From positions 558,001 through 622,000 of the forward strand of contig NZ_FQXA01000001.1 in assembly GCF_900129835.1 (NCBI RefSeq): a DNA stretch of 64,000 nt, written 5' to 3'. Position numbers and translations under genes: made by a program. The number at the start of each line of letters is the position of its first letter. Position 1 is the first letter of the stretch. This DNA is from Stutzerimonas xanthomarina DSM 18231 (GTDB taxonomy: Bacteria > Pseudomonadota > Gammaproteobacteria > Pseudomonadales > Pseudomonadaceae). Below, piece after piece: positions 1 through 64,000 of the stretch. The notes under the pieces were generated by a model. That model ran no database searches, was not told the DNA's origin, and saw only the letters and a program-made list of their open reading frames with translations.

Positions 1-208
1 CCAACAGCCGTCCGGTGTCGGTGAGCGCGAGACGCGAGCCGCGCCGCTCGAACAATTGACAGCCAAGGTTTTCCTCCAGTGTTTTCACGTGCCGGCTGAC
101 TGCGCTCTGAGTGATGCACAGGCTTTCGGCCGCCTGAGTGAAAGAACCGAATCGCGCCGCCACCTCGAAGGCCCGCAATGCGTACAGGGGTGGCATCCTG
201 AGCGTCAT
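1..208 (-). CDS. LysR-family transcriptional regulator (partial, N-terminal part only)
   Basis: Reading leftwards from 208 gives an N-terminal winged helix-turn-helix of the LysR family: the opening PPLYALRAFEVAARFGSFTQ is typical of the GcvA/AmpR-like branch, followed by TQSAVSRHVKTLEE, the recognition helix, and an LFERRG wing. The effector-binding domain lies outside the window. In-frame starts exist at 226, 208 and 196. The one at 226 would place the codon inside a palindrome that looks like the operator, so 208 or 196 is preferred. The gene is divergent from the dioxygenase gene at 376, the usual arrangement for a LysR protein controlling its neighbour; the control is inferred. Confidence 0.85.
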   Translation of the reverse strand, partial: MTLRMPPLYALRAFEVAARFGSFTQAAESLCITQSAVSRHVKTLEENLGCQLFERRGSRLALTDTGRLL

Positions 209-224
209 GCTGCCCCGCTCCGGC

Positions 225-239
225 ATGAGTAAAACTCAT
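225..239. promoter_or_regulatory. LysR-type operator candidate (palindromic T-N11-A)
   Basis: ATGAGT-AAA-ACTCAT is a perfect inverted repeat with 6-base arms. It contains the LysR-type T-N11-A arrangement (T226, A238). It lies in the divergent gap immediately upstream of the LysR start and 136 bases before the dioxygenase gene. The rest of the gap (240-375) shows no clear -35/-10 pair by eye. Confidence 0.5.
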
Positions 240-375
240 CGCAGACGGACCTTTTTTCCATTTTGCAACCCTCCGAACCCCACCAATACTGCGCCAGCAA
301 GCGGGCCAGCAATGCAGTGGCTTCGACTCATAAGAAGAGGCACGCGCCTCGTATACATGTGCAGGGAAGAATGAC

Positions 376-1272
376 ATGTCCAATCGCGACTTTGACCTAC
401 TTTTGTCTGCCAGCATCCGAAACGGCGGCCTGAGCCAGGAGCAGATTGCGCGGATTCTCGAGTTCAAGCTGTTCGGCAATCCGAGCGGCTACCTGCTGCT
501 GGACGGCACGGCAATCGGTGAGATTCCCTCGACCCCAGCCTCCCGCTCCGAGCTCCGCAAGCCGGACGACACCAGCGAACGGCTATTGCTGCAGGCCACC
601 GCACTGCTCGGCGAGCCGATCGGCTATGTACAGGAATCCGGTGGCGCCATCGTCAACAACTTCTTCCCCCAGCAGATGCAATCGCGTGCCGCCACCTCGG
701 ACAGCTTCGACACCGAGCTCGACCTGCACACCGAGAACGCCTTTCACGCGATCCAGCCGGACTACCTGCTGCTGCTTTGTCTGCGCCAAGACCCCGCAGC
801 CGAGGCGATCACCTACATTGCCTCGGTCGACCGCATCCTTGAGCGGTTGAGCTATGAACAACAGGCGTTCTTGCTCAATGAGCCGTACAACTTCTTCTCC
901 GACTACGGCGCCAGCGAGAAGAACCAGCGCATCGATATCAACAAGCATCAGACCGTTCTGTACGGCGACCCCGATGCCCCTTTCTTTCGCTTCGACCCGC
1001 ACTTCATGGTCGCCTATAGCGAGCGTGCCCAACGCGCGCTGGATACCTTGCGCGGCGTTGCCTGGGAGGTGGTCGAGCCGGTGCGGCTCAGCCGCGGCGA
1101 TCTGCTGATCATCGACAACCGTCGCACCGCCCATGCACGCAGCCCCTTCACTGCCCACTTCGATGGCAATGACCGCTGGATGCAACGCACCTTCGCCACC
1201 TGCAACCTGCGTTTCTATACCGAGCGACTGGGCAAAGCGTCACGCATATTCGAATTAGTGACCGAACTATGA
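376..1272 (+). CDS. TauD/clavaminate-synthase-like Fe(II)/2-oxoglutarate dioxygenase
   Basis: The 298-residue protein shows the double-stranded beta-helix oxygenase signature: an iron-binding H118-T-E120 pair in DLHTENAFH, a distal H253 in NRRTAHARSPF, and arginines R267/R271 in a position to hold 2-oxoglutarate. The overall pattern resembles the clavaminate synthase / asparagine oxygenase / arginine beta-hydroxylase group, which hydroxylates free amino acids. The substrate cannot be read from sequence. The stop codon overlaps the start of a LysE-type exporter by 4 bases, so both are probably co-translated. The product may be a hydroxylated amino acid that is exported, which is an inference. 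The start follows a GGGAAGAA sequence. Confidence 0.8.
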   Translation: MSNRDFDLLLSASIRNGGLSQEQIARILEFKLFGNPSGYLLLDGTAIGEIPSTPASRSELRKPDDTSERLLLQATALLGEPIGYVQESGGAIVNNFFPQQMQSRAATSDSFDTELDLHTENAFHAIQPDYLLLLCLRQDPAAEAITYIASVDRILERLSYEQQAFLLNEPYNFFSDYGASEKNQRIDINKHQTVLYGDPDAPFFRFDPHFMVAYSERAQRALDTLRGVAWEVVEPVRLSRGDLLIIDNRRTAHARSPFTAHFDGNDRWMQRTFATCNLRFYTERLGKASRIFELVTEL

Positions 1273-1871
1273 ACGCCACCTATCTAGCCTTTGCCGCGGC
1301 GGTCGCGCTCCTGATTGCCTCACCGGGCCCGGTCGTCGCGCTGGTAATTGCCGATGCGCGGCGCAGCTGGCCCGCGTGGACCATTCTCGGCGGAGTGATT
1401 TCTGCGCAAGTGCTGATGATCGTCGCGCTGGTAATGATCTATCTGGCGCTGGATCTGGAGCCAGTCATTCTCGAATGGGGCCAGGTGATCGGTGGGCTCT
1501 ACCTGATCTGGCTTGGCGCAGACGGTCTCTGCGGCGGGAATGACGAAGCGCCGGAGCAGGAACGCCCACACGCTCATTATTTCTGGCGGGCCATGGCGGT
1601 CGGTCTCTCGAACCCGAAGGACATCCTGTTCTTTCTCGCGTTCTTGCCGGGCTTCATCCTGCCCACCCAGCCATTTGCGCCGCAGGCGGTGGCATTGATC
1701 GCCATCTGGGCCTTGGTCGATATATCGATTCTGGTTACCTACAGCCTGGTTTCGAGACGCCTGTCCAATCTCGATCGGTTACAGCGCGTACTCGATCTAC
1801 TCCCGAGCTTCTTCCTGCTGGCCCTCGGGCTGGTGTCGTGCGGCATGGGCATCACCAGCTTGGTGAACTGA
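1269..1871 (+). CDS. LysE/RhtB-family amino-acid exporter
   Basis: This 200-residue protein has about six hydrophobic segments. The family hallmark SPGP follows the first segment (residues 18-21, IASPGPVVALV), and SNPKDILFF is the second conserved block. LysE/RhtB proteins export amino acids and derivatives by secondary transport across the inner membrane. The ATGA overlap with the upstream dioxygenase gene points to one transcript and a linked role. The substrate is not evident. Confidence 0.85.
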   Translation: MNATYLAFAAAVALLIASPGPVVALVIADARRSWPAWTILGGVISAQVLMIVALVMIYLALDLEPVILEWGQVIGGLYLIWLGADGLCGGNDEAPEQERPHAHYFWRAMAVGLSNPKDILFFLAFLPGFILPTQPFAPQAVALIAIWALVDISILVTYSLVSRRLSNLDRLQRVLDLLPSFFLLALGLVSCGMGITSLVN

Positions 1872-1881
1872 CCCGCTTGTC

Positions 1882-1905
1882 CAATATCAAAACTTTTTGA
1901 TATTG
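1882..1905. promoter_or_regulatory. Perfect palindrome upstream of sahR-metK, candidate SahR operator
   Basis: Two 11-base arms, CAATATCAAAA and TTTTGATATTG, are separated by 2 bases. The palindrome ends 4 bases before a plausible -35 element (TTGCTG at 1909-1914) of the sahR promoter. SahR repressors of the ArsR family are known to bind palindromes in front of SAM-cycle genes and to release them when SAH accumulates. Assigning this palindrome to SahR is an inference from position. Confidence 0.65.
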
Positions 1906-1908
1906 CCA

Positions 1909-1937
1909 TTGCTGGACGAAAAACGACCGACTAGACT
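1909..1937 (+). promoter_or_regulatory. Candidate sigma70 promoter of sahR-metK
   Basis: TTGCTG (1909-1914) and TAGACT (1932-1937) are separated by 17 bases. The predicted transcription start, near 1944, is almost at the sahR ATG (1947), and no Shine-Dalgarno sequence precedes that ATG, so the message may be leaderless. Confidence 0.5.
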
Positions 1938-1946
1938 GCGCGGCCT

Positions 1947-2948
1947 ATGAGCCTGCGTATTCCCCAGATCTCCTTCGATGACAGCGATCAGCTCGCCGCC
2001 CTGTGCAAGGCCGGCGGCGACTCGCTGCGCCTGAACGTTCTACGCGCGCTAGCCAGCGATTCGTTCGGGGTGCTCGAACTGGCGCAGATCTTCGCCACAG
2101 GCCAGTCCGGCATCAGCCATCACCTCAAGGTGCTGACTCAAGCCGGCCTGCTGGCAACCCGCCGTGAAGGCAACGCGATCTTTTACCGCCGCGCCCTGCC
2201 CCAACCCGACAGCCTCGGCGGCAAGCTGCATGCCGCGCTGCTGGACGAAGTGGACCAGCTGAGCCTGCCACTCGATGTGCAGGCGCGCATCGGGGCGGTG
2301 CATGCCCAGCGCAGCGCCGCCAGCGAAGACTTCTTTGCACGGATGGCCGGCAGCTTTCAGGCACGGCAGGACTTGATTGCCGGCCTGCCTCAGTACCGCG
2401 ACAGCGTGGTCGCGCTGCTCGATGCGCTGAATGTGTCAGCGGATTCCACAGCGCTCGAAGTCGGCCCGGGCGACGGCAGCTTTCTGCCGGAGTTGGCCCA
2501 TCGATTCGCCCAAGTGGTCGCGGTGGACAACAGCCCGGCCATGCTCGAACTGGCTCGGTCGCGCTGCGAGCGCGACGCACTGGGCAATGTCGAGCTGAAA
2601 CTTGCTGACGCATTGCAGGACGAATGTCCGTCGGCCGATTGCGTTGTGCTGAACATGGTTTTGCATCATCTGGCCGCGCCGGGTGAAGCACTCAAGCAAC
2701 TGGCACGGCTGGTGAACGTGGGCGGGAGCCTGCTGATCACCGAACTGTGCAGCCATAACCAGAGTTGGGCCAGGGAGGCCTGCGGCGATCTGTGGTTGGG
2801 TTTCGAACAGGACGATCTGGCCCGTTGGGCCGATGCCGCGGGGCTCACGCCCGGCGAGAGCCTCTACATTGGCTTGAAGAACGGTTTTCAGATCCAGGCC
2901 CGGTACTTTTCCCGGCCAGCTCCTGACAGCCGACTCACCCACCGGTAA
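1947..2948 (+). CDS. sahR: SahR: ArsR-family repressor fused to a SAM-methyltransferase-like SAH sensor domain
   Basis: The 333-residue protein has an ArsR-type winged helix at about residues 15-85 (LAQIFATGQSGISHHLKVL). A class I methyltransferase fold follows from about 165, with motif I EVGPGDGSF at 171-179 and the acidic VAVDNS strand end near 191-196. This architecture and its place immediately before metK match SahR, the SAH-responsive repressor of SAM-cycle genes described in Proteobacteria. There the methyltransferase-like domain binds SAH rather than catalysing methyl transfer. It likely autoregulates through the palindrome at 1882-1905 and is probably co-transcribed with metK, 14 bases downstream. 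Confidence 0.85.
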   Translation: MSLRIPQISFDDSDQLAALCKAGGDSLRLNVLRALASDSFGVLELAQIFATGQSGISHHLKVLTQAGLLATRREGNAIFYRRALPQPDSLGGKLHAALLDEVDQLSLPLDVQARIGAVHAQRSAASEDFFARMAGSFQARQDLIAGLPQYRDSVVALLDALNVSADSTALEVGPGDGSFLPELAHRFAQVVAVDNSPAMLELARSRCERDALGNVELKLADALQDECPSADCVVLNMVLHHLAAPGEALKQLARLVNVGGSLLITELCSHNQSWAREACGDLWLGFEQDDLARWADAAGLTPGESLYIGLKNGFQIQARYFSRPAPDSRLTHR

Positions 2949-2962
2949 TTAGGAACCGATAG

Positions 2963-4153
<1,191 letters not shown>

Positions 4154-4165
4154 CCCGCCTCCAAT

Positions 4166-4195
4166 CCGTAGGGTGGGCTTTAGCCCACCCTACGG
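4166..4195. repeat. REP-like palindrome (GTAGGGTGGGCT family), copy 1
   Basis: This is a perfect inverted repeat with 14-base arms (CCGTAGGGTGGGCT / AGCCCACCCTACGG) around TT, directly after metK. A degenerate relative lies at about 4210-4250 and a half-preserved copy at 4386-4410. Such elements are scattered in many Pseudomonas genomes between genes. Confidence 0.7.
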
Positions 4196-4206
4196 AGCTG
4201 TCGCCA

Positions 4207-4250
4207 ACTCGGTGGGCTGAAGCGGAACGCCGCCCGACCCACCCTACGAG
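4207..4250. repeat. REP-like palindrome, degenerate copy 2
   Basis: CGGTGGGCTGAAGC is followed by CCCACCCTACG. It shares the GGTGGGCT and CCCACCCTACG halves with copy 1, with an unrelated loop between them. Confidence 0.45.
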
Positions 4251-4265
4251 ACGGCCAACCACATG

Positions 4266-4303
4266 AAAAAGCCCCGCCAGCGAAAGCCGGACGGGGCTTT
4301 TTT
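4266..4303 (+). terminator. Rho-independent terminator after metK
   Basis: AAAAAGCCCCG pairs with CGGGGCTTTTT, followed by a run of T. It is near-symmetrical and could act in both directions between metK and the convergent ABC exporter operon. Confidence 0.8.
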
Positions 4304-4385
4304 ACAGGTGTGACGGTTATCTGCCACCCCGACAAGGCCGACGCCCCCCCAGCACCGCTTCGGCCTCGACCCGCACCAACAACCC

Positions 4386-4410
4386 GTAGGGTGGGCTTCA
4401 GCCCACCACC
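4386..4410. repeat. REP-like palindrome, copy 3
   Basis: CGTAGGGTGGGCTTCAGCCCACC repeats the core of copy 1, but its right arm is cut short. Together with the terminator and copies 1 and 2 it accounts for most of the 295-base gap between metK and the ABC permease gene. Nothing else is seen there. Confidence 0.6.
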
Positions 4411-4448
4411 ACGGACCTGCGCCAGCGAATGGAGAAACCCCGCCCGGC

Positions 4449-5210
4449 TCAGTTCTTCAACCGATAACCCGTCTTGAAGATCCACCAGATCAAGCCCAGA
4501 CACAGCGCCAGGAAGCCCAGCGTCATCGCCAGGCTGATCCCGACGTTGACGTCGGAAACCCCGTAGAAGCTCCAACGGAAGCCGCTGATCAGGTACACCA
4601 CCGGATTGAACAGCGTGACCTTCTGCCAGACTGGCGGAAGCATTTCGATGGAATAGAAGCTGCCGCCGAGAAAGGCCAGTGGCATAACGATCAGCGACGG
4701 CACGATCTGCAGCTTTTCCCACCCGTCCGCCCAGATGCCGATGATGAAACCGAACAGGCAGAAGGTCACCGCGGTGAGTACCAGGAACAGCGCCATCACC
4801 CACGGATGCGCAATCTCGTAATCGACGAACAAGCGGGCCGTCAGCAGAATCACCAAGCCAAGAATGATCGATTTGGTCGCCGCGGCGCCGACATAGCCGA
4901 TGACAATCTCAAGGTACGACACTGGCGCCGAGAGCACTTCGTAGATGGTCCCCGAATAGCGCGGCATATAGATGCCGAAGGAGGCATTGGAAATGCTCTC
5001 GGTAAGCAGCGCCATCATGATCAGGCCGGGAATGATGAAGGCACCGTAAGGGATACCGTGCATGGCCTCCATCCGCGAGCCGATGGCCGAGCCGAAAACG
5101 ACGAAATACAACGAAGTGGATATGACCGGCGTGGCGATGCTTTGTAGCAGCGTGCGCCAGGTGCGCGCCAGCTCGAACAGGTAGATGGCGCGAATTGCGT
5201 GGAAATTCAT
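4449..5210 (-). CDS. ABC-2 type exporter, membrane permease (YadH-like)
   Basis: This 253-residue integral membrane protein has six predicted hydrophobic segments and the ABC-2 permease pattern ([15 protein letters not shown] near residue 30 and a conserved [16 protein letters not shown] loop near 185). It pairs with the ATPase encoded just upstream; the two genes overlap by 4 bases. The family includes YadGH and drug or polysaccharide exporters, and the substrate is unknown. The operon is convergent with sahR-metK. Confidence 0.85.
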
Positions 5211-6136
5211 GTGCGGCTGCCTTTTACCAAGCTGACGAAGATTTCTTCCAGCGAACTCTGACTCGACTGCAGATCCTTGAAATCGATTTTGTGTACCGCC
5301 AGGCGCCTGAGCAGTTCGGCAATGCCGGTGTCCTCGTGCTGGGCATCGAAGGTGAACACCAACTGATTGCCGGAATCGACCAGCTCGAGCGGATAATCGG
5401 CCAGATCCGTAGGAATTTCTGCAAGCGGTCGTTGCAGATGCAGGGTCAGCTGCTTCTTGCCGAGCTTCTGCATCAATGCCTTTTTATCCTCGACCAAGAT
5501 GATTTCGCCCTTGCTGATCACCCCGATGCGGTCGGCCATCTCCTCGGCCTCTTCGATGTAGTGGGTGGTGAGGATGATGGTCACGCCGCGCTCGCGCAGG
5601 CCGCGCACCATTTCCCACATATCGCGCCGCAACTCAACGTCGACCCCTGCGGTGGGCTCATCGAGAAACAGGATGCTCGGTTCGTGCGACAGCGCCTTGG
5701 CGATCATCACTCGTCGCTTCATGCCGCCAGACAGTTCGATGATGCGCGCGCTCTTCTTGTCCCACAGCGAGAGATCACGCAGCAGCTTTTCCAGATAGGC
5801 GTCATCCGGCGCCTTGCCGAACAGTCCGCGGGAAAAGCGCACCGTCGCCCAGACACTCTCGAAGCCTTCGTTAAAGAGTTCTTGTGGCACCAGGCCGATC
5901 TTGGATCGTGCGGCGCGGTAATCGTCGATGATGTCGAAGCCATCGACCCGCACTCGACCGCTACCGGGATTGACGATGCCGCAGATGATGCTGATCAGCG
6001 TGGTTTTGCCTGCACCGTTGGGCCCGAGTAGGGCGAAGATCTCGCCCTTGTGGATCTCCAGATCGATCTGCTTGAGCGCTGGATGCCCCGAGGCGTAGGT
6101 CTTGGTGAGGTGCTCGATGGTGATCACGGGTTGCAC
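5207..6136 (-). CDS. ABC-2 type exporter, ATP-binding subunit (YadG/DrrA-like)
   Basis: This ATPase carries a Walker A motif GPNGAGKT, a Q-loop (LVPQEL), the signature LSGGMKRR, Walker [13 protein letters not shown] and the switch histidine in [11 protein letters not shown]-terminal extension follows, typical of DrrA-type subunits. The start is uncertain: no in-frame ATG exists near the N-terminus. GTG at 6136 has a GGAG 10 bases upstream. TTG at 6154 (six residues longer) has no visible ribosome-binding site. It energises the permease encoded next. Confidence 0.85.
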
Positions 6137-6183
6137 TGATGAATCACTCCGCAAGACATTTGGCTGACGATTGTACGGTGCAG

Positions 6184-6203
6184 TTGATTAGCTCACTAAT
6201 CAA
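6184..6203. promoter_or_regulatory. Inverted repeat, candidate operator between ABC exporter and flavocytochrome genes
   Basis: TTGATTAG-CTCA-CTAATCAA is a perfect repeat with 8-base arms. It lies in the divergent gap 48 bases upstream of the ABC ATPase start and 82 bases before the flavocytochrome gene. A transcription-factor site is a reasonable reading, but the factor is unknown. Confidence 0.4.
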
Positions 6204-6284
6204 TGCCGTTGATAACGATCATGCCCACCACTGCATCGCAAGCGCATGCTTCTCGAGCCGTCAGCACAATAGGAGGAGCAGAGC

Positions 6285-9358
<3,074 letters not shown>

Positions 9359-9417
9359 CGGCACTTCACCGCTCGTCTCCAGTCATATGACAACACAACA
9401 AGAAAAAGGACCTGTGC

Positions 9418-9798
9418 ATGGCCGGCCAGCACAATTTCCTCGCTTTTATGCTGCTCTGCCTTTGCGGCACTCAACTAACGACGGTTGCCGCAGAGACGGA
9501 CGCCACCTGCAGCGACCAGCGCGAGCGCATCAGTCAGCAGATCAAGGACGCGCGGCTGAAGGGCGACAGCAGTCAACGAGCGCTATTGGAGGCTCAGTTA
9601 CAAAACCTGACCGAGCGCTGCCAGGGCGTCGTCCCGCTACAGCCCAACCACGCCGAGATCGAACGGGCGATGCGTCTGGCTACGACACGCGAGGCGCAAC
9701 TGCGCGAGGCACTGGGGACGGGCGATCCGCAGGTGATTGAAGTGAGCAAGCGGCGCCTGGATCAGGCTCGCAAGCAACTGGAGGCAGCCAAGCACTGA
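9418..9798 (+). CDS. Small exported DUF1090-family protein
   Basis: The 126-residue protein has a hydrophobic signal sequence with probable cleavage after TTVAA (about residue 25). A helical, charged body with two cysteines (ATCSDQ, TERCQG) follows, rich in E, R, Q and K and predicted to form a coiled coil. This matches the DUF1090 pattern, periplasmic proteins of unknown function. It starts 59 bases after ligB and may be co-transcribed. Confidence 0.7.
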   Translation: MAGQHNFLAFMLLCLCGTQLTTVAAETDATCSDQRERISQQIKDARLKGDSSQRALLEAQLQNLTERCQGVVPLQPNHAEIERAMRLATTREAQLREALGTGDPQVIEVSKRRLDQARKQLEAAKH

Positions 9799-9819
9799 CG
9801 GCGTAGCGCACCGCCTTGA

Positions 9820-10269
9820 TCAATAGGCGCGAAATTCCTTGTGGCACGCTTCGCACGCGTCTTCTACCTGCTGAAACGCCGGCGCGATGCTTTCGGGCGT
9901 CACCGGCACCTGCGTAGTCGCGGCAACCAGCGCGGCAGTTCGGGCTTCAAGCTCACGGGCCATTTCGTTGAACCGTTCCTGCTGTTGCCACACATCGTCA
10001 CGGGCATCGCTCAGCGCTTCCTTGACCTCCGGGTAATGCTGCCAAGGCTGACGCGACAGCTGATCAAGCTTCGCCGCTCCGCTGGTGAAGCCTTCCGGGT
10101 CGAACGGCAGGCGCCCACGGAGCATGCCACCCAGGTCTTCCTTGACGTCGAGCATTTGCTGGTAGATGGCCTTGCGTTTGCCGAGTGGAGAATTGGGATC
10201 AATGCGATCACAGCCAGCCAACAACGCCAACATGGCGACCAGCGACATACTCAACGGCAACAACTTCAT
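9820..10269 (-). CDS. Cytochrome c' -type heme lipoprotein
   Basis: The 149-residue protein begins with a lipoprotein signal (lipobox LLAGC, lipidated C20 predicted). It ends with a CEACH heme-binding motif (C139, C142, H143) near the C-terminus, the layout of the four-helix-bundle cytochrome c' family (heme site at the last helix). These periplasmic proteins bind NO or act in electron transfer. The gene lies downstream of a cysteine-rich exported protein gene on the same strand. Confidence 0.8.
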   Translation of the reverse strand: MKLLPLSMSLVAMLALLAGCDRIDPNSPLGKRKAIYQQMLDVKEDLGGMLRGRLPFDPEGFTSGAAKLDQLSRQPWQHYPEVKEALSDARDDVWQQQERFNEMARELEARTAALVAATTQVPVTPESIAPAFQQVEDACEACHKEFRAY

Positions 10270-10341
10270 GGTTCGATCACTCGGAATACAGACGGCCGGC
10301 GATTATCGTCCCTGCCAGCCGTATCGCCAAACCGCGTCCAT

Positions 10342-10776
10342 CTACTGCGACCATTCACCGCCCGCGGTTTCGCAGTCGATCTTGGCCTGGGCTTGATCCG
10401 TTGCCTTGTAGTGGTAAGTGACGATACGCGCCTGTTCAGGCACCGTGGTCGGCGCGGGCGTGCTGTTGGCCTGACTACCGGTGGCGCGTTCGTTGGCGAG
10501 CGTTTCGGGCGTCAACGCTGCCGTACAAACGCCGAAATGGCCGGACGGGCAACTGTCGAGAATTTCACGACGAGAGTTTTTCACCGCCTCGTTGTTTTGG
10601 CAGACCCAATCGATGTCGTTGTCTTCCATGCCTTCGTAGCGAAAACACTTTTCGGTCACCACCGGCGGCGGCACCGCGCCGGAGGTTTCGGCGCTGACAT
10701 AGCAGGAATTGGCGGCAGCCGGCAGACTCAACCCGGCCGCAATGGCTAGCAGAACAGAACGAAACAAGAGGTTCAT
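10342..10776 (-). CDS. Cysteine-rich exported protein of unknown function
   Basis: The 144-residue protein has a clear signal peptide (cleavage after LPAAA, about residue 22) and a mature part with six cysteines, enough for three disulfides. They occur in NSCYVS, EKCFRY, WVCQNN, DSCPSG, GVCTAA and IDCETA. A Thr/Pro/Ala-rich stretch (residues 100-112) precedes the last segment. No family is recognised. An AGGAGC ribosome-binding site precedes the ATG. It probably shares a transcript with the cytochrome c' gene 72 bases downstream. Confidence 0.7.
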   Translation of the reverse strand: MNLLFRSVLLAIAAGLSLPAAANSCYVSAETSGAVPPPVVTEKCFRYEGMEDNDIDWVCQNNEAVKNSRREILDSCPSGHFGVCTAALTPETLANERATGSQANSTPAPTTVPEQARIVTYHYKATDQAQAKIDCETAGGEWSQ

Positions 10777-10928
10777 GTTGGCAGCTCCTGAAAGTCTCTC
10801 GCCCGGCGAGGTTCACCGAACCTTAAAGTACGACCCGTCGGTCCTTGGCTGAGTTCGCGATTCGCCCGGCACCATTTGCACCGCGACCTAGTCCACTCTG
10901 CATCCCATGGTGCTGACCTGAGGACTCT

Positions 10929-12182
10929 ATGCTCGAAATTTCGGCGATTTTCATCAGCCTTACGGCGCTGCTCGCCTACCTCAACTACCGCTTCATCGGT
11001 TTGCCCCCAACCATTGGTGTAATGGCCACGGCGCTGGTGTTTTCGCTGCTGCTGCATGGGTTGACCATGCTGGGCCTGCCGCTGCTGGAAGCACAGATCG
11101 AAACCCTGGTTGGTCGGATCGATTTCAACCACCTGCTGATGGACGGCATGTTGTCGTTTCTGCTGTTTGCCGGCGCGCTGCATATCAACCTGGCCGATCT
11201 GCGTGCGCGGCGCTGGTCGATCGGTCTGCTAGCCACCGTAGGCGTCCTGTTCTCGACGGCCGTGATCGGTTTCGGCAGTTGGTGGATTCTTGATCTTTTC
11301 GGGCAGCAGCCGCCGCTGCTCTATTGCCTACTGTTCGGCGCACTTATCTCGCCAACCGATCCCATCGCCGTACTCGGCATCATGCGTTCGGCCGGAGCGC
11401 CAAAAGCGCTGGAAACCACCATCGTCGGCGAGTCGCTGTTCAATGACGGGGTCGCGGTGGTGGTGTTCACCGTACTGCTGGGCGTGCTTGCCCGCGGAGA
11501 AGCCCCTGCGGCGAACGAGGCCGTCTGGCTGTTCTTCGAAGAAGCCGGCGGCGGCATCTTGCTCGGCGCCTTGCTTGGCGCACTGACCTTCGCCCTGCTC
11601 AAGAGCATCGATCAATACCAAGTGGAGGTCTTGCTGACCCTCGCGCTGGTCCTGGGCGGCTATACCCTGGCCACACACCTGCACGTCTCCGGCCCCATCG
11701 CCATGGTGGTAGCAGGGTTGATCATCGGCAATCAGGGTCGGCGGCACGCGATGTCGGATCACACCCGGGAGAACCTCGATAACTTCTGGGAGCTGCTCGA
11801 CGAGATCCTCAACGCGGTGCTCTTTGTGCTGATCGGCATGGAGCTGGTGCTGCTGCCATTCAGCGCGCATTACCTGCTGATTGCGCTGTGCGTGACGCTA
11901 CTCATCCTTGGCACCCGCCTGGCGGCGGTCGGCCCGGCAGCCTTCCTGTTACGCAAAATGGGCCGAGCACTGCCCAACGGCACGGTGCGCATCCTCACCT
12001 GGGGCGGGCTGCGAGGCGGGATTTCGGTGGCGCTGGTGCTGGCGCTACCAGCCAGTGACGAGCGCGATCTGCTACTGAACATCACCTATCTGATCGTGCT
12101 GTTCTCGATTCTGGTCCAGGGTTTGAGCATCGGCCGGCTGGTCCGCCAAATCTGCACTCGCGCCAGCGGCGACATTCACTGA
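10929..12182 (+). CDS. CPA1-family Na+/H+ antiporter (NhaP-like)
   Basis: The 417-residue polytopic protein has about 12 hydrophobic segments. It shows the CPA1 hallmarks SPTDPIAV (141-148) and FNDG (171-174) with the catalytic acidic residues D144 and D173. WGGLRGGISVALVLAL near 358-373 is the conserved arginine/glycine helix. CPA1 antiporters exchange sodium or potassium for protons in pH and salt balance. It lacks the long cytoplasmic tail of some relatives. Confidence 0.88.
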   Translation: MLEISAIFISLTALLAYLNYRFIGLPPTIGVMATALVFSLLLHGLTMLGLPLLEAQIETLVGRIDFNHLLMDGMLSFLLFAGALHINLADLRARRWSIGLLATVGVLFSTAVIGFGSWWILDLFGQQPPLLYCLLFGALISPTDPIAVLGIMRSAGAPKALETTIVGESLFNDGVAVVVFTVLLGVLARGEAPAANEAVWLFFEEAGGGILLGALLGALTFALLKSIDQYQVEVLLTLALVLGGYTLATHLHVSGPIAMVVAGLIIGNQGRRHAMSDHTRENLDNFWELLDEILNAVLFVLIGMELVLLPFSAHYLLIALCVTLLILGTRLAAVGPAAFLLRKMGRALPNGTVRILTWGGLRGGISVALVLALPASDERDLLLNITYLIVLFSILVQGLSIGRLVRQICTRASGDIH

Positions 12183-12202
12183 CCGAGAGCACTGCGCCGG
12201 GC

Positions 12203-12231
12203 TTGGGATTGCCCGCAGTCACAGCTATAAT
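12203..12231 (+). promoter_or_regulatory. Sigma70 promoter of the ahcY riboswitch transcript
   Basis: TTGGGA (12203-12208), a 17-base spacer, and a perfect TATAAT (12226-12231). Transcription would begin near 12238, about 40 bases before the riboswitch core and 213 bases before the ahcY start. Confidence 0.75.
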
Positions 12232-12273
12232 CGCCGGGTTTCACACCGCCGACACCGTTCGGCCGTGCCCGCC

Positions 12274-12422
12274 ACCTGTCCGAGGGGCGCTGCAGCAGGG
12301 CGAAAGCCTGTTTTGGATCTAGCAAGCCACGCGGCTTATCTGTCGCGCAGCAGCAGGACCAAATCAGATTTCACCTGTCAGGCTCGGACAGGGCGTTAAC
12401 CATACGCATCAACGGCGCCCAT
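12274..12422 (+). ncRNA. S-adenosylhomocysteine (SAH) riboswitch
   Basis: The leader of ahcY contains the conserved SAH-element blocks: CCGAGGGGCGCTGC near 12280-12293, CAGGCTCGG at 12379-12387 and AACGGCGCCC at 12411-12420. The outer helix is perfect: CCTGTCCGAG (12275-12284) pairs with CTCGGACAGG (12383-12392). GGGCGC (12285-12290) can pair with GCGCCC (12415-12420). About 75 bases between form an expanded stem-loop. SAH elements are known to switch on SAH hydrolase genes when SAH builds up. The ahcY ATG lies 29 bases downstream. Confidence 0.9.
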
Positions 12423-12450
12423 TCGCACAAAACGAATGGAGAACTCTTCA

Positions 12451-13860
12451 ATGAGCGCTGTCATGACGCCTGCCGGTTTTAACGATTTCAAGGTCGCCGA
12501 TATTTCCCTGGCCGCTTGGGGCCGTCGCGAGATCATCATCGCGGAATCGGAAATGCCTGCCCTGATGGGCCTGCGCGACAAGTACGCTGGCGAGCAGCCG
12601 CTGAAAGGCGCGAAAATCCTTGGCTGCATCCACATGACCATCCAGACCGCCGTACTGATCGAGACGCTGACCGCCCTCGGCGCCGAAGTACGCTGGTCCA
12701 GCTGCAACATTTTCTCGACCCAGGATCAGGCCGCCGCCGCCATCGCTGCCGCCGGTATCCCGGTATTTGCCTGGAAAGGCGAGACTGAAGAAGAGTACGA
12801 GTGGTGCATCGAGCAGACCATTCTCAAGGACGGCCAGCCGTGGGACGCCAACATGATCCTGGACGACGGCGGCGACCTGACGCAGATCCTGCATGACAAG
12901 TACCCGCAGGTGCTCGAGCGCGTGCATGGCGTCACCGAGGAAACCACCACTGGCGTGCATCGCCTGCAGGACATGCTGAAGAAAGGCACCCTGAAGATCC
13001 CAGCGATCAACGTCAACGACTCGGTCACCAAGAGCAAGAACGACAACAAGTACGGCTGCCGTCACAGCCTCAACGATGCGATCAAGCGCGCCACCGACCA
13101 CCTGCTGTCGGGCAAGCAGGCGCTGGTGATCGGCTACGGCGACGTAGGCAAGGGCTCGGCACAGTCCCTGCGTCAGGAGGGCATGATCGTCAAGGTCTCG
13201 GAAGTCGACCCGATCTGCGCGATGCAGGCCTGCATGGACGGCTTCGAACTGGTCTCCCCGTACAAGGACGGCCTGAACGACGGCACTGACGCCTGCATCG
13301 ACACCGCGTTGCTGGGCAAGATCGACCTGATCGTCACCACCACCGGCAACGCCAACGTCTGTGACGCCGGCATGCTCAAAGGCCTGAAGAAGCGCGCCGT
13401 GGTGTGCAACATCGGTCACTTCGACAACGAGATCGACACCGCCTTCATGCGCAAGAACTGGGCGTGGGAAGAGGTCAAGCCGCAGGTGCACAAGATCCAC
13501 CGCACCGGCGCTGGCAGCTTCGATGCACAGAATGACGACTACTTGATCCTGCTGGCCGAAGGCCGTCTGGTGAACCTGGGCAATGCCACCGGCCACCCGA
13601 GCCGGATCATGGACGGCTCGTTCGCCAACCAGGTGCTCGCACAGATCCACCTGTTCAACGAGAAATTCGCCGACCTGCCGGTTACCGAAAAGACCAAGAA
13701 CGTCACGGTGATGGTGCTGCCGAAGAAGCTCGACGAGGAAGTCGCAGCCGAAATGGTCAAGGGCTTCGGTGGTGTCATCACCCGCCTGACGCCGACCCAG
13801 GCCGAGTACATCGGTGTCGAGATCGAAGGGCCGTTCAAGCCAGACTCTTACCGCTACTAA
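12451..13860 (+). CDS. ahcY: S-adenosylhomocysteine hydrolase
   Basis: AhcY splits SAH to homocysteine and adenosine, the clearing step of the SAM cycle. The 469 residues start at [10 protein letters not shown], preceded by a GGAG 11 bases upstream; an in-frame ATG 15 bases earlier lacks such a site. The NAD-binding loop [12 protein letters not shown] is at 228-239. The Lys/Asp-rich active-site block ([18 protein letters not shown], about 189-206) and the C-terminal KPDSYRY are present. Control by the upstream SAH riboswitch is strongly indicated. metF follows on the same strand. Confidence 0.97.
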
Positions 13861-13880
13861 GACCGCTGGAGGCCGGAAGG

Positions 13881-13912
13881 CTGGAGGCTGGACGAAATGA
13901 TCCAGCCTCCAG
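13881..13912. repeat. Hairpin repeat between ahcY and metF
   Basis: CTGGAGGCTGGA (13881-13892) and TCCAGCCTCCAG (13901-13912) form a perfect 12-base stem with an 8-base loop. Extra partial copies of CTGGAGG and CCTCCAG flank it. There is no strong T run, so it is more a stabilising or intergenic repeat than a terminator, and ahcY-metF may remain one transcript. Confidence 0.6.
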
Positions 13913-13977
13913 CCTCCAGTCTTTGTCGATGAAGGAAGTCTCGGGCAGCGTGCTGTCCGACAGCCCCTGGATTTGTC

Positions 13978-14832
13978 ATGAGCAAACCCCAATCGAAACC
14001 CGCCATCAGCTTCGAGTTCTTCCCCACCAAGACCGACGCTGGGCATGAAAAATTGATGGTCACCGCGCGTCGGCTGGCCGAATACAAGCCGGACTTCTTT
14101 TCCTGCACCTACGGTGCGGGTGGTTCGACCCGCGACCGCACCCTGAACACCGTGCTGCAGCTCGACGGCGAAGTGAAGGTGCCGACCGCACCGCACCTCT
14201 CCTGTGTCGGCGACGGCAAACAGGAACTGCGCGAGCTGCTCAATCTGTACAAGGACGCCGGCATCAAACGCATCGTTGCGCTGCGCGGCGATCTACCGTC
14301 CGGCATGGGCATGGCCAGCGGCGAGCTGCGCTACGCCAACGAGCTGGTGGAGTTCATTCGCAGCGAAACGGGCAATCATTTCCACATCGAGATCGCAGCG
14401 TACCCGGAGATGCATCCGCAGGCGCGCAACTTCGAGGACGACCTGGCCAACTTCGTGCGCAAGGCCAAGGCCGGCGCTAGCAGCGCCATCACCCAGTACT
14501 TCTTCAACGCCGACTGCTACTTCTACTTCGTCGAGCGCGTGCGCAAGCTGGGCGTGGAGACGCCGATCGTTCCGGGCATCATGCCGATCACCAACTACAG
14601 CAAGCTCGCGCGCTTCTCCGACGCCTGTGGCGCCGAAATTCCGCGCTGGGTTCGCAAGCAGCTGGAGTCCTATGGTGATGACATGGAAAGCATCCAGGCC
14701 TTCGGCGAGCAGGTAATCAGCGAGATGTGCGAGGAACTGCTGACTGGCGGTGCGCCGGGATTGCACTTCTATACGCTGAACCAGGCCGAACCCAGCCTGG
14801 CGATCTGGGATAACCTCAAGCTGGGCCGCTAA
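13978..14832 (+). CDS. metF: 5,10-methylenetetrahydrofolate reductase
   Basis: MetF makes 5-methyl-tetrahydrofolate for methionine synthesis using FAD and NAD(P)H. The 284-residue TIM-barrel enzyme has the N-terminal SFEFFPTKT with the catalytic glutamate, the SCTYGAGGST folate/flavin block (about 42-51) and RGDLPSG (about 103-109). It follows ahcY by 117 bases and completes the SAM-cycle set of this operon. The ribosome-binding site is weak. Confidence 0.95.
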   Translation: MSKPQSKPAISFEFFPTKTDAGHEKLMVTARRLAEYKPDFFSCTYGAGGSTRDRTLNTVLQLDGEVKVPTAPHLSCVGDGKQELRELLNLYKDAGIKRIVALRGDLPSGMGMASGELRYANELVEFIRSETGNHFHIEIAAYPEMHPQARNFEDDLANFVRKAKAGASSAITQYFFNADCYFYFVERVRKLGVETPIVPGIMPITNYSKLARFSDACGAEIPRWVRKQLESYGDDMESIQAFGEQVISEMCEELLTGGAPGLHFYTLNQAEPSLAIWDNLKLGR

Positions 14833-14841
14833 ATCATCGAT

Positions 14842-14869
14842 CCAGCTCCCTGCAAAAACAGGGAGCTGG
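14842..14869 (+). terminator. Terminator-like hairpin after metF
   Basis: CCAGCTCCCTG and CAGGGAGCTGG form an 11-base perfect stem with a 6-base loop, 9 bases after the metF stop. The run of T expected of an intrinsic terminator is missing, so it may protect the RNA 3' end instead. The remaining gap up to 15068 holds a -10-like TATACT at 14927-14932, the probable start region of rhlE, giving a leader of about 130 bases. Confidence 0.5.
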
Positions 14870-15068
14870 TCAATGAACCTGCGAACTGCCACACTGTCCT
14901 ACCAATGCGGTGGTAACAGGCTCTGTTATACTCCGCGCTTCCGCCAGGCTTACGCCCGGATGTCGTTATCGTCGAGATGCGGCAGGACCGGACGGGATCG
15001 CACGCCAGTCGCGATTCGAGCCAGGCATGACCATCCAGGGCATCGCCCTATACAAGACAGGATTACTC

Positions 15069-16886
15069 ATGTCCTTTGCTTCCCTCGGTCTCTCCGAGGC
15101 TTTGGCCGGTGCCGTCGAGGCCGCCGGTTACACCCAGCCTACACCCGTGCAACAGCGGGCCATCCCCGCCGTGTTGCAAGGCCGCGACCTGATGGTCGCT
15201 GCACAGACGGGAACCGGTAAGACCGGTGGTTTCGCGCTCCCCGTTCTCGAAATTCTCTTCCCGGGTGGCCATCCCGATCGCGAACACCGTCACGGTCCAC
15301 GCCAGCCGCGCGTACTGGTACTGACGCCAACGCGCGAACTGGCCGCCCAGGTTCATGACAGCTTCAAGGTCTACGCCCGCGATCTGCCGCTGAAAAGTGC
15401 GGTCATCTTCGGCGGCGTAGGCATGAACCCACAGGTTCAGGCGATTGCTAAGGGTCTCGACGTGCTCGTCGCCTGCCCTGGCCGTTTGCTCGACCTGGCC
15501 AACCAGAAAGCCGTCGATCTGTCGCATGTCGAAATTCTGGTCCTCGACGAAGCCGACCGCATGCTCGACATGGGCTTTATCCATGACGTCAAGAAGGTAC
15601 TGGCCAAGCTGCCGACCAAGCGCCAGAACCTGCTGTTCTCGGCGACTTTCTCCAAGGACATCACCGACCTCGCCAGCAAGCTGCTGCACGAGCCGGAAAA
15701 AATCCAGGTCACCCCGCCCAACACGACAGTCGAGCGTATCGAGCAACGGGTATTCCGCCTGCCCGCTACACACAAGCGCGCCCTGCTGGCCCACCTGATT
15801 ACTCAGGGCGCCTGGGAACAGGTGCTGGTGTTCACCCGCACCAAGCATGGCGCCAACCGCCTGGCTGAATACCTCGACAAGCACGGCCTGCCTGCCGTCG
15901 CGATTCACGGCAACAAAAGCCAGAACGCGCGTACCAAGGCGCTGGCGGATTTCAAGGCCAACCAGGTACGTATCCTGGTCGCCACCGATATCGCCGCGCG
16001 CGGCCTGGATATCGATCAACTGCCTCACGTGGTCAACTTCGAGCTGCCGAACGTTGAGGAAGATTACGTTCACCGGATCGGGCGTACCGGTCGGGCTGGC
16101 CGCAGCGGTGAAGCGATTTCGCTGGTTGCACCCGACGAGGAAAAGCTGCTCAAGGGCATCGAGCGGATGACCAAGCAGAAGATTCCGGACGGCGATTTGC
16201 TGGGCTTCGACGCCAGCACAATCGAAGCGGAAAAGCCGGAAGTCCGTGAGCCGCGCCAGCCACGTCCTGCTCGCAACAGTGAACGCAAACCTCGCGGCGA
16301 GCGCGCCGCCAAAACCACCGAAGCTGCAGCCAGCGAGCCGAAAGCGGGAGACCGCAACCGTCGTGGACGCAACAAGCCGCGCAATGCGCGTCCTGCGCCG
16401 GGCTCGGCAGAGCAGACGGCTGCGGCGCCAGTGAGCCGTCCGCCTCGCCTGCCGAGCGATCGCGCTCCGGACGTATTTCTTGATGACGAAGTCGATAATT
16501 TCGGCAATAGCGTCGACTATGTCAGCCCCTACCAGAACAAGCAGGGGCGTGGCCGTCGCCCCGGCGCCCCGGCTCAACCCGGTAGCCAGCCACGTGCCGC
16601 GGCAGCTCCACGCAGCGGCACTGCCGGAGCAGGCGCTCAGGGCAAAGGCAAGCGCCAGGGCCAATCGGCCCGTGGCGGTCAGCCACGCCGCAAGAATGAA
16701 GGACGCCGCATCGACGGCGATAGCGGTGGGGCCCGTCGAGACATGGCGGAGAAGCCGAAGGAAAAGCAGCCGGTCATCATCCACAAGGAGTCGAAGCTGG
16801 ACCGACTGCCCAGCATTGAGCAGTTGGAACAGCTTCCGACCAAGCCTCGTGGTGAGAAGCCGGCATTGCTGACCCGCAACCGCTGA
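15069..16886 (+). CDS. rhlE: DEAD-box RNA helicase RhlE
   Basis: From MSFASLGL the protein is 605 residues; the frame is open further upstream, but the Q-motif (PTPVQQ, 24-29) sits correctly from this start. Motif I AQTGTGKT (45-52), PTRELA, DEAD (160-163), SAT and HRIGRTGR are all present in order. From about residue 420 a low-complexity tail rich in Arg, Pro, Ala, Lys and Gly follows, probably an RNA-binding disordered region. RhlE unwinds short RNA duplexes and contributes to RNA turnover and ribosome assembly. Confidence 0.95.
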
Positions 16887-16904
16887 AAACGTAGCATAAA
16901 CAAG

Positions 16905-16931
16905 AACGCCGCCCTCAGAGGCGGCGTTTTT
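16905..16931 (+). terminator. Rho-independent terminator after rhlE
   Basis: AACGCCGC and GCGGCGTT form a stem followed by TTTTT. It lies between rhlE and the convergent efflux operon. Confidence 0.85.
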
Positions 16932-16990
16932 GTTAGAGCGTTAGCTCGGCAAGAACATCATCGAACCACGGCAAGCGCCGCAAAACATCC

Positions 16991-18421
16991 TCAACCCTGC
17001 CCTGGGATAGCCTCGCCCTGGGCGTCCCAACCGCCGCCCAATGCCTTGAACAGCTCGACCTCGCTGACCATCTGCGCCAGACGGTCGCTGATGAATTGCT
17101 GCTGAACTTCGAACAGCTGCCGCTGTGCGTCGAGGAGGGTCAGGTAGCTGTCTATCCCGGTGCGGTAACGGCGTTCGGCAAGGCGGTAATAGTCCTCACT
17201 GGTCTCCAGCAGATCGCGCTGAGCCTGCACCTGGCGAACGTAGGTGGCCTGAGCGGCCAGTCCGTCCGCCACTTCACGGAAGGCTGTCTGGATTGCCTGC
17301 TCGTACTGCGCCACCTGGATGTTGCGGCTGATCTCGGCATAGTCGAGGTTGGCACGCAGCTGCCCGGCGTTGAAGATCGGCACACTGATGCTCGGGGCGA
17401 AGTTCCAGTAGCTGGAGCCGCCATCGAACAGCCCGGACAGCTCACTGCTCGCAGTACCCACCGCACCGGTGAGGCTGATGCGCGGAAAGAACGCCGCCCT
17501 CGCCGCGCCGATATTCGCGTTGGCAGCACGCAGCTGGTATTCAGCTTGAATGATATCCGGACGTTTATAGAGCAGGTCCGACGGCAGCCCCACCGGAACC
17601 GCCGCCAGCAGGTCGCGCTCCAGCCGACCATCAGCCGGCAACTCCAGCGGAATATTGCGACCAAGCAGCAGCGTCAGGGCGTTGCGATCCTGGGCCACCT
17701 GGCGGGTATAACGCTCGATCCCGACTCGTGCGGTATCGACTGCGCTGCGCGCCTGGCTCAATTCGAGTGCTGAGGCTACGCCAACATCGAAGCTGCGCTG
17801 AGTAAGCGAGAGACTCTCCTCATAAGTTTTCAGCGTGTCACGGCTCACCTGTAGCAGAGCCTGATCGGCCTGCAAGGTCAGCCAGGCGTTGGCAACGCTG
17901 GCAATCAGGCTGACCTGCGTGCTCCGCTGCGCCGCTTCCGTGGCGAAGTACTCCTGCAATGCCTGTTCGCGCAGACTGCCCAGGCGCCCGAACAGATCAA
18001 GCTCCCAGGACACCCCGAGCGTCGCACTGTATTGGCTGCTGATGGCGCTTTCGCCGGTCTGGTTCAGATCACCCGGCGTTCGAGTACGACTGCCGGCTGC
18101 GTCGCCACTTACCAGCGGCAGTACATCGGCTCGCTGTACGCGGTAAAGGGCGCGATAGGCATCGACGTTCAGCGCCGCGATACGGAGGTCGCGGTTGTTC
18201 TCCAGCGCCACGGTGATCAACTGACGCAGCGCCGGATCCTTGAAAAAGGTCTGCCAGTCCATCTCCATCTGCGCCCCTTTCGCCGCACTGGCAGAACCGA
18301 TGTAAGCCTCACCCTCTGGCCAGCTGGCAGCCGTAGGTGCGCCAGGCCGCTGGTAATCCGGCATTAACGAGCAACCGCTCAATGCTGCCATCAGTGCCAG
18401 GCTCAGTAGTGACTTGTTCAT
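16991..18421 (-). CDS. oprM: RND efflux outer-membrane channel lipoprotein (OprM/TtgC-type)
   Basis: The 476-residue outer membrane factor has a lipoprotein signal (LSGC, C16) and two repeats of the TolC-type fold. Conserved stretches include [32 protein letters not shown] sequence in the second half ([28 protein letters not shown]). It forms the exit duct for the MexAB-like pump. The start overlaps the mexB stop by 4 bases, so the two genes are co-translated. The gene order equals that of mexAB-oprM next to rhlE in P. aeruginosa. Confidence 0.92.
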
Positions 18422-21400
18422 TGCGCCTCCCCGTTTTGCTCGTCATCGCCGGCTTTTTTTCGCTTACCCAGCGACGACACCAGGACATAGAACAGCGGCA
18501 CCCAAAAAATGGCCAACACCATGGCGCTGAGCATGCCGCCGATCACGCCGGTACCGATTGCATGCTTACTGCCTGCGCCCGCCCCGCTGGAGATTGCCAG
18601 CGGGAGCACGCCGAGCATGAACGCCAGGGACGTCATCACGATAGGACGCAAACGAATACGGCAGGCTTCAATCGCGGCAGCGGTCAGTGTCATGCCTTGC
18701 TCATGCAGGGTCTTGGCGAACTCGACGATCAGGATCGCGTTACGCGCCGACAAGCCTACAGTGGTAAGCAGCCCGACCTGGAAGAAGACGTCGTTCGACA
18801 ATCCGCGGCCCATGGTGAAGGCCAGCGCACCGACAATGCCCAACGGCACAACCAGCATGACAGAGAGCGGAACCGACCAGCTTTCGTACAGTGCCGCGAG
18901 GGCAAGGAATACCACCAGCAGCGACAACGCATAGAGCGCCGGTGCCTGCGACCCGGACAAACGTTCCTCATAAGACTGCCCCGTCCATGAGTAACCGATG
19001 CCCGCCGGCAACTGTTCGGCGATCCGCTCAACCGCTGCCATGGCCTCGCCGGAGCTGTAACCTGGTGCAGCCGCGCCCAGAATTTCCATCGCCGGCACGC
19101 CATTGAAACGCGTCAGCTTTGGTGGGCCATAAGTCCACTCTCCCGTGGCAAAGGCGGTGAACGGCACCATCTCGCCCTCAGCGTTACGCACGTACCACTT
19201 CCCAAGGTCCTCCGGATTCATCCGCGAGGTCGGCTCGCCCTGCATGTAGACACGCTTGACCCGACCCCGATCGATGAAGTCATTGACGTAGCTCGAGCCC
19301 CAGGCAATGGAGAGTGAATCGTTGATCGCCGCAAGCGAGACCTGATGCGCACGCGCTTTTTCATCGTCAATGATCAGCCGATACTGCGGCTCGTCACGCA
19401 TCCCGTTGAAGCGAACACCGGTGAGCGTCGGGTCCTCGGAGGCGAGCTGCATGAACTGGTCGCGAGCCTTGGTCAGCGCTTCATGACCAAGCCCAGCCTG
19501 ATCCTGCAGATACACGTCGAAACCGGTGGCATTGCCCAACTCCATGACCGCAGGCGGCGCGAAGGCGAACACCATGGCGTCACGAAGGCTGAAGAAGTAG
19601 CCCTGCGCACGCTCCGCCAGGTCGAATACGCCCTGCCCAGGCTCAGTCCGCTCTTCCCAGGGTTTGAGCATGATGAAGGCCATACCTGAGCTCTGGCCAC
19701 GACCGGCGAAGTTGAAGCCGGTAATGGTGAATACCGAGCGGACCGTCTCGCCCTCCTCAGTCAGCAGATAATCGCGCATCTGCTCGACGACCTCCTGAGT
19801 CCGATTCGCGGTCGAACCAGCCGGTGTCTGAACCTGGGCGAACAACACACCCTGGTCCTCCTCTGGAAGGAACGCAGTAGGAATGCGCGTGAACATCCAG
19901 ATCATGATGCCAACGATGACCAGATACATAAGCAGGTAGGGCAGTTTGCGCCGCAGCACAGCGACCACGCCACGCTCGTAGCGCAGCGTGCCGCGCTCGA
20001 AGGTGCGGTTGAACCAGCCGAAGAAACCGCGCTTGCCCTCGTGATCGCCGCTGTGCGGCTTGAGAATGGTCGCGCACAGCGCCGGCGTGAAGATCAGCGC
20101 GACCAGCACCGAGAGCACCATGGCCGAGACGATGGTGATCGAGAATTGCCGGTAGATAACCCCAGTGGAGCCACCAAAGAACGCCATCGGCAACAGCACG
20201 GCGGAAAGCACCACGCCGATACCCACCAGCGCGCTCTGTATCTGGCCCATCGACTTGCGAGTGGCCTCCCGTGCGGAAAGCCCCTCCTCGCGCATCACCC
20301 GTTCGACGTTCTCCACCACTACGATCGCATCGTCCACGAGCAAGCCAATGGCCAGAATCATAGCGAACATCGTCAGCGTATTAATGCTGTAGCCGAATGT
20401 CAGCAGGACCGCAAAGGTGCCGAGGATCACCACGGGCACAGCCAGCGTCGGGATCAGCGTCGCCCGCAGGTTCTGCAGGAACAGGAACATCACCAGAAAC
20501 ACGAGCACGAAAGCTTCAATCAGCGTATGCACAACGCCTTCAATGGAGGCCGAGATCACCGGTGTGGTGTCGTAGGGGTAAACCACCTCGACGCCCGGCG
20601 GGAAGAAGGGCTCCAGCTCGGAAATGGTTGCGCGCACCGCATTTGCGGTATCGAGTGCATTGCCGCCTGCGGCAAGACGTATCCCCAAGCCCGCTGCTGG
20701 ACGGCCGTTATATTCGGCGCGGATCGCATAGCTTTCGGCACCGAGCTCAACTTTTGCGACATCGCGCAGGCGTACCTGTGATCCGTCAGCATTGACCTTC
20801 AGCAAAATCCTTTCGAACTGTTCCGGCGTCTCCAGGCGTGTCTTGCCAATGATCGTGGCGTTGAGCTGCTGCGTTTCTACAGCCGGCAAGCCGCCAAGCT
20901 GGCCGGATGAAACCTGAACGTTCTGCTCCTGTACCGCGGACCGGACGTCCACTGCCGTCAGCTGGTACTGTTGCAGTTTGGCCGGGTCGAGCCAGATGCG
21001 CATGGCGTACTGCGCGCCGAACACCTGGAAGTCACCGACACCCGGCGTACGCGAGATGGGGTCCTGCACGTTGGCGACGATGTAGTTGGCCAGGTCGAAG
21101 TTGGTCTGCTGTCCATCCTTCGACACCAGCGCCACGACCATCAGGAAGTTGCGCGCCGATTTCGACACACGTATGCCCTGTTGCTGAACTGCCTGGGGCA
21201 GCAACGGGGTGGCGAGCTGCAGCTTGTTCTGGACCTGCACCTGGGCGATGTCAGGGTTGGTGCCCTGCTCGAACGTCACGTTGATGCTCATGCTGCCATC
21301 GGAGTTGCTTTCCGAGGAGATGTAGCGCAGCCCATCGAGGCCATTGAGCTGCTGCTCGATGACTTGAACGACGGTGTCCTGGACGGTCCGCGCCGAAGCG

Positions 21401-21552
21401 CCCGGATAGTTGACCGATATCGATACGTTCGGCGGTGCGATGCTCGGATATTGGTTGACTGGCAGATTAAGGACCGCCAGCGCACCGGCGAGCATCAGCA
21501 CCAGAGCAATTACCCAGGCGAAGATTGGCCGATCGATGAAGAACTTGGACAT
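18418..21552 (-). CDS. mexB: RND multidrug efflux transporter (MexB/TtgB-type)
   Basis: The 1044-residue inner-membrane pump belongs to the hydrophobe/amphiphile efflux-1 family, with 12 predicted membrane helices and two large periplasmic loops. The proton-relay pair D407-D408 is visible in [17 protein letters not shown]. The N-terminal [17 protein letters not shown] is typical of the family. A good ribosome-binding site (AAAGGAA) lies upstream. The pump extrudes antibiotics, solvents and dyes with the adaptor and OprM-like channel. Its adaptor gene upstream is frameshifted as read here. Confidence 0.95.
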
Positions 21553-21558
21553 GTCTGG

Positions 21559-22718
21559 TTATTCCTTTTGGCCAGCAGCGGCTGTGCCAGCCTGAGCACC
21601 GCTCTGCCCGGCCGGCTGGACATTACCGGCTGGCTGCGGGTTGACCTCAACACCAGGGCGAATGAACTGCAGGCCTTCGGTGATCACGCGATCACCTGGC
21701 TGCAGGCCTTCGCTGACCAGCCAGCGATTGCCCACTGCGCGCTCGGTCTTGATCTTGCGCAGCTCGACCTTGTTGTCGGCACCCACCACCATCGCCGTCG
21801 GCTCGCCACGAGCGTTGCGGGTAACGCCTTGCTGAGGCACCAGCAAAGCCTGCTCACGTACACCCGCGAGCAGCCGCGCATGGACAAACATTCCGGGCAG
21901 CAGGTTTTTTTCAGGGTTTGGGAACTTGGCGCGGATGGTGACCGAGCCCGTGCCTTCGTCTACGGCCACCTCGGCAACTTCCAGCGTGCCGTCATGCGGA
22001 TACTCGGAACCGTCTGATAGGATCAACGAGCCTTCGCCGCGCTGTCACTGGCCTGCTGCAGCCGGCCGCTTTCCAGATCACGCCGCAGGGCAATCAGATC
22101 CTGCACCGGCTGGGTCACATCGACATAGATCGGATCAAGTTGCTGGATAGTCGCCAGTTCCTGCGCCTGGCCATTACTGACCAGCGCACCCTCTGTCACA
22201 GCAGAGCGGCCGATGCGTCCGGAGATGGGCGCCAGTACCTTGGTATAACGCAGATCAATTTTCGCCCGCTCGAGCTCGGCCTGTGCCTGCAACGACGCGG
22301 CCCGAGCCTCATCATGGGCCTGCTGGCTTACCGCCTGCTCCTCGACCAGCAACGCATAGCGATCCGACAGCGACCTGGCCGAGGCCTGCTTCGCCTGAGC
22401 GCTTTTCAAGGCAGCCTCGTAGACCGCCGGATCAATCTGATAGAGCTGCTGTCCCTTTTTCACTTCGCTGCCTTCGTTAAACAGGCGCTTCTGAATAATC
22501 CCGTTTACCTGCGGACGGACTTCGGCGACGCGGAAGGCTGTGGTTCGGCCTGGCAGTTCCGTCGTCAACTCGAACGGCTCGGCCCCGAGCGTCACAATGC
22601 CTACCTGAGGAGCCGGCTGCTCTGCCGGCGCCGCCGCTTGTTCTTCCTGGCAACCGCTGAGCAGTGCCGCAGCAATAGAGAAACTGAGCACAGCAGCACG
22701 GGCTGACTTTATAGACAT
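21559..22718 (-). pseudogene. mexA: MexA/TtgA-type periplasmic adaptor, split by a one-base frameshift
   Basis: Two adjacent reading frames together make one full adaptor. The first (22718 to 22023, 231 residues) carries a lipoprotein signal (LLSGC), the helical hairpin and the lipoyl half, ending ASDSAAKAR-stop. The second (22026 to 21559) continues ILSDGSEYP...VAVDEGTGSVTIRAKFPNPEKNLLPGMFVH to the normal C-terminus. Adding one T at the CGTTGATC junction (22023-22028) restores a continuous protein of about 386 residues, the usual MexA length. The second frame has only a TTG overlapping the stop. Both halves are otherwise intact, so this is a very recent mutation, a sequencing error, or reinitiation. 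Confidence 0.9.
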
Positions 22719-22789
22719 CGAAAGCGACCTCTTGAACAGGTAGCCCAGGGCAGAGCAGCCCGGGCGGACTCGAATGGCAGAATGCGAGG

Positions 22790-22826
22790 AATATACTTAC
22801 ATTCAAGACTGTCTGTAAACAGTCGA
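22790..22826 (-). promoter_or_regulatory. mexA promoter with NalD/TtgR-like operator
   Basis: On the minus strand TTTACA (22814-22819) and TATATT (22790-22795) are 18 bases apart. Around them lies an imperfect palindrome, GTTTACAGACAGTC / GAATGTAAGTATATTCC. It closely resembles, from memory, the TtgR operator of the P. putida ttgABC pump. NalD is the TtgR relative acting on mexAB-oprM in P. aeruginosa. No regulator gene is adjacent. Confidence 0.6.
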
Positions 22827-22925
22827 TCACCGCTCCAGTGCTCTATTGTGCTGATCGCACAAGCCAGTCGAGTGACCAGCCCGGCTTCTCGAAAACGACA
22901 GTAGCAGGAGCTGCAGAAACCAGAA

Positions 22926-22943
22926 CGCCGGCTTACGCCGGCG
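22926..22943 (-). terminator. Possible terminator of the cytochrome b561-yceI operon
   Basis: CGCCGGC and GCCGGCG form a 7-base GC stem with a 4-base loop just beyond the yceI stop. On the minus strand it is followed by TTCTGGTTTCTG, a poor T tract. Between this and the mexA promoter nothing gene-like is seen; mexR is not present. Confidence 0.5.
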
Positions 22944-22962
22944 CCCGATGAGCTGCATTTGC

Positions 22963-23538
22963 TTACTGACGCACGCCTTCCACCGAGATGATCAGATCAA
23001 CAGTCTGCGAAGCTGGACCCAAGTCCATCTTGATGTCGAAATCTTTCAGTTTGAGCGTCGTTGTACCTTCGAAGCCTGCACGATAGCCGCCCCATGGATC
23101 CTTGCCTTCGCCGAGGAACTTGGCCGCGATGACCACGGGCTTGGTAACACCATTTAGTGTCAGGTCGCCGGTGATATCAGCAGCGCCATCGCCGGTTGGC
23201 TTGACTGAAGTGGACTCGAAAGTCGCCGTTGGGTGCTCAGAGACGTTCAGGAAATCTTCGCTGCGCAGATGCTTGTCACGCTCGGCATGGTTGGAAAAGA
23301 CGCTGTCAGTCTGCAACGTGACCTTCACGCTGCTAGCTTCTGGCTTCTCGGCATCGAAGCTGAAACTGCCGTCAAACTCCTTGAACGAACCCCACAGCCA
23401 GCTGTAACCAAGGTGGCTGATCTTGAAATTGACGAAGGCATGCTGGCCTTTGGTGTCGATCGCGTAGTCAGCGGCAAGCGCCTGGCCAGCAAGCATCATC
23501 GAGCCCAGGGCCAGTGCAGCAAAGCGTTTTTTCAACAT
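22963..23538 (-). CDS. yceI: YceI-family periplasmic protein
   Basis: The mature part of this 191-residue protein is a lipocalin-like beta barrel of the YceI family. The signal peptide [20 protein letters not shown] is cleaved before ADYAID. Family blocks [20 protein letters not shown] and [11 protein letters not shown] are present. An AAGGAGT ribosome-binding site fixes the start at 23538. Members bind polyisoprenoid-type lipids; a homologue in P. aeruginosa next to mexR has been described as a secreted protease, which is uncertain. It lies 22 bases after a cytochrome b561 gene, and this pairing is common. Confidence 0.9.
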
Positions 23539-23560
23539 GGAATACTCCTTTTGAGGTTTG

Positions 23561-24115
23561 TCAGGCATCGGCGCGTCCGAACATTCGTTTGAGCGTCGAG
23601 TCGCGATCGATGAAATGGTGCTTCAGAGCCGCCAGGGCATGCAGACCGGAGAAGATCACCAGCCCCCAGGCGAGGTATTCGTGGATCAGGCCGGCTATGT
23701 CTTCCTGATCGGGAATCGAGGTGACCAGCGCAGGCACTTCAAACCAGCCGAACACGCTGATGCTGCGGCCATCCGCGGTGGATATGAGGTATCCGGAGAT
23801 CATGACCGCGAACAGGCCGAGGTATAGAACGCCATGACCCACCTTGGTCGCCAGCCGTGTCATTTGCCCGTGGTTCGCGAGTGGCGCTGGCCCACGATTG
23901 AGGAAGCGCCAAATGACGCGCAGGACCATCAAGGCCAGCAGGAGCAGGCCGATGCTCTTATGTACGTCCGGTGCGGTCCGATACCAGCTGCTGTAATAAG
24001 TCAGCCCGACCATCCAATAACCCAGCGCGAACAGCACTACAACAGCGACCGCCACCACCCAGTGCATCGTGATACTGACCAGACCGTAGTTACTGGAAGA
24101 ATTCCGCCATTGCAT
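23561..24115 (-). CDS. Cytochrome b561-type membrane protein
   Basis: The 184-residue protein has four hydrophobic helices with histidines positioned as b-heme ligands (H18 in TMHWVV, H52 in DVHKSIG, the HGVLYLG helix and the [10 protein letters not shown] helix). The family (bacterial cytochrome b561/CybB) passes electrons between quinone and periplasmic partners; CybB is reported as a superoxide:quinone oxidase. It shares an operon with yceI. The divergent gap toward bioA contains a short inverted repeat TTAGCC-TAAC-GGCTAA (24143-24158). Confidence 0.88.
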
Positions 24116-24283
24116 CGCTGAAGCCCCAAATGATGAACGCGCTTAGCCTAACGGCTAACAGATCGAAATGAATCGCATTTTTTCGTTTCAAAATATCGGC
24201 CTGGTAGATAGATCCGCTTCCGTTGAACGGACCGCCGTGCTGTTTCTGCTAGGCTGCGCCGACGCCTATGCCAAGGAGCAATG

Positions 24284-25690
24284 ATGAGCCTGAACGACAG
24301 CTGGATGCAGCGTGACCTATCCGTGCTCTGGCACCCCTGCACCCAGATGAAAGATCACGAACAACTTCCGCTGATCCCGATCCGGCGCGGCGACGGTGTG
24401 TGGCTCGAGGACTTCGACGGGAAGCGCTATCTGGACGCCGTCAGCTCCTGGTGGGTCAATGTGTTCGGGCATTCCAACCCACGCATCAATCAACGCATTA
24501 AAGACCAACTCGATCAGCTCGAACACGTCATGCTTGCCGGCTTCAGTCATCAGCCGGTCGTCGAACTGTCGGAGCGACTGGTAAGCATCACGCCTGCCGG
24601 CCTTGATCGAGTGTTCTACACCGACAATGGATCGACCGGCATCGAAGTTGCGCTGAAGATGAGCTTCCACTACTGGCGCAATATCGGACGCTCGGACAAG
24701 CAGCGATTCGTCACCCTGACCAACAGCTACCACGGCGAAACGGTTGCCGCCATGTCTGTGGGCGATGTCGCGCTGTTCACCGACACCTATAAGCCGCTCT
24801 TGTTGGACACCTTCAAGGTCCCGAGCCCGGATTGCTACCTGCGCCCCGAGGGCGTCAGTTGGGAAGAACATTCGCGCACCATGTTCGCCCATATGGAACA
24901 GACGCTGGCCGAGCATCATAGCGAGATTGCTGCGGTGATCGTCGAACCCCTGATTCAGGGTGCAGGCGGTATGCGCATGTACCATCCGATCTATCTCAGG
25001 CTGCTGCGCGAGGCCTGCGACCGCTACGATGTGCACCTTATCCATGACGAGATCGCGGTTGGCTTCGGCCGCACCGGCACCATGTTTGCCTGTGAGCAGG
25101 CCGGCATCACGCCGGATTTCCTCTGCTTGTCCAAAGCCTTGACCGGCGGCTACCTGCCGATGGCAGCGGTGCTGACTACAGACAAGCTGTACCAGGCTTT
25201 TTACGACGACTACGCTACCTTGCGCGCCTTCCTTCATTCGCATACCTATACCGGCAACCCGCTGGCCTGCGCAGCGGCATTGGCCACGCTGGACATCTTC
25301 GAGCAAGACAATGTCATCAAAGCCAACAAGCGACTGGCAGCACGCATGAAAACAGCCACGGCTCACCTAAGCGATCATCCGAAGGTTGCTGAGGTACGCC
25401 AGACCGGAATGGCGCTCGCCATCGAAATGGTCCAGGACCGAGCCAGCAAGACGCCTTACCCATGGCAGGAGCGTCGCGGGCTAAAGGTCTACCAACACGC
25501 GCTACAGCGAGGCGCGCTGCTGCGCCCGCTGGGTAGCGTTGTGTACTTTCTACCGCCGTACACCATTACTGAGGAACAGATCGAATTTCTTGCCGAGGTG
25601 GCAACCGAGGGCATCGACATTGCGACACGAGCAGCTATCAGCGTTACGGTCCCAGCAGGCGCGCCGGATGAATTTCGTGATCCCGGTTAA
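24284..25690 (+). CDS. bioA: Adenosylmethionine-8-amino-7-oxononanoate aminotransferase
   Basis: BioA transfers the amino group from SAM to 7-keto-8-aminopelargonate in biotin synthesis. The 468-residue class III PLP aminotransferase shows the WHPCTQMKDH start block, SSWWVN, HDEIAVGFGRTGT and the PLP lysine K284 in CLSKALTGGYLP. ATG codons lie at 24281 and 24284; AAGGAG at 24273-24278 is better placed for the second. It stands apart from the other biotin genes, as is usual in Pseudomonas. rsmE follows. Confidence 0.96.
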   Translation: MSLNDSWMQRDLSVLWHPCTQMKDHEQLPLIPIRRGDGVWLEDFDGKRYLDAVSSWWVNVFGHSNPRINQRIKDQLDQLEHVMLAGFSHQPVVELSERLVSITPAGLDRVFYTDNGSTGIEVALKMSFHYWRNIGRSDKQRFVTLTNSYHGETVAAMSVGDVALFTDTYKPLLLDTFKVPSPDCYLRPEGVSWEEHSRTMFAHMEQTLAEHHSEIAAVIVEPLIQGAGGMRMYHPIYLRLLREACDRYDVHLIHDEIAVGFGRTGTMFACEQAGITPDFLCLSKALTGGYLPMAAVLTTDKLYQAFYDDYATLRAFLHSHTYTGNPLACAAALATLDIFEQDNVIKANKRLAARMKTATAHLSDHPKVAEVRQTGMALAIEMVQDRASKTPYPWQERRGLKVYQHALQRGALLRPLGSVVYFLPPYTITEEQIEFLAEVATEGIDIATRAAISVTVPAGAPDEFRDPG

Positions 25691-25759
25691 CCGGTTGAGG
25701 TTACCGGCGCGCCCGGTTGGCCATTAAACTCCCTCTCTCTTTCTATCCCGTAGCCAGCC

Positions 25760-26488
25760 ATGCGCCTTTCCCGCTTTTTCATCGACACGCCATTATCGCT
25801 TGGCCTCCAGCAGCTACCGGAGGCCTCCGCTCATTACATTAGCCGAGTACTACGGCTGAACGTTGGTGCAGCTGTACAGCTCTTTGATGGCAGCGGCACG
25901 GAATATCGCGGCGAACTCGCCGAGGTGGGCAAGAAGCAGGTGGCGGTAACACTGCGGGAACAATTCGCCGGGCTGCCGGAGTCGAAGTTGCACATTCATC
26001 TCGGCCAGGGCCTGTCGCGGGGCGAACGGATGGACTGGGCAATCCAGAAAGCGACCGAGCTAGGGGCTGCGGAGATCACACCGATCATTAGCGAGCGCTG
26101 TGAAGTCCGCCTGAAGGATGAGCGGGCCGATAAGCGCCTGACTCACTGGCGTCAGATCGCCATAAGCGCGTGCGAGCAGTGCGGTCGTTCGGTCATTCCG
26201 ATCATCCATCCGCCAACACCGCTACAGGAGTGGATCAAGCTGGAAGCGGAATTGAAGCTGGTCTTGCACCCGGTGGCTGAACCGCTGTCGGCACATAAGC
26301 CACCAGCGACGTTAGCGTTTCTCATCGGCCCCGAAGGTGGCTTGAATGACGCGGAGATCGGGCAGGCGGGTAGCGTCGGATTTCAACCGGCCCGACTTGG
26401 ACCACGAGTGCTACGCACCGAGACCGCACCAGCGGTGGCACTTAGTCTCGCGCAGCACCTTTGGGGCGATTTCCAGCCTGGCGCCTGA
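25760..26488 (+). CDS. rsmE: 16S rRNA m3U1498 methyltransferase
   Basis: RsmE methylates U1498 of 16S rRNA. The 242-residue SPOUT-family protein has an N-terminal PUA-like part (MRLSRFFIDTPL; HYISRVLRL) and the trefoil-knot SAM site (LIGPEGGLNDAEI, LGPRVLRTETA). It lies 69 bases after bioA and is convergent with chpC. Confidence 0.95.
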   Translation: MRLSRFFIDTPLSLGLQQLPEASAHYISRVLRLNVGAAVQLFDGSGTEYRGELAEVGKKQVAVTLREQFAGLPESKLHIHLGQGLSRGERMDWAIQKATELGAAEITPIISERCEVRLKDERADKRLTHWRQIAISACEQCGRSVIPIIHPPTPLQEWIKLEAELKLVLHPVAEPLSAHKPPATLAFLIGPEGGLNDAEIGQAGSVGFQPARLGPRVLRTETAPAVALSLAQHLWGDFQPGA

Positions 26489-26545
26489 GTGAAATACGGA
26501 TGGTGGCTGACCAGGCGGCTTTCGGCACCACCGGCTTGACCCTAC

Positions 26546-27016
26546 TCAGATCAGGCCAGCATCCGCCAGTTTCTGCTCCAGCGCGATGAGGTCCGGTATG
26601 CGCGCCTGAACGTCGCCGAGATTGACCGCGTCCAACTCCAGAGGCGCCAGTGTGACGTCCGAGCGCGCCAAGCTTGGATCAACCTTGACCGAGCGCGGAA
26701 TGCCCTGAACGAGCAATGCGATGAATTTGACGTGATCGCGGCCGCCCAACGCGTTGAGCACGGCTACACGTGCCCTTGAGCCCGTTTCAGGTTGACCGCC
26801 GGATGCCGCCTCGAACGACAGAAGGGGCAATGTCAGGTCTCTCCAGGACACCTGCCCGAGAAACCAGGATGGGTTACCGTGCGCTGAGTTAGGAGCACGA
26901 TATGGAATCAGCTCGGCAACCGCAACGTTGGGTAACAGCAGCGTACGGTCGACCAAGGGAACCAGCAGCCCCGTCAGGCTGGTAGAGGTATCTTGAGTAA
27001 TAGCGGGTTGGCTCAT
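26546..27016 (-). CDS. chpC: CheW-like protein ChpC of the Pil-Chp system
   Basis: The 156-residue single CheW/SH3-type domain contains LLVPLVDRTLLLPNVAVAELIPY at the start and SWRDLTLPLLSFE in the middle. ChpC is one of two CheW-type scaffolds in the Pil-Chp pathway. The start overlaps the chpB stop by 4 bases. It is the last gene of the cluster here; chpD and chpE, which follow in P. aeruginosa, are missing. Confidence 0.9.
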   Translation of the reverse strand: MSQPAITQDTSTSLTGLLVPLVDRTLLLPNVAVAELIPYRAPNSAHGNPSWFLGQVSWRDLTLPLLSFEAASGGQPETGSRARVAVLNALGGRDHVKFIALLVQGIPRSVKVDPSLARSDVTLAPLELDAVNLGDVQARIPDLIALEQKLADAGLI

Positions 27017-28068
27017 GGATTATCCAGTTGCAGAGCGGCAACAGGCCGGCTGGCCTGCTGCGCAAAGTGATTGACCATAGCCTGAGCCAGTTCGCGCGGA
27101 TCGCCGCTGAGCGAGCTATAGCCGCCCTCGCGCAGGCTGTCGGGCATGCTCGAGCAGACGCAGGAGTCGGCACGCTGAGTCCAGACCCTGCCGCCCTGAC
27201 GCAGAACATAAGCGGCTGCAGCACTGCCATCGCTGCCCATGCCGCTGAAGACGATGGCACCGCAGCGGTTACCGAACTGCTGAGCCAGATTGAGCATCAT
27301 CTGATCCACCGACGGACTGTAAGGCTCCGGCCAGCTGCGCCCGGAGAGCAGCATGGCGCCGTCCTTGCCAAAGCGCATTTCTTCGCCGACAGGTGCCACC
27401 ACTACTTCGCCACAACGAATCGAGTCGTTTGCCCGGCTTTGATTGACGCTCCACTCACTGTGCCGCCCCACCGCTTGCGACAGGGCCGACTCGAAGCTTG
27501 CCTCGATATGCTGGGCGTAGACAAAGCCAACCGGCAGCCCTACCGGCAGGGCATCGAGAAAAGCTTTTACCGCCTCGGGGCCGCCCAGCGACGCAGCCAA
27601 CAACCACACCTCGCGAGCGGGCTCGCCGGACACCGAATCAGCCGCAGCCAGTAGCGCGCCAGGCAACGTCAGGCGAGTGGCACGTTCCGCTTCTCCGCGA
27701 AGCACTTCTAGACGCGGGCCCACTACCCGGGAAGGGTCGCCGACCAACCGCTTCAGCTTGCCAAACATGCGCCGTTCCCAGCGCGGATAATGCTCGGAGT
27801 GCCGCTCCGGCGCGTGCCCCTCGCCGAACAGCACCGGACAGCTGTCCCGCTCGAGCAAGGCATTGACCAGCGGGGAGTCTTCCGTCTGCGCCAGGTCGAC
27901 AAGCCACAGGTCAGCTTGCGCCGCCATGAGGTCGGCTTCCTGAATCCGTGCCGGGTCGCAATTGAGTACGACGGTATAACCGTTTGCGCTCAGGGCCTGC
28001 TGCAGCACATGACGTTGCAGCGAGGTGTCTGCGATCACCCCGATGCGGGCGAGACTGACTTCACTCAT
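27013..28068 (-). CDS. chpB: CheB-type methylesterase ChpB
   Basis: The 351-residue protein has a degenerate receiver-like N-terminus (GVIADTSLQRHVLQQAL; WLVDLA) and a C-terminal CheB methylesterase domain. The catalytic triad region is visible: serine in AASLGGPEAV, histidine in VYAQHIEASF and aspartate in SGMGSDGSAAA. It removes methyl groups from PilJ, opposing PilK. The frame is open further upstream, but MSEVSLARIG at 28068 is the natural start and overlaps the chpA stop by 8 bases. Confidence 0.92.
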   Translation of the reverse strand: MSEVSLARIGVIADTSLQRHVLQQALSANGYTVVLNCDPARIQEADLMAAQADLWLVDLAQTEDSPLVNALLERDSCPVLFGEGHAPERHSEHYPRWERRMFGKLKRLVGDPSRVVGPRLEVLRGEAERATRLTLPGALLAAADSVSGEPAREVWLLAASLGGPEAVKAFLDALPVGLPVGFVYAQHIEASFESALSQAVGRHSEWSVNQSRANDSIRCGEVVVAPVGEEMRFGKDGAMLLSGRSWPEPYSPSVDQMMLNLAQQFGNRCGAIVFSGMGSDGSAAAAYVLRQGGRVWTQRADSCVCSSMPDSLREGGYSSLSGDPRELAQAMVNHFAQQASRPVAALQLDNP

Positions 28069-31000
28069 GACGTGTGACCAACTGCTGGATCGCCTCAAGC
28101 AGCAGCGACTCCTGATAGGGCTTGCCCAGATACTCGTTGACGCCAATGGCCATGGCCCGATCCCGGTGTTTATCACCGGTTCGCGAAGTGATCATGATGA
28201 TTGGCAGGTCCTTCAGATGCTCATCGTGGCGCACCAGCGTTGCCACTTCGAAGCCATCCATTCGCGGCATCTCGATGTCCAGCAGAATGATGTCCGGCTT
28301 ACGCTCCTGCAGCTGTGTAATCGCGTCGACACCGTCCTTGGCCGTCAGCACGTTCATTCCGTTCCGCTCGAGGAGGCGGCTGGTGACCTTACGCACAGTC
28401 ACCGAGTCGTCCACCACCATCACCAAGGTCGGCCGATCGACTTCAACCTCTGCCTGTTCCTCGTCGCCCAAGAGGCGCAATGGCTGCTGCTGGGTAAGCA
28501 GGTGCGCATGCAGGACTCGAATCGTCGCGAGCAGGTCAAGGATCACCACCACCCGACCATCGCCGAGGATGGTCGCGCCGGAAATACCCGGGACCGTGGC
28601 AAACTGTGGACCCAGTCCCTTCACCACAATTTCGCGGGAGCCGGCGAGGCTATCGACCTGTACCGCCACACTGTGCTCGTTCGAACGCACCAGGATCACC
28701 GGTAATGGCAAGCTTTGCCCGACCAGCTTGGGTCGGTGACCGTTGTTCAGCAGCTCGCCAAGGTAGCGCAACTCATAGGTCTGGCCAGCGTATTCGAAGC
28801 GCGACGCCCCAGGCTGGTAATAGGCCTCGAGTTCGTACGGCGATACACGCACGATACCTTCGATTGTGTTCAGCGGGATCGCATACAGATCCTCACCGGA
28901 GTACACCATCAGCGCCCGGTTGACCGACACGGTAAATGGCAGGCGGATCAGGAAGCGTGTTCCTTTGCCAAGCGTCGACTCGATGCTCATGGAGCCACCG
29001 AGCTGCTTGACTTCAGAGTGCACCACATCCATACCGACGCCACGCCCGGATATTTGGGTCACCTGTTCGGCCGTGGAGAATCCCGCCTCCAGGATGAACT
29101 GCAGCACATCATGGTCCGATAGTTCACTACCGGGCTGCATCAAGCCGCGCTCAATCGCCTTGCGGCGGACCGCTTCGAGATTAATACCCGCTCCGTCATC
29201 GCTCAACGCCAGAACGATATCGCCGCCCTCGCGGCTCAGATCCAGACGAATGTTGCCGTGCTCGGGCTTGCCGGCCGCAACACGCTTGGTGCCTACCTCA
29301 ATTCCGTGGTCAACGGCATTGCGCAGCATGTGCTCCAGCGGCGCAACGATACGCTCAAGCACACTGCGGTCCATTTCACCCGTGGCGTTGCCGACATGGA
29401 ATTCGACCTGTTTACCCAGCTCACCAGCCACCTGACGAACGATGCGGCGCAACCGCGGCACCAAGCGATCGAAGGGAACCATGCGGGTGCGCATGAGGCC
29501 TTCCTGCAGTTCCGTGTTGACCCGCGCCTGCTGCAACAGCAGGGTTTCGGCGTCGCGATTACGTGCGGCCAGGGTTTCCTTCAGGTCCAGCAGGTCAGAT
29601 GCGGACTCGAATAATGCCCGTGACAGCTGCTGCAGCTGCGAGTGACGGTCCATTTCCAGCGGATCGAAATCGTCGTATCCCGCACGCTCCGCCTCGGCCT
29701 GATAGCGGCTGAGAATCTGCGCCTGGGTCTCGGTATCCAGCCGCCGCAGCTGGTCGCGTACGCGTTCGATGGTGGCTTCCATCTCGCTCAACGTGAAGCC
29801 AACGTCACTGACCTGCTGCTCGACCCGTCCGCGGAAAATCGAGGTTTCGCCCGCCAGGTTGACCAATCCTTCCAAGAGCTCAGCAGGTACTTTCACCAGC
29901 TCCTGCGGTGCGCGGCGTGATGCAGCATCCAGTGCGGCCTGTTCAGCGCGCCGGATGAATGGCAGGACCTTGGCCGGCGAGCTGTTGACCGTAGCCTGAG
30001 CGCTGGCGGCTACAATAGGGGTTTCGAGCATGATCACCGACGACTCAGCGTAGTCGTCCGGCTGGCTTTCCTGCAGCTTTCGGTCTGTTGCAAATTCAGG
30101 CTCAGCTATAAGCCGCGAGCGCATCGACTCGACCTCTTTGAGCAACGCGTCATAGCCGCCCTGCACATCCATGAACAGACTGTCAGTCCACGGGTTATCC
30201 TGCAGCTGCGCCTCGCTGAGACGCTGTTCCAGGTCGTGCGCCATATCGCCAAGGCGACCTTGCGCCGCCAACCGCGCACCGCCCTTCAGCGTATGGAGCA
30301 CACGCATCATGTCGGCCAGGGGTCCCGCGCTATCTCGTGTGGCTTCCCAGCGCCCGAGAGCGGTCTCCATTTCCTCCAGTAGCTCGTCCGCTTCCTCGAC
30401 GAAAATGTCCAGAATCTCAGCTTCGGCGGCATCTTGAGCAGCCTCCTCCGCTGCCTTCAAAGCAACGCTGCTGGGCATGCTCAACTGCTCTTCAGGGTTC
30501 GCCCGGAATCGCTGAATGGTCGCGATCAGGTCTTGTCCGTCCGGCAGTTCGCGGAATGCGCGTACGGCATCGAGCATCGCCGCGAGCCGGTCATGACAGG
30601 TCTGTAGCAGGGTGAACAAAGTCTCGCTGGCGCGGTAGTGACCAGCGCAGAGTCCCTCGTACAGATACTCCAGTTCATGGGCTAGATCGCCGATCTCACG
30701 GATATCGGCCATCCGCGCGCCGCCTTTCAAGGTATGCAGATCCCGCTGCAGCGCTTCAATTTCAAAGCTATTGTCGACATCTTCCATCCAACGCTGAAGC
30801 GATGCTCCGGCACGCTCGATGATGTCGAAGCCTTCATCAAGGAAGATCTCGACCAGCTCGGGATCTCGGCTTTCCCAACGGCCCTCTCCGGTCTTGCCAG
30901 ACTTGGCCGCCGGGGTTAGCTCCTGCGACTCGGCTGATTCGGGCTCTTCGGGCTCTTCAGAAAGCTCCGCGGCAACCTGCGCCAATGGCTGATCCAACGC

Positions 31001-34000
31001 TTCAAACACGAGCGCATCGTCCGCTGGAAGGGTCGCACCAAGGCCATCGGAGTCCGTATCAAGCCCACTCAAAGTGTCGTCAAGCTGCTCAGGCGCATCG
31101 GCAATGAGCTCTCCCTGCGGGGCCTCTTCGGCCATTGGCATTTCGTCGTCGGACGAAACAGCCGGGTCGAAGCTCGGCGCAACACCTTGCCGATACGCGC
31201 GAATCTGCTCGATGAGCCGCATAGCGGCATCCATTGGATGGTGCGCCTGCAGCTGCTCGAGTTGCACCGCTAGCTGATCATGGCTGCGTAGTAACAGCGT
31301 GGCGAGGTCATTCGTGTGAACGTAGCGCCCGTCTGAAAGCCCTTCATAGAGCGTTTCGAGCTCATGCGCCAAATCGCCAATCGGCCGAATTTCAGCCATG
31401 CGCGCGCCGCCTTTGAGTGTATGCAAGTCGCGCAGCAAGGCCGATAACGCCAACTGGTTAGACGGGTCTCCTAGCCAGCGCTCCAGTGCACCGCCAGCGC
31501 TCTCTAGCAGGTCGACGGCTTCGTCGAGAAAAATCTCGACCATCTCTTCGTCCAGCTCGTTCTCCAAGACAGGCTCGACAGGCCAGGCTTCGGCTTCGGC
31601 TTCGGCTTCGGCTTCGGCTAGAGGCTCGGGGGCACTTTCTGCCGAAGCAACAGTGGCATAGGTCTCTGCGGAGATTCCGTCGGCCAGCTGTTCCAACGTA
31701 AGCGGATCAATCGCCTCGGCAAGCAAATTCTCAAGCCTGGCCACGAGCTCGGGCTGGCCGGTCACCTGCAGACCTGCCGCGACCTGATCCATCATGCCGA
31801 CCAGGGCTTCATGTGCCTGTTCAACGTCGTCGAAGAACCGAGCGCTGACTGCTAGACGGCCTTCCTGCACAACGGCATAGAGATCAAGTAGCACCTGACA
31901 CAGCGTGTCGATCTGTGGCAACTCGGCCATCTGGGCGCCAAGACCCAGCGTCGTCAATTCTTCCAACAGCGCGGTCAATTCCTGCCGCTCGGCAGGATGC
32001 TCGCGCCAACTCTGCAGAAGCGCTTCAGCGTCAAGCAGGATGTTCATGCCTTCCGACAGAAACAGGGCAATCATGCCAGGGTCGCGTGGCTCGCCGTGCT
32101 CTCTGTCACCTCGCTCACCGGCATCCGCCAGTCGGGCCTGATGCAACTCATGCACGCGAGCAATGAACTCTTCGGCTCCCTCGATTGCCGCCAGCGGCTT
32201 ATGCTCGAGATTTTCCAGCCCGCGTCTGAGCAACTGCTCTGCGGTGTGTAGAAGCTCAGCCTCGGCCATATCCATCTGAATCAGGTTGGCCTTGAATTCC
32301 TTGACCATCCTTTCCAATGGCGTGGCGATTTCCGCCATTGGCAGAATTCCGGCCATATGGGCGCTACCCTTGAGGGTGTGCAGCGCACGCTGTAAAGGGT
32401 CGGTTACTGGTTGCGGTAGGCGTTGCGCGCAATCGGCGAGAAAGTCGACGAGTGTAGCCAGATGCGCCTCAGCCTCATTGCGGAATATCTCCAGCAACTG
32501 CGGATCCAGTACGTCTTCACTCACTTCTTCCCGGGCCGGCTCCGCAAGCGCGACATCGCCCTCCGGGTCAGGTTCGGGTAATTGCCCTCGGGCCAAAGCG
32601 TGGGCGGTGGCAGCCAAGCGATCAACATCGTCGCGCTGGCGTTGTGCCTTGGCGGCGAACTCTTCGACCAGTACTGGCATCAGCGCTACCACATCACTCA
32701 CCAGCTTCTTGACCGGCTCGCCTATATCAATGCTGCGGTCAAGAACCCGATTGAGCAGGTTTTCGACAGCCCAGGCTAGTTCGCCAATAACCAACGCGCG
32801 GACCATGCGCCCGCTTCCCTTCAGTGTGTGGAAGGCGCGCCGCACCTCGCCAAGCGCGCCCTTGTCCGAAGGGTCTTCACACCAGCGTGGCAGGTACTCG
32901 GTAATGGTTTCGAGAACCTCGGCTGCTTCTTCGATGAACACTTCGAGCAAGTCATCGTCGATTGCTTCCTCACCTTCAGGAGGCGGCAGCAGACTCGGTG
33001 GAACATCCCGCGCCGGAGGATTGATCGCAGTAACAGGCGCAGCCATTACGTCTTGCATGGTCATCGCCGGTTCGTCGGGAACCGACTGCGCCATCGGGCC
33101 GGGCAGCACGACTTCAGGCATATCGAGCGCCGCCATTTCAGCTTCGCTCCACTCCACCTCGTAGCCCAGCGAACCACTGGTAGGCAGCCCTTCGGAGTCG
33201 CGCGTAACGTTCTGCGTCCCAGCGATATTTGCTTGCGTGGCTTCTGGCTCAGTCAGTTCAATGGTCTCTCCAGACCAGTCGAACGCTTCAGCCTCGGTCA
33301 CATCGTCGTCACCCAACCCATCTTGGCCGGTCAACTCGGCATGCGCTGACGAATGCAGTTCAGTCTGCGGTAAGTCTGATCGGGTCGAGCGCTGGTCGTG
33401 TATCTCAAGGGCAGGCTCGAACTCCGGAGCTGGCTCGAAGGACAGCACCTCGATTTCATCGAGCGGATCGGACAGTTCAAAAGCGGTCTCAGAGTTGGTT
33501 TCTTCAACCTCACTCGAAGGCTGCACGCTGAGCGGATAGCCCAACGCCTGCAAACTCTCTTCGGCGACGTCAAGAATCAGGTCGCCCTGCGAGCCGCAAT
33601 CTTCGCTGAGACGCTCGAGGTAGTACTCGACGCTGGTTATTGCATCAGCAAGCGTATCCAGGCTTTGCCAGTCCGGAATCGCCTGCTTCGCGAGCAACTG
33701 TTCCTCGATGTAGCGGTTACAGGCATCCAGCAACGCCGCGGCGCGGGCAAGAGGAACCATTGCCAGTCCGCCACGGGATTGGGTCAGCAGCTCAGGAACG
33801 CGGGCCAGATGCTGATGGTTCCATTGGGAGGCAATGAACTCGATAATCGCGTCTTTCGCCTGCTCCAGTCCCGTACGCGCCTCGCGGATAACCAAGCGAT
33901 GAATCTGACCGACATCGGTGGTCGGGAGGTGACTTTCTTCGCCTCGATGCTCGACCGCAGTACCGCCAACCATGCCGGAGAGCGTCGCCTCGACATACAA

Positions 34001-35212
34001 CAGGGCACCCGCGACATCCATCAACGCCGCGTCGTCAGGCTCCTGCTGCCCATTGGCCAAGGCTTCAACCAGACTGATCTGCTCCAGAATGATCCGCCGT
34101 GGCTGACCGAAACCGAGCACGGCGAGCGTATCGGCAATCTGCTTCAGCGGCGGCTGCAGTGCACCCACCTCGGCGAGGCTCATACGGTCGCTGCGTACGA
34201 ACAGGTCCAGGCTATCCTTGACCCGAACCAGCTCCTCGCACAACGCAGCCACAACCGAGCGCATGGCGCCGCGATCCGGCCCCGCCAGCTGTGCCCGCTC
34301 TTCATCGACCAGAGTGCTGTCGGGTAACGCATCATCCAGGCTGTACTCAGCCTTCAACGCCTGGATGCGCGGCGATTGGGCAGGCGCCTTGGCGATATAG
34401 AAAAGAAGATTCTTGGTCAGCTCGTCAGGAGCTGCCTGATTGATGCCCTCAGCGCCCTGCGTAACCAGACGCTTCAGCTCTTTGTCGACCTGGCGTAACA
34501 GGTTCCGAACCGTGGTGCCATTTGCGACAGCGCCACTGGCCAGCCCCTCGACCACACCGGACGCGATCTGCCACAGCGCGCCCAAAGGTGCATCCTTACA
34601 AAGCATTTCCAGACGCGCGAATACTCGCGCCATGTAGCTTAAATTAGTAGCTAGATCCTGATTGCGAATGACTCCGACCAAGGCGACTTGCAGCATCTGC
34701 CGTAGCTTTCGCAACAGACCTGGCAAATCCTCGGTCTGCCGCTGCGCCAAAAACTCGCCCGATAAGGCCGGCGCCCGCGCGGACATGTTTGGTGAAAACA
34801 GACTGGTTTCGGATAACAGCTTCTCGCCACGCGCCGCCCGGAGATCGTTGAGCAGCGGCAGCACAACCATGGGCAGATCGCGCCGAGCACTCTGGATACG
34901 ATCCAGATAAACCGGCATCTGCAGAATCGCCTGCATGAGTACTTCAAGCGCTTCGGTCTGGCTGGCGACGCTTTCGTCCAACAGCGCACGGGCAAGCTGC
35001 TCCATTTCCTCGGCAAGCAGTGCAGCGCCGTAGAATTCAACCATCTGCAAGGTGCCTTGCACCTGATGCACGTAGGTCAGACAGAAGCGCATCCGCGTCG
35101 AGTCTTGCGGGTTTTCGACGAACGCTTCCAAGGCCTGCCGTGCCTGCTTCAGCGTTTCGGCAATTTCGCCTTTCACCCACTCCAGGGCGACATAATCGTG
35201 CCGATCACCCAT
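28061..35212 (-). CDS. chpA: Hybrid chemosensory kinase ChpA (Pil-Chp system)
   Basis: At 2383 residues this is the CheA-type kinase of the type IV pilus chemosensory system. Five canonical H-T-L-K-G phosphotransfer sites occur at H795, H945, H1264, H1493 and H1640. Another module has threonine at the histidine position (T1087), and an N-terminal module reads VHQVQG. These are followed by a dimerisation/kinase core (HMLRNAVDHGIE, DDGAGIN, GRGVGMDVV), a CheW domain, and a receiver domain with phospho-acceptor D2312 (ILLDIEMPRMDG). MGDRHDYVALEW with GGAG upstream fixes the start. The linker near 1205-1215 is an Ala-Glu repeat. Confidence 0.96.
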   Translation of the reverse strand: MGDRHDYVALEWVKGEIAETLKQARQALEAFVENPQDSTRMRFCLTYVHQVQGTLQMVEFYGAALLAEEMEQLARALLDESVASQTEALEVLMQAILQMPVYLDRIQSARRDLPMVVLPLLNDLRAARGEKLLSETSLFSPNMSARAPALSGEFLAQRQTEDLPGLLRKLRQMLQVALVGVIRNQDLATNLSYMARVFARLEMLCKDAPLGALWQIASGVVEGLASGAVANGTTVRNLLRQVDKELKRLVTQGAEGINQAAPDELTKNLLFYIAKAPAQSPRIQALKAEYSLDDALPDSTLVDEERAQLAGPDRGAMRSVVAALCEELVRVKDSLDLFVRSDRMSLAEVGALQPPLKQIADTLAVLGFGQPRRIILEQISLVEALANGQQEPDDAALMDVAGALLYVEATLSGMVGGTAVEHRGEESHLPTTDVGQIHRLVIREARTGLEQAKDAIIEFIASQWNHQHLARVPELLTQSRGGLAMVPLARAAALLDACNRYIEEQLLAKQAIPDWQSLDTLADAITSVEYYLERLSEDCGSQGDLILDVAEESLQALGYPLSVQPSSEVEETNSETAFELSDPLDEIEVLSFEPAPEFEPALEIHDQRSTRSDLPQTELHSSAHAELTGQDGLGDDDVTEAEAFDWSGETIELTEPEATQANIAGTQNVTRDSEGLPTSGSLGYEVEWSEAEMAALDMPEVVLPGPMAQSVPDEPAMTMQDVMAAPVTAINPPARDVPPSLLPPPEGEEAIDDDLLEVFIEEAAEVLETITEYLPRWCEDPSDKGALGEVRRAFHTLKGSGRMVRALVIGELAWAVENLLNRVLDRSIDIGEPVKKLVSDVVALMPVLVEEFAAKAQRQRDDVDRLAATAHALARGQLPEPDPEGDVALAEPAREEVSEDVLDPQLLEIFRNEAEAHLATLVDFLADCAQRLPQPVTDPLQRALHTLKGSAHMAGILPMAEIATPLERMVKEFKANLIQMDMAEAELLHTAEQLLRRGLENLEHKPLAAIEGAEEFIARVHELHQARLADAGERGDREHGEPRDPGMIALFLSEGMNILLDAEALLQSWREHPAERQELTALLEELTTLGLGAQMAELPQIDTLCQVLLDLYAVVQEGRLAVSARFFDDVEQAHEALVGMMDQVAAGLQVTGQPELVARLENLLAEAIDPLTLEQLADGISAETYATVASAESAPEPLAEAEAEAEAEAWPVEPVLENELDEEMVEIFLDEAVDLLESAGGALERWLGDPSNQLALSALLRDLHTLKGGARMAEIRPIGDLAHELETLYEGLSDGRYVHTNDLATLLLRSHDQLAVQLEQLQAHHPMDAAMRLIEQIRAYRQGVAPSFDPAVSSDDEMPMAEEAPQGELIADAPEQLDDTLSGLDTDSDGLGATLPADDALVFEALDQPLAQVAAELSEEPEEPESAESQELTPAAKSGKTGEGRWESRDPELVEIFLDEGFDIIERAGASLQRWMEDVDNSFEIEALQRDLHTLKGGARMADIREIGDLAHELEYLYEGLCAGHYRASETLFTLLQTCHDRLAAMLDAVRAFRELPDGQDLIATIQRFRANPEEQLSMPSSVALKAAEEAAQDAAEAEILDIFVEEADELLEEMETALGRWEATRDSAGPLADMMRVLHTLKGGARLAAQGRLGDMAHDLEQRLSEAQLQDNPWTDSLFMDVQGGYDALLKEVESMRSRLIAEPEFATDRKLQESQPDDYAESSVIMLETPIVAASAQATVNSSPAKVLPFIRRAEQAALDAASRRAPQELVKVPAELLEGLVNLAGETSIFRGRVEQQVSDVGFTLSEMEATIERVRDQLRRLDTETQAQILSRYQAEAERAGYDDFDPLEMDRHSQLQQLSRALFESASDLLDLKETLAARNRDAETLLLQQARVNTELQEGLMRTRMVPFDRLVPRLRRIVRQVAGELGKQVEFHVGNATGEMDRSVLERIVAPLEHMLRNAVDHGIEVGTKRVAAGKPEHGNIRLDLSREGGDIVLALSDDGAGINLEAVRRKAIERGLMQPGSELSDHDVLQFILEAGFSTAEQVTQISGRGVGMDVVHSEVKQLGGSMSIESTLGKGTRFLIRLPFTVSVNRALMVYSGEDLYAIPLNTIEGIVRVSPYELEAYYQPGASRFEYAGQTYELRYLGELLNNGHRPKLVGQSLPLPVILVRSNEHSVAVQVDSLAGSREIVVKGLGPQFATVPGISGATILGDGRVVVILDLLATIRVLHAHLLTQQQPLRLLGDEEQAEVEVDRPTLVMVVDDSVTVRKVTSRLLERNGMNVLTAKDGVDAITQLQERKPDIILLDIEMPRMDGFEVATLVRHDEHLKDLPIIMITSRTGDKHRDRAMAIGVNEYLGKPYQESLLLEAIQQLVTRHE
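31586..31619. repeat. Hexanucleotide tandem repeat inside chpA
   Basis: Five perfect tandem copies of GGCTTC plus GGCT on the plus strand encode an (Ala-Glu)n linker in ChpA. Copy-number changes would stay in frame. Confidence 0.9.
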
Positions 35213-35223
35213 AGCGACTCCGC

Positions 35224-36108
35224 TCATAAACATTTCCGGGTAAAGGCCAGAACCTGACTATCAGCCACCGGAACCAGCTCCGGGTGCTGCCAACCGACCA
35301 CCTCGCCCGCACCAATAACCAACAACCCTCCCGGCGCTAGGCGCTCGGCAAGACGATTGAGGATTTCGCGGCGGCGCCAGCGACGGAAGTAGATCAATAG
35401 GTTCTGACAAAAAATGACGTCCACATCGGACATTGGCGCACTGGCCAGCTCCAGCACGTTAAGTCGGGCAAAGCACACCCTTGCTGCCAGGCTGGGCACC
35501 ACTCGGAAGCGATCATCCGCCAGCGCTTGGAAATACCGCTCGCGCAAGTCGGGGTCCAGCTGCTCGAGCCGACGACGAACATAGAGGCCGTCGCGCGAAC
35601 GGTTCAAGGCGCTGAGACTGATATCGGTTCCTATCACACCAAAGTGTGTTTCGCCGCTGGTGCAGGTAAGCGCCTCGGCTGCACAAATCGCCAATGAGTA
35701 GGTTTCCTCGCCGCTCGCGCAACCGACGCTCCACAACGACCAGGGCCGCGTAGCGCTTCGCGACTCGACACGCTGCTTCATGTAAGCGGAAAGCATTGCA
35801 AATGACGGAGGGTGACGAAAAAAGCGAGTCTCCTGTACCGTCAGACGGTCCATCAGGGTGGACCATTCCACAGCGCCCCGAGGGCCGTCGGTGACCTGAC
35901 GATAATAACTCGCGTAGTCCTGCGCCCCGACTTCGCGCATGCGGCTGCTCAGGTTGGTTTGAAGAAAGGTCCGACGCTGTTCGGTTACGACCATGCCAGA
36001 GCGTTCCTCGAGCAGGGCCTGCCAGTCGTCGAACTCTGCAGCCGACATATCAGCCAAGGGTCTCAGTGACCAATCAACGCCTGGCTGCATGCCCTGCCCC
36101 TTATCCAT
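35224..36108 (-). CDS. pilK: CheR-type methyltransferase PilK
   Basis: The 294-residue protein has a CheR N-terminal helical part (LLEERSGMVVTEQRRTFLQTNLSSRMRE) and a SAM-binding domain with WSVGCASGEETYSLA, IGTDIS and DVIFCQNLLIYF. It methylates glutamates of the receptor PilJ. It lies 42 bases from pilJ and 11 bases before chpA, in one operon. Confidence 0.93.
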   Translation of the reverse strand: MDKGQGMQPGVDWSLRPLADMSAAEFDDWQALLEERSGMVVTEQRRTFLQTNLSSRMREVGAQDYASYYRQVTDGPRGAVEWSTLMDRLTVQETRFFRHPPSFAMLSAYMKQRVESRSATRPWSLWSVGCASGEETYSLAICAAEALTCTSGETHFGVIGTDISLSALNRSRDGLYVRRRLEQLDPDLRERYFQALADDRFRVVPSLAARVCFARLNVLELASAPMSDVDVIFCQNLLIYFRRWRRREILNRLAERLAPGGLLVIGAGEVVGWQHPELVPVADSQVLAFTRKCL

Positions 36109-36150
36109 GAACTTCCGCAGCGGCCCATTTCAGGCCGCTGCGCTCTCAAG

Positions 36151-38199
36151 TCAGGCCTGATCCTGCGCATCCGGCAGGGTAAAGCCGGATACCGAATGCC
36201 GCATCTCGTTGGCCATCTTGGCGAGGTTACCAATGCTCTTCGCAGTAGCGGTGGTACCCGACGAGGTCTGCGAGGTAATTTCCTGAATGACGTTCATGGT
36301 GTTGGAAATGTGACCAGCCGAGGACGCCTGTTGGCGAGCTGCGTTCGAAATGTTCTGGATGAGCGCCGCTAGGCTCTTGGATACCTTTTCGATTTCTTCC
36401 AGAGCGACCCCTGCGTCCTGGGCCAGGCGGGCACCTCGAACCACTTCGGAGGTGGTCTGTTCCATCGAGATAACGGCTTCGTTCGTGTCGGTCTGAATGG
36501 TCTTGACCAGCGCTTCGATCTGCTTGGTTGCCGCGGAGGAACGCTCTGCAAGACGCTGTACTTCGTCCGCAACCACAGCGAATCCTCGACCGGCGTCACC
36601 AGCCATAGATGCCTGGATCGCGGCGTTCAGTGCGAGGATGTTGGTCTGGTCGGCAATGTCGTTAATCAGGCTGACGATATCGCCGATTTCCTGTGAGGAC
36701 TCGCCGAGACGCTTGATTCGCTTGGAGGTGTCCTGAATCTGTTCCCGGATGTTATCCATACCGGTGATGGTGTTATGCACCACCTCGTTGCCCTTGTTCG
36801 CAATGGCTACCGAACGCTCGGCTACGGCCGAGGACTCCGCGGCGTTGGCCGATACTTGGTCAATCGACACAGCCATTTCGTTGATCGCAGCCGATGCACC
36901 CGCAATTTCCTGAGCCTGATGCTCGGACGCCTCGGCCAGATGCATTGCGGTCGCCTGGGTTTCCTGGGCCGCACCCGACACCTGCACGGCGGTCTGGTTG
37001 ATCGTTTCCACCAGGTCACGCAACTGGTCGATGGAATAGTTGATCGAGTCGGCGATGGCGCCGGTGAAGTCTTCGGTAACCGTGGCGGCTACCGTCAGGT
37101 CACCGTCAGCCAGGTCGCCGATTTCGTCAAGCAGACGCAGAATCGCTGTCTGGTTACGCTCGTTCTTTTCCGCGGTTTCGCTCAACCGGCGACGAGTGAC
37201 CTGAACCATGACCCAGCCGATCAACAGAATCGAGGCAAGCGCCAAGGCACCGAGGACATAGCCAGCCAGTGTATTGATGTAGCGGGCTTCGGCACGGCTT
37301 TGAAGCCCCTGCGTCAGCTCAGATGTCTTGTCGAGCAAGGTCTGCGAGACCTCGAAAATGCTGTTCGACGACTCTCGTACCTGGAACAGCTCCGGCGAGG
37401 TTTCCAGAATCTCGTCTACCGATCCGGAAACGAACTGGAACAGCTCGGAAATTGCGGCGAGTCGGTCCAGTGCTTCGACATCGCTGACCCGGCTGATCCC
37501 CATGGCCTCGTTGCCTTCGAGCATGGCGCTGAGCACCCGACCGAACAGGCTGGCGTCGCGACCAAACATGTCTGCCGCCTGCACAGAGTCCTGATCGCCA
37601 GAAAGCACTTTGTTGACCGAACCCAGAATCCGTTCGGCGAGCAGAGATTGACGCTGTGCCACGGAAACCTGAGCGGCTGGCGCGCCACTTTCGAGAAGGA
37701 TGTCCACAACCTCCTCATACTCGACCTGGAGCTGCGGAATGGTTTCGGCGAGGGTGGCAGCAACCTGATGCAAGGACAGTACGGTTTGCTCGCTCGCAAG
37801 GATCGCGTCGGTGTTCTGCCGCAGCGTATCCCAATCCTGCTGCACCGCCGCCACTTCAGACTGAAGCGACTCCGGCACTGCTGGAAGTCCAATGCGCTCA
37901 TCGCCAACGGAGAGATAACTCCAACGCTCACTGAAGTCGTTACGGGCATCTTTCAGCGAGTCGAATGCCTCGGGAGTTCCGGTAGCCGCCTCAACCGCGT
38001 TCTTCGCAATGCGCTGGGAGAGAACTCGCAGCTCACCGGCGTGTCCAACGTACTCGTTATCGTAGTCGGCCTGTGTATTGATGTACGCGAAGTTCACGAA
38101 CAGCAACACCATCGAAACGATCAGGAGGATAAACAGTCCGGCGATCAACGTATTGCTACGTACCCCTGCCAGCAAAGCATTAGCGTTCATTTTTTTCAT
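36151..38199 (-). CDS. pilJ: Type IV pilus chemoreceptor PilJ
   Basis: The 682-residue methyl-accepting chemotaxis protein has a first membrane segment at about 19-38 and a large periplasmic helical sensor domain. A second membrane segment follows at about 312-332, then a HAMP-like linker and the signalling hairpin ([36 protein letters not shown], core region near 520). In P. aeruginosa PilJ senses pilin/surface contact and steers ChpA. The coding sequence is highly conserved in the cytoplasmic part. The start is preceded by a modest GGA. Confidence 0.95.
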
Positions 38200-38278
38200 T
38201 TTTTCCGGCCCCCGCCTGGACCACCCGTACGTTTCCTTCCAAGAACCAAAAGGCCGGCATCAGCCGACCCCACCTAAA

Positions 38279-38815
38279 TCAATACGCCACGTCCAGAAAT
38301 GTCTGGTGCGCGGCAAGCGCATGCGGACTGAAGACCAGCCAGGGCTGCTCACGCTGAAAGACACCGTGAATGAAGGGTTGAATCGATGCCTCGACTGGAG
38401 GCAACTGTTCGGAGAAAGCATCAACCGGAAAATGTTGCATGCCGAACACTTCATCGACCGTCAATCCCGCGAACACTTCCTGATGATCCACTACCAACAC
38501 ACGGCGCTGCTTGCGTAGCGGCGACAACTCCAGCCCCAGGTAGCCGCACAGATCCATGACAGGCAAAAGCCTACCGCGGACGTTGGCCACACCTTTCACC
38601 CAGGATTTAACACCGGGCAGCAAGGTATAGCGCGGTTCGTGGAGTATTTCGCCAACCTCCCCCATCGGGGCAACGAACAAACGCCCCCCCATTCGAAAAC
38701 CGATGCCAGCCCAGGTCTGGATGGCTTCCTGCTGCGAAGGCAGGCCGGCCGCCAACGCTCGGCAGCGGGCATCAATTTCCAGAAGTCGCTGAAAAGGCGT
38801 AGGCGTATCCGACAT
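38279..38815 (-). CDS. pilI: CheW-type scaffold PilI
   Basis: This 178-residue CheW-domain protein (GIGFRMGGRLFVAPMGEVGEIL; GVANVRGRLLPVMDLCGYLG) links PilJ to ChpA. It sits between pilH and pilJ in the conserved order pilG-pilH-pilI-pilJ-pilK. Confidence 0.94.
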   Translation of the reverse strand: MSDTPTPFQRLLEIDARCRALAAGLPSQQEAIQTWAGIGFRMGGRLFVAPMGEVGEILHEPRYTLLPGVKSWVKGVANVRGRLLPVMDLCGYLGLELSPLRKQRRVLVVDHQEVFAGLTVDEVFGMQHFPVDAFSEQLPPVEASIQPFIHGVFQREQPWLVFSPHALAAHQTFLDVAY

Positions 38816-38853
38816 GCTGGCAACTTCCCTTGTCCGAATCCCGAAAACGTCGA

Positions 38854-39219
38854 TTAACCGGCAAGTACCGCGTTCAGGGTCTTCAGCAGTGTCGCTTCGT
38901 CCACCGGCTTGGTCAGGTAATCCTTGGCCCCTTGGCGCTTGCCCCAGACCTTATCGGTTTCCTGATCCTTGGTGGTCACAATGATCACAGGAATGTGACT
39001 GGTTTCAGCATCTTTGGTCAGCTGACGGGTGGCCTGGAAACCGTTCAGGCCGGGCATGACGATATCCATCAACACCGCGTCCGGCTTCTCCTGGCGCGCA
39101 AGCGCTACACCATCGGCACCGTTTTCGGCCTTTAGAACGACGTGACCATGCTTTTCCAGCATGGCGGTCAGCTTGTACATCTCGGTCGGCGAGTCATCAA
39201 CAATCAGAACGCGAGCCAT
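38854..39219 (-). CDS. pilH: Response regulator PilH
   Basis: The 121-residue stand-alone receiver has the acidic pair D8-D9, the phospho-acceptor D52 (VLMDIVMPG) and a conserved lysine (LTKPVD). PilH opposes PilG and is associated with PilU/PilT-driven retraction in P. aeruginosa. A GGAG-like site lies upstream (CACGGAGTAACCATG). Confidence 0.94.
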   Translation of the reverse strand: MARVLIVDDSPTEMYKLTAMLEKHGHVVLKAENGADGVALARQEKPDAVLMDIVMPGLNGFQATRQLTKDAETSHIPVIIVTTKDQETDKVWGKRQGAKDYLTKPVDEATLLKTLNAVLAG

Positions 39220-39261
39220 GGTTACTCCGTGGGGAAGGCTTCAGCGGCACAGGGCCGAACT

Positions 39262-39669
39262 TCAGGATACGTGCTCTACCGGTGCGAAATCGGGCACATG
39301 AGCCTTGATAGCACCGAGCAACTCTTCTTTGCTGAACGGCTTGGTGAGGTACTGATCCGACCCCACGATCCGCCCCTTGGCCTTGTCAAACAAACCATCC
39401 TTTGAGGACAGCATGATCACCGGCGTGGACTTGAAAGAACTGTTGTTCTTGATCAGCGCGCAGGTCTGATAACCATCAAGCCGGGGCATCATGATATCGA
39501 CGAAGATGATGCGCGGGTGACTATCCGCGATCTTGGCAAGCGCATCGAAGCCATCCACCGCCGTGATCACATCACAACCTACTTTTTTCAGTAGCGTTTC
39601 GGCGGTGCGACGAATCGTTTTCGAATCGTCGATCACCATGACCTTCAAGCCCTCGGAGTGCTGTTCCAT
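39262..39669 (-). CDS. pilG: Response regulator PilG
   Basis: The 135-residue stand-alone receiver has D14-D15, the phospho-acceptor D58 (IIFVDIMMPRLDG) and LTKPFSKEE. PilG stimulates pilus extension and cAMP signalling. It is the first gene of the Pil-Chp operon. The 236-base divergent gap toward gshB holds its promoter, which I could not define by eye. Confidence 0.94.
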   Translation of the reverse strand: MEQHSEGLKVMVIDDSKTIRRTAETLLKKVGCDVITAVDGFDALAKIADSHPRIIFVDIMMPRLDGYQTCALIKNNSSFKSTPVIMLSSKDGLFDKAKGRIVGSDQYLTKPFSKEELLGAIKAHVPDFAPVEHVS

Positions 39670-39905
39670 TTCGCCCTACCATCGCCTCGGTGAGTCGTAG
39701 TTTATCGTTATGTCAGTGCGCCGGAGGCCCTGTCATCGATGGGCTGCACCCAATCGCCGGACCTTTTTAGCACACTCATCAAATGCAAGCTATCCGCCGC
39801 CGGAGCAGCGGGATTTTCCTTGACCCAGCGCACAACCGCGGCCACTCTGCGTCGATATTTCAAGCCTCTGGCAGCGCTTGCCTGCCCCTCGTTGGAGACC
39901 ACAAC

Positions 39906-40865
39906 ATGACTGTTCGCGTCGGGATCATCATGGACCCAATCGCGCAGATCGCCTTCAAGAAAGACAGCTCCCTGGCCATGCTGCTGGCAGCCCAGGACCG
40001 CGGCTGGACGATCTACTACATGGAGCAACGCGATCTCTACCAGCTCGCCGGCGAGGCGCGCGCCCGCATGCGCCCGATCCAGGTCTTCAACGATTCCCAG
40101 CGCTGGTACGAAACAGGGGAAGAAGAAGACAGCGCTCTTGCCGACCTTAATGTCATCCTGATGCGCAAGGATCCGCCTTTTAACAGCGAGTATGTCTACG
40201 CCACCTATCTGCTAGAGCTTGCTGAGCAGGCCGGCACACTCGTGGTAAATCGCCCGCAGAGTCTGCGCGACTGCAACGAGAAGTTCTTTGCCACCCAGTT
40301 TCCGCAATGCACCCCACCGACCCTTGTCAGTAGGCGGTCCGACATTCTGCGGGAGTTTGCTCGCGAGCAGCGTGACATCATTCTCAAACCGCTGGATGAA
40401 ATGGGCGGCGCGTCGATTTTCCGCCACCGCGAAGGCGACCCGAACCTGTCGGTAATTCTCGAGGTGCTAACCGAGCATGGCGGTCGTCAGATTATGGCGC
40501 AGCGTTACATACCGGCCATCAAGGAAGGCGACAAGCGTATCCTGATGATAGACGGCGAGCCGGTACCCTACTGCCTGGCGCGTATCCCGGCAGTGGGCGA
40601 AACCCGGGGCAATCTCGCTGCCGGGGGACGCGGCGTCGCTCAGCCGCTTTCTGAGCGTGACAAGGAGATCGCCGCGATTGTGGGTCCGGAGCTGCGCAAA
40701 CGCGGGCTGCTTTTCGTCGGCCTGGACGTGATCGGCGAGTTCCTCACCGAGATCAACATCACAAGCCCGACCTGCATCCGCGAGATCGACAATGCCTTCG
40801 ATACCCGCATCGGCGCGCGTCTGATGGATGCTATCGCAGCGAAACTGAGCGAATCCAACGTTTAG
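39906..40865 (+). CDS. gshB: Glutathione synthetase
   Basis: GshB joins glycine to gamma-glutamylcysteine using ATP. The 319-residue ATP-grasp enzyme starts at MTVRVGIIMDP with a GGAG upstream; the longer open frame is not conserved sequence. Blocks such as LMRKDPPFNSEYVYATYLLE, KPLDEMGGASIFR and TEINITSPTCIREID are typical. It is followed by a hairpin (40873-40895) without a T run, then tonB. Confidence 0.97.
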   Translation: MTVRVGIIMDPIAQIAFKKDSSLAMLLAAQDRGWTIYYMEQRDLYQLAGEARARMRPIQVFNDSQRWYETGEEEDSALADLNVILMRKDPPFNSEYVYATYLLELAEQAGTLVVNRPQSLRDCNEKFFATQFPQCTPPTLVSRRSDILREFAREQRDIILKPLDEMGGASIFRHREGDPNLSVILEVLTEHGGRQIMAQRYIPAIKEGDKRILMIDGEPVPYCLARIPAVGETRGNLAAGGRGVAQPLSERDKEIAAIVGPELRKRGLLFVGLDVIGEFLTEINITSPTCIREIDNAFDTRIGARLMDAIAAKLSESNV

Positions 40866-40872
40866 CTCCAGC

Positions 40873-40895
40873 GCGGTTGGCGCAGGGCCAACCGC
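40873..40895 (+). terminator. Hairpin after gshB
   Basis: GCGGTTGGC and GCCAACCGC form a 9-base stem with a 5-base loop, 8 bases after the stop. Without a T tract, termination is uncertain. The rest of the 160-base gap before tonB shows no other feature. Confidence 0.45.
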
Positions 40896-41027
40896 CTCTC
40901 GCTCAAATTGCCTGCTGCGCTTCGGTCGACGCCTCGTCGTAGCCACCCATCAAAGCTGCCGCCTGGTTCATAGACTTTTACAGTCACGCTGGGCAGACTG
41001 CGCGCACTTCAAGCCGACTGAAATGCG

Positions 41028-41924
41028 ATGAACGCTGCTACACGCCAACCTTCCCTTGCCCCTACCGGAGTCCGTCCGGCAGACCGTCTCGGCTTTACGA
41101 TTTTTCTTGCAGCCGCGCTGCACGGCGCGCTTATCCTTGGGCTCGGATTTACCCTGTCCGAACCAAAGCAGACCAGCAAATCGCTCGAAATAACCTTGTC
41201 CACCTTCAAAAGCGAAGAGCAGCCGAAGGACGCAGATTTCCTGGCCCAGGACAATCAGCAGGGCAGCGGCACGCTGGAGCATAAGGCCTCGCCAAAAACA
41301 ACCGAGCAAGCGCCGTTTCAAGACACTCAGGTACGCAAGGTCTCGCCCGCTTCGTCGCCCCCGCCAAGTAACCCTAGCGAGGCGCCTAAGACATCCGTAG
41401 CGACGCGCACCCCGCAACCTGACAAGACACCGGCCAAGCCACAAAAGAACAAGCCGCAGCCGCAGGCGCAACCGGCGCCCGTCTACGACAGCTCGCAGCT
41501 CAGCGCGGAAATCGCCAGCCTTGAAGCCGAACTCGCGCAACAGGTCGAGCAATATGCCAAGCGGCCACGTGTCAGTCGTCAGAACAGCGCTGCCACCATG
41601 CGCGACATCAGCGCTTGGTATCGTGACGAATGGCGCAAGAAAGTCGAGCGCATCGGCAACCTGAACTACCCCGACGAGGCGCGCCGTCAACGTATCTACG
41701 GCAGCTTGCGCATGTTGGTGGTCGTTGACCGAAACGGCGCGGTACAGGAACTTCGAGTGCTCGAATCCTCAGGCCAGCCAATGCTCGACGAGGCCGCCAT
41801 GCGCATTGTCAGGCTTGCCGCACCTTTCGCGCCTTTTTCGGGTGAGCTGGCACAGAACTTCGATCAAGTGGAAATCATCAGAACCTGGCGGTTCGAGCGC
41901 GGCGACCGCCTGTCCAGCCGCTAG
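41028..41924 (+). CDS. tonB: TonB-family energy transducer (TonB3-like)
   Basis: The 298-residue protein has an N-terminal membrane anchor (about 20-43), a Pro/Lys/Ser-rich periplasmic spacer (about 75-150), a short helical region and a C-terminal TonB domain (LNYPDEARRQRIYGSLRMLVVVDRNGAVQELRVLESSG). TonB proteins carry proton-motive force to outer membrane receptors. The gene at this position in P. aeruginosa (tonB3) is needed for twitching motility, which fits its closeness to pil-chp. Neighbours gshB and yqgE are as in PAO1. Confidence 0.9.
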   Translation: MNAATRQPSLAPTGVRPADRLGFTIFLAAALHGALILGLGFTLSEPKQTSKSLEITLSTFKSEEQPKDADFLAQDNQQGSGTLEHKASPKTTEQAPFQDTQVRKVSPASSPPPSNPSEAPKTSVATRTPQPDKTPAKPQKNKPQPQAQPAPVYDSSQLSAEIASLEAELAQQVEQYAKRPRVSRQNSAATMRDISAWYRDEWRKKVERIGNLNYPDEARRQRIYGSLRMLVVVDRNGAVQELRVLESSGQPMLDEAAMRIVRLAAPFAPFSGELAQNFDQVEIIRTWRFERGDRLSSR

Positions 41925-42006
41925 CCGTAAACCTGCACACCGTATCAGTCACAGCATCTCGCGCAGCCGCTTCACGGCCCAGCCCGCAACGCTTAAGCTA
42001 GCAGCC

Positions 42007-42576
42007 ATGAACGCGACCTCGCCCAGCTACCTCAAGCATCACTTTCTGATCGCCATGCCGCATATGGCGGACCCCAATTTCGCCCAGGCCTTGATCTATC
42101 TGGTGGAACACAACCGGGACGGCGCGATGGGGCTCATTGTTAACCGCCCGAGCGGATTGAGCCTGGGGGACATACTCGAGCAGCTCCGCCCAGATCAGCC
42201 TGGCGATGCCAGCAGCCAGCAACTGACAACCTTTTCGGGCGGTCCGGTACAGACCGATAGAGGCTTCGTACTGCATCCTGCCGACGCCCAGTTTCAGGCA
42301 ACGCTTGACTTGGGTCCGCTCGGCGTAACGACCTCCCAGGACGTTCTTTTCGCCATTGCTGACGGCTACGGCCCCAAGCAGCATTTCATTGCCCTCGGTT
42401 ATGCGGGCTGGGAACCCGGTCAACTGGAAGCGGAGCTGGCCGAAAATGCCTGGCTGAGCTGCCCGGCACAGCCAGAGATTCTGTTCGACCTGCCCTACGG
42501 TCAGCGTTTGAATGCTGCTGCAGCATCGCTGGGGGTCGATCTGAGACTGCTCAGCAGCCAGGTGGGCCACGCATGA
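42007..42576 (+). CDS. yqgE: YqgE/AlgH-family protein
   Basis: This 189-residue DUF179 protein has the family blocks LKHHFLIAMPHMADPNFAQALIYLVEHN, GLIVNRPSG and GGPVQTDRGFVLH. It is known as AlgH in P. aeruginosa, where it has been linked to alginate control, but its biochemical role is not settled. The start at MNATSPSYL is chosen by homology; the frame is open further upstream. It overlaps ruvX by 4 bases. Confidence 0.92.
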   Translation: MNATSPSYLKHHFLIAMPHMADPNFAQALIYLVEHNRDGAMGLIVNRPSGLSLGDILEQLRPDQPGDASSQQLTTFSGGPVQTDRGFVLHPADAQFQATLDLGPLGVTTSQDVLFAIADGYGPKQHFIALGYAGWEPGQLEAELAENAWLSCPAQPEILFDLPYGQRLNAAAASLGVDLRLLSSQVGHA

Positions 42577-43001
42577 GCACGCTACGTCTGCTGCTCGGCT
42601 TCGACTACGGCACCAAACAGATCGGCGTTGCCGTCGGCCAGGCGATCACAGGCCAAGCCCGCGAGCTCTGCGTGCTCAAGGCGCAAAATGGAGTACCCGA
42701 CTGGTTGCAGATCGAGGCGCTGCTGCGTGAGTGGCAACCGGATGCACTGGTAGTTGGCCTGCCTCTGAACATGGACGGCAGTGCCAGCGAGATGAGCGCT
42801 CGCGCCGAGAAGTTCGCACGCCGCCTCAATGGTCGCTTCAACCTGCCAGTGCACACCCATGACGAGCGTCTCACCACATACGAAGCCAAAGGCGAGCGCC
42901 TGCGTGGCGGCCAGAGCGGTGGTTATCGTGAACGCCCCGTCGATGCCCTGGCCGCGGCTCTTTTACTTGAAGGCTGGCTGAGTGCCCAGCAAACCGCCTG
43001 A
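42573..43001 (+). CDS. ruvX: Holliday junction resolvase-like RuvX/YqgF
   Basis: The 142-residue RNase H-fold nuclease has catalytic D10 ([14 protein letters not shown]), the glutamate/aspartate region HTHDERLTT and a final acidic [13 protein letters not shown]. YqgF acts in 16S rRNA 5'-end maturation and is proposed to resolve Holliday junctions. It is co-translated with yqgE. Confidence 0.93.
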
Positions 43002-43020
43002 AGCGGTCCCAGGAGAAATC

Positions 43021-43533
43021 ATGACCCTGCCCAACCCCGACCAGTTGCTCCCCGAAATGGCTGCAATACTGGATCAGCACCTCAAGAGCCGGAGCATAAG
43101 CGAGCCTCGCTTCATCGGCATCCGCACGGGCGGCGTCTGGGTCGCCCAGGCGCTGCTTGAACAACGGGCCAAGAACGAAGCGCTGGGAATTCTGGACGTC
43201 TCGTTCTACCGCGACGACTTTACCCAGAACGGCCTGCATCCCCAGGTCCGCCCCTCGGAGCTACCCTTCGAAATCGAAGGACAGCATCTGATCCTGGTCG
43301 ATGATGTGCTCATGAGCGGCCGCACCATTCGTGCTGCACTGAACGAGCTGTTCGACTACGGCCGGCCAGCCAGCGTCAGCCTGGTGTGCCTGCTGGACCT
43401 CAATGCCCGCGAGCTGCCGATCAGGCCGGACGTGGTTGGCGCCACGCTCTCACTGGCGCCTGACCAACGGGTAAAGCTGCTTGGCCCAAGCCCGCTAACG
43501 CTCGAACTCCAGACCCTCGCCTCCGCCAATTGA
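43021..43533 (+). CDS. pyrR: PyrR-type uracil phosphoribosyltransferase/regulator
   Basis: The 170-residue phosphoribosyltransferase has the PRPP-binding loop [16 protein letters not shown] (90-105). In Gram-positives PyrR attenuates pyr transcription; in Pseudomonas its role is less clear. An AGGAG precedes the ATG. It starts 19 bases after ruvX and 10 bases before pyrB. Confidence 0.93.
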
Positions 43534-43543
43534 GACTCTCGCG

Positions 43544-44560
43544 ATGACGCCAACCGACGCCAAGCGCCCGCTACAGCTGAACGATAATGGTCAATTGCGC
43601 CATTTCCTCTCGCTGGATGGCCTGCCCCGTGCCCTGCTAACGGAAATTCTCGACACTGCCGATTCGTTCCTCGAGGTCGGGGCCAGAGCGGTAAAAAAGG
43701 TTCCGCTGTTGCGAGGCAAAACCGTTTGCAACGTGTTCTTCGAAAACTCGACGCGAACGCGCACCACCTTCGAGCTGGCGGCCAAGCGATTGTCGGCTGA
43801 CGTCATCACCCTGAACGTCTCGACTTCCTCGACCAGTAAGGGCGAAACACTTACCGATACCTTGCGCAACCTCGAGGCGATGGCCGCTGACATGTTCGTC
43901 GTGCGCCACGCCGATTCCGGCGCCGCGCATTTCATCGCTGAACATGTCTGCCCGGATGTAGCGGTCATCAATGGCGGCGACGGGCGTCATGCGCATCCGA
44001 CCCAAGGCATGCTCGACATGCTCACCATTCGCCGGCACAAGGGCGCCTTCGAAAAACTCTCAGTGGCCATTGTCGGCGACATCCTGCACTCGCGCGTAGC
44101 CCGCTCCAATATGCTCGCGCTGAAAACACTGGGCTGCCCCGATATTCGTGTCATCGGCCCGAAGACGCTGCTACCCGTCGGCCTGGAGCAGTACGGCGTG
44201 AGCGTCTACCACGACATGAACGAAGGCCTGCGCGACGTCGATGTAGTGATCATGCTGCGCTTGCAACGCGAACGCATGCAGGGCGGGCTGCTGCCTAGCG
44301 AAGGCGAGTTCTATCGCCTCTATGGCCTGACCACCCAGCGCATGGCGCTGGCCAAACCGGACGCCATCGTCATGCATCCAGGCCCGATCAACCGCGGCGT
44401 CGAGATCGAATCGGCAGTGGCCGATGGTGCCCAGTCGGTCATTCTCAATCAGGTCACCTATGGCATCGCGATTCGTATGGCGGTGCTGTCCATGGCAATG
44501 AGCGGACAGACCGCACAGCGGCAACTCGAACAGGAATACATAGCCGAGGAACAGAATTGA
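43544..44560 (+). CDS. pyrB: Aspartate carbamoyltransferase catalytic chain
   Basis: PyrB makes carbamoyl-aspartate, the first committed step of pyrimidine synthesis. The 338-residue protein contains the carbamoyl-phosphate motif [10 protein letters not shown] and the [10 protein letters not shown] loop. Pseudomonas-type PyrB works in a dodecamer with the inactive dihydroorotase-like PyrC', whose gene overlaps the stop codon here by 1 base. Confidence 0.97.
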
Positions 44561-45831
44561 TGCCTACCCACATCCTCGGTGCTCGCCTGATCGACCCGGC
44601 CAACGGACGCGACGAAATCACTGATATTTACTGTCAGGACGGCAAGATCATCGCGCTCGGCCAGGCGCCTTCGGGATTCAGCGCGGCAAAGACCATCGAT
44701 GCACGCGGCTTGGTTGCTGCGCCCGGTCTGGTCGATCTATCGGTGGCACTTCGCGAACCGGGCTACAGCCGCAAAGGCAACATCGCCAGCGAGACGCTTG
44801 CGGCAACGGCTGGCGGTATCACCAGCCTGTGCTGCCCACCGCAGACCAAGCCGGTACTGGACACCGCAGCAGTTGCCGAACTGATCCTCGACCGCGCCCG
44901 CGAGTCCGGCCATGCCAAGGTCTTCCCGATCGGCGCACTGACGCGCAACCTGGCGGGCGAGCAACTGTCGGAACTGGTCGCCCTACGAGACGCAGGCTGC
45001 GTTGCCTTCGGCAATGGCCTGGCCAACTTCACCAGCAACCGCAACCTGGGCCGAGCGCTGGAATACGCTGCAACCTTCGACCTCACCGTTGTCATCCATT
45101 CTCAGGACAGCGACCTGTCCGAGGGCGGCCTGGCCCATGAGGGCCCGGCGGCGGCCTTTCTCGGCCTCGCCGGGATTCCCGAAACAGCGGAAACCATTGC
45201 GCTGGCGCGCAACCTGTTGCTGGTGGAACAGGCCGGCGTACGCGCGCACTTCAGCCAGCTCACCACGGCCCGCGGCGCCCAGATGATTGCCGATGCGCAA
45301 GCTCGTGGCCTGCCGGTCACCGCCGACGTGGCGATGTATCAGCTGATCCTCACCGACGAAGCGCTGCACGGCTTCTCCAGTCTCTACCATGTGCAGCCGC
45401 CGCTGCGCAGTGTTGCCGACCGTGACGGTCTTCGCCAAGCGGTGAAGAGCGGTGTCATCTCGGTGATCTCGAGCCATCATCAACCGCATGAAGCGGATGC
45501 CAAGCAGGCCCCGTTTGGCGAGACCGAAGCGGGCATCAGCAGCGCCGAAATCCTCCTGCCTCTCGCCCTGACCTTGGTCGAAGACGGCCTGCTGGACCTG
45601 CCGACGCTGCTGGCTCGCCTGAGCAGCGGTCCGGCCGCAGCGCTACAGCTGCCGGCCGGTCAGCTGTCGATTGGCGGAGCCGCAGATTTGGTTCTTTTCG
45701 ACCCGAGCAGCTCCACCGTCGCGGGCGAACGCTGGCATTCGAAAGGCCGCAATTGCCCCTTCATCGGACATTGCCTGCCCGGGGCGGTGCGCTACACCCT
45801 GGTTGATGGACGGGTTGCCTTCGTCGGCTAG
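44560..45831 (+). CDS. pyrX: Dihydroorotase-like non-catalytic subunit PyrC' (PyrX)
   Basis: The 423-residue amidohydrolase-fold protein partners PyrB. The metal-binding HxH of true dihydroorotases is lost: the site reads GLVDLSVALREPG, where active enzymes have D-x-H-x-H-x-REPG. This identifies it as the structural subunit needed for aspartate carbamoyltransferase assembly. The ATG is part of the overlapping TGATG with pyrB. Confidence 0.94.
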   Translation: MPTHILGARLIDPANGRDEITDIYCQDGKIIALGQAPSGFSAAKTIDARGLVAAPGLVDLSVALREPGYSRKGNIASETLAATAGGITSLCCPPQTKPVLDTAAVAELILDRARESGHAKVFPIGALTRNLAGEQLSELVALRDAGCVAFGNGLANFTSNRNLGRALEYAATFDLTVVIHSQDSDLSEGGLAHEGPAAAFLGLAGIPETAETIALARNLLLVEQAGVRAHFSQLTTARGAQMIADAQARGLPVTADVAMYQLILTDEALHGFSSLYHVQPPLRSVADRDGLRQAVKSGVISVISSHHQPHEADAKQAPFGETEAGISSAEILLPLALTLVEDGLLDLPTLLARLSSGPAAALQLPAGQLSIGGAADLVLFDPSSSTVAGERWHSKGRNCPFIGHCLPGAVRYTLVDGRVAFVG

Positions 45832-45885
45832 CGCCCGTCACCGGTCGTTCGCAGCCGAACCGGACTGCGAACGGTCAGCGCACGA

Positions 45886-46290
45886 TTACCGATCGATGCG
45901 TTTTTCCATGTTCTGCATCGACACCTGGCTGTTCAGCGTCCAGAAATCATAGAGAACACCGATGAAAAACAGCCCGCCCGTGCAGAGATAAATCAGCCCG
46001 GTAATCCACTTGCCCTGGTACATCCGGTGCACACCGAATACACCCAGGAAGGTCAGCAGAATCCAGGCGACGGTGTAATCGATGGGGCCAGGCTGGAAGC
46101 GCATGTCGGCTTCACGGTCCATCGACGGAATCAGAAACAGGTCGATGATCCAGCCAACGAAAAACAACCCGAGCGTGAAGAACCAGATGGTGCCGGTAAT
46201 CGGCTTGCCATAGTAGAAGCGGTGCGAGCCGAGAAAGCCGAATATCCATAAGAGGTAGCCAATCAGGGTGCTATGGGTGTTCTGACGCAT
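45886..46290 (-). CDS. TM2-domain membrane protein
   Basis: The 134-residue protein has two tandem TM2 modules (YLLWIFGFLGSHRFYYGK / GTIWFFTLGLFFVGWIIDLF and WILLTFLGVFGVHRMYQGK / GLIYLCTGGLFFIGVLYDF). Each is a pair of helices joined by a short loop with the family's G-x-H-R-F/M-Y core. The function of bacterial TM2 proteins is unknown. MRQNTHSTLIG at 46290 is the likely start; the frame is open further but reads as non-protein. It is divergent from the radical-SAM gene and close to its LexA-box-like site. Confidence 0.85.
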   Translation of the reverse strand: MRQNTHSTLIGYLLWIFGFLGSHRFYYGKPITGTIWFFTLGLFFVGWIIDLFLIPSMDREADMRFQPGPIDYTVAWILLTFLGVFGVHRMYQGKWITGLIYLCTGGLFFIGVLYDFWTLNSQVSMQNMEKRIDR

Positions 46291-46391
46291 CTGAGCCTCG
46301 CAGTCCGGTTTGGTATTTCGTGAGCTTATCCGATTCACACTCAATCGCAGCGCCTGCCGAGCGGACACCACACGCCAGAGTCGCCATGATA

Positions 46392-46407
46392 CTGTATATC
46401 CAACCAG
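46392..46407. promoter_or_regulatory. LexA-box-like site (CTG-N10-CAG) before the radical-SAM operon
   Basis: CTGTATATCCAACCAG fits the gammaproteobacterial SOS box spacing CTG-N10-CAG, with a CTGTATAT left half matching the consensus well and a weaker right half. It lies 17 bases upstream of the likely start codon (46424). This suggests DNA-damage induction of the radical-SAM/DNA-metabolism gene pair. Confidence 0.65.
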
Positions 46408-46423
46408 CATCATGGTGATCGTT

Positions 46424-47635
46424 ATGCAGTTGATCGAGAAGCTCAGCGTCCTGGCGGACGCCGCCAAATACGATGTGTCCTGTGCCAGCAGCGGCGCGCC
46501 CAAACGCAGCTCAAAAGGCCGCAGCGGACTTGGCGCCACGGATGGCATGGGCATCTGTCACAGCTTCACCCCGGACGGTCGCTGCGTGGCGCTGCTGAAG
46601 GTTCTGCTGACCAACTTTTGCCTGTACGACTGCCAGTACTGCGTCAACCGGCGCTCCAGCGATGTTCCGCGGGCACGCTTCACTCCAGAAGAAGTGGTAA
46701 CGCTGACACTGGACTTCTACCGCCGCAATTGCATCAGCGGCCTGTTTCTCAGCTCCGGGATCATCCGCTCGGCGGACTACACCATGGAGCAGCTCAACCG
46801 TGTGGCCAGGCTGTTACGTGAAGAGCACGAGTTCCGCGGCTATATTCACCTCAAGACCATACCGGACGCCGATCCGCTGCTGATCGCCGAAGCCGGCCGC
46901 TACGCCGATCGCCTCAGCGTCAACATCGAGCTGCCAACTGAGGCAAGCCTGATCCGCCTGGCGCCGGAAAAGCAGGTAGTGACGATCAAGCAGGCGATGC
47001 ACGCCATTCATGAAGGCGAGACTGAAGCCAAAGCAGAACAGCGCGCACCACGCTTCGCACCAGCCGGCCAGAGTACGCAAATGATTGTCGGGGCTGACGC
47101 TACCGATGACAGCACCATCCTGCACACTGCCCAATCACTGTATGGCGACTTCAGACTGCGGCGCGTCTATTACTCTGCCTTCAGTCCAATCCCGCACAGC
47201 CCCAAGACAGTACCCTTCGAAGCACCGCCGCTGCTGCGCGAGCATCGCCTGTACCAAGCGGACTTCCTGATGCGCGGCTATGGCTTCAAGGCCAGCGAGT
47301 TGTTGGCGGGCCCAGGCAACCTGCCGCTGGACATTGATCCGAAGCTGGCCTGGGCGCTGTCCAATCGTGAGTATTTTCCAGTTGACCTGAATAGCGCTGA
47401 GCCGACGCTGATCGCGCGGATTCCCGGTATCGGGATCTTGAGCGCCAAACGGCTGGTCGCCCTGCGTCGGCAGAAGCGCATCCGTTTTGAAGACCTGACC
47501 CGGCTTCGCTGCTCGCTTGAAAAGGCTAAACTCTTTGTAATCACACAAGACTACCGACCAAGCCTTGCCAATCGGGAGTCTGCGACCTTGCGCCGGAGCC
47601 TCAGTGACGGCCCGGTACAGATGGGCCTGTGGTGA
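46424..47635 (+). CDS. Radical-SAM protein, putative DNA modification/repair (TIGR03916-like)
   Basis: From MQLIEKLSVLADAAKYDVSC the protein is 403 residues. It has the radical-SAM cluster motif CxxxCxxC (C66, C70, C73; TNFCLYDCQYCVNRR) and further conserved cysteines C20 and C45. Its C-terminal helix-hairpin-helix (LIARIPGIGILSAKRLVAL) is a DNA-binding motif. From memory it matches the family named putative DNA modification/repair radical SAM protein, found beside UDG-linked partners. A second ATG at 46412 is possible. The stop overlaps the start of the partner gene (TGATG), so the two are co-translated. The chemistry it performs is not known. Confidence 0.85.
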   Translation: MQLIEKLSVLADAAKYDVSCASSGAPKRSSKGRSGLGATDGMGICHSFTPDGRCVALLKVLLTNFCLYDCQYCVNRRSSDVPRARFTPEEVVTLTLDFYRRNCISGLFLSSGIIRSADYTMEQLNRVARLLREEHEFRGYIHLKTIPDADPLLIAEAGRYADRLSVNIELPTEASLIRLAPEKQVVTIKQAMHAIHEGETEAKAEQRAPRFAPAGQSTQMIVGADATDDSTILHTAQSLYGDFRLRRVYYSAFSPIPHSPKTVPFEAPPLLREHRLYQADFLMRGYGFKASELLAGPGNLPLDIDPKLAWALSNREYFPVDLNSAEPTLIARIPGIGILSAKRLVALRRQKRIRFEDLTRLRCSLEKAKLFVITQDYRPSLANRESATLRRSLSDGPVQMGLW

Positions 47636-48462
47636 TGCAGGTACGGTTTGATGGGAGCTTCGATGACTGGCGCGACAGGGCCCGCGGATTGCTCCAAACC
47701 GGCGTCGCGCCGCATCAAGTCGAGTGGCTTGGCAAGGGCGAGCTAGGTGGCTTGTTCGGCGAGTCCGTTGCGCCCGAACCAATCAAGCCCAGGCCACCCA
47801 TACGCATCCCCCGACCGCTGCTCGTCGAGCTGGAAAGTGCTGCGCGCTTTCGTACAGCTGACCGCTGGAGCTTGCTGTACCGCATTCTCTGGCGAGTCGC
47901 CAAGGGTGATCGCACGGCCCGACTAGTCGGCGATGCTGATGGCAGCGAGCTCCATGCCAGGATCAAGGCGGTACGCCGCGAAGCACATCATATGCATGCG
48001 TTCTTGCGCTTCAGCCCAACGGATCGAGGCAGCGCGTCGGGCTATGTGGCCTGGTTCGAGCCGGCACACGACATCTTGATCAGCGCGGCGCCGCATTTCG
48101 CCGAACGGATGGGCCTGCATTCATGGATGATCGCAACGCCCGATGATGCAGTGCTGTGGGATGGCCAGGTGATGCACTACGCCAACCCTTGCCCGCCCAC
48201 CTGGCGGGAGCTGGCGCAGACCGCACAGGATCCCGGGGGCGAACTGTGGAAGACCTATTACGAAAGCACCTTCAATCCGGCGCGGCTCAACCGCGACGTG
48301 CTGCAGACCAATTTGCCGGTGCGTTTTTGGAAAAACCTGCCGGAAGGGCCACTGATTCCGCAACTGATGAGCCGTGCCCGGGCTGGAGCGCAACGTGACG
48401 GCCAGGCAGAGCGTGTCGCCACCCGTCCAGGCAAGCGCATCGAACGGCCCGGACAGGCATGA
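47635..48462 (+). CDS. DNA-metabolism partner protein (TIGR03915/DUF4130-like)
   Basis: This 275-residue protein corresponds to the family regularly encoded next to the preceding radical-SAM protein and fused in some bacteria to UdgX-type uracil-DNA-binding domains. Recognisable stretches include MHAFLRFSP, YVAWFEPAHDIL, FAERM...WMIATPDDAVLWDG and the C-terminal WKTYYESTFNPARLN / RFWKNLPEG. The function is undefined, and no UDG domain follows here. The C-terminal 30 residues are Arg/Gly-rich. Its stop directly abuts the pilU stop with no base between. Confidence 0.8.
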   Translation: MQVRFDGSFDDWRDRARGLLQTGVAPHQVEWLGKGELGGLFGESVAPEPIKPRPPIRIPRPLLVELESAARFRTADRWSLLYRILWRVAKGDRTARLVGDADGSELHARIKAVRREAHHMHAFLRFSPTDRGSASGYVAWFEPAHDILISAAPHFAERMGLHSWMIATPDDAVLWDGQVMHYANPCPPTWRELAQTAQDPGGELWKTYYESTFNPARLNRDVLQTNLPVRFWKNLPEGPLIPQLMSRARAGAQRDGQAERVATRPGKRIERPGQA

Positions 48463-49608
48463 TCAGCGGAAGCTGCGACCCGTATCGTCGTCGCTGACTT
48501 CCAGCGTCAGCCCTTGTGAAACGCTGGTGAGGTGTTCACCGTCGGTTTCCGACCCCAGCTTGATCATCAGTCGCAGATCATTGGAGGAGTCGGCATGCGC
48601 CAAGGCGTCTTCGTACGTGATCTCGCCCTGGACATAGAGGTTGTACAGCGCCTGATCGAAGGTCTGCATGCCAAGGTCGGTGGAGCGTTTCATCAACGAC
48701 TTGAGCTCGTGAACCTCGCCCTTGCGGATCAGATCAGCCGCCAGCGGCGTGTTGATCAGCACCTCGATCACCGCGCGGCGGCCTTTGCCATCGGGCGTCG
48801 GGATCAGCTGCTGGGCAACGATGGCTTTGAGGTTCAGTGACAGGTCCATCCAGACCTGCTGCTGCCGATCAGCCGGGAAGAAGTTGATGATTCGGTCCAG
48901 CGCCTGGTTGGCGTTGTTGGCGTGCAGAGTCGCAAGGCAGAGGTGGCCGGTTTCAGCGAAGGCCACGGCATAGTCCATGGTCTCGCGCGTCCGCACTTCA
49001 CCGATCAGGATCACATCCGGCGCCTGGCGCAGGGTGTTTTTCAGCGCCACGTCGAAGGAGTCGGTATCGATCCCGACTTCACGCTGGGTGACGATGCAGC
49101 TCTGGTGCTGATGGATGAATTCGATGGGGTCTTCGATGGAGATGATATGGCCGCTGGAGTTCTTGTTGCGGTAGCCGATCATCGCGGCCAACGAGGTCGA
49201 TTTGCCGGTACCGGTCGCACCGACGAACAGCACCAGGCCGCGCTTGGTCATCGCCAGCTTCTTCAGCACCTCAGGAAGTTTCAGGTCTTCCAACGTCGGA
49301 ATGTTGGTCTCGATACGGCGCAATACCATGCCGGCGAGGTTGCGCTGATAGAAGGCACTGACCCGAAAACGACCAATGCCGCGAGCGCTGATCGCAAAGT
49401 TGCATTCGTGGTTCTCGGTGAACTCTCGACGCTGCTGCTCGTTCATCACGGCGTGGACCGTCTCGCGGGTCATCTCCGGCGACATCGGCGTCTTGTTGAC
49501 TGGCAGGATCTTGCCGTTGACCTTCATCGACGGCGGCACGCCAGCGGTGATGAACAGATCGGAGCCGCCCTTTTCGACCATCAGGCGCAACAGTTTCTCG
49601 AATTCCAT
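48463..49608 (-). CDS. pilU: Type IV pilus retraction ATPase PilU
   Basis: The 381-residue hexameric secretion-type ATPase has Walker A GATGTGKST (130-138), an Asp box with SIEDPIEF, Walker B ILIGEVRTRETM and a conserved AGLH-region-like histidine (TLHANNA). PilU assists PilT in pilus retraction and twitching. It lies 76 bases downstream of pilT. Its C-terminus runs beyond the PilT-like core (SDDDTGRSFR). Confidence 0.96.
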   Translation of the reverse strand: MEFEKLLRLMVEKGGSDLFITAGVPPSMKVNGKILPVNKTPMSPEMTRETVHAVMNEQQRREFTENHECNFAISARGIGRFRVSAFYQRNLAGMVLRRIETNIPTLEDLKLPEVLKKLAMTKRGLVLFVGATGTGKSTSLAAMIGYRNKNSSGHIISIEDPIEFIHQHQSCIVTQREVGIDTDSFDVALKNTLRQAPDVILIGEVRTRETMDYAVAFAETGHLCLATLHANNANQALDRIINFFPADRQQQVWMDLSLNLKAIVAQQLIPTPDGKGRRAVIEVLINTPLAADLIRKGEVHELKSLMKRSTDLGMQTFDQALYNLYVQGEITYEDALAHADSSNDLRLMIKLGSETDGEHLTSVSQGLTLEVSDDDTGRSFR

Positions 49609-49684
49609 CGTCGTTCTCGTAGTCCGGCGTAGCCGCGCTATAGCAATGCGAAAAGGCCCTGCTTAGCGCCAGGCCCAATAGGTT

Positions 49685-50719
49685 CTAGAAGTTTTCTGGC
49701 TGTTTGGCCTTTTCCTTGGCAGCGTCGCGCGAAATCAGCCCCTTGGCCAGCAAGCCTTTAAGACAGGAGTCTAGCGTCTGCATACCCAGCGAACCGCCGG
49801 TCTGGATCGACGAGTACATCTGCGCCACCTTGTCTTCGCGAATCAAGTTACGGATTGCCGGGGTGCCGATCATGATCTCGTGCGCCGCCACCCGACCACC
49901 ACCAACCTTCTTTAGCAGGGTCTGGGAAATCACGGCCTGCAGGGATTCCGACAACATCGAGCGGACCATGGACTTTTCTTCAGCCGGGAACACGTCTACG
50001 ACCCGGTCGATGGTCTTGGCCGCCGAGGTGGTGTGCAGGGTGCCAAACACCAGGTGGCCGGTTTCGGCGGCGGTCAGCGCCAGGCGGATGGTCTCCAGGT
50101 CGCGCATCTCGCCGACGAGAATAATGTCCGGGTCTTCACGCAGCGCCGAACGCAGTGCTTCAGAGAAGCCGAGCGTGTCTCGATGCACTTCACGCTGGTT
50201 GACTAGGCACTTCTTCGATTCATGAACGAATTCGATCGGGTCCTCGATGGTGAGGATGTGGTGGTACTTAGTGCTGTTCAGGTAGTCCAGCATCGCCGCC
50301 AGGGTGGTCGACTTGCCCGAACCGGTCGGCCCGGTCACCAGCACCAGCCCGCGCGGTACGTCGGTGATCTTGCGGAAGACTTCGCCCATGCCGAGGTCTT
50401 CCATGGTCAGCACCTTGGACGGAATGGTCCGGAATACTGCACCAGCACCGCGATTCTGATTGAACGCGTTGACCCGGAAGCGGGCTACGCCAGGCACCTC
50501 GAACGAGAAGTCGGTTTCGAGGAACTCCTCGAAATCCTTGCGCTGCTTGTCATTCATGATGTCGTAGATCAGCGCGTGTACCTGCTTGTGGTCCATCGCA
50601 GGGAGATTGATCCGGCGTACATCGCCGTCGACGCGGATCATCGGCGGCAAGCCGGAAGACAGGTGCAAATCCGACGCACCCTGCTTGGCACTGAAGGCCA
50701 GCAGCTCTGTGATATCCAT
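49685..50719 (-). CDS. pilT: Type IV pilus retraction ATPase PilT
   Basis: The 344-residue ATPase from MDITELLAFSAK has Walker A GPTGSGKST (130-138), TIEDPIEFVH, Walker B ILVGEMRDLETI and AAHEIMIGTPAIRNLIRE, the C-terminal retraction signature. An in-frame ATG four residues earlier exists, but MDITELL is the conserved start. It is divergent from yggS with a 66-base gap. Confidence 0.97.
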   Translation of the reverse strand: MDITELLAFSAKQGASDLHLSSGLPPMIRVDGDVRRINLPAMDHKQVHALIYDIMNDKQRKDFEEFLETDFSFEVPGVARFRVNAFNQNRGAGAVFRTIPSKVLTMEDLGMGEVFRKITDVPRGLVLVTGPTGSGKSTTLAAMLDYLNSTKYHHILTIEDPIEFVHESKKCLVNQREVHRDTLGFSEALRSALREDPDIILVGEMRDLETIRLALTAAETGHLVFGTLHTTSAAKTIDRVVDVFPAEEKSMVRSMLSESLQAVISQTLLKKVGGGRVAAHEIMIGTPAIRNLIREDKVAQMYSSIQTGGSLGMQTLDSCLKGLLAKGLISRDAAKEKAKQPENF

Positions 50720-50785
50720 GGGACTCCCCAATTACATGCAAGCAGGTAGAATGCCGCGCAGACCCTAAGGTGGCAGGCGCAGGTA

Positions 50786-51499
50786 ATGTCCACGATAGCG
50801 ACGAATATTGCAAAGGTCGGAACGCGCATCCGTGAGGCGGCGCAAGCTGCAGGGCGTGATCCTGACGGGGTGCTCCTGCTGGCGGTGAGCAAGACCCAAC
50901 CGGCCGAGGCTATCCGCGAGGCCAGCGAAGCGGGCCTGCGCGATTTCGGCGAAAACTATCTGCAGGAAGCGCTGGAGAAACAGGCCAAACTCGCCGACCT
51001 GCCATTGATTTGGCATTTCATTGGCCCCATCCAGTCGAACAAGACCAAGCTGATCGCCGAGCATTTTGACTGGGTGCACTCGGTGGACCGCTTGAAAATC
51101 GCCCAACGTCTTTCGGATCAGCGTCCCGAGCACCTGGCTCCGTTGAACCTCTGCCTGCAGGTCAACGTCAGCGGTGAGGCCAGCAAGTCCGGCTGCGAGC
51201 CGCAGGATATTCACGAACTGGCTCACGCCATCTCCGCATTGCCCCGTCTGCGTCTACGTGGCCTGATGGCGATCCCCGAACCGACCGATGACCCAGCCGA
51301 GCAGCGCGCTGCCTTCGCCCGCCTGCGCCAGCGGCAGTCCGAACTGCAGCTGGATCTGGACACGCTTTCCATGGGCATGAGCCAGGACCTCGAAGCTGCC
51401 ATCACCGAAGGGGCAACCTGGGTTCGGATCGGCACTGCCCTGTTCGGTGCCCGCGCTTATCCTTCGAAAGCAGCCGCAGACGCCCCACCGCATGAATAA
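50786..51499 (+). CDS. yggS: YggS-family PLP-binding homeostasis protein
   Basis: The 237-residue PLP-barrel protein carries the lysine in LLLAVSKTQPAEAI (about 36) and motifs FGENYLQEALEK, WHFIGPIQSNK and LSMGMSQDLEAAI. YggS/PLPBP buffers pyridoxal phosphate and affects amino-acid pools. It is first in the yggS-proC-yggT operon. Confidence 0.95.
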   Translation: MSTIATNIAKVGTRIREAAQAAGRDPDGVLLLAVSKTQPAEAIREASEAGLRDFGENYLQEALEKQAKLADLPLIWHFIGPIQSNKTKLIAEHFDWVHSVDRLKIAQRLSDQRPEHLAPLNLCLQVNVSGEASKSGCEPQDIHELAHAISALPRLRLRGLMAIPEPTDDPAEQRAAFARLRQRQSELQLDLDTLSMGMSQDLEAAITEGATWVRIGTALFGARAYPSKAAADAPPHE

Positions 51500-51512
51500 A
51501 AGGAACTGTACT

Positions 51513-52340
51513 TTGAGCACTCCCCGTATCGCCTTCATCGGCGGCGGCAACATGGCCGCAAGCCTGATCGGCGGCCTACGCGCCCAAGGCCTCCCAGCCT
51601 CCGCGATTTGCGCCAGTGATCCCGGCGCCGATAAACGCAGCGAACTCGAAGCAGCCCATGGCATCGGCACTTTTGCCGACAACGCCCAGGCCATCGCAGG
51701 CGCAGACGTAGTCGTACTGGCGGTTAAGCCGCAGGTGATGCAAGCAGTCTGCCGTGATCTGGCCGCCAGCCTACAAGCGACTCAGTTGGTTGTCTCGATC
51801 GCAGCGGGTATCGATTGCGCCAGCCTGCAGGCGTGGTTAGGCGAACAATCCCCGCGCGCGATCGTGCGCTGCATGCCTAATACCCCGTCCTTGCTGCGCC
51901 AGGGTGTGAGCGGGTTGTTCGCCAACGATCAAGTGACCGACACGCAAAAACAGCAGGCCGAACAACTGCTTTCGGCGGTTGGACTGGCGCTCTGGCTGGA
52001 CAAGGAATCACTGATCGATGCAGTGACCGCCGTGTCCGGTAGTGGCCCGGCGTATTTCTTCCTGATGATCGAAGCGATGACCGCTGCGGGAGAGCGAATG
52101 GGTTTGCCACGCGATACGGCCGCACAACTGACCATGCATACCGCCCTGGGGGCTGCGCGAATGGCCTGTGAAAGCGATGTTGGAGCCGCCGAATTGCGAC
52201 GTCGTGTCACCTCGCCGAACGGAACCACCGAAGCGGCGATCAAAGCCTTCCAAGCGGGCGGTTTCGAAAGCCTGGTTGAGCAAGCGATGACTGCAGCCGC
52301 GAAACGCTCGGCCGAACTCGCCGAACAATTGGGCAACTAA
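51513..52340 (+). CDS. proC: Pyrroline-5-carboxylate reductase
   Basis: ProC makes proline from pyrroline-5-carboxylate. The Rossmann motif IAFIGGGNMAASLIGGL is at residues 6-22, and the signatures VRCMPNTPSLL and AVSGSGPAYFF follow. The start is probably the TTG at 51513: it gives the conserved STPRIAFIG N-terminus and has AAAGGAAC 8 bases upstream. The in-frame ATG at 51492 would overlap the yggS stop. From the TTG the protein has 275 residues. Confidence 0.94.
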   Translation: MSTPRIAFIGGGNMAASLIGGLRAQGLPASAICASDPGADKRSELEAAHGIGTFADNAQAIAGADVVVLAVKPQVMQAVCRDLAASLQATQLVVSIAAGIDCASLQAWLGEQSPRAIVRCMPNTPSLLRQGVSGLFANDQVTDTQKQQAEQLLSAVGLALWLDKESLIDAVTAVSGSGPAYFFLMIEAMTAAGERMGLPRDTAAQLTMHTALGAARMACESDVGAAELRRRVTSPNGTTEAAIKAFQAGGFESLVEQAMTAAAKRSAELAEQLGN

Positions 52341-52349
52341 GGAGCCTTC

Positions 52350-52940
52350 ATGTCGCAACTCTCGCAAGCCCTGATCCTGATCGTCCAGACGCTTGGCAGC
52401 CTGTACCTGCTGATCGTCTTGCTGCGTTTCATCCTGCAGCTGGTCCGCGCAGACTTCTACAATCCGCTCAGCCAGTTCATCGTCCGCGCCACGCACCCAC
52501 TGCTCAAGCCGCTGCGTCGCGTGATTCCCAGTATCGGCGGACTCGATCTCTCGTCGCTGGTACTGGCGATCATCGTCCAAGTGTTGCTGATGGCCGCCAT
52601 CCTGATGATTGCGTTCGGCACCATCGGAAATCCGCTGCAGCTTTTGGTCTGGGCCGTCATTGGCGTGACCGGGTTGTTTATCAACATCTTCTTCTACGCG
52701 CTTATCATCAGCGTGATCCTGTCCTGGGTTGCACCTGGCAGTCACAACCCGGGCGCCCAACTGGTCAGCCAGATCTGCGAGCCGGCACTGGCACCCTTCC
52801 GCCGGCTGCTGCCAAGCATGGGTGGGCTGGACATCTCGCCAATTTTCGCGTTTTTGGCGATCAAACTGATCGACATGCTGGTGATCGGCAACCTGGCAAT
52901 GATGACTCACATGCCCAACATTCTGCGCTCGCTGATCTGA
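52350..52940 (+). CDS. yggT: YggT-family membrane protein
   Basis: The 196-residue protein consists of two tandem YggT modules, each with two hydrophobic helices and an RATHPLLKPLRRVIPSIGGLDLS-like loop (second copy: CEPALAPFRRLLPSMGGLDISP). Its function is not settled; relatives act in membrane homeostasis and osmotic stress. A GGAG site lies upstream, and it is 9 bases after proC. Confidence 0.92.
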   Translation: MSQLSQALILIVQTLGSLYLLIVLLRFILQLVRADFYNPLSQFIVRATHPLLKPLRRVIPSIGGLDLSSLVLAIIVQVLLMAAILMIAFGTIGNPLQLLVWAVIGVTGLFINIFFYALIISVILSWVAPGSHNPGAQLVSQICEPALAPFRRLLPSMGGLDISPIFAFLAIKLIDMLVIGNLAMMTHMPNILRSLI

Positions 52941-52998
52941 GACCGAAACCGCCTAAAGTCTTGTGCCGTCTTTGGGCGGTGGTTCACAAAAGGCTCGA

Positions 52999-53026
52999 TT
53001 GACCCACACCAGGCGACAGGGATAAT
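52999..53026 (+). promoter_or_regulatory. Candidate promoter of the dynamin-like gene
   Basis: TTGACC (52999-53004) and GATAAT (53021-53026) are separated by 16 bases. They lie in the 119-base gap after yggT and 33 bases before the coding start. Confidence 0.55.
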
Positions 53027-53059
53027 CGCCCCTTACGCCTTTCAGGAAGCACCACGACC

Positions 53060-55021
53060 ATGGAACGACTCGACCGGCAAGTGGATGCCTACGTCTCCTG
53101 GAAACGCGACCTTATCCGCGAAATAACGCGTTACCGCAGCTGGCTGGCGCACAACCGGCTGAACTCGGAGGTGGTTGAAACCAGGCTCGACCGCGCGCTG
53201 AAGCTGCTGCGCACCGACCATATAACCCTCGCGTTTGTTGGCGAGTATTCTCGCGGCAAGACGGAGCTGATCAACAGCCTGTTCTTCTCGGAATATGGCC
53301 AGCGCATCCTGCCGTCGCGCGCTGGCCGCACCACCATGTGCCCAACCGAGCTGTTCTTCGATCCGCGTGCTGACCGCTCGTATATTCGCCTGCTGCCGAT
53401 CGAATCCCGCCTGGACGACACCAGTATCGCTCAGCTCAAGCGCGCGCCACGCCTATGGACAAATATTGCGCTGGATCCCGCCAACCCTGACGCCATGGTC
53501 GAAGCGTTCGGCCAGGTGGCTTCCACCAAGTCGATGCCCGTGAAGGAGGCCATCCAGCTGGGCTTCCATCCCGACGCGCTAGAGGGCTCCGATGTCGACG
53601 GAGAGGTGATGGTGCCGGCCTGGCGACACGCCATGGTCAACTTCGACCATCCCCTGCTCCGCCAGGGCCTGCGCATCCTCGATACGCCCGGCCTCAACGC
53701 GCTCGGCAGCGAGCCGGAGCTCACCCTGTCGATGCTGCCTAACGCCCATGCCGTGATTTTCCTGCTGTCTGCCGACGCTGGTGTGACGGCCAGCGACATG
53801 GGGATCTGGCAACAGCATATTCGCCAACTCGACGACGGCAGACGAAACCGTCTGTTCGCCGTGCTGAACAAGATCGATGTCCTGTGGGACGACGTCTCCG
53901 GCGAAGCCTTCGTCAATGCCGCAATCCAACGGATGCAGGCCGCCACGGCGCAACAGCTGGGAATTGCCGTCGAGGATGTGCTTCCACTCGCGGCCAAGCA
54001 GGCGCTGCTGGCCAAGATTCGCGGCGATCAGAAGCTGTTGGAGCGCAGCCAACTGGTGGCACTGGAGCACCTGCTCAGCGAGCGGATCCTCGCTCAGAAG
54101 GAACATCTGCTGGAACAACAGGTGGTGCGCCAGGTGCTCGCGCTACTGCAAAACAGCCAGCACATTCTGACCCAGCGACTGGCCAAGGTCCGCGAGCAAT
54201 GCCAACTGCTCGACAGCCATCGACAGGACAGCGGCCAGATGCTCATGGAGCTGACAGCGCGCACCCGCCATGACCATAACCAGCACCACAAGCGCCTGCT
54301 GCAACTGAAAACCAACCAGCGCCTACTGCAACGCCAGGGCGAGCTTCTGCGGTCGACGGTGCGCCCAGAACGCCTTGAGGAGCACCTCTCTCGCCTGCGC
54401 CGCAGCCTCACAGGCAGCCTGACCACACTGGGCATCAACCTGAGCATCGTGCATTTCTTCCGCTCCGTAGAGCAGGATCTCGGTGCGCTTGAGCACGAGG
54501 CGGCATTGGCCAACAAGATGGTCTCGGCCATCTACCGCCGCCATAACGACGAAAACCCGCTGCACGGCGTGGACGCCCCGCTGTTCCGTCTGGCGAAATA
54601 TCAGAAAGAACTCAAAGACCTGCAAAGCAAGGCCGACCAGTTCCGTCTGCAGCTGAAGACCTTGCTCACCGAGCAGCGCACCTTGACCCGACGCTTCTTC
54701 GCCACGCTTGTACAAGAAGTGGTTGTCATGCATCAGCGGCTGCGCCAGGAAGCCGGGCATTGGGCCAACGAAGCGCTGCTGCCGTTGATGCAGCATTCGC
54801 TGGAGCACAAGCAGCAACTTGAAGCGCATATGCTGCGCCTCAAGAGTCTGGCGCAGGACAGTCAGCAAAGCAGCCAACGCGGTCGCCTGCTGGCACGTTA
54901 CAGCCTTGAGCTGGAGCAACAACTGGCCGAGGCCGGTGAAATGCTACGGCTGCTACGGAAACCGGCACCGATCCGGCGCCAAGGCAAGGTCGTCAGCCTT
55001 ACCAGCGCCAGCCTCGGCTGA
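53060..55021 (+). CDS. Dynamin-like large GTPase
   Basis: The 653-residue protein has GTPase motifs G1 GEYSRGKT (61-68), G3 DTPG (208-211) and G4 NKID (270-273), with a candidate G2 threonine in AGRTTMCPTE (88-97). Residues about 330-640 are almost entirely helical, with long Gln/Leu/Arg-rich coiled coils, as in bacterial dynamin-like proteins. No membrane helix is seen. Bacterial dynamins remodel or guard membranes. The gene has its own promoter and sits between yggT and metX, where P. aeruginosa has no such large protein as far as I recall. Confidence 0.8.
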   Translation: MERLDRQVDAYVSWKRDLIREITRYRSWLAHNRLNSEVVETRLDRALKLLRTDHITLAFVGEYSRGKTELINSLFFSEYGQRILPSRAGRTTMCPTELFFDPRADRSYIRLLPIESRLDDTSIAQLKRAPRLWTNIALDPANPDAMVEAFGQVASTKSMPVKEAIQLGFHPDALEGSDVDGEVMVPAWRHAMVNFDHPLLRQGLRILDTPGLNALGSEPELTLSMLPNAHAVIFLLSADAGVTASDMGIWQQHIRQLDDGRRNRLFAVLNKIDVLWDDVSGEAFVNAAIQRMQAATAQQLGIAVEDVLPLAAKQALLAKIRGDQKLLERSQLVALEHLLSERILAQKEHLLEQQVVRQVLALLQNSQHILTQRLAKVREQCQLLDSHRQDSGQMLMELTARTRHDHNQHHKRLLQLKTNQRLLQRQGELLRSTVRPERLEEHLSRLRRSLTGSLTTLGINLSIVHFFRSVEQDLGALEHEAALANKMVSAIYRRHNDENPLHGVDAPLFRLAKYQKELKDLQSKADQFRLQLKTLLTEQRTLTRRFFATLVQEVVVMHQRLRQEAGHWANEALLPLMQHSLEHKQQLEAHMLRLKSLAQDSQQSSQRGRLLARYSLELEQQLAEAGEMLRLLRKPAPIRRQGKVVSLTSASLG

Positions 55022-55102
55022 CACCGGCGTTGCGATTGAGGATGAATTGAAGCGCGCTAACCTTTAGACTTTGCCGCCTTCTTCCAGCACGAGCCAGGGT
55101 CG

Positions 55103-56242
55103 ATGCCCACAGCTATTCCAGCCGATTCCGTTGGTCTGGTGAGTCCGAAGGTCGCGCATTTCGCCGAGCCGCTGGCACTCGCCTGTGGCCGCACGCTGAA
55201 CGATTACCAGCTGATCTACGAAACCTACGGCGAGCTGAATGCCTCGTGCAGCAATGCCGTGCTCATCTGCCACGCGCTGTCAGGCCATCACCATGCGGCC
55301 GGTTACCATGACGCTGACGACCGCAAACCGGGCTGGTGGGACAGCTGTATCGGTCCGGGCAAAGCCATCGATACCAGCCGCTTCTTTGTGGTCAGCCTGA
55401 ACAACCTCGGCGGCTGCAATGGTTCGACGGGTCCCAGCAGCATCAACCCAGCCACGGGCAAACCTTATGGCGCAGATTTCCCGGTCGTCACGGTGGAAGA
55501 CTGGGTCAACAGCCAGGCCCGCCTGGCCGACATGCTCGGCATCGAGCAGTGGGCTGCTGTAGTGGGTGGCAGCCTCGGTGGCATGCAGGCCATGCAATGG
55601 ACCATGAGTTATCCGGAGCGCGTGCGTCATTGCGTGGCAATCGCTTCTGCACCCAAGCTGTCAGCGCAGAACATTGCGTTCAATGAGGTCGCGCGTCAGG
55701 CCATCCTCTCCGATCCCGAGTTTCATGGCGGCCACTTTCAAGAGAAGGGTGTGATTCCCAAGCGGGGCCTGATGCTCGCGCGCATGGTCGGCCACATCAC
55801 TTACCTGTCCGACGACGCCATGGGCACCAAATTTGGTCGCGGGCTCAAGAGCGAAAAGCTGAATTACGATTTCAACAGCGTCGAGTTTCAGGTCGAAAGC
55901 TATCTTCGTTATCAGGGCGAAGAGTTCTCCGGCCGCTTCGATGCCAATACCTATCTGCTGATGACCAAGGCACTGGACTATTTCGACCCGGCCGCAGCCT
56001 ACGACGATGACCTGGCCCAGGCACTGTCGACGGCGAAGGCGGATTTCTGCGTTATATCGTTCACAACCGACTGGCGCTTCTCGCCTGAGCGCTCGCACGA
56101 AATCGTCGACGCGCTGATGGCGGCGCGCAAGAACGTCTGTTACCTGGAGATTGACGCTCCGCAGGGCCACGATGCCTTTCTGATTCCAATCCCCCGTTAT
56201 CTACAGGCCTTTCGCGGTTACATGAACCGCATCACCGTATAA
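55103..56242 (+). CDS. metX: Homoserine O-acyltransferase (O-succinyltransferase in pseudomonads)
   Basis: The 379-residue alpha/beta-hydrolase-fold enzyme activates homoserine for methionine synthesis. The nucleophile is S157 in [25 protein letters not shown] and the C-terminal [10 protein letters not shown] (histidine of the triad) are present. In Pseudomonas this MetX uses succinyl-CoA. It is followed 9 bases later by metW, a standard pair. Confidence 0.95.
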
Positions 56243-56251
56243 GGAACCCAT

Positions 56252-56851
56252 ATGCGCGCCGACCTGGACATCATCCAAGATTGGATCCCGGCGGGGAGCC
56301 GCGTGCTCGATCTGGGCTGCGGTAACGGTGACCTGCTGGCCTGGCTGCGGGACAACAAGCAGGTCAGCGGCTATGGCCTGGAAATCGACCCGGACAACAT
56401 TGCTGCCTGCGTCGATAAAGGCGTCAACGTCATCGAGCAGGACCTCGACAAGGGCCTCGGCAACTTCGCCAGCGACAGCTTCGACATGGTGGTCATGACC
56501 CAGGCGCTGCAAGCGGTCCACTACCCTGACAAGCTGCTCAAGGAGATGCTAAGGGTCGGCCGCGAATGCATCATCACCTTTCCCAACTTCGGTCACTGGC
56601 GTTGCCGCTGGTACCTGGCCAGCAAAGGCCGCATGCCGGTATCGGATTTCCTGCCCTACACCTGGTACAACACGCCGAACATTCACTTCTGCACCTTCGA
56701 GGACTTCGAAAGGCTGTCCCACGAGCTCGGCGCCCGGGTGCTTGAGCGTCTGGCCGTGGATCGCCATCACAAGCACGGCATGGCGAGTCGCTTGTGGCCT
56801 AATCTGATTGGTGAAATCGGTATCTATCGTGTCACCGGAGCTGTCCGCTGA
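56252..56851 (+). CDS. metW: MetW, methionine biosynthesis protein
   Basis: This 199-residue methyltransferase-fold protein has motif I RVLDLGCGNGDLLAWL (about 16-31) and GYGLEIDPDNI. MetW is needed with MetX for homoserine acylation in pseudomonads and is thought to act as its partner rather than as a methyltransferase. It is in an operon with metX; the DUF4426 gene follows after 25 bases. Confidence 0.94.
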   Translation: MRADLDIIQDWIPAGSRVLDLGCGNGDLLAWLRDNKQVSGYGLEIDPDNIAACVDKGVNVIEQDLDKGLGNFASDSFDMVVMTQALQAVHYPDKLLKEMLRVGRECIITFPNFGHWRCRWYLASKGRMPVSDFLPYTWYNTPNIHFCTFEDFERLSHELGARVLERLAVDRHHKHGMASRLWPNLIGEIGIYRVTGAVR

Positions 56852-56876
56852 CCGCTCATCGCTGGAGGTAACCCCC

Positions 56877-57299
56877 ATGAAATCTAGCTTGATTTGCCTG
56901 CTCGCCCTGCTCTTTACGCTGCCCGCCGTGGCCGAGCGCAAACACAGCATTGGCGAATACGATGTGCACTACATCGCCTTCAATTCCGGCTTTCTGCAGC
57001 CTGAGATTGCCGCCGCAGCCGGCCTGGTGCGCAGCAAGACTCAAGGTGTGGTCAACATATCGGTGCTCAAGTCTGGCAAACCGACCGCAGCGCAGGTCAG
57101 CGGTACGGTGAAGAACCTGCTCGGACAGGACTACCCGCTGAGTTTCAAGCAATTGAAAGAAGGAGAGCAGGCCATCTACTACCTGGCACAGTTCCCCTTC
57201 GACTCGCAAGAAACCCTGCGCTTCAACCTGAATGTGCAGCCTGCCGGCGCCGCGGCGATCAGTTTCGACTTCAGCCAAGAATTCTTCCCGGACGAATGA
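56877..57299 (+). CDS. DUF4426-family exported protein
   Basis: The 140-residue protein has a signal peptide ([19 protein letters not shown]) and a beta-rich mature part. GGAGG upstream fixes this start. The pattern ([29 protein letters not shown]) is that of DUF4426, conserved after metW in gammaproteobacteria. The function is unknown. The stop overlaps the rdgB start by 4 bases. Confidence 0.85.
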
Positions 57300-57892
57300 T
57301 GCTCTTTAAAGAACTGGTGCTGGCCAGCCACAACGCCGGCAAGCTCAAGGAACTGCAGGCCATGCTCGGCGACGCCGTGCACGTGCGCTCGATTGGCGAA
57401 TTCAGCGACATCGAGCCGGAGGAAACCGGGCTTTCCTTCGTCGAAAACGCCATTCTCAAAGCACGCAACGCGGCGCGTATATCCGGCTTGCCGGCGCTGG
57501 CAGACGACTCGGGGTTAGCGGTTGATCATCTGGGCGGCGCACCCGGCATCTACTCGGCGCGCTACGCCAATGGCCAGGGCGATGCGGCAAACAATGCCAA
57601 ACTGCTCGATGCCCTGAAAGACGTGCCGGACGCCGAGCGCGGCGCTCAGTTCGTCTGCGCGCTGGCGTTGCTGCGGCATGCCGACGATCCGCTGCCGATT
57701 CTCTGTGAAGGACTCTGGCAGGGCCGTATTCTGCACAGCGCCCAAGGAGAGCATGGCTTCGGGTACGACCCCCTGTTCTGGGTGCCGGAACGTGACTGCT
57801 CAAGCGCTGAGCTGGCGCCAAAGGACAAGAACCAGCTCAGCCACCGCGCCCGTGCCATGGCCTTGCTCAAGCAGCGCCTGGGGATCGCATGA
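57296..57892 (+). CDS. rdgB: XTP/dITP diphosphatase (RdgB/HAM1)
   Basis: The 198-residue house-cleaning pyrophosphatase removes non-canonical purine nucleotides. It shows [16 protein letters not shown], the ADDSGLAVD active-site block, PGIYSARYA and GFGYDPLFW. Two adjacent ATGs (57296, 57299) are possible starts. It is co-translated with its neighbours on both sides. Confidence 0.96.
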
Positions 57893-59076
57893 TCGCTGTT
57901 TCCAACGGCGGCGCTCCCGAGCCGCCTACGGTATCGCGCCTGGAACTGCCGCCGTTGGCGGCTTACGTACACATCCCCTGGTGCGTGCGCAAATGCCCGT
58001 ACTGCGATTTCAACTCCCATGCTGCCGGTGCCTCGCTGCCCGAAGACGCTTATATCGATGCACTGCTGGCGGACCTGGATGCCGATCTGGAGCAGATACA
58101 GCACCGCCGGCTGACCTCGATCTTTTTCGGCGGCGGCACGCCGAGCCTGTTCTCCGCCAGCGCGCTGGAGCGAATCCTTGACGGCATGCGGCAGCGGGTC
58201 GGGTTCGCTGACGACATCGAAATCACCCTGGAAGCTAACCCTGGCACCTTCGAACAGGCGAAATTTCGCGACTATCGCAGCCTCGGGATTAACCGCTTGT
58301 CGATCGGTGTTCAGAGCTTTCAGCCCACCAAGTTGAAGGCCCTTGGCCGCATCCACGATGGCAACGAAGCGATTCGGGCCGCCGACATGGCGCGCGCCGC
58401 GGGCTTCGACAACTTCAACCTCGACCTGATGCATGGTCTGCCTGAGCAGAGCCTGGAAGATGCGTTGAGCGACCTGCGCATCGCCATCGCCCAGCAGCCT
58501 ACGCACCTGTCCTGGTACCAGCTTACGGTCGAGCCGAACACGGAATTCTGGAGCAAGCCGCCCCGATTGCCGGAAGACGAAACGCTCTGGGATATTCAGG
58601 AAGCCGGACAGGCGCTGGTCGCCACACACGGCTATCGCCAGTATGAAACCTCGGCTTATGCGCAACCGGGCAGGCAGGCGCGGCACAACCTCAATTACTG
58701 GACCTTCGGCGACTTTCTCGGGCTCGGCGCGGGTGCCCATGGCAAGTGGACCGCAGCAGACGGCGAGATCTACCGACACTGGAAGACCCGCCTACCAAAA
58801 GACTATCTCGACCCGGACAAACGCTTCCGTGCGGGCCACAAGCGGCTGGCGCAGGACGAATTACCGTTCGAGTTTCTGATGAACGTGCTGCGCCTCACCG
58901 ACGGCGTGCCTTCATTGTTGTTCACTCAACGCACCGGCCTCTCGTTGGACCTGCTGGCCGCCGGACGACGCGATGCTGAAGCGCGCGGGCTGCTGGAACC
59001 TGACCCGCAGCGGCTGGTGGCTACCGCCAAAGGTCAGCTTTTCCTAAATGACCTGCTGCAACTTTTTCTGCCCTAA
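57889..59076 (+). CDS. hemW: HemW, radical-SAM heme chaperone
   Basis: This 395-residue radical-SAM protein has the cluster motif C32-x3-C36-x2-C39 followed by F41 ([10 protein letters not shown]). That phenylalanine separates HemW from coproporphyrinogen dehydrogenase HemN, which has a fourth cysteine there. The [13 protein letters not shown] loop and the HemN C-terminal domain are present. HemW is thought to deliver heme to respiratory enzymes. The ATGA overlap joins it to rdgB. Confidence 0.95.
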
Positions 59077-59085
59077 GGACCCTGC

Positions 59086-59409
59086 ATGGATCTAGTACTC
59101 GACCTCATCGCCACCCTGTCGCGCTGGAGCCGCCACCACCTGTTCGATATTTCCCTGGCGATCATGGCCACGCTGTTTGTCCTGTTCGGCCCCACCTTGA
59201 ACGCGTGGGTACAGAAGAACATCGGTGGACTCAATTTCGTCCTTCGCACCCTGGCTTTCGTGGTCTTCTGCGCACTGGTCTACGGTCTTGGCATCATCTA
59301 TCTCAGCCCCTGGCTGGCCAAGGGGCTGGGGCAGTTCAACAACTACACCCTGGCGCCGGTGCTCCTGCTCGTGCTGTTCATCATCGGCGTCGTCGCCGAC
59401 CGCAACTGA
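59086..59409 (+). CDS. DUF3392-family membrane protein
   Basis: The 107-residue protein has three hydrophobic segments (about 20-40, 50-72, 84-104) and the FGPTLNAWVQKNIGGLNFVLRT loop typical of DUF3392. Its function is unknown. It is last in the metX-to-hemW gene run, 9 bases after hemW, and is followed by a terminator. Confidence 0.85.
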   Translation: MDLVLDLIATLSRWSRHHLFDISLAIMATLFVLFGPTLNAWVQKNIGGLNFVLRTLAFVVFCALVYGLGIIYLSPWLAKGLGQFNNYTLAPVLLLVLFIIGVVADRN

Positions 59410-59436
59410 TCAAGCACACCCCCTAAATCCAAATGC

Positions 59437-59464
59437 AAAAAAAGCCGCCATCAGGCGGCTTTTT
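59437..59464. terminator. Bidirectional Rho-independent terminator
   Basis: AAAAAAAGCCGCC-ATCA-GGCGGCTTTTT lies between the convergent DUF3392 and DUF1329 genes and can serve both strands. Confidence 0.9.
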
Positions 59465-59480
59465 GTTTGCTGCGAATCTG

Positions 59481-60818
59481 TCAGTTGCCACCACGCCGCA
59501 GCGCTGCCGGTGAGAAGTCCCGCGGGCCGAGCCTGACGCCAAAGTCATACATCGGCTCATTGTTATCCAGACCGTCAACAAAGTAGTTGTCGTCTTTCAG
59601 GTGATAGAGCGTTTCGACGGTGCTGTTGAACATCGGCACGTCGTAATAGCTGATTGGATGGCTTTCCTGCAGCCCGATCAGCTCGCCCTTTTCATCAAAC
59701 AGGTCCACAGCCAGAATCGACCAGCTGTCTTCATCGACATAGAACCGGCGCTTGTCGTAGGGGTGACTGAAGCCCTTGCGCAGTGTGGCGTCGACGATCC
59801 AGACCCGATGCAACTCATAGCGCAGCAGTTCCGGATTCAAGGTACGCCGACCGACGATGGTGTCGTAGGCAATGCCCTGCTGGTGGACCGCGTAGCTGTT
59901 GTAAGGCACCAGCATTTCGCGCTTGGCGACCAGCTTCCACTCGTAGCGGTCCGGTGCGCCGTTGAACGAATCCACCACATCGGCCGTGGCCAGACCGCTG
60001 GTGTCGGGCTGCAGTGAATCGTAGGCGAGCGAAGGCAATCGGCGTACGCGGCGGTCAGCCGGGCTGTAGCGCCAGGCCTTGCGCACCGCCAGCACCTGAT
60101 CGAGCGGATCCTGGACCACCAGGGCGGTACCTGACAGTTTGGCCGGCGCAGTGACGCGGTATTTGTAATACAGCGAGGTATTGTCCAGATCGGCCTGGGT
60201 CATGCCTTCACGGTTGTAGACGTAGTAGACCTCGCGGTCCCGCTTGATATAGGTCGGGCTGCCATTGATGACAACAGCTTGATTGTTGATGAAGTGAGTC
60301 TGGTCGCCCTTGTAGTGCAGGACATGGTTCCAGATTACTTCCATCCCGTCCTGCGGGATGGGGAACGGAATGCCAGCGAACGCGCCCTGGATTCCGTTGC
60401 CGTTGGCGATCAGCTCGGCGTTGACCGCGTTCAGCCGCGTAGCGTCATAAATGCGCTGCGGGTTGTTAGCGCTACGACGTGTTGGGAATACCCGCAGATG
60501 GAAGTCGGGATACCGCTCGACCAGCGCACGCAGCCCGTCCGGCAACAATGCGGCGTACTGACCAACGTTACTCTGATCCACTCGGTAGAGTTCCGCGTCG
60601 GCCGCGTAAGGGTCCAGGTGGTGCATACCCACTTCGTAGCCTGCGGGTGGCTGCACACCGCCGGTCCAGGCAGGAATGGTGCCAGCGGCGTTGCCCGCGC
60701 GCTCGGCACCCAGCGGGGTCAGGTCCTGGCCCAGGCGTACGGCCTGCAGGTCGTCGACCTTGGCTTGAGCCTGGCTGGCGCAGGCCGCCAGCAGCAGAAT
60801 TCCGAATTTTCTATACAT
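59481..60818 (-). CDS. DUF1329-family exported protein
   Basis: This 445-residue protein starts at MYRKFGILLLAACASQAQA with AAGGAGC upstream. LAAC could be a lipobox (C14) or part of an ordinary signal cleaved after AQA. The mature part (LTPLGAERAGNAAGTIPAWTGG; DRRVRRLPSLAYDS; YDKRRFYVDEDSWSIL) matches DUF1329, a LolB-like beta fold often encoded with DUF1302 proteins and RND-type transporters, neither of which is adjacent here. The function is unknown. The 175-base gap before trmB shows nothing recognisable. Confidence 0.85.
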   Translation of the reverse strand: MYRKFGILLLAACASQAQAKVDDLQAVRLGQDLTPLGAERAGNAAGTIPAWTGGVQPPAGYEVGMHHLDPYAADAELYRVDQSNVGQYAALLPDGLRALVERYPDFHLRVFPTRRSANNPQRIYDATRLNAVNAELIANGNGIQGAFAGIPFPIPQDGMEVIWNHVLHYKGDQTHFINNQAVVINGSPTYIKRDREVYYVYNREGMTQADLDNTSLYYKYRVTAPAKLSGTALVVQDPLDQVLAVRKAWRYSPADRRVRRLPSLAYDSLQPDTSGLATADVVDSFNGAPDRYEWKLVAKREMLVPYNSYAVHQQGIAYDTIVGRRTLNPELLRYELHRVWIVDATLRKGFSHPYDKRRFYVDEDSWSILAVDLFDEKGELIGLQESHPISYYDVPMFNSTVETLYHLKDDNYFVDGLDNNEPMYDFGVRLGPRDFSPAALRRGGN

Positions 60819-60993
60819 CTGTTTGCTCCTTGCAGCGCGGCTGGCGCGGCAGATGACGGCTCTGAACCGCAGGCAGAGCGCTAGTAGAGATGTTGGGGAT
60901 CCGTGCCTTCCTGGCATTTGTCGTTATTGGATCGTCCCTGGGCCGCTGGGTCGCGGCTCTGGTGGATGCAGCGGTGATACGTATTTCAGTCGG

Positions 60994-61704
60994 TCAGTCG
61001 ATGCGCTCGAACTTGAGGTCCCAGACGCCGTGACCGAGTCGTTCACCGCGACGCTCGAACTTGGTCGTCGGACGCTCCGAGGGGCGCTCGATGTACTGAC
61101 CACTCGTCGACTGGTTACGATAGCCAGGCGCAACGCTCATGACCTCGAGCATGTGCTCCGCATAGGCTTCCCAGTCAGTCGCCATGTGCAGCACACCGCC
61201 GACTTTGAGTTTTTGCCGCACCAGTTCGGCGAACGCCGGCTGGACGATGCGCCGCTTATGGTGGCGACTTTTGTGCCAGGGATCGGGGAAAAACAGCAGG
61301 ACCCGGTCCAGGCTTGCATCGGGGACGCATTCACGCAGCACTTCGAGTGCATCGCAACTGTAGATGCGTACGTTATTCAGATCTTGTGACAAAAGTCCGC
61401 TTAGTAGCGCCCCAACGCCCGGCGAGTGCACTTCGACCGCAATGAAGTCCTGTTCAGGCGCCGCCGCGGCCATTTCCAGGGTCGAGTGGCCCATGCCAAA
61501 GCCAATCTCGAAGGTACGTGGCGCCTGCCGCCCGAACACCTCATCGAAATTTTGCAGGCCGTCCGCCAGCTCCAGGCCGAACCGCGGCCAGCCTTGATCC
61601 AGGCCACGTTGCTGACCTTCGGTCATGCGACCGGCACGCATCACGAAACTCTTGATGGTGCGCATGCGCCGTTGGCCTTCGGCCGGGGTTGGAATGTCAC
61701 TCAT
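60994..61704 (-). CDS. trmB: tRNA (guanine-N7-)-methyltransferase
   Basis: TrmB methylates G46 of tRNA. The 236-residue protein has [15 protein letters not shown] (SAM motif I), [16 protein letters not shown], and [19 protein letters not shown], the family signature. It follows thiG on the same strand after a terminator. Confidence 0.96.
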
Positions 61705-61721
61705 GAACGAACCTACAGATT

Positions 61722-61760
61722 AAAAAAAGACCGGCCGCGTGATCGAGCGATCACGCGGCC
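61722..61760 (-). terminator. Rho-independent terminator after thiG
   Basis: Read on the minus strand, GGCCGCGTGATCG and CGATCACGCGGCC form a perfect 13-base stem with a 2-base loop. Beyond it is GGTCTTTTTTT. It separates thiS-thiG from trmB. Confidence 0.88.
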
Positions 61761-61779
61761 AGAAACAGGAAAGGAAGAA

Positions 61780-62574
61780 CTAGCGAATCAGACCTTCCAG
61801 CGGCGAAGAGGCACTTGCATAGAGTTTCTTCGGCATGCGGCCAGCCAGATAGGCCAGACGGCCGGCGTCGATCGCGTACTTCATGGCCTCAGCCATCAGC
61901 ACCGGATTCTGCGCGTGTGCAATGGCGCTGTTCATCAGCACAGCTTCGCAACCGAGTTCCATGGCGATGGTCGCGTCGGATGCCGTGCCGACCCCGGCGT
62001 CAACCAGAACCGGAACCTTGGCTTCTTCAAGAATGATGCGCAGATTGTAGGGGTTGCAGATACCCAACCCCGTACCGATCAGGCCGGCCAGCGGCATGAC
62101 CGCGATGCAGCCCATTTCGGCCAGCTGGCGGGCAATGATCGGGTCGTCGCTGGTGTACACCATGACGTCAAAACCGTCCTTGACCAGCACTTCTGCTGCC
62201 TTGAGGGTTTCAATCACGTTGGGGAACAGGGTCTTTTGATCTGCCAGTACTTCCAGCTTGACCAGCTTGTGCCCGTCGAGCAGTTCACGGGCCAGGCGGC
62301 AGGTGCGCACAGCCTCTTCGGCGTCATAGCAACCGGCAGTGTTCGGCAGGATCGTATAGCGGTCCGGCGAGATCACATCCAGCAAATTAGGCTCGCCCGG
62401 GTTCTGGCCGATGTTGGTACGGCGCACCGCAACGGTGACGATCTGCGCACCGGACGCTTCGATGGCGGCTCGGGTCTCGTCGAGATCCTTGTATTTACCG
62501 GTGCCTACCAGCAGGCGCGACTGATAGGTGCGGCCAGCAAGCGTGAAGGGTTTGTCGTGCGGAACTGGGCTCAT
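61780..62574 (-). CDS. thiG: Thiazole synthase ThiG
   Basis: ThiG forms the thiazole ring of thiamin from deoxyxylulose phosphate, dehydroglycine and ThiS-thiocarboxylate. The 264-residue TIM barrel shows [38 protein letters not shown] and [14 protein letters not shown]. It is in an operon with thiS. Confidence 0.96.
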
Positions 62575-62660
62575 GCGACCATCCTGTACAGATCAAATGA
62601 AGCGTGAATTACGCCGCTGCACGGGCGACGTCCGGGAATATCGACGCGGCGGGGCTCGTG

Positions 62661-62861
62661 TCAGCCGCCACCAATCGCATGTACGACTTCGATCTGGTCG
62701 CCCTCGACCAGCTCCGTCGCGGCATGTTGGCTACGCGGCACGATCTCGCGATTGAGCTCGACCGCCAGTCGGCGCCCAGTCAGCTCCAGGCGCTGCAGCA
62801 GATCGGCCACCGACTGACCGTCAGGGAGCTCGTAGCGCTCGCCGTTCAACTGGATGTGCAT
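62661..62861 (-). CDS. thiS: Sulfur carrier protein ThiS
   Basis: The 66-residue ubiquitin-fold protein from MHIQLNGERYELPDGQSV ends in the glycine tail (HAIGGG) that is adenylated and thiocarboxylated. A longer frame with MVAIT is possible. It precedes thiG by 86 bases. No TPP riboswitch is recognisable upstream. Confidence 0.93.
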   Translation of the reverse strand: MHIQLNGERYELPDGQSVADLLQRLELTGRRLAVELNREIVPRSQHAATELVEGDQIEVVHAIGGG

Positions 62862-62891
62862 AGTGATCGCCACCATTGCGAAAGGGCCAGC

Positions 62892-62920
62892 ATTCTAGCC
62901 CGATCGACTCGGTCCACCAA
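62892..62920 (-). promoter_or_regulatory. Candidate thiS promoter
   Basis: On the minus strand TTGGTG (62915-62920) and TAGAAT (62892-62897) are separated by 17 bases, about 31 bases before the thiS start. Confidence 0.6.
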
Positions 62921-62965
62921 GGCAGCCGCAGCCACCATTCATCCCCGCCGCAAGCGTACGACCGA

Positions 62966-63340
62966 TCAGACGCGCAGGTTCCAGGCCGCCACCATCAAAC
63001 AGATCCAGCCGGCCAGAAACGCCGTACCACCAATTGGCGTGATGATTCCAAGCTTGCCGATGCCCGTCAGAGCCAGCAGATAGAGACTGCCGGAAAACAA
63101 CAGGACACCCAGCGTGAACAGGCTACCTGCTGCGATCAGCAAACGGCTCGGCGCATGCAGCGCCAGCAAGGCGATGCCGAATAACGCCAGGGCGTGGATC
63201 AGTTGGTAGTGCACGCTGGTCTGGAACACGGCGAGGTAGTCAGCAGCCAGACGACTTTTCAATCCATGGGCTGCAAAGGCGCCAAGCGCGACGCCGGTCA
63301 AACCGAAGAATCCGGCGAGCATAAGAAACGGGCGAATCAT
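62966..63340 (-). CDS. DUF423-family membrane protein
   Basis: The 124-residue protein has four hydrophobic segments. The family's opening GLTGVALGAFAAHGLKSRL is at about residue 14, and the central YQLIHALALFG and C-terminal TPIGGTAFLAGWICLM are present. Its function is unknown. It is divergent from mtgA. Confidence 0.9.
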   Translation of the reverse strand: MIRPFLMLAGFFGLTGVALGAFAAHGLKSRLAADYLAVFQTSVHYQLIHALALFGIALLALHAPSRLLIAAGSLFTLGVLLFSGSLYLLALTGIGKLGIITPIGGTAFLAGWICLMVAAWNLRV

Positions 63341-63375
63341 TCGGGGGCCTTCCGGTCAGGGACTGTATGCACCGT

Positions 63376-63381
63376 TATAAT
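63376..63381 (+). promoter_or_regulatory. -10 element of a probable mtgA promoter
   Basis: A perfect TATAAT lies 30 bases before the mtgA ATG. No good -35 is seen at the standard distance. Confidence 0.4.
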
Positions 63382-63411
63382 GCCCGTTCTCCCCGGCTGC
63401 GACCACGCCCC

Positions 63412-64000
63412 ATGCTTCGAGCCCTGCTACGCCGACTCACCAAACTGCTGCTATGGCTGACCGCACTGTCCGTGCTACTGGTGCTGGTATTGCGGTGGGT
63501 GCCACCGCCCTTCACTGCATTGATGGTTGAACGCAAGATCGAATCCTGGACCAGTGGTGAAAGCATCGACCTGGAGCGTAGTTGGCGACCCTGGAAAGAA
63601 CTGCCGGACGACCTGAAGATGTCCGTCATCGCGGCCGAAGACCAGAAGTTTGCTGGCCATTGGGGTTTCGATATCGCGGCGATTCGCGCCGCGTTCGAGC
63701 ATAACGAACGCGGTGGTTCGCTCCGTGGCGCCAGCACGCTGAGCCAGCAGGTGGCGAAGAACCTGTTTCTTTGGTCCGGGCGCAGCTGGCTGCGCAAGGG
63801 CCTGGAAGTCTGGTTCACCGGCTGGATCGAACTGCTGTGGCCGAAACAGCGGATTCTGGAAGTCTATCTGAACAGTGTCGAATGGGGCGTTGGAATATTC
63901 GGTGCCGAGGCAGCTGCGCAGCATCACTTCGGTATTGGCGCGCCTTACCTGTCTGCCAGCCAGGCCAGTCAGTTGGCCGCTGTGCTGCCCAACCCCCGCG
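63412..64000 (+). CDS. mtgA: Monofunctional peptidoglycan glycosyltransferase MtgA (partial, C-terminus outside the window)
   Basis: The first 196 residues show a membrane anchor (about 8-32) and the GT51 transglycosylase motifs. These are AAEDQKFAGHWGFD (catalytic glutamate), RGASTLSQQVAKNLFLW, KQRILEVYLNSVEWG and FGAEAAAQHHFG. MtgA polymerises glycan strands from lipid II. The gene runs off the right edge. Confidence 0.95.
   Translation, partial: MLRALLRRLTKLLLWLTALSVLLVLVLRWVPPPFTALMVERKIESWTSGESIDLERSWRPWKELPDDLKMSVIAAEDQKFAGHWGFDIAAIRAAFEHNERGGSLRGASTLSQQVAKNLFLWSGRSWLRKGLEVWFTGWIELLWPKQRILEVYLNSVEWGVGIFGAEAAAQHHFGIGAPYLSASQASQLAAVLPNPR

Follow-up and report, generated by a model that had tools for sequence, protein, structure and literature searches.

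A radical-SAM/DUF4130 gene pair of the Pseudomonadaceae is preceded by a conserved LexA-type box

A COG1573-COG4277 operon is part of the SOS network of Bacteroidetes and is also reported for Verrucomicrobia and for Alphaproteobacteria, the latter with reference to the Caulobacter SOS regulon (PMC8565304). In Clostridium acetobutylicum, CAC3343-CAC3344 are putatively controlled by LexA (PMC3828012). For DUF4130, a mutagenesis-related enzymatic role has been predicted, with links to SplB-like radical-SAM proteins (photolyases) and to uracil-DNA glycosylases (UDGs) (PMC3765255), and spore photoproduct lyase is said to be SOS controlled in several species (PMC8565304). Two further papers list a radical SAM gene of unstated family in the Streptomyces LexA regulon (PMC9380542) and higher expression of TOL5_25060 in desiccated Acinetobacter (PMC13130816). 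In the literature consulted, no report of the pair as SOS controlled in Pseudomonas was found; work on the SOS response of P. putida may contain one. SOS control has been reported or predicted for Bacteroidetes, Verrucomicrobia, and Alphaproteobacteria and for a similar pair in Clostridium, and the Pseudomonadaceae extend this list; the additions made here are the membership of that family and the near-perfect conservation of the operator within it.

The window (the whole 64-kb stretch of DNA that was analyzed) belongs to a Pseudomonadaceae genome that, judged by the names of its closest proteins, is near Stutzerimonas. It contains such a pair, with the following features in and around it.

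45886 to 46290 (about), minus strand: TM2-domain membrane protein, divergent left neighbor (start read by eye)
46390 to 46409, plus strand: predicted LexA (SOS) box, 20-mer TACTGTATATCCAACCAGCA, with the 16-base core CTGTATATCCAACCAG at 46392 to 46407
46424 to 47635, plus strand: radical-SAM protein, 403 aa, TIGR03916 (rSAM_link_UDG); ATG start conserved in orthologues
46481 to 46585, plus strand: three extra invariant cysteines, C20, C45, and C54, a possible auxiliary Fe-S cluster site
46619 to 46642, plus strand: CxxxCxxC radical-SAM cluster motif (C66, C70, and C73; residues 66 to 73)
47381 to 47500, plus strand: helix-hairpin-helix domain HHH_3 (residues 320 to 359), predicted to bind DNA
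47633 to 47637, plus strand: stop/start overlap TGATG (TGA, 47633 to 47635; ATG, 47635), probably with translational coupling
47635 to 48462, plus strand: TIGR03915/DUF4130 partner, 275 aa, without a UdgX domain; alternative GTG start at 47629
48463 to 49608, minus strand: pilU, convergent right neighbor

The original prediction, made from the sequence, described a cotranslated pair in which a radical-SAM protein with a CxxxCxxC motif and a C-terminal helix-hairpin-helix is followed by its usual partner, and these assignments are borne out. The first protein carries both elements, at residues 66 to 73 and 320 to 359, and scores 537.1 bits against TIGR03916 (cut-off, 343.5), the sole NCBIfam family reported for it and one that we take to be of the COG4277 type. 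The Pfam families Radical_SAM and HHH_3 each fall slightly under the gathering score in the window protein, and at E values up to 0.1 they are matched in 51/51 and 50/51 aligned relatives, respectively. The partner, whose ATG overlaps the preceding TGA at 47635, exceeds the cut-offs of both TIGR03915 (195.4 versus 112.25 bits) and PF13566 (127.3 versus 27 bits), and DUF4130 lies downstream of the radical-SAM gene on the same strand in 90 of 92 loci in one set and in 78 of 81 in another.

The box core lies 16 nt upstream of the ATG at 46424, and the box as a whole, a CTG-N10-CAG site of the kind that had been proposed, scores 29/36 on a hand-made score and is the sole 20-mer of at least 27 in the window. 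Forty first-order Markov simulations of the window produced one site of at least 29 in total, or approximately 0.025 per 64 kb. On the same score, the two lexA operators of this genome reach 29 and 28, and that of recA reaches 32. A strict pattern, ACTGTATA-N6-CAGNA, which was formulated after the box had been seen, has three matches in the 4.3-Mb genome (reversed control, 0), located upstream of recA, of imuA (assigned by NF033429, 230.9 bits), and of the radical-SAM/DUF4130 pair; neither of the two lexA operators conforms to this pattern. The right half-site of the box, CCAG, is one base from ACAG and also ends one of the two lexA boxes. The genome encodes LexA, and boxes of this same type precede lexA, recA, and imuA. 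A sigma-70 promoter scan of positions 46250 to 46480 gave no match. Because the box sits just before the start codon, there is no room for a promoter 3' of it, and at this distance it would be expected to cover the -10 region or the point where transcription begins.

Conservation was scored locus by locus in the 150 bases before the start codon, using only the best-scoring loci of each draw (the best 30 of 31 matches, the best 30 of 254 matching genomes, the best 30 of 53 over the cut-off, and the best 80 of 592, among the matches listed), and separate draws may contain the same species. Left out of the counts were duplicates (L043, L053, and L064, from the genomes of L016, L029, and L014, and L001, the window's own locus, identical to L002), a fragment (L234), loci that are not true family members (L065 to L071), and, from the main counts, four loci whose start was not located (L169, L170, L171, and L206), of which three were positive and L206 was negative when the CTGT-type score was later applied. 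Scanning for a LexA motif upstream of TIGR03916 genes across the Pseudomonadaceae, as the original prediction had suggested, recovered the CTGT-type box in 71/71 scored loci outside genus g34: 30/30 from the window's own genus (the window included), 23/23 from the family draw, 3/3 of a second type in genus g26, and 15/15 named Pseudomonas and Stutzerimonas loci. Control windows from the same 71 loci, mostly coding, were positive in 0/2,637 cases. The distance from the core to the start codon is 14 to 20 nt in 68 of these loci and 11 to 12 nt in the three g26 loci. When the 68 distinct upstream regions from the family are aligned on the box, with the 20-mer beginning 32 to 38 nt before the start codon, the left ATACTGTA is 97 to 100% conserved and the right CAG is 100% conserved, while the other half-site bases are mostly 69 to 87% conserved and conservation drops outside the box; there is a weak TTG-like trend 20 to 22 bases 5' of the 20-mer.

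Beyond the family, named betaproteobacteria and Salinicola have the box in 13/13 loci (10/10 initially, with three added once they were scored later), against 4/859 positive control windows for the set of 10. It is present in 4/5 loci of other GTDB Gammaproteobacteria, including L063, in which the right half is imperfect. The Comamonadaceae have it in 0/4 loci at the called starts and in 3/4 when a GTG overlapping the box is taken as the start instead. Alphaproteobacterial-type loci carry the LexA repeat of their own clade, GAAC-N7-GAAC (a GAAC/GTTC-N7 direct repeat), in 60/64 cases: 24/25 loci whose class was inferred from the motif itself (controls, 2/602) and 36/39 named loci, among them L216, which is titled Pseudomonadota only (controls, 15/3,036). 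One locus, L098, was repeat positive after its start was moved. The same direct repeat is found in the lexA promoters of three alphaproteobacterial-type genomes, and GTTC-N7-GTTC is given as the alphaproteobacterial LexA motif in a published account (PMC8565304).

LexA was searched for in 20 genomes and exceeded the family cut-off in 15 of them. In three genomes (G069, G096, and G708), no LexA exceeded the cut-off and the sole matches were of a UmuD-like kind, beginning at profile position 64 or beyond; in these three neither the CTGT-type box nor the GAAC repeat precedes the gene. The operator is kept in orthologous promoters and missing where LexA is missing, with the exception of the Xanthomonadales and of a few alphaproteobacterial and PVC loci. 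The Xanthomonadales keep the gene, and no box is recognizable near the start in any of the five named loci (L181, L186, L190, L225, and L229) or in L093, although the genome of L093 has LexA; for this order and for the PVC loci, the search for LexA motifs was limited to a few chosen patterns, and L093 was read by eye. Among the alphaproteobacterial exceptions, L185 and L199 have no repeat and L204 has an imperfect one only. The CTGT-type score was positive in 0/4 PVC loci, three of which were also scanned for other motifs.

Two further observations concern these lineages. In Verrucomicrobiaceae L187 and L232, inverted GAACA/TGTTC-like and TTCATG/CATGAA arms are visible by eye before the gene. 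Within the Pseudomonadaceae there is also a divergent second type of the pair, in g26 (L034, L035, and L036) and g34 (L032 and L033), in which DUF4130 aligns only from residue 80 or 99; g26 is boxed and has LexA over the cut-off in both genomes tested, and g34 is unboxed and lacks a true LexA.

These comparisons bear on the alternative that a CTG-N10-CAG site arose here by chance, in front of a constitutive pair. Such sites are indeed common: loose CTGT-N8-ACAG with up to two mismatches has 232 matches in the window versus 242 expected, so that this pattern alone is worthless as evidence, and CTGT-N9-CAG has 241 plus 270 matches in the genome, where its reversal has 166 plus 161. However, the 71/71 loci are boxed at one place, with conservation dropping outside the box, the alphaproteobacterial-type loci carry a different LexA motif at that same place, and the box is absent from the three genomes without a true LexA. 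A chance site is rejected on this conservation and on the genome-wide strict pattern, despite the lack of enrichment of the loose pattern in the window, and we regard a constitutive pair as highly improbable. The proposed LexA control of the pair is strongly supported by conservation of the operator, and judged from these sequences the pair is very likely to be under such control.

The radical-SAM protein has three cysteines in addition to those of the CxxxCxxC motif, and C20, C45, and C54 are invariant in 17/17 and in 51/51 aligned sequences, which suggests that they may hold a second Fe-S cluster. In the structure model, pLDDT is <50 exactly at these three residues. A search of solved structures by sequence found none of the TIGR03916 or DUF4130 family. 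In a structure comparison of the radical-SAM protein, LipA, HydE, and BioB lie within approximately 2 Z units and may share only the barrel with it; spore photoproduct lyase is absent among the 50 structural matches listed, an absence that excludes nothing. Radical chemistry on damaged DNA is plausible for this protein. Lipoyl synthase inserts sulfur into its substrate through a sacrificial auxiliary cluster, and an SOS-controlled pair could likewise modify DNA, making a protective or marking base change such as sulfur insertion via a sacrificial auxiliary cluster, rather than repair it. We consider this unlikely, since the closeness of LipA, HydE, and BioB may reflect the barrel only, the UdgX-type domains to which the partner is fused, which bind uracil, point to damage handling, and damage-inducible control suits repair.

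That fusion had been part of the original prediction and is evident elsewhere in the family. A C-terminal extension of at least 120 aa is present in 55/78 DUF4130 open reading frames (ORFs), 37 of which contain KRR[LIM]H, and TIGR03914 (the UdgX family) scores 264 to 325 bits in 4/4 fused proteins tested. The KRRIH loop marks covalent UdgX. No C-terminal extension is found in the 14 named Pseudomonas and Stutzerimonas loci with a DUF4130 ORF, in Salinicola, or in eight other loci. In the window partner, Pfam and NCBIfam matched only TIGR03915 and DUF4130, with no UDG-fold domain. The pair might serve UdgX by processing or releasing a uracil or abasic site captured by the fused domain, as part of a shielding route for abasic sites that runs parallel to SRAP proteins, and the many fusions outside Pseudomonas are in keeping with this. 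It seems quite unlikely, because the window and the 14 named loci lack the domain and still keep both pair and box, and because the two other glycosylases found in this genome, Ung and a 227-aa UDG (whose UdgX match reaches 33.5 bits against a cut-off of 189.95), are both encoded outside the operon.

DUF4130 evolves approximately three times faster than the radical-SAM protein (median divergence, 0.36 versus 0.12 in 45 chosen loci). Its profile gave two chance-level matches (E values of 0.49 and 1.7) against solved structures and no similarity to the profile of the radical-SAM protein. A kinship with RecJ was considered and is kept as a fold lead only: the hhalign probability against 12 RecJ was 0.1, and a Pfam scan of 48 members at E values up to 10 matched 14 families, none of them DHH.

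The pair had been placed between pyrX and pilU and regarded as an inserted accessory module. The pilU side of this placement stands, whereas on the other side the TM2-domain gene lies between pyrX and the pair. TM2 is upstream in 30/30 loci of the window's own genus and 23/25 of the family draw, and pilU is downstream within the 1.5-kb flank in 30/30 and 19/25, respectively (two of the 25 are repeats); the same TM2-pilU slot holds the pair across Stutzerimonas and other Pseudomonas genera. A match to the family is present in 254 of 398 genomes of Pseudomonadaceae. In all 12 genomes that are without the pair and have an unambiguous orthologue of pilU, nothing of it lies between TM2 and pilU, which makes the slot one of presence/absence; a 13th, in which the pilU match was only 54%, is not counted. 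The slot is empty in three sampled genomes (6.0 to 6.7 Mb) of genus g30, which we guess from genome size to be the P. aeruginosa group; this agrees with a lack of the pair in P. aeruginosa. In 45 chosen loci, divergence of the radical-SAM protein correlates with that of the neighbors (Spearman, 0.73 to 0.78), as does that of DUF4130 (0.66 to 0.72), compared with 0.80 to 0.86 between neighbors. An accessory module in the sense of a presence/absence slot is therefore upheld, but recent insertion is disfavored by the slot shared across genera and by the divergence that tracks the neighbors. What fits best is long residence of the pair between TM2 and pilU with several losses, and some exchange is possible.

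Mobile carriage of relatives was found in 158 of 72,556 plasmid records and 10 of 50,697 phage records, with no Pseudomonas among the 15 plasmid matches listed or the 10 commonest genera (there are 21 further genera). In a contig of a viral collection (L233), possibly a host contig, GAACGTATATCGAAC precedes the radical-SAM gene, and the 8 kb examined yielded no DUF4130; two Acinetobacter phage MD-2021a records of 240 kb (H18 and H19), which may be plasmids or chromosome pieces, carry the gene. Antiphage defense was considered and set aside, as PADLOC models gave 0 families for either protein.

We think it probable that the pair is a LexA-repressed SOS operon in which the radical-SAM enzyme, predicted to work on DNA via its helix-hairpin-helix and together with DUF4130, would repair a damaged nucleotide by radical chemistry. 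In the window, as in most of the relatives that were compared, a LexA-type box lies close to the start codon; LexA bound to it would keep the operon silent until, following DNA damage, RecA stimulates cleavage of the repressor. The two genes, which have overlapping stop and start codons and occur together in nearly all loci examined, would then be expressed. The CxxxCxxC cluster would split SAM to give a 5'-deoxyadenosyl radical, and a second cluster held by C20, C45, and C54 could bind the substrate or relay electrons, while the helix-hairpin-helix domain would grip the DNA and DUF4130 would present the lesion. In many relatives, the fused UdgX may then act on the uracil or abasic product; in the Pseudomonadaceae, this step may be missing or another glycosylase may take it over.

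A bolder generalization, which we offer tentatively and hold to be doubtful, is that of a two-cluster radical-SAM class of DNA repair, with the DNA held by the helix-hairpin-helix and by a catalytically silent DUF4130 of RecJ/Cdc45 fold and with UdgX optional, that would be SOS induced in many different bacteria with LexA and would have been missed by classic SOS models because neither E. coli nor B. subtilis has it and P. aeruginosa apparently lacks it as well. Among 14 control genomes, which included E. coli and B. subtilis, the family was matched in Caulobacter, Bacteroides, and Thermotoga only, and its absence from those two species would explain why classic SOS work overlooked the pair. 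In the proteobacteria examined, radical-SAM/DUF4130 is a consistently boxed pair. The Pseudomonadaceae have it in a simple form, with no UdgX and one clean operator, so that the core could be tested genetically by itself; among them, P. putida GM4FR (L165) carries the pair.

Compared with the COG1573-COG4277 SOS operon (PMC8565304), the pair has the same radical-SAM/HHH family (COG4277 corresponding to TIGR03916) beside a partner under a LexA-type box; that partner is a uracil-DNA glycosylase there and a stand-alone DUF4130 here, and the LexA motif is clade specific. CAC3343-CAC3344, a seemingly similar pair, differ in belonging to another phylum and in being predicted from footprinting and expression data. 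The N-terminal part of the UdgX-DUF4130 fusions (TIGR03914) is matched by the DUF4130 of the window, which differs from them in having no UDG-fold domain matched. Spore photoproduct lyase (SplB, COG1533) is alike in being a radical-SAM enzyme of DNA repair that is reported to be SOS controlled in several species (PMC8565304), whereas the window protein has a helix-hairpin-helix and three additional cysteines that are invariant, is accompanied by its partner in nearly all loci, and is assigned by NCBIfam to TIGR03916 alone. Should the pair indeed repair a lesion, spore photoproduct lyase would have a counterpart among radical-SAM systems of DNA repair.
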